A DNA stretch of 64,000 bases from Rhyzopertha dominica. Its lineage: Eukaryota > Arthropoda > Insecta > Coleoptera > Bostrichidae. The translations under genes and the position numbers were made by a program. This document shows positions 1-64,000 of this stretch, in pieces; the stretch's first letter is position 1, and each line of letters begins with the position of its first letter. The notes under the pieces are model-generated. The model worked only from the letters and a program-made list of their open reading frames with translations, searched no databases and was not told where the DNA came from. The DNA lies in the NCBI GenBank assembly GCA_025024175.1, contig QCXZ01000041.1, positions 51,641,786 to 51,705,785 on the forward strand. Direction: 5' to 3'.

Positions 1-1074
1 TCCAGGTACTCAGGTTCGAATTTAAGTAGATACTTGAGACTGAGATCACTGATCGATGGAGATCTACAAAAAAATTGGGTAAATTTCCATCACAACCAAA
101 TCATTGTACCAACCCTGAGCCCAAGGAAAATCCCTCATGATAGGAGTTGATTCCATCAACGAGGTACTTTTCTCGACTAACGTACCCTGAAAATCAGGAA
201 AAATCGAAGAAATCCTTTCGTTTTTTCGCTATTTCTAAAAATATTTACCATGGCTGTTGTCGTGAGCCGTTAGCTGGGTCTCTACCAGCAGCCCAAGCAG
301 TGTAAATGCAAAAATATACCGTGATAATGTCTTCCCCTGCATTTTAACATTTGCGGAGCCGTTTCTGATCGGTTGCACTATCGAAATTCGCAAGGAAACG
401 CTCGAAAAACGCGATCTCAAATTTTGACATTTCTTCGCTCGCACGGGCCACAATCGCCTAAGGTTACGGCTGCGGTGCAGATAAGAGGTGTTTTGTCGTC
501 GCGCTTTCCGATTGCGGTTATATTTTTAAATTGTTGTTCATGCGATACGCCTCAAGAGCTGACAAGAGCTCAAGTTATCAAGGGATAAGTGCGATATTAA
601 TTGGGTTGTTTGTAAATATCTTCATTGTTCATTGATTAATTTTATCTAAGCGCCTGATGGGCAGGCAACCAAGCAGACAAGCTGTTGATGTATCGGTTGC
701 CTATATGTCGGAACATACCGCATTTTTTATGTAAAACACGTGCATAAGCTATAATGTGATACAAATAAAGAGCTTATTGCATGTTTTGTTTAAGTATCAA
801 GTTTCAGTCTTGTTTATTTTGTGACATTCTTACCAACCTGGCTATAAAAGTTGTAGAGCATCAAATTCTCCTAATCTTTAAAATTTCCTCAATCCCACGC
901 ACAGTTTTTCCGCTTTTTGAAGTTAAATGACTTTAGAAGCCCACATTATTAATAATTTAAAATTATTTTCAGCTTTGTAATATTTTGTGGAACACACTGC
1001 TTTTTTTGTTCTAATTTGTCTGGGCTATACATTATTTTTGTAATCTTCTGCTTAAACTGCTCGAGAAATGGTCC
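1..1074. other. AT-rich spacer, no gene recognised
   Basis: No reading frame here looks like a protein I recognise, and I see no RNA gene. The stretch around 430-560 is somewhat richer in GC and CpG than its surroundings, which is the pattern seen in many short patches across this window. Confidence 0.5.
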
Positions 1075-1075
1075 T

Positions 1076-1455
1076 GGTCAATCCAAATACAACAACTAAT
1101 AAGGCAACCATTCAAGAGTTTTTAAGAAAAGAAGATAAAATAAAAATAGGTCGCGGATTGCACCAGTTAGCATGAGGTCTGCATTAAATAAAATTTGTTA
1201 TAAAAGTTATAAAAGTTATAAAAGTTTTATTGATTGCTAAATTATCACAACTAACAAATTTCAAAAATTTATAGTTAAAAAGTTAGAATTTTAGCCATCA
1301 AGATTTTTTTGAATACGGCCCATTTAGGAACTTTGAAGCCTGCCACTAAAGCCAACAGTTTAGGACGGCCGATTATAAGATTGTAAAAACCCTCATTTAC
1401 AATACTATAGTTTACGACGGCCGACCATAAGTCAGTGTCATAGATCGTTGCTTGA
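1076..1455 (+). mobile_element. Internally deleted copy of the DDE transposon found at 40.45-42.0 kb
   Basis: Bases from about 1080 to 1135 match almost exactly the transposase segment at 41265-41316 (nnCCAAATACAACAACTAATAA and onward). The sequence then jumps to the distal non-coding part of the same element (AAAATAGGTCGCGGATTGCA at 1141-1160 against the region near 41930-41950). The right end near 1430-1455 (CATAAGTCAGTGTCATAGATCG, then TTGCTT) matches the right terminal repeat at 41979-42007. It therefore looks like a non-autonomous deletion derivative of one family. About 250 bp of extra sequence lies between the two distal pieces, including a direct repeat around 1358 and 1411 (GTTTA-G/C-GACGGCCGA) and four tandem TTATAAAAG units near 1198-1224. 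I could not find a left terminal repeat. Confidence 0.65.
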
Positions 1456-3170
1456 TGCTATACCTGCGTAGACATAGTGAGATGCATTTTAAGACTGAAT
1501 GTATTAACATTAGACGTACATACTTATACAGGGTAGCTACAAAGTATGGTACCAGCAGGATATTTCAGATTGGCAATTAAAAATTTAATTAAATAAATAT
1601 GGACGCAAGTTACAGTTTTTTAAATGGAAAGGAGGGTCAAAAGGCACATCATTGGAAATGATATTTAGTATCGTTTTCAGAACCTGATGGGGAGTTAGTG
1701 TTCCCTGCATCAATTAATTTACAGAGCTTAACAACTGATGTTAATGAAACCTTAAATGAGAGAAACCCCTTCCAATCATAAATCACTCCACGTCAAGATC
1801 CACCAGGCTTGTAACATAAGTAATCTCCGAACTTTTAAAATAGCAAAAGGGCACTTTTAAAAGCGAGGAAGTCGTTAGCACTCTTAATTTAACGACACTT
1901 CTAATCCTCCACCCAAACAAGCTTTATCTCCTTATCTCCCTCAAGTCAAGCACCTCTCATTGTGCCCGCACAATCTGCAATTACACCTAATAAGCATTAT
2001 CCCACCCGGCATAAATTAACCTTAGGCTCCCCGCCGGCCAGATGTAACGAAGATTTCATAAGAACTGTCAGGATACCACGCTGGGCATCCAGCAGCGAAC
2101 GGAACGCAGCACCAACCGAAGCAATCGTTTCAAACAAACAGCGGAAAATTAACCACGGCGTTTGCTACTGGTATTATTTGTGCCTTCCTTTTTTGATATC
2201 GGATGCTCAGATTAGATCGGCGATGTGTGGGCAGGTCATGCATGATATTAAGGTAAAATTGAGAAGGTTGATGGAGTTTTGGAGGCGATAATCTTGCGGC
2301 GATAATTATTATACGGTAAGCGAGCGATGTAGGTTTTAGCGTCGTTTTGTTTTAGAAGAGCTATTGGTTCCGGAGGAGGATGTAATCGTAGTTAAAATAC
2401 CGTTTTATTTTCACGTATAAATTTAGCAGTTGATTTTAACCTTGACAAAAATATTTTATTTACAGATTTCCATAATGAAAGCACGTTTACGTAGACTAAC
2501 ATTTGCATGTTATCGAGGTTAGATATTTAAAATTATTATCGGTCCTACACAGAGATTAATGTGAGAAAAGTATTTTCAACAACAACAGAAAAATACACGA
2601 ACTTCTGGAACGAGACGAAATATAAAATGAAAAAAGAAGAAGATTTTTACATGCACGGAACGACTGGTGGTGGAGTTAATAATTCAGCTAGGCGATGGTA
2701 ATGACACAGGCTTAAGTAATTTAAAATAAATGTATAAATATACTAATAATAAGAAGAAGAATAGACCAATAAGCGGCATTCGCACAATATTTTTGGTCCC
2801 ACAATTCGATCATTGGAACTAGCATCAAATGAATAAAAGGAAATAAAATATTTGATTTAATCGATGTTCGAGCTATTAACATCAGTTATTTAAAGCTAGG
2901 TATAGGTACCCTACGTAACAATTAACGTGAGATTTTTTCCACAAATGCGACCTAAATACTTAGGTATATTATGCGTACAAGTACATATTGCATTTTTTTG
3001 ATAATACCTAAGAAACTAAAGGATAATTCCTGCTTAATAATAATAATAATAACGTTTATTTAGGTAACTCCATACTCAGCAGGAGACCACGCCAGCAAGA
3101 TAAACAATTTGCAGAATAATACTAAACACATAACATTAAAAAATAAAAATATCACACATGTTCATACATA
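1456..3170. other. Spacer with a GC-richer patch, no gene recognised
   Basis: Mostly AT-rich. Bases around 1900-2290 are GC-richer and contain one open frame of about 109 codons with no recognisable motif. A short (TAA)n run lies near 3036-3052. Nothing else is supported. Confidence 0.45.
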
Positions 3171-3179
3171 CACTATATA

Positions 3180-4800
3180 TGGTTAAAATATTGAGTGTCT
3201 CAAATGCTTTCCTAGTGAATTGAGCAATAATTCGGACGACTCTTTTCTGCAACAAAAAGATTATATGAACACCTGAAGAGTTGCTCCAGTGTAATATTCC
3301 ATGCCGCAACAAATTATGGAAGATCCCGAAATAAAGTTGTTTAAATATTTCTTTACTGCTTTACGTTGTGTCCAACGTAATGTAGCATCAATTGTTAGCC
3401 CCAACATGCTTGCAACATTCACACAGGGTAGGACCGTGGAATCATTTAACACCAAATCATCTCTAGCATTAAATTTTGATTTAACTGAGCCAAAGACAAG
3501 ACAGTTTGTTTTTCTTGATTAATAACTAATTTATTACGATCAACCCAGGCATTTATCTTACTATAGACTTCTGTTAGAACATTAACAGCCTGTTGAAAAT
3601 CATTAGAATCATCAGAATACGACACTGCTTAATTTCAAGCATATTTACTAATCTGGACCTCCTGAATTTCCGAACGGTATCCGTTTGCCGCTAGCTACTA
3701 CTTTGTTCTTTTTGGACCTTAAAATTTTTGCACCTCCGATTTGTATAATTTCAAGCATATTTACTAAACTGGACCTCCTGAATTTCGGAATGGTATCCGT
3801 TTGTCGCTAGCTACTACGGTTCGCTCTAAATGTGGCGTAAATCAGGCCGCCCGACGTCCTAGCTCATTTCTGATCAAATTTATGGAATCTGCAGCTCAAA
3901 ATACATCTGTGTGTCGATTTTGAGCTAAAATTAGTTTCCACCGAAAAATCGCAAAACATCAAAGGCTAACCCCTTTGTTCTTTTTGGACCTTAAAATTTT
4001 TGCACCTCGGATGTGTATAATTTCAAGCATATTTACTAATCTACAGCTAAGATTACAGATATAATTAAACATATCATTGATGAAAAGTAAGAATAATGTG
4101 GGGCTCAAAATTGAGCCTTGTGGAACCCCTAATTTTTTTCTGAAGATACTGACGCTAAATTAGCGTGCTGTTCTCTGTTACCTAGATAACTTTGAAACCA
4201 AGAGAGGGCAACTCCCCTAATACCATATTTCTGCATCTTGAACAATAAAATTTCGTGATTTACGCAGTCAAATGCCTTTGAGAAATCAACAAATATCCCA
4301 ATTGCTGTTTTGTTTTTATCTAAGGTTGAGACTATCTCAGTTAAAAACTGAAAAAGAGCCGTACAAATTTCTCTCTTTTACAAAGCCATGTTGATGCGCA
4401 GATATTAAGTTGCTTGAAGTTAGGAAAACTGTTAGTTGTTTATTTACTGTTAACTGTATTGTTTTGGTAATACTGGAACACAGGCTTATGGCCCTATAGT
4501 TAGATATACAATTATTGGAACCTTCAGTCTACTAGGAAATGACAAATTTATTATATAGTTAAGGGAGCTACTATTATTGGTGTTATCTGTTTTAATAAAA
4601 GAGATTCCATCTCTTCCTGTAGCAGATGAGTTAGTCAAGCTGTTGATTATCATTAAGACTTCTTTTTCAATGACACCATGCCAGAAAAAGGATTTACTAA
4701 TACTTGACTTACAAGCTTTGTCCATAAATTTATAATCAATTTTTTTCAGAAATACGGGCGGTTGTTTTTAATGGCGCCTCTGTAAAAAATCATTGAAGGC
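3180..4800 (-). mobile_element. Degenerate LINE (jockey/CR1-like non-LTR retrotransposon), reverse transcriptase region
   Basis: Read on the minus strand this is a broken reverse transcriptase. From right to left the translation gives a pre-RT segment (about 4725-4490, with SATGRDGI), then FVDFSKAFDCVNHE and a segment with ALSWFQSYLGNREQ (about 4330-4160), then the block GVPQGSILSPTLFLLFIND (about 4130-4070). The catalytic box, as YSDDS in place of YADDT, appears near 3606-3627, and C-terminal RT sequence with several stops continues to about 3190. Between the PQGS block and the YSDDS box a foreign insertion of about 410 bp interrupts the gene. Stops and frameshifts show it is dead. Assignment to the LINE class is firm; the exact clade is a guess. 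Confidence 0.88.
3629..4042. repeat. Insertion nested in the LINE, built of shuffled duplicated modules
   Basis: This block splits the LINE reverse transcriptase. It holds three copies of AATTTCAAGCATATTTACTAA (starting near 3631, 3747 and 4019), two copies of a following GGACCTCCTGAATTTC module that ends in GCTAGCTACTAC, and two copies of a TTTGTTCTTTTTGGACCTTA module (near 3702 and 3974). The modules are arranged as overlapping direct repeats with a unique stretch at about 3820-3970. The left and right edges carry the same module, so it may be a satellite-like or non-autonomous element. I do not recognise the family. Confidence 0.6.
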
Positions 4801-5950
4801 TTTAGCAGTATCACTTTGATTTTCATCCAGAGAGTGGTTTCATTATGTATAGCTTTATTCAAATCATAATATATTATTTTTCCAGTAAGAACTCAAAAAC
4901 ACCAAAATATTATCAATTATCCAGGTTGCTGATTCGGATTATTCAAAGCTGCTAGAAATACATTCTATTTTTGCAACATAATCCTGTTTTGGAACCCGAC
5001 GTTCGCGGGCACCTGCCGGAGCCGAAAGAAGGCGAACAACAGACTTTCTTTTGGAAACCCTATCCACCGGTGTCGTCTTCCAGAGTCGGACCTCCGGGCG
5101 ACCGCAGCATCCCACGTCAAAAAGGGGTACAGGGAGCAGCAGCTTATTGACATTTCGTTCCTGGCTTGATTTCTGACGGAGATTACGGGGCATATGGGGT
5201 TACCGAGACATAATATGCGTACCTGGCTCTCTATAAAAAAGGATTCGGTTTCACCTGTCTCGCCCCTGTCATTTCCCCGAGCTGTATCGGAGGTGACGAT
5301 TTGAGGTGGTCGTTTTTTCTGGCCTTGGGTTAACGTTTCGGCAATTAGGTAAACGGGAGCCGAATCGTTTGCTCAGAGAATTAGGAGTTGGTAACAAAGA
5401 GCACCAGAGAACATTTAATTTTGACACGCAAAATATTTTTTCTTTATAGCAGCAAAAATAATGAATTTTTGTTGCATCAAATTTGAACAATTTTAGCACC
5501 GAGGGAGTTAACCTTTAATGCTTTGCGGGGCAGAGCTTCGCGCTCGTAAACTATGCAGATGTACCCCTTGTTGCAATCCTTTTATAATTTGCAGATGGAT
5601 CATTGTGGCCGTAAATTATCTGTATTTATTGTCTCTTCTTAAAACTGTCACCACTTTTGTTTTTATCACTAGGGAAATCTTAGATGCTACTCGAAGGTTT
5701 TACTTTTGAATACACACGCGGAAAGGGTACTTTTGGGGGTTAAAACAATAAAATTGCTATACATAGGTGTGTGAAATAAATTTTGCATCAATTGTGCAAA
5801 GGCAGAGAACAATCCCAGTGCAGAGCACAGATGCACAGAAAGTTGGAAAGGAATATCTTTTTGAATGGAATCCGATATAATTGCTGAAAGTTTCAAAGTA
5901 TTGATATGCACGGACTGAAGTATGTAAAATTGGTAGGTAACAGCGACAGA
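4801..5950. other. GC/CpG-rich patch (about 4960-5320) and spacer
   Basis: About 360 bp here are clearly richer in GC and CpG than the flanks. Several short frames are open in it only because stops are rare in GC-rich DNA, and none resembles a known protein. The remainder (5320-5950) is AT-rich with no recognisable gene. Confidence 0.4.
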
Positions 5951-5959
5951 CTTCTGACC

Positions 5960-6470
5960 GCAAAACCTTACGGACCACAACTAGTTCGCCAAATGCACAT
6001 ACCATCTGCTGAGAAACTTTCTCAGAATTGCAACAAATGGCAAAAAGTCGTTTAAGTTCGACAAAAAATAAGGTTTACCTGTGAAGCTGTGGAAAAGTTT
6101 GAAATCTAACATACAGCGAATGAGAGGAGCAATAAAGAAAGCCCTATATTACAGGAAAGCAGAGAATGTTTCGTTTGATGAACAATTGGCGGGACTATCT
6201 AGAGACACTGAAAATTGCCCAAGGAGTGTATTTGGTGATCATAAAAATTGTGAAAATTACTTTTGCACAGAACCAAAACCAAACGAAGAGAACTTCGTTT
6301 CTGAGATGGACGAATGTGGTTTGCTTGGCGATTAACTGACGTGCTCTAAAAGATTAGTGCAAAATGTTCATAACCTTTTATTAAACATGACTAGCAACGC
6401 AACAGGGACAAATAATTCATCGAAAAATTGCCAAACGAAGCCCCGGAAAATTTACAAAAAAAAGATATGA
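5960..6470 (+). pseudogene. Remnant of a repeat-borne ORF of the kind dispersed in arthropod genomes
   Basis: An 84-codon open stretch (6081-6335) continues in frame-shifted form on both sides. It has the segment SVFGDHKNCENYFCTEPKPN, then an acidic stretch with MDECGL, and after a stop a piece reading VQNVHNLLLNMTSNATG. From memory this layout (H-x-x-C-x-x-Y-F-C followed by a T-S-N motif) resembles large proteins of repetitive elements in insects that sometimes carry a YqaJ-type nuclease domain. The assignment rests on remembered patterns only. The frame has been broken at least twice, so a pseudogene is the safest label. Confidence 0.45.
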
Positions 6471-9400
6471 GCCGTATTCCTAAGCGGAAGCTTAGAAAAA
6501 TGAATGGAAAAATTAAATCGCGAGTATGTTACATATTAGCAGTGCATTGCTCCCACCTGCCACTTTTTGGCAAATAAGTGAGCTAATCTTTCAACACGAT
6601 GTACGTGGCGAAATGGATGGTTCCTGATTTGGAGATTATAGTTTCCATGTTTCCGGCAACTCCAAGCAAAATGAATAATCCGTAACACCTCAATAATTTT
6701 TAAGATTTGTTTATAACTTGGAAAAAAATCCGACCGTCCCACTGGCACGTCCACCTGTTAGATGCGGCGTTCCACGGCCGGGCCATAATTACAATTATGT
6801 TTAATTTGACATTAGGTCGACGGATAAAGGAACAAGATATAAGAATCAGGCGGCTGTCCGTTCATTAAAGAACTGTCCTCGATCCGAACGATGATGGATG
6901 ACAGTTCGTTATCATTATATCGGTCTGAAGGTACACAGCAACTCGCGCCGTACCACCGGTGGTCTTCCTACTCATCCGGGCATAGAAAAAAAATGACGTC
7001 GCGATTGCGCAATTTTTTTGTTTCAATCAACAGGTGCGACGACGGCGGGTTAATTGTGTTCGTATCGGGGGTTCTTATGTGCTTTACTAGTTCCAATTTT
7101 GAAGAAATTGAATTAAAAGCAGCGAATAACAATTTTTATTCACGACCATCACATTAGGAAGGTTAAAATTCGCAATAGCACGCTTCGATTTTGTAGCATT
7201 TACAGCACGATCTTAAAGATTCTTAAACCACCGTGACGCTTGACGCAGGATCAGGAACCCCAAGAAATGAAGCCACTTTTGAAAAATTTCGAAAATATGG
7301 CTACATGTTGTGTAGTACATTTACCAGCCCCATATCGCAAGGAAAATCTCCCACCGACAGTTTGAGGTCGCATATTGATGTATTTTCGACACATTTCTAC
7401 AGATTGGACTGAAAGGCTTCTTGCAAGCTCGTAAATCCTGAAATGTTCGTTTTCGTATCCGAAATCAGGAAGTACAATTTGAACATCCAAAAAAGACAAG
7501 CACCTGGGACTTTATGATCGTTGAAACTTGTAAGGAGTTCAAAATAAAAAAACTAAATGTAGGCATAAATTGAAAAAAAATGGCATCGTGTATTTACTAC
7601 CTTAATTAATAGATATTCCTCATCCAGTGCTTTCTTCTAAGATTCTTCGGTTTGGTTTCTCTCCAGTATTTTTGGCTTCTTTGGTTTATAATTGCCTGTT
7701 CCGGCTTTAAATATGAAGTAAGTGTACCATACTTCGAAATACCAATACCTTTGTGCACTTTCAGCTCACTGAAGGGACAGAAAGAATGGATATGTTAGCA
7801 ACCTTTTTGTATCCTTGTTTCGTAAGTCATTTATTGTGTCGATTTTGCAAATTATATCTTGAGAAATAAACAAGGGCCTGTCTGTGAAAGGACTCCAAGA
7901 CTAGTTTGCAGTTCTCAGATATCAAGAGCTCCTTAATTTCCAAAGTTGCCTACATACTTCTGTATAAGACTTTAAATGATTTTAATTTATATAATTTTAT
8001 TTTGAGTAACCTGTAATTTGTCATATAGTCAACTAAACGAAAACACTTCCTGGGTGCTATAAAGCATTTCTTAATATTTTTAAGATTAATAAAGTCCGTT
8101 TTGTTGGTGTTCTAAAACGATTCCAGGCTAACCTACAGATGAAGTGACTGTAGAATAAAAAAATGCGACCAGAAAGAAATTTGTTATGAGCTTCACTGAA
8201 AATTTTAAGACCGTTTTAAAGTACTGAAAAGAAGTAGATTAGCTTCATGTTACTACATTGCTACCAAAAGTTCGATATATTTTTAACACCTGCTACAGAA
8301 CTGGATATGATTCTCCCAGAACTGCCGTATGTTCAGTTTGTTTACTTTATGCATTAAGTATGAAGAAGAAGAAGAAAAACCAATCCCTAAAACAATTATT
8401 TGAACTGTGATTTGGATAATTATTTTTGATACTTCCGACAAATGTCAGTCTAGCGGTATTTTTTGTAAAAATTACAAATCGTAACTCAACTACAACTTTT
8501 TGAGAACCTTTGTGCAAAAAAAAATACTATTATTCGTTATCCATTTATAACTAAGCATGATATAAAGCATTACTCGGTAATTTCGCAATGACTTGAGCAG
8601 GTTATGCAAAGAAGGAAAAAATGAAAAATTAAGGAGTTGCTTATTTTAAAGTAAAACCTGAGGTTAATATTACAATAAAATTAGACTGCATCTTAATAAT
8701 ATCTTGATACTGTTTCTTTCAGCCGTCATAATACTATTAATGTAAAAATAAGAAAAAAATACAACAGGCCTTTAAGGAAAAAAGACATAAACAAATATAT
8801 TTCTGTGGTGCTGCTGCTGCTGCTACAAAAACAGCATTTATAAAACTATTCTTTGTATGAAGATTAAATAAAAGCTCGAGAAAAACATGGACAACAACAA
8901 GGTTTTAGAGATTAAGAAGAAAAGACGTTTGAAACACATGTCTACCATGTCTACGTAGGCATTTCCAATCAATCGCATTTTACCTTATTAGATGTACAGC
9001 CCAGTCCTATTACATCTATAGGTATAGAAATGTCAAGCATTTTAAGCAAAACTTTTTCAGAAATGGCTGTATAAAATCAATCCTTCACGACATTCACAAA
9101 TGTGCCTAAAATTTTAGTCGTGCTGCAACTGACGAAGTTGAATTAGGAGGAATTTCGCCATGTAATATTTGAAACTCTGACGAAATTAATTTTATAGATG
9201 ACCTGGAATTACACAGTGTTATTACCAACTCGAGAACTAAACATCCAGAACGCATCAGGAATGCATGATAAGCTTGCACATCCTTAATGATGCAGATGGG
9301 GAATGAGCCTCTGTCTATGTGAATTACAAATCGTGAAAACTTTGGAGTACTTGGACTTGCTCAATAATGCATGGTATATTCTGGGTGGTTCAATTACCAA

Positions 9401-10085
9401 AAATTGCAGACTGGTTTATAAATACCTTTAACGTCAAGAGAGGCCATAATAGGAGGTAATCTAGGTTTACATTTGAATTTGAACAGTTGTGGTTGGATGT
9501 GAAGTATTTTAAATCTATGACAAAAAACTGGCAAAAATTTTAAATTCGTAGAAACAACATCTGTTCACGGAAGTAGATTCACATATCATCGTCTCTTGAA
9601 ACAGCTGAAATTCTAACTATTGACAATAGATTCATTGAAATCTATGATTTACATTCGTCGTCTCCATTATCATCAGATCAAAATCTAAGTCGAGAGTTAC
9701 GGAAATACTAGAAATTTTGAAGAGGTTAACTTTCCACGAAAAATTACAAAATAATCATTTTTAAAAATATAATTTTCGTCAGTAATGGTAAAGCTTACTG
9801 TAACCCAAATAATAGCAGAATGTTGGAACCTTGATGTGGTAACATTTATGTATTAATTTAACTATAGTCTAGTTTTTTTATTCCATGGGGCTTATTGCTA
9901 AAAGTGGATCGTTTTGATTTTTAAACTTATAACCTCTAAGATTTCTTCCTTGACTACATAACTGGTGGTAGGTTTAGTCTATATATTTTTTTTAATTTGG
10001 AGTGCATTTCTATTCGTATGTAAGAAATAGTACAGTATCAATTTTATCCTTGAATATTTTTTTGCTTCATCCATTAAATGATTAA
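6471..10085. other. Spacer, no gene recognised
   Basis: AT-rich DNA with a small GC-richer patch at about 6880-7070 and a short CTG triplet run at about 8807-8824. Degenerate protein-like scraps occur on both strands (for example minus 7251-7499), but none shows a motif I can name. Confidence 0.4.
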
Positions 10086-10089
10086 TCCA

Positions 10090-10430
10090 AATTAATCTTC
10101 GGGCTTTCCACAATGACGCCTACCTTACATCTGCAGCCTCCTTTGGCCAGTCACAAGAAAGTAATTAAATAAAGCCACCGACACTTCTTTTCGAGAGAGT
10201 CGGCGGAACTCAAAAAGATCTGTGTTCATTGTTGGCCGGGACTATTATGCCCCGGTAACGAGTAGCATGTCCAACAAATCTCACCATTCAACATCGTCGG
10301 TTATTGTATTTACCTATACAGGTTTGTTATTGCCTCATGGGCCGTGATCGCCGGCTACTGCTCTTCGGACTACACCGGTGATGGCTCTTGCTGCACGTCA
10401 GCAGAGATGAAAGAGGGATAAGATTTGGAG
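10090..10430. other. GC/CpG-rich patch
   Basis: An isolated patch with CpG-containing words (GTCGGCGGAACTC, GTGATCGCCGGC) in AT-rich flanks. It has no coding frame I can support and could be a conserved non-coding element or old repeat DNA. Confidence 0.35.
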
Positions 10431-12410
10431 GAATTTCCTTCAGAATCAATAGCTTGAAGAAGAAGTTCGCTAATTAACTTCGTTAAGATCTTTATCAGCA
10501 ATTTTTAAAATAGAAATTTGCAAAAGACTGAGTAGTGAGTAGTGTGAATAAAAACTAGAAAGAATTTACTTAGCTGCTTTAGGATCTCTTATATTTATCG
10601 TATCCATTAAAAACGAATGATGATTCAGCTAGATTAAAAATAAAGTGCGAAATAAACGGTTCTCTGCCATAGTTTGATGTTGAATTTAAGAAGAAAAATA
10701 AAGAACGACAGATTTTTTTTGCTCGATGTTTTTATATGAAAGGTCTGAGTTCCTAACGCTCGTCTGACGTGTAGTTAGTTTCATTCCTATATACCCAGCT
10801 CTCGACTATTGTGGGCGAACTAACATTTCACACAGTAAATCACACGACTTGTTGAATGCCCTTTGTTGCTCATTAAGACGTGTATGCAGCTTGATTAATA
10901 GTATCTTTTTCTTTGTATCGAAAGGTTTCATAGTCAAACGACTAGCAGCATTACGAGATGTAACTGCTACCGTTAATTAGCGAAATTACACAAGTATTAC
11001 GCTGCGAAAGATCATATGCGTGTAATATTTAATGTTAATACCACAATGCGTATTGCGGACAAACTGAAGAACTCTGGAAATCAGAGTTACTGATCCATGA
11101 TGATTGGGTAACTTCTAGCCAATTATATGCAGTGAACGTATTGAAATTGCTCGGATTTTCCTTGAAAAAAATATACAGGGTGTTTAGAAAGTAATTTGAA
11201 TAATTGTTGGGATTAAACCTATACATATGTGTAACAAGTTTTGTAGTAAGCAAGATAGAATAAAAAAACACGTTTATTCTAAGTAGCTTTTGGAATTTTA
11301 ATAATTGTTGTGTTATTACTGGTGTCAATTTTAATTTTTTGACCATGCTTGCATTTAGNAGTGCTAAAATGATTAACATTTGTATGGATTAAAAAATGGC
11401 AATGCTTTAGAGGCTAGACGTATGTTGCTAAATCAAGGAGTACCTGTCATTGGACGAATTAGAATTGCGATTGAAGATTAGATCCTTCAAATTATTGTCG
11501 AATATACAGGAGAGTATCAGAAAAATTCCTCAACAACTAATTGGTAATGCTTTTGCAATCTTATTTGCTCGATAGGGAGCACTTTGTCATATATTATGGA
11601 TTCATATGTAGGAAATTTCATGCCACCTCTGGGGTATCTCAGAGAAGCAATCCGGGACCATTAGTGCCATTATATGACTTGTTTGTGGCTCTTTTTTTAC
11701 CATGAAAGTGGTTTATAATATTGGGTAGTGTAAGTTTAAATAAGTATCTGAAATTTTTGGCGTCTTCTCAGCAAACGGAACATAGGGGTCAACTGCTATT
11801 CTAAGTCGACTGATTTCCATGTACAATAAACAGAAATTGGGTTCAAAAATTAAGGTTATACTTATTGATCTGTATAATAACCACCACCAAACTAAAAATA
11901 AAGGCAGCTCAGCATCGTTACCCCAATTCACGTCTCTCAAGCTTCTAAAGATACCCTATAAATAATCGTTCTCAGCTGATTGTGCGAAACAGGAAGAAGG
12001 TCCTTATAGGAATGGCATGTTTCGCAACCCCTGCCATTCCTTTGGGATATTAGGAAGAAGCAGCTCATCCCCCCTTTCAGCACATCATATTTAGTAGTGT
12101 GTGCGGTTTGTAAAAGGGGCTGGTGCAATTACGACGGACACAATGGAACAATGCGCTCACAAAGTGAGTGCCAATGTGCCGGTCCGTTTTGAAAGCGATC
12201 GGTAGATACTCCGGACAGGGGCACCAAAAAGTTCAGGTTTCTGATGGGGATTTTGTAGGACTTATTGGTAGATGAAAGGTAGCAAAGGCAGCATGGTGTG
12301 ACTAAGGCAGCTACTTTACGAATTGCTCACACGGATGTATTAAAACACATAATTTACGATTCATTTTCTCTTCTACTCGTATTAACTTATCGGGCAATAC
12401 ATTAAAAATA
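10431..12410. other. Spacer, no gene recognised
   Basis: AT-rich sequence. TACAGGGTG followed by TTTAGAAAG, near 11175, resembles terminal sequence common in insect Tc1/mariner-type elements, but no matching second end or transposase was found. One N call lies near 11359. Confidence 0.35.
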
Positions 12411-12415
12411 ATAAA

Positions 12416-13655
12416 TAACGAGGGTGAATGCTTTCAGCGTCCATAATATAACATAATATTTTCTCGGAAAAAAATAATATGACATTTGAGGAAATGATGG
12501 CTCTTAAGGATTTGAATACAGATAAGTTCATTATAGTTACTAGAGCAGATAAATGTTCAGCCACAGTAATTTTAGATAGACGGATTATTGAGAATTGCTA
12601 TACATGAGAAAACATGTCAAAAATTATCCCGAGATCCTACTTCAAACATTTTCAAAATTACTAATGATTTTATCAAAAGTTCAAATCTTTCGAATGAGGA
12701 GAAGATTCTTGTAACTGTTTCCGATTACAAGGTACCTAAGTTGTATGGCTTGCCCAAAATCCATAAGACTAATGTCCCGTTAAGACCCATAGTTAATACG
12801 ATTGGCAGTCCTTGTTACAAATTAGCAAGATTCTGTGCTAACTATTTAAAACCTCATGTAGGACTCAGACTTTATTGATATTATAAAAGGTTTAAGTATT
12901 TCAGAAAGTGATATTTTAGTTAGTTTTGACGTGGTTCCTTTATTTATGAAAGTACCCATCCCTGAAACGATAGATATCAAATCCAAGCTTAATAGCGATC
13001 CCCTAGGTGACACGATAGCCAGATTATCTGAACATTGTTTAAAATCTACTTATTTCTTATGGAACGATAATTTTTATAAACAAAAATCAGGTTGTGCAAT
13101 GGGTTCACCTGTTAGCCCTGTAGTAGCCAATTTGTTTATGAAAAATTCTGAACAGGTAGCGATAAACAGTTTTCGGTTTAAGCCAATATGTTGGTATAGG
13201 AACGTAGATGACACTTTTGTTATTTGGCCCCACGGTATAGAAGAGTTGGGTAAGGATCTCAGACGAAAGTTCTTTGCAAAAAGAAATATATCATCTTAAA
13301 TCAGCGCTAGTGAGAAATGGTTATAGCAATAAGAATATTTGGCCAATTTTTAATAAAAGTGCTCATCCAAATCAAGTAAATTCTCAGCCAGGACAAAGTA
13401 AATTGAAGCTGAGTTTGCCTTATGTACAAGGCCTTTCGGAAAAATTAAAGCGGATGCTTAGAAAACACGATATTTTAGTTGTTGATAGTACATCTAATAA
13501 TTCAGATAAGATTTTAAGTTCTGCTAAAGACAAAGTACATTTAGAGAGTGAAGGTGTTTACAAAACTACTACATACGTGCTACTAGGCTGCAACAGATAG
13601 ATAAATCTTCCGTAGCTGAGCACTCACATTTGACTAAACACATGACTGACTTTAT
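12416..13655 (+). mobile_element. Penelope-like element (family A), decayed copy with reverse transcriptase
   Basis: The left end GAGGGTGAATGCTTTCAGCG is the reverse complement of the sequence ending the family A copy at 60480-60500, so it marks an element terminus. Inside, broken frames encode a Penelope-type reverse transcriptase: KVPKLYGLPKIHK and PLRPIVNTIGSPCYKLA (about 12730-12830), SFDVVPLF (about 12920), GCAMGSPVSPVVANLF (about 13093-13140) and WYRNVDDTFVIWPHG (about 13190-13240; the Y-V-D-D box has an N in place of V's neighbour). A deletion then joins the RT to the linker before the GIY-YIG endonuclease, of which only scraps remain (about 13560-13650). Multiple stops and frameshifts show it is inactive. 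Confidence 0.92.
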
Positions 13656-14370
13656 TATGGCCAATAATAATAAATCGACGGTCCTGTTTCAAAATTTTTG
13701 CCAGCATTTCAACCTCCAAGCGGCTTTCTTCGGTAAATTAGCAAGTATGAGCCATGTATTGAATAAATACAAATATTCTGGGATTCCTTTTATCGAAACG
13801 CTTCACACACATCGATCTAATCCAGGCATTATCGCCTGGACCAAAACCATCGATTAACCGATGCGAAAACGCCTTATCCCGCACGCCTTTGTGATACTGT
13901 TACTCGGGGCCGGGGTCGGCGAAAGAAAAAAAGATATAGCTTATGAACTAAATAATCGTCGGTCCCTTTGAGCCGCAAAAAAGTTCCCAGTAAGAGGACT
14001 TAAGCCAGAGCGGAGTTGCCGTATGAGGATTTCACATTACGGGGATTACCGGAGGAACACAGAGCGTCTGTGCAGGTATTCGGACGATATTGCGGCCCGG
14101 GAGACCTTTTGCAGCTTATCAAAGCTTAAAGAAGCACTTATACAAAGATAGATACGGATAGTTTACGGATTTGGAAGGAGCTGGTGGGCCAGCGGTTCCG
14201 AAAATTCTTTCTGGCGTCGCGCGTTTTAAAAAGAGAGGTGTTTTGAGCTTGCTAGGTTTATATTTTGGCTCAATCACGTATCACGCTACATTTTGTTAGC
14301 TATGTTTCTGTCGGGTTAGTTTTTTTTATCGAGGTGTCAAAATCAAGTAACTTCAACGACGAAAGTTGAT
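13656..14370. other. GC-rich patch (about 13790-14240)
   Basis: A CpG-rich block immediately right of the Penelope-like copy, with no supported coding frame. The short open frames across it have no recognisable motif. Confidence 0.35.
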
Positions 14371-14378
14371 AATATTCC

Positions 14379-14651
14379 GTGTTACTCTATGTTTTTTCTG
14401 AGTTTGTTATTTATACCACTTTTCTTCATACTTTTCCAGACCACTTTTCTAGTGATGTTATCAAATGTTTCTCAAAGTCCAACAATGCTAAACAGATTCC
14501 TTTTTCCTTTGCCTATCTTTTCAGCCATTTATTTAATCGTAAATATATGATTGAAATTGAAAACACCTGTATATTCTCAAGAGTGAATAGCGTAATAAAT
14601 AATTTAAACAGTGAATTTCTTGAAAAAGTTAGTATTAGTGATTTAAAATAA
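14379..14651 (+). other. Unrecognised 90-codon open frame
   Basis: An AUG-initiated frame of 90 codons, rich in Phe, Ile and Asn as expected in AT-rich DNA, followed by AATAAA-like words near 14650-14670. No motif, signal peptide or family is recognisable. It may be a chance frame or a piece of an unidentified element. Confidence 0.15.
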
Positions 14652-15100
14652 ATAATCTTACAATTAATAAATTTTTCTTTATTTGTAGACAATTTTAATT
14701 ACTGGTTATTACACGCAACAACATTTTTATGTATATAAACATAAATTGCTAGGGCCAAATAGGCTCAATATGGTCCTGAAGCAATAGCCTGTACCCTGCA
14801 CTTGGGAGTGATTTATGAGCTGCTTGTGGGAATTTTCTAAAGGTACCTGGAGTGGTAAGTTATCACTCATTATTTTAGTATAACTATACTTACCTAATTA
14901 CTGAACCACTGCCCCGTATATATATGCAAAGGTGTCAAAATACTCATTAAGCACGGCTTTGTCTTCGGTGACGCTCTTGAGTTCTTTTATACTTTTACTA
15001 AAGCTGTTTTTTTTTAAATTTCAAATGCAATGCCACTGAAATTTTACACGTTCATAAGAACAAAAATGATTTGATTACAAATATGAACGGAAATAGTATG
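14652..15100. other. Spacer, no gene recognised
   Basis: AT-rich, with no coding or RNA signal that I can support. Confidence 0.4.
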
Positions 15101-15162
15101 ATAAGATAATATATTTTCGGAAAGACCGCTATCTCTTGAAAACACTGACAAAAAAATTATAA

Positions 15163-15202
15163 GTATGACGTTTTGATTACACCTGTAATCTTTGTCAAAG
15201 AC
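15163..15202 (-). ncRNA. Decayed hammerhead-like ribozyme in Penelope-like terminal repeat
   Basis: This is the same position in the family A terminal repeat as the folds at 59223-59262 and 60371-60410. Stem II (GATTAC/GTAATC) and the 5' core are kept, but the conserved GAAA has become AAAA and stem I no longer pairs (GTCT against ATAC). Cleavage would not be expected. Confidence 0.6.
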
Positions 15203-15371
15203 GAAGAACTTCAAAATTTGCCTGACACAAGTTCAAACAAAATTTTGAAAGTAAATAAACAAATCACCAAGGAAGCGAGACGTCCTAGAAACAACTGATA
15301 GAAAAGAACTTAACAACGAAAAAGGAACTACCTACCTACAAGATATGCACGAACTACTTGGTAAAATATAA

Positions 15372-15923
15372 CTACAAAATAGCCTTCCAAATGTCACCTA
15401 ACTCATAATTTCCACAATCCCTATTAAAATTATTAGTATTTCTACAAATTTCTATAGCTTCTTTTATTAGACGTTTGTGATAATATTTTTCTCTATGTAA
15501 AATTTTTGTTTTATCAAAGTCAATCATGTGTATAGTCAAATATGAGTGTTCAGCTACGGAAAATTTATCTATCTGTTGCAGTCCAGTAGCACGTATGTGT
15601 TCTTTCAAGCGCGTACCTACTTTTCTTTTAGTTTGACCTATGTAACACTTGCCGCAAGAACATGTAATTTTGTAAACACCTTCACTCTCTAAATGTACTT
15701 TGCCTTTAGTAGAATTTAAAATTTTATCTAAGTTATCATATGTACTATCAGCAACTAAAATATCGTGTTTTCTAAGCATCCTCTTTAATTTTTCCGAAAG
15801 GTCTTTTACATAAGGTAAACTCAACTTCAATTTACTTTGCCCTGCCTGAGAATTTTCTTGATTTGGATGAGCGCTTTTATTAAAAACTGACCAAATGTTC
15901 TTATTGCTATAACCATTTCTCAC
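15372..15923 (-). CDS. Penelope-like element C-terminal linker and GIY-YIG endonuclease (partial)
   Basis: A continuous frame of 183 codons covers the C-terminal third of a Penelope-like polyprotein. The first half is the linker, including KLKLSLPYVKDLSEKLKRML. The second half is the GIY-YIG nuclease used in Penelope retrotransposition: VYKITCSCGKCYIGQTKR has the cysteine pair typical of this group and the Y-I-G box. It is followed by the catalytic Arg region (GTRLKEHIRAT), then AEHSY with the conserved His, and REKYYHKRLIKEAIEI with the conserved Glu. The frame ends in a normal stop before the terminal repeat. It lacks the N-terminal reverse transcriptase, so it cannot support its own movement. 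This is the best preserved family A endonuclease in the window. Confidence 0.9.
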   Translation of the reverse strand: MRNGYSNKNIWSVFNKSAHPNQENSQAGQSKLKLSLPYVKDLSEKLKRMLRKHDILVADSTYDNLDKILNSTKGKVHLESEGVYKITCSCGKCYIGQTKRKVGTRLKEHIRATGLQQIDKFSVAEHSYLTIHMIDFDKTKILHREKYYHKRLIKEAIEICRNTNNFNRDCGNYELGDIWKAIL

Positions 15924-16135
15924 TAGCGCTGATTTAAGATGATATATTTCTTTTTGTAAAGAACTTTCATCTGAGATCCTTTGCGCTCTAACAAATAACG
16001 TCCTTATAAGACTATTCTTTTGAGAGGGAGGGTGGTGAGCTGTGGCATGTAAATATCTGTGTGTGTTGGTTTTCTGTAAACCTTGTGTCCTAACTGCCCA
16101 GTGTTTGTTTGGACGCTGAAAGCATTCACCCTAGG

Positions 16136-16880
16136 AAATAGTATGATATTAAAAAAACACAGCTAGGTGCAATCCCTCTTAAATTATCTTAAGATCACAA
16201 ATTTGCAGAAAAAATAAACTCCAACATTTTTTATACACAGTGTTTCCAAAACATTTTTCCTGTGTATATGAAATGAAGTCATATAATTTTTTTTAAATTT
16301 TACCCGAACGAATAATGAACTACACAAAAATTCGAACTTTTCCAAATACAGTTGGAGACCACCCTGCAGCTTCCCTCCCTTTCGCTATTCCAAGTACTCC
16401 TCCGGCACAGTTCCTCCTTTATTCCTTGAAGAAGTCAAAAAGCCGCCGCCAGTTTGGCTTTTGACCCAAACGAGCCAGTGATAAGCGGGACAGCTGTAAT
16501 CCGATAGCGGAGCGGTCATCCGCCGCCGCTTAACTCCATGTTTTCAATTATACAAATTAATTAAGACAGATTGTCCGGAAAGATAGAGCGGGGCGGCTCG
16601 CACACAGAAGAGAAGCGGCCGTTTGCGCGCTTTTTCCACGTTCGGACAGAGGGAAGATCGATCGCGACAATCTACGATTACTTTGACAATAATTTCGGAC
16701 GGGGAAATAATTAGACGTCGAATTGGGATAGTTTTGATGGCTCGATTGGGCCGGTTCTAATTTAATTGACGGGAATGAATCGGTCGAGTTGTGGGCGTGT
16801 AGGAGGACGATTGTCTTTTTAGAAACTGAGGGCTGCTTTTTTCCCACCTTCGATGGGTTATAACTATGAGATCCCATTAC
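16136..16880. other. Spacer with GC/CpG-rich patch (about 16370-16870)
   Basis: The patch has many CpG dinucleotides and one minus-strand frame of 106 codons without any recognisable motif. I regard the frame as a by-product of base composition. Confidence 0.35.
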
Positions 16881-16884
16881 CTAN

Positions 16885-18190
16885 TGTGCAAAAANTTGTT
16901 AAAAAACTTTTATCTACAGCTTGTTTATACAGTGCTTTTAAAAAGCTGTTAACATTTTTCCATGCATATAGCGCAACAAGCAAAATTATTTTATAATTTC
17001 CAAATAGCGAGGCATATTTGCTTTATTGTTGTATTATTATTATTCCTCGACGTCTATTTTATTTTATAAGGTATTCCCTTACGAGTATTCAGCTTCAGTA
17101 CACTAAATTGTTATATAGTTTAGTGTTAGGAACGTTTTCACGGCAAAATTATAAAACAGTGTTTTATACTCATTGTGTAAAGGTTTACACATCTTTTTAT
17201 AGACATTTTCCCAGTGGAGACAAATTATTTTATCAAGGGTTTAAATATGTGTTCTTCAATACTGAATCGTCATCTTGTGAACACCTATAAAACTATTATA
17301 TTAAGTCTTGATTTGACATATGTAAAAAAACAATTTGTTATATAGCAATTCCTTCTGTAATAATCATGTTTTATAAAGAGGAAGCCATATTATTATCATA
17401 ATTATAAGCACATTTATGGCCGCCATTGCGTAGAGCCCGCTAGAAAATATTTTTTTACAAAAAAGTAATGTACAAAAGTTATATTTCTCATAGAAATTAT
17501 TATAAAATACGGTTTATAATCAGTGCAGATAGGTTTAAGATGCCAAATGATTATAAATATTTTTTGTATTTTGCAAATATTTGTTTTTAATTGATAAAAT
17601 ACTTATTATTTTTGAAGCGCTTAAAAATTTTGTACACATATATGCATATGTTTCACAGAAAATTTTGTTTGGTAGTAGTTTCTTGTGACTACAATTCAAT
17701 ACTACGCATATTTTATGTCATCTGGTCCGATTTATATCTCGGTCTGAGGACATGTTTTATTTTACAGAAGAGGTGAAGAGGAATATGGGTTGCAACTTTA
17801 CCCAATCGTTAAGAAATAAATCCTTCTTCGCCAAATCAGTTAAAACACCGAAAGATCCCTTTGAAGATGCTGAATGCAACAGAATTGTCGCATAATAGAT
17901 AATACCGTAACATTCATATAACTGTTTTATAATAAATTGCTATAAAACCGTTTTGTGACTGATTTATAGTAATTTTTATACCACTTCTGTAACTATCTAC
18001 AAAACTGTTCTATAGTACGTACTAAAACCATTATGGGATACTGTATATAACTAAAATGTTTTATAAAGATGCGCCTTTTTGCATCTTTAAGCATTCTATA
18101 AACGTTGTGATAATGTTTACAAGAGTACTATTGTTTCATAAACGTTTGCCTGACCATTATAAAGCTGTAAGTTGCTAGTTGATATATACT
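16885..18190. repeat. AT-rich region with recurring degenerate AAAAC/GTTTT palindromes
   Basis: Imperfect palindromes of the general form ATAAAAC-N-GTTTTATA recur across this stretch, most densely at about 17890-18180 (for example ATAACTGTTTTATAATAAAT, GCTATAAAACCGTTTTGTGA, CTACAAAACTGTTCTATAG, CATTCTATAAACGTTGTGAT). Unit spacing is irregular, about 35-60 bp. It could be an eroded tandem array or a non-autonomous element built from palindromes. The open frames here are products of AT-rich DNA without motifs. Two N calls lie near 16884 and 16895. Confidence 0.45.
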
Positions 18191-18192
18191 TC

Positions 18193-18262
18193 TCCAAATT
18201 ATTAATACGTTTTCGGATAGATCGCTATCACTATAAAACACTGACAAAAAAATATAAGAGCC
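18193..18262. repeat. Fragment of the family A Penelope-like terminal repeat
   Basis: ACGTTTTCGGATAGATCGCT, and then a CACTGACAAAAAAATATAAG stretch, match the outer part of the terminal repeats at 15110-15165 and 59171-59222. The match stops just before the position of the hammerhead fold, so only the outer piece is present. Confidence 0.7.
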
Positions 18263-19080
18263 TCCATTTTCTTAAATGTTTCAATATCTTCGCTCATATC
18301 AAATTTAAGAATATTAGCAGAAAGTTAAAAATATATTCCACCTCCACTTGTTGTTACGTTGTTTTACTAAAATGCTGGTTGATTTTCTCCACTTCAGTCC
18401 ATACCAAATCTATTACAGTATAGCACTGAGATTAAGGCAATTATTATTTCTTCAGATGCCTTTTTTCAGGATGCTTCGTATTTTCAGTAGGACTGAACAC
18501 ACAATAATAATACTGTGTGCCCATCTTGCTTTTTATTATTTCTTTCTAAGTCTTTGAGTAACAACTAGGATGTCAACAATTTTCACAAATATGCGCCACG
18601 TATTCAAAAGAAGACACCATACTCGACATCTGACTGCCGTTACGTATGTCCATCTGCATAGGCCTTCCTCCTTTCATATACCTGCGAAGATGATGGACGG
18701 ACCGCGAAACAGTAGCGTGCGATTTGAAACCACCGAAATCTCCACCTGAGCGGCTAATTACCGAAAGCCAAAAGAGTGAAATATGAAAGGCCGGAGTGAC
18801 ACAACGGTCCGTGAGTATTTTCTAAAGAGTTAAAAATTGAATAGCGTATAATTTTCAATGGCTACCGGTATAGCGCGTAATGAGACGGTTGCCTGGGTTG
18901 GGGAGGGGGCGCCGTGGCCGGTAGCCGTGTGTGCAGATCAAAGGAGGCGGCGAGACAGTGGCGTGCGAGGGGAACATAAATAAATTTGTTTAGCGGACAG
19001 TACTTTTGGAAGTAACATAAATAAGTAAAAAGTTCCAAAGTTCTTAAAGTATATTATCTACAATATTGAGCTCTAATTAA
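18263..19080. other. Spacer with GC/CpG-rich patch (about 18590-18970)
   Basis: The patch is CpG-rich and contains a GGGGAGGGGGCGCCG run near 18900. No coding frame is supported. Confidence 0.35.
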
Positions 19081-19084
19081 ACTA

Positions 19085-19195
19085 TAACCACAATAATTTA
19101 GAAAGAGTACGTACGTATTTCGGCAGCTAAGCTGCCATCTTCAGTAGAAGCGAATCTCCAGTTCGTATGTTATTTATATTCATAGGTTAAGGTAG
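19085..19195 (-). repeat. Penelope-like terminal repeat fragment (family C)
   Basis: Read on the minus strand the fragment contains CTGAAGATGGCAGC, TTA, then GCTGCCGAAATACGTACG. This is the kind of sequence found in the terminal repeats of many Penelope-like elements. It differs from families A and B. No reverse transcriptase of the same copy was found beside it. Confidence 0.65.
19105..19150 (-). ncRNA. Hammerhead-like ribozyme core (family C)
   Basis: On the minus strand CUGAAGA (complement of 19138-19144) is followed by one unpaired U, a 6-bp stem II (GGCAGC/GCUGCC, loop UUA) and GAAA (complement of 19118-19121). The stem III region is UACGUACGUA. The core and stem II fit a hammerhead, but I could not pair stem I next to the core, so activity is uncertain. 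Confidence 0.55.
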
Positions 19196-22015
19196 CTAGC
19201 GATAGTCCCCATGAAAATTACAAAAAAGAGATGAAGCCACTTCAAATTTTCATTCATATGTTGCATACGTTCCAGAAACTAAGTTCGGCACGCCACTGGC
19301 CGCACATCAAAGACGTCGGCAACATCGCGCACAAGAAAGAGGCCGGTGACTGCACGGAATTCTTCAGGGCATTATAAAACACGAACAGGCTTTCATGGCG
19401 TTACATTCGGATGTGAAATTCAATTAGACAAAGTATAAACAGGCCGCTGTATCTCAGAGATGCTTCTTTGTGCAGAGAGTTTTTTCTCCCGGAGCGCCTA
19501 TGGGCGTCAGGTAGAAAGACCGTCGATGATATCTGGAGGGTGTGCGGTATGATCAGATTTCTGCAAAAAATTATATGATGAGAAATTCTGTCGAGCTTCG
19601 AGGACGGGTGTTCATGATTAAACTGTCAAATTGCGCTACGAAGATGGCTAAACAACATTGCGACGAGCTTTTTTAGATGATGGATAATAAAGGCTCACTT
19701 AATTTCCTTGTGGGATGCCATATTTTATTGCCACAGGATTAGCGAAATAATTGATTCTTTCTATTATTCACACGTACTTTTTGGATACTCTATCGACAAC
19801 TCTTGAAAGTTTTCCTCATAGACATGCAAAAGACTTTATTATGAGTGCTATAAATACTTCGCAATATAGTGAAATGACCCAATGAAGATCCTTTAAGAAT
19901 GGTTTGAGAGAAAAAATGAGTAAAGCTAAAGTGAAGAACTGGAATGTTACTTTGTTAACAAAAAAGGCAAGTCTTTTGGGATATTAAAGATACACTTACA
20001 AACAAAAGATATTGCTGTTGCACGACAGTTGCAGGTTTAAAAAAACTCGTAAAATTGAAGACATTATCAGAGAGTGTAGCTTTATATGACTACGTCATCC
20101 ACCTTTCTTTCTGTATCCAAGATTGGGACAAAAGTTTTTAGAGGAAAAAGATTCAAACCACCCGAACAGTTAGTGTACAAGGAAATGATGTCAAAAATAA
20201 AACACTATTCAGATTTAATACGTCCTCTTTTAACAGCCAGGTAGGTTTTTTCCTAAATTGTCTATAGGTACATAGTTTTAGTAATACAATGGTCTCTTTA
20301 CTTTCAAGAACAATAGCTTGTCCATTACATTCCCTCTTGCGGGCCCTCTTCAGCAGGATCTCGACAAAAATCCCCAGTAATACACAGCTCGCATAAAGCC
20401 CTAATAATTCATCAAAGGGCACGCGGAGCGATTCGTTACATCATCAGTGTTGGGGTAAGAACTTGCGCAACATGAGGGTGTAGCCCTCTTAACTATACAG
20501 GGCTAATTTTTTGATTACATAAGCTATAACACGATCAACTGTGTGTGACCACCCAGGAACACAACAAGCGGGAGCAATAATGCTAATATCGTTACGTCCA
20601 ATTTGGAAAAATGATTAGATATGTGACCAGATGGGGAATCAGATGAAACAATAGTTGTATCGTGCAAGTCGAAATTAAAATAGTCTGATTAAACTATGTT
20701 CGAAAAAAGAAAGAACTGATAAATTTTTGTTAAACTTATAAGAGAAAATATTGTTCAAATAAGAATTTAATATATCTTTTGAGCACTGATAGCCAATGTC
20801 AAGATCAAACAAATAGTGATTTTATGAAAAAAAAAGTAAAAAATCGTGGATTTTAATATTAGAATTAAGGCTTATCATTTCTTTTTTACTGATGGATAGC
20901 TGGTATAAATTTTCAATGTCAACATTCATATACAACAAACTTGTGGATAATAAAACACTGGAAAAGTATTAGCAAGCAGAGAAAGTAAAAGTAAGTTAAT
21001 TTCTTGGATAGAAATTTTAATTTTACATCCGCAGCACAAATAATCAATAGAATCAGTACTTCTACGCAACCACCAAACAAGAGAACTCATTCCTTTGACA
21101 TGTTGTGGACAGCGGTTTTTGTTTGAAAACATCCATTGGGCTGTCTAAAGTCTTTGTATAAGTGTATGTATTCTAATATCACGTTTAATTTAAAAATCGA
21201 TGTTTTTCTCCCACAAAAACTACCTACCATAGCAAGTTTTGCCAATACGTCTTTTACCTGCATTTCTACGCTCCCTTCCAAATTCGTACTTTCCAAATAT
21301 TTGCAGATAAAAGCCTTTTTGATAAGCTTTCCACCAGTGGCAGGTTATTTGTATACAATTTTACATTTTTCTTTATAAAAGACGCCAATAAAAACATTGA
21401 GTCTTATTCGCTTAGAAGACTATCACAATATGCCGCATCTGTTTTACTTTAAAAAATCCCTAAAGGAAGAAATCAATCGGAGTAATGTATGGGGTAGGGA
21501 TGGAACTCTTATTATTTTAACTCAATTCCGAATTTTCTTTTAATATTAAAAGAAGCTACAACAAAAAATAAATTCTACTTTAAGTGAAAAACAGATACAA
21601 GAACCAAAGCACAAACTGTGAAGAAAGCATCTATTCAGTTATTTGCAGAAATATCTGTTGATATATTATGTTATATTTCTGAAGTTATGATAGATGGTAA
21701 AGTAATGCTTTATAAAAGCTTATGGATGCAAGGCAATTGAGATTAAATTTTTGTTTGCTGAATATTCTCCTGAACCAATAAATCGTAACTGTCTGCTAAA
21801 TTTAGACTTAGAAGAAGAAGGCTATAAAAGAACTGAATTATATTTTCGTTGTGTCTCCATGGATTAGTCAAAATTCGTNCCTAGTAGGACATTTTCAAGT
21901 TATACTGAGCTTCATATAACTGATGCACACGCACTGTACTGTTGAACATTGTAATTGGACAAGCTGAAGTGATGATATTGGCAAAGTATAGGTCTAAAAA
22001 TCACTTTTCATAAAA
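19196..22015. other. Spacer, no gene recognised
   Basis: A small GC-richer patch lies at about 19270-19560. The rest is AT-rich with short frames on both strands (for example 20926-21378) that I cannot assign. One N call lies near 21879. Confidence 0.4.
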
Positions 22016-22019
22016 GCTT

Positions 22020-22450
22020 TCTCAAAAACCTCCAGCAAACCTCGAAGGGTGAACAAACGAAAACCAACCGCCACCAAAACCAAACAAACCAGATGCAAAG
22101 AAAACAACCGCACTGCATAAAACGAACGCACCCCCATCCCCTCTGTCGAAAACAATTCCGTCACTTTCCCAAGGCGAAAAATTTAATGAATAATCAGGAC
22201 TGTGTGCGTTCCTTGAACACAAATCGCCCCGGAGCGTCCTAACCGTCGGACGCCGTTCGAGAAGTGTCCCGACGCCCCAGGAAGCGACGCCGCGCGCCGT
22301 CGCCCGCCGCGAACAATGGCGCCCCCCCGACCGACCAATCGGAGACGGCGTGAGCGGCGTCCAGTGAGCCGAGGCTAACGCGATGAAGAACACGCCCCAG
22401 AGGTATCGAGTGCCCTTGGTCGCAAGAGTTTTGATTATCGGTGCTCTTGG
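22020..22450. other. GC/CpG-rich patch, CpG-island-like
   Basis: One of the most GC-rich blocks in the window (about 22200-22400), with dense CpG, the word AACAATGGCGCC (a GCCAT core on the minus strand) and GACCAATCGG (CCAAT-like). It could be a promoter, a non-coding exon or a conserved regulatory element. No TATA box or splice-site pair is convincing. A 210-codon minus-strand frame spans it but shows no motif. Confidence 0.4.
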
Positions 22451-23655
22451 TGCAGAGATTTTGAAGATGAAGATGGTCAAATTGGGGGTAGATTGGTTTC
22501 TTGGGGATAATTTGGGTACATGTTGAAATTTATAAATTATGTGCCTCAAATCCTTCTTAAACAGTAATACCTCGTAGGGATGTTTGGGATAAAACAGCTT
22601 TTCACCAAAGGTAACAATATCTATAGAAATTCGTGCTACGTTTTTACAAAACATTTAAGGAGACAAACGTGGGGAAATTCCAATTACTTAAAGCTTCCCA
22701 TAACAGGCAGTCATAACTCAAACATGATGAAAAATTATGTTGATTTAAGGAAAACCTGTTAGCGTTTTCATAGGTATTTCTATGTTGACAGAATCGAACG
22801 TTGCAGTTCTTTAGACATAGGTGACGTTTACAATTAGTGCAATTCACAAGCTTATTCATGCAATAAGAACAACAGTTTGCTTGGAGAAGTTCCGCCCTTT
22901 TCGAAAAAGGACATCCATTTTGCGCGGTAAACTATACAGATTTATATTTATCTAATTGTAGCTCATGTAGGTAATGACCATTCTTACAAGGCTATATACC
23001 TAATTATAAGTTGTTCAAATCGTATCCTAAGGTTTTCCTTTCGCGACTTGAATAAACTACTACAAATCGTGTAAATAATTAAATCTCTTAGAAGCAATCT
23101 ATGATTGAACGTGATTTGCTTCAGTATAGTTCTATTATAACACCTCTTACAATCTTTTAGACCAATAAAACTAGTAGTATCTAAAACTAAGATTCTGATT
23201 TGGTTTTGACTGTATGGCTAGCACGTGAAGCAAAGCATAAAATATCCAGAAAACTTTATTATTGAAACCATTCAACTAACACAAATTTTTTAATGAAATC
23301 TAATAAAAAATATTGAGGTTATGGGCTCACTTTTGCAAAATGGATGAAGATAGATAGGTATCTAAAATCAAAGTATAAGCTAAAGTATATTACTAAAGCT
23401 GAAAACAAACTCTAACCTAACAAGGAAGTATAAAATGTGTATAAATTTCACTGATTGGTCACTTCACAAGCGATAACCAGATGAACAAAGTTCCTGAGAA
23501 ACTATTGGCTGTTGAAATGAGCGGGAACGTATAGATTCAAGCTTACTGATCACTCGGATGACGCCCTCAAATAAACCAATGCCAAACACCCCAGGAAATT
23601 GCTAGAAAGAAGTCCATTGGCTGCTCAAATTCGAACTAACTTATCTGATTGGCCC
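22451..23655. other. AT-rich spacer, no gene recognised
   Basis: Only short, motif-free frames are present on both strands, and I see no repeat or RNA signal. Confidence 0.4.
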
Positions 23656-23659
23656 TTAA

Positions 23660-24210
23660 GAGAATGTGGCGGGAAATTCAAACTTCCCAGCAAGATTCTT
23701 CAAACCAGAGGTTGCCGGGGTACTTAGAGCTTCAACAAATTGTCTCGTAGAGATGAGGGCTTTCAGCATCACCTACCAGATGGTCGGCATCCTCGGATTT
23801 CGACACTTCTTTCCTGTTACAAGGCCCCCACTCCCATGCAGGTCTGGGCGTATTCTTCGTCGGGTTCCGCCCATCCTGTACATCCAAATCAAGTCACCCT
23901 TCGCACGGCTGACGGGACGCGAAGCCAGTCGTTTGGTACGCTTCGCGTGGTGGAGCACTGGGCGACGATTTCCAAAATACTGCACCCGAACGAGCACGTG
24001 CCCCTAACGCCTGATTGCAATCAACTCGGGCGGAATACGTTCGCCTAATTGCGCGTGGTGAACAACGACACTTGAGCAAATGCTCAGATATCGGTCGCGG
24101 ATGTTGCGATTTTGATACGTCGGGGTTCTGGTGACGGTTCGGTGGTGAGTGTGGTTCTTCGAGGAACGGACTGTTGAAGCTTCGGGGGTTTTTGCGAGGG
24201 AGAGGTTTCC
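23660..24210. other. GC/CpG-rich patch
   Basis: A block of about 550 bp of GC-rich DNA with open frames on both strands and in several phases, the pattern expected from composition alone. None shows a protein motif. It could be a regulatory element. Confidence 0.35.
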
Positions 24211-26480
24211 TGGTATGTAGATCAAGTTTAGATTCGATTTTTGGGGATGTGTTGGTGGGGGGAAACTTATTCAGTTTCGCAAGCTTCTAAAGGATGCCTT
24301 TTCATTCTCTTCTGGTAACTAATATGGTTCAGTTAAGTATATGTATATGAACTATAATAAGGAAGCTGGAGAAAGATTTTGATGTGGTTGAAAGAGATCA
24401 AACAACCCATAATGCTCAATAACTNTAGTGGTTAGCCATCATGGGTTCTTGCATTATTTCTCTTTTGGCTGATCTGTTCATGAATAAAAAGGTTTTTCTA
24501 AGAACACAGGGTACTCTTCATAACATATACAGTTTCAATTTTTACTATGATAATGCGTTGTAAATTTTTACACCAGCAAAACTTCTTTAATTTTTTTAGC
24601 TATTAATTGACTTGAACCATTAATAAAAAATCAGGCTATCCTTTCTAGATTTGTTCGGAAGTTTAGGAAACTCCATATATTTACGGTAAACATTAGTTCT
24701 TAATACCCCACCTTCACAAATGTTTATAATCATTATGTTGTATTTATCCAGCTTTCATTATATACATAATTATTAGTGCTAAAAACACCTACTACTAAAT
24801 TTTAAATGACCATTGTCTCCTTATGAAATCCGACTACAAAAAGGTGATGATTTTTTCAGTGAATTCAGTATAAATGTTTGCCTTCCATTTTTAACAAAAA
24901 TGAATAGCCGATGGATTTTTAAATGATGTCCAAAATACCCAAAAACATAGCTCAGATAATTTGCCTTGTGTATACTTTTAATTCAGTGTAGATACTAAGA
25001 AGATATAGTAGCTAGCGTTGTTTATCCAAATGTAAAACGGCATATCTCTATAAACTCCCAGAAGGCTTCAAGTAGTACTTATCATCCAAAGAAAGATTTA
25101 CACTCTTCCATTATACTTATTGGGATCAAATTTTATGAGTTTTTTCTGCGTTAGTTTGAACTGCTTTTATCTCATTTTGGTGGGCTTCTGAAATACGGGA
25201 TCTTACAGTATACAATTTGCTTTCTTTGGACACATGCCCAATGACTCTTATTCGTACTGGCAATCTTCGACAAAATAGTCTTTGATATTGCACTACTTTC
25301 GATGTCATTAAATTCCATTTTGCGCCTTGAGATGAGAGGTACCCGTATTTTTGTTACCTTGTAGATATATACCAAAAACGTAAAAGAATAATCGATACCA
25401 AATAAAATAATACAAGGGTGTATTTAACTCCAATATGTGTGTGATCTTTACACCATATTTCTCCATATATTCTCCCTGTAAGCCTACTATCGTTTTGGAA
25501 GTTTCATAATGCCACTTTTGGGCACACAGCTCTGTGACATCATCACAATTTTGAAAGTTTGATCCACTTTCATTGGTCTATGTTTGATGGGTTTTTCGGT
25601 TTCTCGTTTTTTAGATGCAGCAAATCAAAATAATAAGGGGCAAATTTTTGACCGTTGTATGGCCTTTCTTAAACTTCTTACACCGTTCAAATACCTGAGT
25701 TTTTGACAATGTGGGTTTTCCATATTATGCTTCCAGTCTGCAATACATCACTTCGTTTTGTACCCACATTCAGAAAAAGGCTAAAAATATAAAGTGGGTG
25801 CGTAGTGTGACATTTTGACATTATATATTATAATCAAAAGTAATACAGGTATTAGCAGTACACCTAGGTATACTAAAAGTGCAGCCCCAGCATTCGCAAA
25901 AAGCTATTTATGGACAGATATAGGTGCAATACTAGCTTACTCAGTGGTTAAACAACTGTATATTTCATAAAAATATTTACAGCAACTGATAATTATATTT
26001 AAAGTAGTCGTTTATTTGTGAAGAATATTCGTCAGAGAAAAAAAACAATAGTGTACATAAATGTTTAATTATTGGTAAGTAAGCAGTCTTTTCCAAAATT
26101 CTGTAGTTTGTAAAATGTTATAAAAATCATAAAATGCCCTTGCAAAGCAATAATTAAATAAAACACGCAACTCTGATTTTATAAAAAAAAGAAACAAGTC
26201 CTTTGCATACACGTTATCCTATACCTTTCTGGAATTCCAATATAAGTGCTTTCAACTTGGAAAAATTTGTGTACNTACGTTTCTAAAGTTAATATCAGTA
26301 GTTAGCACCAAGTATTCCTGATTTCAGAGTAATTTTTTTTGAACAAAATATGATTTTATCTATAACTTCTATTAGTTGGTTGGTTAAAATCGAACTTAGC
26401 TGTAAAAAACACAGACTAGTAGTGAAATTTATATGTTGTTAGATGGATATATAAAGTGTACCTGCCCAACAGATGTGAAG
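24211..26480. other. AT-rich spacer, no gene recognised
   Basis: No supported gene, RNA or repeat. N calls lie near 24425 and 26275. Confidence 0.4.
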
Positions 26481-26499
26481 ACGAAAATTTATAAATTCA

Positions 26500-27420
26500 C
26501 ATTCTCATATACCTATGGAAGTATAGTTATCTATGGTTGCATTGATTACTGTATTGACCGAGGCATGTTGGATTACGGTCCTTCTACATTTTTTTTAGAT
26601 ACGACTTTTCTTTTATCCCTTTCTCATTCAACCCAGTACTCTCTCATCAATTTCACTTTATTAAATACGTTTTCAAAATATCTTTTTAATCTCGTTTTTA
26701 CTTCTCTATTGGACAGAAAATTTGAAAATTCCTTTAGAACTGCTTTATTTTATTATCTCTGAAGAATTGTTCCATCTTCTCCACGTGTGTTAGCATTTTC
26801 TATATCGCTAATCTCCTTTGCAGCAAGTATTGTTTACAATATTCATGAACAATTTTGTTTTTTTCCCGTTATATGTCTTTCTTCCATTTTCAGTATTCTC
26901 GCGCCGTAATGAATGGTTTTACCAACTCTTTCCCATTTATCATTCGCACAATTATTCTCGTTCACTTGTTCCTTGCAATATTTCCGACTAATATCCCCTC
27001 TTTCTAACATCTGTATAGATCAGTAACCAAAATATCATGTAGCCCTTGGACTAATTTGATTTACTGTGTGCGTCTTATCATTTAGCGTTACAGTCCCCCA
27101 AAACAATCTTAATGTTATGATTTGACAGACCAACAAGAAACTTCACCAACTTTTCGTAGCATTTGCTTTTCCCATCAATATCTTCATCTTCTGTTGGTAC
27201 ATGAATGTTTTTCAAATTTATGTTTCTGCGTCTGTCTTTCAGTTTGACAAAACACAGTCAATTTTAGATCATTTCAAATCTTAACAGCAGCTTTCAGTCT
27301 AACCCCAAATATTTTTCTCCTCACATATCGAGCCATTATTATCAAATAATCTTCCAGTTCCATTCTAATATTTACCTCTTGTTTTTGAGTTTGTAGAGCC
27401 ATAATGGCTGTCGCCTAATA
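26500..27420 (-). mobile_element. Degenerate LINE, endonuclease region
   Basis: On the minus strand the clearest part is an apurinic-type endonuclease segment at about 27240-27085: KNIHVPTEDEDIDGKSK, then KIVLGDCNAK (the family motif is usually G-D-F-N-A-K). To its left, badly frame-shifted sequence continues to about 26500 and is compatible with the region between endonuclease and reverse transcriptase. To its right, up to 27420, the translation is compatible with the upstream endonuclease sequence. The element is dead. Confidence 0.65.
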
Positions 27421-28410
27421 TTTTGCTACATGAATCGAAAGCAAAATGAACTTGAATGTTACATAGAATTAAAATAGGAGTGAGTATTTGAAATAATGAG
27501 CCTAGAGGAATATGCAGAACAAAAGAGCTCTTATGGAAAAGGTGTATAGTATAAGCACGAAAGAAAAAGAATGTTTTAAATCAACTTTGAAGATGCAAGT
27601 GCACCATTTAGTCGCAGATATAAAATCCCCATCCGGCTATAGCTGCACCTTCTAAATTACCCGATGGTTCAAACGGATTTCGCATAAAATCCCCCGTTAC
27701 GTACATCAAACTATAATACGTCCTCGAGCGGGCGACTCCAAAGGCGCCCTGGAGTGCCTCCGCTTTGACGACGCTGCTGCCATACATCAATCTGCAGCAT
27801 TGGAAAAACTCCTGGCTCTTTGGAGACGGGCGCGCACTGTATCCTGTTTGTGCCCCGTATTGAATTAAGCGAAGAGCGTTCCGCCTTTGATCTGTTCTGC
27901 ATGCAAAAAGGGCGCGTCGTTAACTTTCGGCCCGGAGAAGAGTCGGTGGTTTCTAATTATGAGACAAGTGGAGGTGTTTGTCCGCGATTCATTCGGAGTT
28001 TTAAGAGATCGAGCGTTTGATGTCGCCCCAGATGGGAGACGGAGTTTTCACAGTTGAAATTGAGGTCATTATGGTTTTTGTTCCGGACGAGTTCGGGGAT
28101 CTAATAATCCTTTTATAAACTCCGGTTTAGAGAGACATCAAATGAATATTGTACTGATGAATCGGAATTATTATCCTTTGTCACCTTGAACTTTTCATTT
28201 TATACCAATATGTACTTGGAAGGTAGAATATACTATCATACGAAGTCATAACAAAAGCAGCAGACAACCCTTCTACAGACATCGTTCACAAATGGACAGA
28301 TACAGTAGCATAAAAAATAGATTATAAATTCGTTCCACACAATTTCCACAATTTCACCATAGCTCTAAGAAAAATAGACTCAAACTGAGAAACTTTGATT
28401 TTGATTTCTN
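27421..28410. other. Spacer with GC/CpG-rich patch (about 27600-28110)
   Basis: The patch is GC-rich, CpG-containing and open in several frames without motifs. An N call lies near 28410. Confidence 0.35.
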
Positions 28411-28424
28411 CTCGACATTGCGAC

Positions 28425-28850
28425 CATACACAGAGAACAATTTGTTTGGAAGAAAAAAATATATATTTACGGCAAACAAATTATTTGTTTGTATATGGCG
28501 AAGTAAATGATTTGTTTGTTTCAAACCCTCAAAATTCTTGAAACGGCTAAAACAACATTTATTTAACATAATATATACAAAGCTTTAAATTAACTTTTGA
28601 AACTATTGAATCAAGATTAATCATTTTCTTTGTAGAACAAAGTATTTGTTTCACTAAGCCATGAAGATGTTTGGAATAAACATATGATTAACTTTGACTG
28701 AAACAAATATTTGTTTGGAATCAGAGATGATGTAAGTGATTCTCTGCATACCAAATAAATATTTCTTTGCAGTAAAGATATCGCTGATTTAGTCCAATGA
28801 AACAGTTATTTCCTGGAATCAAACAATTGTTTGATTGAAAGAATTCATAT
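28425..28850. repeat. Cluster of degenerate CAAACAAAT/ATTTGTTTG palindromes
   Basis: About eight related sites occur in 420 bp: ACAATTTGTTTGGA (28436), GCAAACAAATTATTTGTTTG (28472), GATTTGTTTGTTTC (about 28509), GTATTTGTTTCAC (about 28642), GAAACAAATATTTGTTTGGA (28700), CCAAATAAATATTTCTTTGC (28752), GAAACAGTTATTTCCTGGAA (28799) and CAAACAATTGTTTGATTG (28825). Several are palindromes around ATAT or AATT. They may be an eroded tandem repeat, or clustered sites for forkhead-like proteins (TGTTTG core). Confidence 0.5.
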
Positions 28851-28969
28851 GCTCTATTCATTATCTCTGTTATTGCAGCAAACTGCATGTGAATTTTAAT
28901 GAAATATATATATTTTAATTAGATTGTATAAATATTGCATTCAAACAAGCCCTTTAAACATATAAATAA

Positions 28970-29147
28970 ATTAATTCTTCTAAAGAAAATATTCTTAAAG
29001 TGAACTTCCACTTTATTTTTCAATTGTAAAGCGCTTTCGGCTACATGTTAGCCATCGTCAGTACAAAAATTAAAAGGAAACTAACACTTTGACAAAGTCA
29101 AAAATCAGAAACAAGCAAACTTGACTACAAACTGAAATGCAACCCAC
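28970..29147 (-). repeat. Left arm of 178-bp inverted repeat (family B terminal repeat)
   Basis: Reverse complement of 29337-29514, with one difference that I see (CACTTTG against the complement of CAAACTG). It contains the minus-strand copy of the hammerhead fold. Confidence 0.92.
29024..29066 (-). ncRNA. Hammerhead ribozyme, family B, left arm
   Basis: This is the mirror copy of the fold at 29418-29460, with identical sequence. The CUGACGA core is the complement of 29055-29061 and GAAA the complement of 29035-29038. Such ribozymes in Penelope-like terminal repeats are thought to process the element RNA. Confidence 0.82.
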
Positions 29148-29336
29148 TCTAGACAATCTAAATTCATTACATTTGTGTAGTAAATCATCTAAATTAAAAT
29201 ATTTGGAAATTTTAGAGATTTATAAAATTATTAACGAACAAAGTTTTACTATTCTAAATGATTTTTGTAATTTCAATTGTCCTATTCTAAATTCTTTGTT
29301 TGATATAAATTAATGTTTCGTTTGAGTTACTGGCAT

Positions 29337-29514
29337 GTGGGTTGCATTTCAGTTTGTAGTCAAGTTTGCTTGTTTCTGATTTTTGACTTTGTCAAACTGT
29401 TAGTTTCCTTTTAATTTTTGTACTGACGATGGCTAACATGTAGCCGAAAGCGCTTTACAATTGAAAAATAAAGTGGAAGTTCACTTTAAGAATATTTTCT
29501 TTAGAAGAATTAAT
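29337..29514 (+). repeat. Right arm of 178-bp inverted repeat (family B terminal repeat)
   Basis: Follows the ORF tail in the sense direction, so this is the natural downstream terminal repeat. It carries the sense copy of the hammerhead fold. Confidence 0.92.
29418..29460 (+). ncRNA. Hammerhead ribozyme, family B, right arm
   Basis: All parts of a minimal type I hammerhead are present in order. Stem I is UUGUA (29418-29422) with UACAA (29456-29460). The core is CUGACGA (29423-29429), then one unpaired U. Stem II is GGCUA/UAGCC with loop ACAUG, followed by GAAA (29446-29449). Stem III is very short (A-G with C-U, sequence AGCGCU), and the predicted cleavage is after U29455 (C-U-U). The 6-nt stem III sequence is a palindrome, so pairing between two RNA copies is possible. 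Hammerheads with very short stem III are established for Penelope-like elements. The extra U after the core is the one oddity. Confidence 0.85.
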
Positions 29515-30590
29515 TAATAACTCTACTTAGAGAAGATGGATCAGTTTTCAATTTTTATATAAATAAATTGTTTTTAAGTTAAAGAAATATATTTTGATTA
29601 ACCCACTTCGATATGTATTTTATGCAAGTGTATTCCTGTGGCTTCCTGTTTTTTATAGAGCGTATAAAATTTGTTTCTTGTAATTAAAAATGCAATATGT
29701 CACTCAATTCACTTCCGCACAACTGTAATTGGTTTAGTAAAAAACATCTGATTTAAATCAGCCTAACCTAGACAAGTCCATTGACAAGGTAAATTTTGCT
29801 ACTTATATGTACGAATATAATGCAGACGGAAAGTATGATATTTATTTTAATCACAAATCTACTGGTTTCTATAGCGTGATAAATGTGTTCCATTTTAGTA
29901 TTACAAATATACTGAATAAATAACGCATTACTTGTAATAGTAGTTTGGTACAAATAGGGCACTTCATTGAGCAGACTTTACAATAAAATATACCTACTTC
30001 AAGATGTACAGAAACAACGCCGTAATTAACATCCTTGCGAATCATAGATGGTCATTTTGTAACAGAGCTTGCGTTAGCGATATGTGCTTGTTTGAATGCC
30101 TTATTTTTAATGTTTAAAATTATTTGATTTAATAAACAACCCCTTGAAAGTTTTCATAGAACTTTATATTGTGTTAAAAATATAAAAAAAATTGCGTGGT
30201 GGGATAAACGTGACGTTATTTATGTTTGTTTTTAGAATTAGGCATATTTTTTTTTGTATAATATGAAAAAATATAATTAGTGTTATCGCAGACAATTATT
30301 GTAAAACGTTTTAGATGGACTGATGTCGAAATAATTTTCGTAAACAGGAATTTTGAATGAAACGAATGAAAAGAAAGCAATGTTGCGCCGGCTTTCAGAG
30401 CAACTGAAACTGTCTTTCAATCCAGATGTCACGTCGATTATCAACAAAGCAACCACCAGTATTCAATAAGAACATAATAAGTACATCTATAGTTCCTTCA
30501 AACCTAAGGAGTGTGGTAGAACAACAAAAATGTTTTAACTAGAAAAGCTAGTTAGATGTATAATAAGGACAATATTCTATAAGAATTAAT
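29515..30590. other. AT-rich spacer, no gene recognised
   Basis: No supported gene, RNA or repeat beyond general AT-richness. Confidence 0.4.
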
Positions 30591-30599
30591 ACGTGTCCT

Positions 30600-31000
30600 A
30601 TTGGAAGTCATCAAAGTCTTCAACAAACAAAGAATTTCTCAGTTGCATTGAAAAAATCATAGTAAAGCATGCATAACTGAAAACTTCAGCTATTATAATT
30701 AGGAGAATCTTTGAGCAGAATGCAGTATGCCATTGCTGCGACCGCTGCATGATTGATGATGTACCATTACATTTGGTATTTGATAGCACGTCAGCCTATT
30801 TGCATACGATAATCTTCTTTCAAGCAAAAAAAGATAAGTAAACAAAATAGACACCAGTCACCAGTCGCAAGACAAGAACTCTTCTGAAACACGTTAACCA
30901 ATTTTAATTCCCGTTGTGAACAAAATAAATCGTGACGCTTGGTGGTTATGCTCCAATTCAAATAATTAAACAATGACCGCACGTCAAGCAAAATCAATAA
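30600..31000 (-). mobile_element. Probable Penelope-like reverse transcriptase fragment (another family)
   Basis: On the minus strand the frame at 30997-30791 reads LLDVRSLFNYLNWSIT and, later, FFCLKEDYRMQIG. This matches the spacing of the Penelope RT block that begins with (F/L)DV-x-SLF-x-N and ends in a K-x-Y-R-Q-x-x-G-x-x-M-G-S-P box. Frames after that point are broken. Sequence agreement is partial, so this is a moderate call. Confidence 0.5.
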
Positions 31001-31281
31001 ACCATACTGACGGTAAACACAAATTTCAATCTAGCGGGTGTGTCACTCTTTATTGTTTACTGAGAGCCTGTAGCGTTTAATTGTGATCGCACGCATATTT
31101 ATAATCGTATATATTTGTTCAAGCAATATCAGTTTTCAGTGTGCACATGTCTGACATTATTTGAGATGATGGATTTTTCTAATCAACATTATCATCGTCG
31201 CTAGTGCCTAATTCTGAAATATCTTTAAACTACCGTCTACTTTATTTAAATCTGTTTGTAATGTTTAAGCTGTAATAACAC

Positions 31282-31352
31282 TTATTTATAAGTTATCTGA
31301 CTTGACATGAATAAAATTGGCCCGAAAATAGACCCTTGCGGGAGGCCACCAG
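31282..31352 (-). mobile_element. Short LINE reverse transcriptase sliver
   Basis: The minus-strand frame contains GGLPQGSIFGPILFMS, the conserved RT block before the Y-A-D-D box. Homology stops after about 20 residues on each side, where GC-rich unrelated DNA takes over. Confidence 0.6.
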
Positions 31353-31489
31353 CACTTAACAGCTCCAAACAAGTTCGATAGAATTCGGGAAGACGATTCG
31401 AGTCCTCAAAAAGCATCCCTCGCGAGAAACTGTGGAAAAACCTCTCTCGCCTATGTAAATTCTTGACAAACAACCAATCAATCGGCCAC

Positions 31490-31910
31490 GCAAGGACACT
31501 GCAACTGTAAACCCATACGTGATCGGACTCCACGGAACGATCAATCGTCCAAAATCAATAATCCCTCCGCGGAGACGACCATAAATATCGACGCGACCCA
31601 TTGACACCACCGCCTGGGAAAAATCGAATTATCCGCTTGTCAAGACGGGGCTTAACATCTCACTTATCACCGTGCGCGTCCCATTGTTTACCGGTGCGGT
31701 TCACCAACCGTTATCGAGGAGGCCCAGGTGATGTATGGTCGTGAGCAAGTGGAGTTTCTACCATTGTTCGCGACGGGTGGCCGGCAACCGCGGACGAATC
31801 TCGGATTCCACGCTTTTGTTTCGAACTGTTACCGCTGATTGAGCTTGAGGAGATGCCATCGATGGCATCGAACGGCAGAGACGGAGCTAGATGTCAAGTG
31901 GGGCCCGAAG
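31490..31910. promoter_or_regulatory. GC/CpG-rich patch 1.3 kb upstream of toy exon 1, with 18-bp palindrome
   Basis: The CpG-rich block contains homeodomain-type ATCAAT and ATTA words and, at 31852-31869, the perfect palindrome GATGCCATCGATGGCATC. The palindrome carries two outward-facing GCCAT cores, which is the binding core of PHO/YY1-class proteins. Its position upstream of the first toy exon makes it a candidate promoter-proximal element. That role is inferred. Confidence 0.35.
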
Positions 31911-33085
31911 AATTAAAATCTTCCTCTGAAGATGACTCCTAGATATCCACGCTTATGGCACTTAGTGTTTAACATTATTTCAGGCATTGGTGGTTCCAGT
32001 AAGCACATCTGGAATGTTCAGTTTTCGATTACTTTGTCAGAAAGTTGAGATCGAGAGCTCCTATTAATCGCTTTAACAAAACCCTGAATTGGAATTGTCC
32101 AGGTGATACAAGTAATCTGGATCTTTGATGAAGAGAAGATCGTGTCTCTCTCAATATCACAATAATGTTAGACTTGTGGATCTCCTTTATAAGAGAGTCA
32201 AGTTTTAATTATTTCAAGTTACTAACGAGATGTTGACAAGACAAATGGTTATACTAAAACTAAGCCTGTTTTACTGAAAATAAAAACTGAAATGAACGGT
32301 TAAAATAACACATTCAATTAGAAACTGGAACAAAATATTTTGTCTTTGGCACTGTCAGTAGTTATTGTCAGTGTATCCTATCCTATATCCTATTTATTTA
32401 TTTAGCTTAGTTTCGCAGTCAAAATGAGTAAATAGTAACTAAGCAGTTTCTGTTATAATACAGATACTAGTACACACGGAAGAAGATAAAATATTTAAAG
32501 AAAGCGAGACCGGGAAGAAAGGCAAGAAGATATGTAATAATCATCAATGACAAGGAGCTAAGTTTTGCAATACTTGTAAAGGCAACATTGAATATGCGAT
32601 ACTGTTTAAGAAATATCTATCTCTACTATTGGATGATACTTCTACAGACAGTATTCCTAAAATATAAGAATCTTTCCTCCTGCGACAACAAGTCCATCTT
32701 TTACATGATATCAAATTCGAAATCGCATATGCCTCACGTACAAGTTGATATTTCTCCCAAGAGAGGATTTTACTATAACTAATTATCATTGCTATTTGCT
32801 TCTTTCAGTGAATATACGATAAGCGATAAAAGAACAAGTCTAGCGCATGAAATTGCCCATCTATACCCGTTTATAGAGAAGAAAGATAATAAAATCACAG
32901 TTTACAGTTACGCCTTTTATTGCTTGATTGCTCAAAGTCAAGTGAAAATACTATAACTATGTATTAAGGCTTCTAAAATGGAATATTTCTTCAGCTTCCC
33001 CCAATCTCAGTACACCAACTTAGTCAAAATTTCTGTTACCTATTTGCTTCACCAAAACCAATCAAAACGCTAAAAAAAACCGTCA
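31911..33085. other. AT-rich spacer, no gene recognised
   Basis: No supported gene. Short frames near 32544-32789 overlap on both strands and have no motif. Confidence 0.4.
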
Positions 33086-33089
33086 CTCC

Positions 33090-33222
33090 GGCCCTGCACA
33101 GTCGAGCAATTCGAGCATCCGTCCTCGAAGATGACTAAGCAGCCGCTGATTGGAAGTGAACAAAGATATCGCTGGCTAATTGAAGTCGCATCTATCAACC
33201 GGTCGTTTTGTTTCTGTTACAG
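33090..33222 (+). promoter_or_regulatory. toy: GC-rich sequence before toy exon 1, ending in a splice-acceptor-like site
   Basis: CpG-containing sequence ends in GTTTTGTTTCTGTTACAG at 33205-33222, a good acceptor with a pyrimidine-rich tract. Either exon 1 is preceded by an untranslated exon further left, or this is promoter sequence of the same transcript. It contains GGCTAATTG, a homeodomain-type site. No TATA box is evident. Confidence 0.4.
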
Positions 33223-33346
33223 TTAACGTTTCAATCTGGGAGCTACGTCCGGGCCCGTCCCCACACCGGGCGGGTTTTCTCCCGTCTTGTCGGCGGCGAA
33301 GACGCTTTCCCTCAGGGAGTCGTCGTGCGTCGAAGCCCTCTGGAAG

Positions 33347-33359
<13 letters not shown>
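33223..33359 (+). CDS. toy: toy exon 1: 5' UTR and first coding codons (MPHK)
   Basis: ATG at 33347 sits in AAGATGC (A at -3). The four codons M-P-H-K plus a single G (33359) precede the donor GTAAGC at 33360. The phase (1) matches the acceptor before the next exon, which begins AA-GAG-GAC, so the junction codes Glu and the protein starts [14 protein letters not shown]. An in-frame stop TAA at 33224-33226, just after the acceptor, rules out coding further upstream in this exon. M-P/A-H-K is a known N-terminus of Pax6 proteins, which supports the choice. The 5' limit (33223 as acceptor) is less certain than the 3' limit. Translation could instead begin at the internal ATG at 42889. Confidence 0.75.
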
Positions 33360-59165
<25,806 letters not shown>

Positions 59166-59170
59166 TAAGA

Positions 59171-59320
59171 TATTTTCTCGGAGAGGTCGCTGTCTCTTGA
59201 AAACACTGACAAAAAGTTATTAGTCTGACGTTTCGATTACACTTGTAATCTTTGTCAAAGACGAAGAACCTCAAAATTTGCCTGACACAAGTTCAAACAA
59301 AATTTTGAAAGTAAATAAAC
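59171..59320 (-). repeat. Left inverted terminal repeat, Penelope-like family A
   Basis: Reverse complement of 60312-60462 with roughly eight differences by eye. It is also closely similar to 15110-15273. Confidence 0.9.
59223..59262 (-). ncRNA. Hammerhead-like ribozyme with U3/A8 core, family A left arm
   Basis: On the minus strand stem I is GUCU/AGAC. The 5' core is UUGACAA followed by an unpaired A, stem II is GAUUAC/GUAAUC (loop AAGU), then GAAA and the very short stem III A-C/G-U, and cleavage is predicted after GUC. The canonical core is CUGANGA. Here C3 is U and G8 is A, which keeps the C3-G8 pairing position as a U-A pair. This is the best preserved family A copy. Confidence 0.65.
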
Positions 59321-59893
59321 ACGATAGTTAGGTTATCTCAACATTGTTTAAAATCTACTTATTTCTTATGGAACGATAATTTTTATGAACAAAAATCAGG
59401 TTGTGCAATGGGTTCACCTCTAAGTCCTGTAGTAGCCAATTTGTTTATGGAAAATTTAGAACAGGTAGCGATAAACAGTTTTCAGTTTAAACCAAAATGT
59501 TGGTATAGGTAGGTAGATGACACTTTTGTTATTTGGCCCCACGGTATAGAAGAGTTGGGTAGGTTTCTAAATCATTTGAACAGTCAAAATCCTGACATAA
59601 AATTTACTATGGAATTAGAAAGCTACGGTAGTTTACGTTTCTTGGATGCCCAAACTTACAGAATAAACACTGGACAGTTAGGACACAAGGTTTATAGAAA
59701 ACCTACACACACAGACAGATTTACATGCCACATCTCACCAGCCTCCCTCTCAAAAGAATAGTAAATAGAAAAAGAAATATATCATCTTAAATCAGCGCTA
59801 GTTAGAAAAGGTTATAGCAATAAGAATATTTGGTCAGTTTTTAATAAAAGTGCTCATTTAAATCAAGTAAATTCTCAGCCAAGACAAAGCAAA

Positions 59894-60310
59894 TTGAAGT
59901 TGAGTTTGCCTTATGTACAAGGCGTTTCGGAAAAATTAAAGAGGATACTTAGAAAACACGATATTTTAGTTGTTGATAGTACATATAATAATTTAGATAA
60001 AATTTTAAGTTCTACTAAAGATAAAGTACATTTAGAGAGTGAAGGTGTTTACAAAATTACTTGTTCTTGCTGCAAGTGTTACATAGGTCAAACAAAAAGA
60101 AAAATAGGTACGCGTTTGAAAGAACGCATACGTGCTACTAGGCTGCAACAGATAGATAAATCTTCCGTAGCTGAACACTCTTATTCGACTAAACACATGA
60201 TTGACTTTGATGAAACAAAAATTTCACACAGAGAAAAATATTATCACAAACGTCTAATAAAAGAAGCTATAGAAATTTGTAGGAATACTAATAATTTTTT
60301 TCCTTGGTGA
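59894..60310 (+). CDS. Penelope-like linker and GIY-YIG endonuclease, shortened C-terminus
   Basis: A 138-codon frame equivalent to the one at 15372-15923 contains KLKLSLPYVQGVSEKLKRIL, then the nuclease with VYKITCSCCKCYIGQTKR, GTRLKERIRATRLQQIDKSS, AEHSYSTKHM and YHKRLIKEAIEICRNTNN. It differs by an extra Cys (C-S-C-C-K-C). Its last residues are F-P-W because a deletion removed the end of the ORF and joins it to the beginning of the terminal repeat. The catalytic residues of the nuclease look intact, but the reverse transcriptase upstream is broken. Confidence 0.85.
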   Translation: MKLSLPYVQGVSEKLKRILRKHDILVVDSTYNNLDKILSSTKDKVHLESEGVYKITCSCCKCYIGQTKRKIGTRLKERIRATRLQQIDKSSVAEHSYSTKHMIDFDETKISHREKYYHKRLIKEAIEICRNTNNFFPW

Positions 60311-60311
60311 T

Positions 60312-60462
60312 TTGTTTATTTACTTTCAAAATTTTGTTTGATTTGTGTCAGGAAAATTTTGAGGTTCTTCGTCTTTGACAAAGATTACAGGTGTAATCGA
60401 AATGTCAGACCAATAACTTTTTGTCAGTGTTTTGAAGAGACAGCGATCTTTCCGAGAAAATA
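60312..60462 (+). repeat. Right terminal repeat, Penelope-like family A
   Basis: Downstream of the ORF in the sense orientation. Matches 59171-59320 (inverted) and 15110-15273 (inverted). Confidence 0.9.
60371..60410 (+). ncRNA. Hammerhead-like ribozyme with U3/A8 core, family A right arm
   Basis: Stem I is GUCU (60371-60374) with AGAC (60407-60410). The 5' core is UUGACAA (60375-60381), then one unpaired A. Stem II is GAUUAC/GUAAUC with loop AGGU, followed by GAAA (60399-60402) and stem III A-U/G-U, with cleavage predicted after C60406 in GUC. It has the same U3/A8 change as the left arm, so the variant is a property of the family rather than of one decayed copy. Confidence 0.62.
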
Positions 60463-60500
60463 TTATCTTATATTATGGACGCTGAAAGCATTCACCCTCG

Positions 60501-63500
60501 TATATAGTTCCTATGTCTCCGAATTTAGTTTACCAGAGAACGTAATTTTTATTGTTCATTTTGCACCCAAGTTGCAAAGTAAACCCATTTTTTGTTTCTT
60601 CCGAAACCAGAAGATTTGTAATTAAAATTTAATTTTGATGTATATGTATACTGTACATATTTATGAATGCCAAAATTTGGTCGTGTACGTCATGCTAACT
60701 TACTTTCCCCTTATGTTATGAATAGAAACAGCAAACAAAAGCTCGTATTTTAAGGTCAAAATCAAAGAAGTTTATTAAATCCAGGTAATTTTACAGGAGT
60801 TTTTAGATTTTCACTAAGTACCTATAATCATCTATCTCCAAGCAAAACTGACGCCATTTTTTCTCGTCTTTCTTTAAAGTAATCCATAATGATTTGATGG
60901 ATTTTTGCAGAATATATTGGGTATGCGATAAACAGCGACACGTTGTCTCAAAGATTATTTACAGATTTTTATTACGATACAACACGAAATCGATAATAAA
61001 CGTTGCTTTATGCTTCACCTTATCCCCAAAGCCACTTCCCGAGCAATAATCAAGAATAAGCCCCTAATGCTTTTCTCCAANTCGCATAATCAACGGTGCT
61101 CGTCGGAGGCTGAAGTGTGTTTGGTTTTCTTTTCCATCACTAATAAGGGTTCTTGTTCAAACAAGCGTGCCGCGTCCAATATGACGTTTAGGCGTAGTAG
61201 TAGATGGGTAATGCCCGAGGCCACCCCAACTCCGTCGATCTTTCACATCATAATATTTATCGTCTCATGTAAATAATGTGTACTCAACGAGAACTGGCAG
61301 CAAATACCGGATGGGTAAACAGAGGGCATTAGTGTGCCACGCTGCCAAGCTTTTGCAGATTCCTTGGAGTGTTAGGATAAAACTAGATTTGATTGAATTA
61401 ATTAAAATAATAGTAAGATAAATTAGAACAATAGGAAAACAATAAAAACGGACAAAACAGAAATTTATTTAATACAAATTGACTTGTATGGTTCTAGGTT
61501 TAGGTCAAGTATACATACTTACATGTCCATCAAATTGGTAATATTTTGGCAAAATCCGTTAAGTTGTTTTCTTCTTTCCTCCCTCGAAAGAGCTGATATG
61601 GTTTATCTTAAAACTCTTGCGTTCACTCTATTAACCAAAACCTGCAAATCTAATTTCAATCTTCATAGTCTCTAAGATTCGCCTTGAAAATATGTAGCAC
61701 ACACTCCTTCCTGAAAATCAACAGATATGTTGTAAGTGAAATAATGTAGGTAAAAAGGTTAGTTATATAGATACACTTGCAAAACTAAATAACTATCGTC
61801 TTTCNTGCTTAATATGTTGTTCCGTTCGTTCANTATTTTCTTCCGCATTCACTAACNTTCTCTGTACTTCATCTGCTGAACAGTTCAGCATTTTCNGTCC
61901 NCTTAGCACTGGGCCATCCGNCAACGTTGGGCCCGTGTACAACGGACTGAACCAAAACGGTCTTGTTGACGCATGTTTTCAGGCACCGTTTTGTTGGTCG
62001 TATTGATCACGATGAGTCGAGTGGCAGGCCTGAATCTTTTTATCGCATCAAATTTACAGCGCGGCAGCGAATTTCTGCCCATCGTCGAACATTGTTAAAT
62101 CACTGAAAAATAGGTGGTTGGAGCGAGCTAGAATATATGTAGTTTTTGGGGGAGATATAGCGAAGACATGTCAGTTTTCGCATAAAGTGTAGTATGATAA
62201 AAAATCGACGAACTGAATATGTGTTAAATAACGATTTTATGGCACCAACAAATCTCTAAGCTTCTATGAAGTGTAATAGATCAGCCTAATTTGATTAAGT
62301 AAACATATAATTAATGTTAATTAAAAAGATCATCCCCCTTCTAAAATATCTTCCTGTTCACTAATAATAATTTCCAAAACGTGTTCTCAATTTGGCACTG
62401 GTATTTTGATTTAAATAGAAAGAAATTCGAGTATTAAAACTAAGTTGACAGTTCAACTAGCTAAACTCACCAAAATGATAACACTCTTTCAAAAAATTGT
62501 TTTTGTCTTTTAGTTTGTACCTCAAAACGAAAATGAACTGTTGCAAGCGATATGTTGCTAAAATCAGAAAGAAGATTGCATTTAAGAAGAGCAAGTTCCC
62601 ATATGCCATATGGTGGCTACAAGAAAAATTGACAATCGATATTTTATTTTCATGCAAAACAAGAGAATTAGGTGGAATTTTTTATCTTTAAAATCATTGT
62701 TTAGCATGAATATACGCAACTTCCCATGTGTAGAGATGAAATGAACACCTTGAGTAGACATAATCGGATTGATTTTAATCTGCTGTACGTAAATATATTC
62801 CAATGAAAAAATAAAGTTTGTGCATTTTCAAGATATTTAACGCTCAGCGATTTATAAATATTGCTATACCCTTAAAATATTAGTGGGCTTCAGTAGAGGT
62901 CGATTTGATTACAAGTGAATGTCCAAAACGCAGTTTTTTTTGTACACGGACCGGAAACAGAGCGCCGCCGTAAGCACTTTTATCAATTATAAGCAATTCT
63001 ATTTGAATAACGTCAGCAGAAAATTAGTTATCTGTACTATTTATTAATTTTTCAATAATTTTTACGTCCTTATTCATCCTAATATAAAAAAATACTATGT
63101 TTGACCCAAACTAAAATCGTGGCTGTACGTTTAACAACGTGGAAATATTATATTTTTTGGAACCCAAATAACCGTTTTTATAAAAAAGGAAGAAGAGTAG
63201 TTACTTAAAAAAAAGTATATGTCTTGTGAGCTTAGTAAGGATTTCCACCGAATCCTATTAAATTGCAAGGTTAGCAATATATGTAACTTTATGTCTTATT
63301 GATACATCATAAATCTGCAGAAAGGAGTGTTTTTTTTTATCGAAACGACTAAAAGGTGTGAGTACTTGCACTGCTACTTTCATTACTACGCTCTGTAGAG
63401 TAACTCACTAGCATTTTACCAGCACTATCCATAATACTTGAAAGTTTTTGATACTTCCACTTCATGAGATTTATTCGCAACAGGGAGTGAACGCATTGTC

Positions 63501-64000
63501 TAAAATTATTCTATAGATCAACTGTGTGTTGGGGCTTCGTTTATATTACATGTATATATGGATCTACCCAAGTTTCTACACTGGTAAGGGTAGTTTTGTA
63601 ATGGTATATTGATAATTTAATGACTGTTAGTTTTGGAAGTCAGTAATGACGAACAAGCTCCGGATTTTCAAGGTTTTATTTCTTAAAGAAAATAAATTAT
63701 ACTACCGAATATATTGTTTTCATATGCTGTTAAGATTACTTCATATTTAAGTATCATATCATTAGCAAGCGGCATCACCAGCCACCATAAACCCATTTCG
63801 CAGGAAAAAAAAGCGCATGACTTTATTAAACTTTTTGCAGTAATGAAAGCGAAATCCCCTCCCCCGCGAAAACCGAAAAAGCGAACCGATTCGCTAGAGC
63901 GTGAACGGCAATACTGGCCATGTCATCGCCCAGTTACGTAAATGTGCCGCCGTATATCACTCTCTCCAAAAAGGGGGAGGTCGTCTACAACGACAAATAA
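60501..64000. other. toy intron or downstream sequence: AT-rich, GC-richer patches at about 61000-61380, 61860-62090 and 63800-64000
   Basis: No further toy exon is recognised. Bases 61805-61921 carry seven N calls in a moderately GC-rich stretch that has no nameable coding motif. The last 200 bases are GC- and CpG-rich, like the other patches. If toy has the usual layout, the exon with the homeodomain recognition helix lies beyond 64000. Confidence 0.4.

Follow-up and report, generated by a model that had tools for sequence, protein, structure and literature searches.

A hammerhead motif with a U3-A8 core covariant in the terminal repeats of a Penelope-like element from Rhyzopertha dominica

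Penelope-like insertions in the window

The DNA under study is a stretch of 64,000 nucleotides from the beetle Rhyzopertha dominica, which we refer to as the window. At 59167-60500 on the plus strand it hosts a 5'-truncated Penelope-like insertion that has an inverted copy of its own 3' end at the left. The left arm (59170-59305, minus strand) and the right arm (60328-60463, plus strand) form an inverted repeat that is 90% complementary, and a tail of ~29 nt, ending CACCCTCG at 60500, is confined to the right end. The insertion is bounded by a target-site duplication, with the left copy TATATAGTACCTAT at 59153-59166 and the right copy TATATAGTTCCTAT at 60501-60514. These two copies are equal at 13 of 14 positions; when the two flanks were shuffled 500 times by mononucleotide, one shuffle did as well. 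One duplication encloses both arms, therefore the arms belong to one insertion and are not two independent witnesses.

Between the arms lies a decayed coding remnant (59348-60307, plus strand), which appears to correspond to the C-terminal part of a reverse transcriptase, with a GIY-YIG-like motif, GVYKITCSC..CYIGQT, and is interrupted by three in-frame stops. Its match to RVT_1 has a value of 1.1e-05, yet scores under the curated cut-off (25.6 vs 29.6 bits). Pfam gave no GIY-YIG match to the remnant, though the GVY..YIG motif is visible, and PF01541 is present in some of the homologues listed at 93-99% query coverage. Among named relatives the best is a protein from the leafhopper Macrosteles quadrilineatus (47% identity). 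Of 2430 related proteins the best 120 are all at most 47% identical, and no close family member outside the window was found among them. A protein query of viral contigs gave 12 stretches that matched the pattern, none of them confirmed as relatives, and a DNA pattern of the family matched 7 stretches, in all of which stem II lacks an immediately following GAAA. Penelope-like elements often have an inverted copy at their 5' end. The insertion shows this and the other terminal features of the class, namely repeats with a hammerhead motif, a tail and a target-site duplication.

A second insertion of the same family lies on the minus strand at 15104-16132 (approximate limits). It sits between the copies of a repeat, 15088-15103 and 16133-16148, that agree at 15 of 16 positions and form its putative target-site duplication. 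Like the insertion at 59-60 kb it is 5'-truncated and decayed. Its tail piece is shorter and occurs, inverted, solely at the 5' end, at 16.1 kb. The ends of the two insertions are organized alike: the tail at one end ends CACCCT(CG), the opposite end halts before the tail near TATCTT(AT), and at this tail-less end the junction overlaps the duplication. Across 15088-16148 and 59153-60514 the one-ended tails are as expected if both target ends acted as primers at two neighbouring sites on the RNA. For the Poseidon element PAc of Anolis, also a Penelope-like element with a hammerhead and a tail, reverse transcription is reported to start at two neighbouring sites, and both DNA strands to be cut and extended (PMC11167929); the ends of the two insertions fit this. 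The left inverted arm is therefore most simply explained by reverse transcription that started from both target ends.

Another copy of this family, ~93% identical, is found at 12415-13653. Its 5' end is an inverted tail, and its 3' end, where the hammerhead would lie, is missing. An AT-rich repeat around this copy (12 of 13 positions) is weak and was not counted as a target-site duplication. More distant Penelope-like remnants occur at 38.0-38.5 kb (plus strand), 42.0-42.4 kb (minus) and 57.5-58.0 kb (minus). Beside the last of these, at 57675-57739 on the minus strand, Rfam gives a match to mir-2574 that is below threshold (28.9 vs 90 bits) and is probably just an inverted repeat.

The hammerhead motif and its chance expectation

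Each arm of the insertion at 59-60 kb carries a 40-base motif with the layout of a type I hammerhead, i.e. stems I and II, GAAA and a UH cleavage site. In the right arm (60371-60410, plus strand) stem I is formed by GUCU at 60371-60374 and AGAC at 60407-60410. The 5' core UUGACAA occupies 60375-60381, with U3 at 60375 and A8 at 60380, and an extra A at 60382 separates A9 from stem II. Stem II (GAUUAC/GUAAUC) lies at 60383-60388 and 60393-60398 and is followed by GAAA at 60399-60402. The stem III stretch AUGU at 60402-60405 leads into C17, and cleavage is predicted after C60406. The left-arm motif (59223-59262, minus strand) has the same UUGACAA core, and both arms match the common 40-base pattern with 0 mismatches. 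A third copy in the second insertion (15163-15202, minus strand) matches with 2 mismatches and keeps UUGACAA. The stem III stretch is the self-complementary ACGU in the left arm and in the 15-kb copy; in the right arm it is weakened to AUGU, which leaves two G-U pairs when two RNAs pair with each other.

The original prediction, which placed a hammerhead layout in both terminal repeats, had the letters and coordinates right, with the qualification that the arms are inverted and the left motif is on the minus strand. Its reading of the 5' core as UUGACAA with U3 and A8 also stands, and has to be completed by the extra A after A9, which it did not mention. It further treated U3/A8 as common to both arms and the 15.2-kb copy. 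U and A are indeed found at positions 3 and 8 in all three copies, but the arms count as one insertion, so that U3/A8 is present in two independent insertions. The 15.2-kb copy retains U3/A8 and has lost G12 (now A) and one stem I pair (AGAC to AUAC), and is expected to be inactive. The other conserved core positions are intact in two of the three copies. The mobile source elements of the family presumably carried U3-A8.

C3 and G8 pair in the active hammerhead structure. The usual CUGANGA core is absent, UUGACAA replacing it in 3/3 copies, and U3 and A8 presumably pair in three dimensions as C3 and G8 do. The UUGACAA core does not by itself exclude membership among the type I hammerheads, because U3-A8 is a known natural covariant.

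Could the motif be a chance match in AT-rich repeat DNA? A single pattern fits three sites in the window (0, 0 and 2 mismatches) and matched in 0 of 100 shuffles of the window. We also scanned for U4G5A6, A9, a stem II of 5 bp or more, GAAA, a stem III stretch that is self-complementary and has an even length (2-14), UH and a stem I of 4 bp or more, leaving positions 3 and 8 free. In the 64-kb window this gave 6 matches to the core plus stem II and 4 complete motifs, namely the two arms at 59-60 kb, with U-A at 3-8, and those of a small element at 29 kb, with C-G. Among dinucleotide shuffles a complete motif arose in 2 of 300, thus a single match is not impossible, but none of the 300 combined it with a standard 3-8 pair. 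The site is moreover a Penelope-like terminal repeat, where such hammerheads are known (PMC6155905, PMC7761336). We consider a chance origin scarcely credible.

The 29-kb element provides an internal comparison. Its inverted arms (28966-29147, minus strand, and 29337-29518, plus strand) are ~180 nt long, 99% identical and separated by a spacer of 189 nt; a target-site duplication around it was looked for and not found. Each arm hosts a complete hammerhead with CUGACGA, an extra U, an AGCGCU stem III and the cleavage site UU. The element resembles the 59-60-kb insertion in its inverted arms, the extra nucleotide after A9 and the self-complementary stem III. It differs in the CUGACGA core, in the extra nucleotide being U and in the cleavage site ending UU.

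An Rfam scan of the window returned 5 matches at E <=10, none to a hammerhead family. The ordinary pair at 29 kb was missed as well, therefore this blank reflects a limit of the Rfam models, and the scan is without power for such minimal forms. Searches that insist on CUGANGA or rely on Rfam models can accordingly miss Penelope hammerheads. In the whole-window scan no further complete hammerhead was found in the Penelope remnants at 13, 38, 42 and 57.5 kb. A looser scan of the window, for which a stem II of 4 bp was sufficient, gave 9 lines, including UUGANAA at 38532 (plus strand) and 36326 (minus strand); these two were dropped, as no fitting stem I and cleavage site were seen. A lone hammerhead-like sequence at 19144 on the minus strand has CUGAAGA, an extra U and a 6-bp stem II, and the scan found neither a stem I nor a matching stem III for it.

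U3-A8 in other hammerheads

The original prediction knew of no description of the U3-A8 variant. One exists: Perreault et al. 2011 (PMC3088659) report several natural hammerheads in which C3-G8 has covaried to U3-A8, and relate that covariants at positions 3 and 8 had earlier been proven active in vitro. The compensatory core swap is the same; the present motif differs in that it sits in the terminal repeat of a Penelope-like element, has no loop on stem III and carries an additional A behind A9. The word Penelope does not occur in the main text of that paper. What survives of the prediction is a Penelope-like hammerhead with a matched U3-A8 change, which the anatomy supports.

Minimal type I hammerheads of Penelope-like elements were described by Cervera and De la Pena 2014 and Lunse et al. 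2017, as cited in PMC7761336 and PMC6155905. They share with the present motif the position in terminal repeats, the type I order and a helix III that is lacking or reduced, and cleavage as a dimer has been proposed for them. They differ in having C3-G8 where we find U3-A8. Searches of the open-licence literature turned up no U3-A8 in a Penelope element, though the hammerhead variant set of 2017 may already include one.

In the Anolis element PAc, whose natural core is C3-G8, cleavage is abolished by C3G or G8C alone and returns in part when both changes are combined (PMC11167929); the swap tested there is G3-C8, whereas ours is U3-A8. By analogy the U3-A8 change is chemically credible, because it is natural elsewhere and because the paired C3/G8 swap partly restores Anolis cleavage. 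Among 198 cricket satellite hammerheads these positions seldom vary, C3 being changed in only four and G8 in only two (PMC2837043).

For further natural cases we screened viral contigs, setting stem II to GUCC/GGAC. By their 3-8 pair, at least 120 stretches had C3-G8, two U3-A8, two U3-G8 and one C3-A8. Among the loci listed, a test for stems I and III was passed by 2/2 of the U3-A8, 1/2 of the U3-G8, 0/1 of the C3-A8 and 132/135 of the C3-G8 matches. This test is lenient, as 442 of 3000 random places pass it, so the two U3-A8 contigs, L236 and L237, were inspected by eye as well. L237 reads as a clean type III hammerhead (UUCGUC-ACCG-GACA-CGGU-UUGAUAA...GAAACGAA), with the core at base 200 on the plus strand. 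L236 has a type I hammerhead with U3-A8, a long stem III and one stem I mismatch, with the core at base 11086, also on the plus strand. Judged from their sequences, these are two independent U3-A8 hammerheads. The contig L354 hosts a hammerhead with a U3-G8 wobble, whose core starts at base 1112 on the minus strand. Of two further patterns, TTGANAA..CGAAACGTC matched at least 115 stretches of prokaryote genomes and CTGANGA..CGAAACGTC at least 120 stretches of viral contigs. In the 235 loci listed, none of 116 variant matches and one of 124 canonical matches had a stem II of at least 4 pairs together with a stem I of at least 3.

How might U3-A8 have arisen? Methylation-driven decay of CpG, turning G8 to A, is not favoured, because CpG is undepleted in the window (observed/expected 0.99). 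Alternatively, the source element may have lost its ribozyme through two unrelated transitions and passed the dead core on to both insertions, the element having kept moving because cleavage is dispensable. Mutants of the Anolis hammerhead inserted normally in vitro (PMC11167929), in agreement with such dispensability. The 15-kb hammerhead is broken and still has U3/A8, so the pair does persist without function. The motif also lacks a clear excess of conservation: in three comparisons of hammerhead and flanks the differences between copies number 2/40 vs 8/118, 3/40 vs 16/126 and 3/40 vs 16/122. The hammerhead is thus not clearly more conserved than its flanks, and constraint is neither shown nor excluded. 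Against an inactivated ribozyme, both changes fall exactly on positions that pair and leave a Watson-Crick pair; by an arithmetic estimate, if 12 conserved positions received two substitutions at random, these would strike the 3-8 pair and leave it Watson-Crick about 1 time in 200. U3-A8 hammerheads exist elsewhere, and in the 59-60-kb insertion the remaining core positions and stems I and II are intact. We regard inactivation as a doubtful account, albeit one to be taken seriously.

With moderate confidence we prefer to see in the motif the known core covariant U3-A8 in a minimal type I Penelope-like hammerhead that may be active as a dimer. The motif is real, the U3-A8 swap is probably tolerated and the hammerhead possibly active. 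A retroelement would thereby join the few natural hammerheads whose almost invariant 3-8 pair has covaried, and lend comparative support to the 3-8 pair of the active hammerhead structure. No new kind of ribozyme is opened: natural core covariation of this type is known, and here it occurs in a Penelope-like family.

Predicted folding and possible dimerization

The stem III of the motif is reduced and self-complementary, as in the minimal dimeric hammerheads of Penelope-like elements, for which dimeric cleavage has been proposed (PMC7761336). With two pairs and no loop it is unlikely to be stable in a monomer. For this reason, pairing would take place between two RNAs, or two units in tandem, by way of the self-complementary ACGU, with cleavage after UC. 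Each strand of the insertion yields one hammerhead, therefore dimerization would need two transcripts. The role of the hammerhead may be in processing the RNA of the element, whose protein may also be required for cleavage. In the Anolis element the hammerhead showed no cleavage in the absence of protein, and RNA reads neither started nor stopped at its site (PMC11167929).

The monomer minimum-energy fold of all three 40-base motifs is a different hairpin, in which the hammerhead core is buried. The computed energies, which leave out tertiary contacts, are -11.8 kcal/mol for this hairpin against -7.8 for the hammerhead in the right arm, -10.1 against -7.8 in the left arm and -7.3 against -3.8 in the 15-kb copy. 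For two strands, either arm reaches its minimum energy as a long self-duplex based on the competing hairpin, with no double hammerhead. By themselves the computed folds do not support dimeric cleavage.

These folds raise the possibility that the sequence is a structural hairpin and no ribozyme, e.g. for protein binding. The core UGAC would pair with GUCA around the cleavage site on top of stem II, and in the right arm the pairing extends to UUUGACA/UGUCAGA. A hairpin of this kind has the lowest energy for each of the three 40-base motifs and recurs within the 60-base folds, but a plain hairpin gives no reason for the self-complementary ACGU or for GAAA, A9 and UC. In the left and 15-kb copies C15.2 costs the hairpin its pair with A8, and the 29-kb element shows the same layout with an ordinary core. 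A purely structural role therefore seems very unlikely, and the minimal hammerhead with a U3-A8 covariant remains our preferred reading.

The competing hairpin suggests a further idea. When the consensus C3-G8 was put in, the hairpin became stronger, at -13.7 (right) and -15.4 (left) kcal/mol. In silico, the hairpin is favoured over the hammerhead stems by 2.3 kcal/mol in the left arm and 4.0 kcal/mol in the right arm with U3-A8, and by 7.6 and 5.9 kcal/mol, respectively, with C3-G8. This model suggests that U3-A8 could ease misfolding of the hammerhead. It might even be an adaptation of hammerheads that have a loopless stem III and a core complementary to the cleavage site (CUGACG/CGUCAG), where a change from C-G to U-A would keep the core pair and weaken the hairpin that hides the core. 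We think such an adaptation improbable; if true, U3-A8 should be enriched in Penelope hammerheads with C7 and CGUCAG at the cleavage site. Even with U3-A8, the competing hairpin remains the lower-energy fold.
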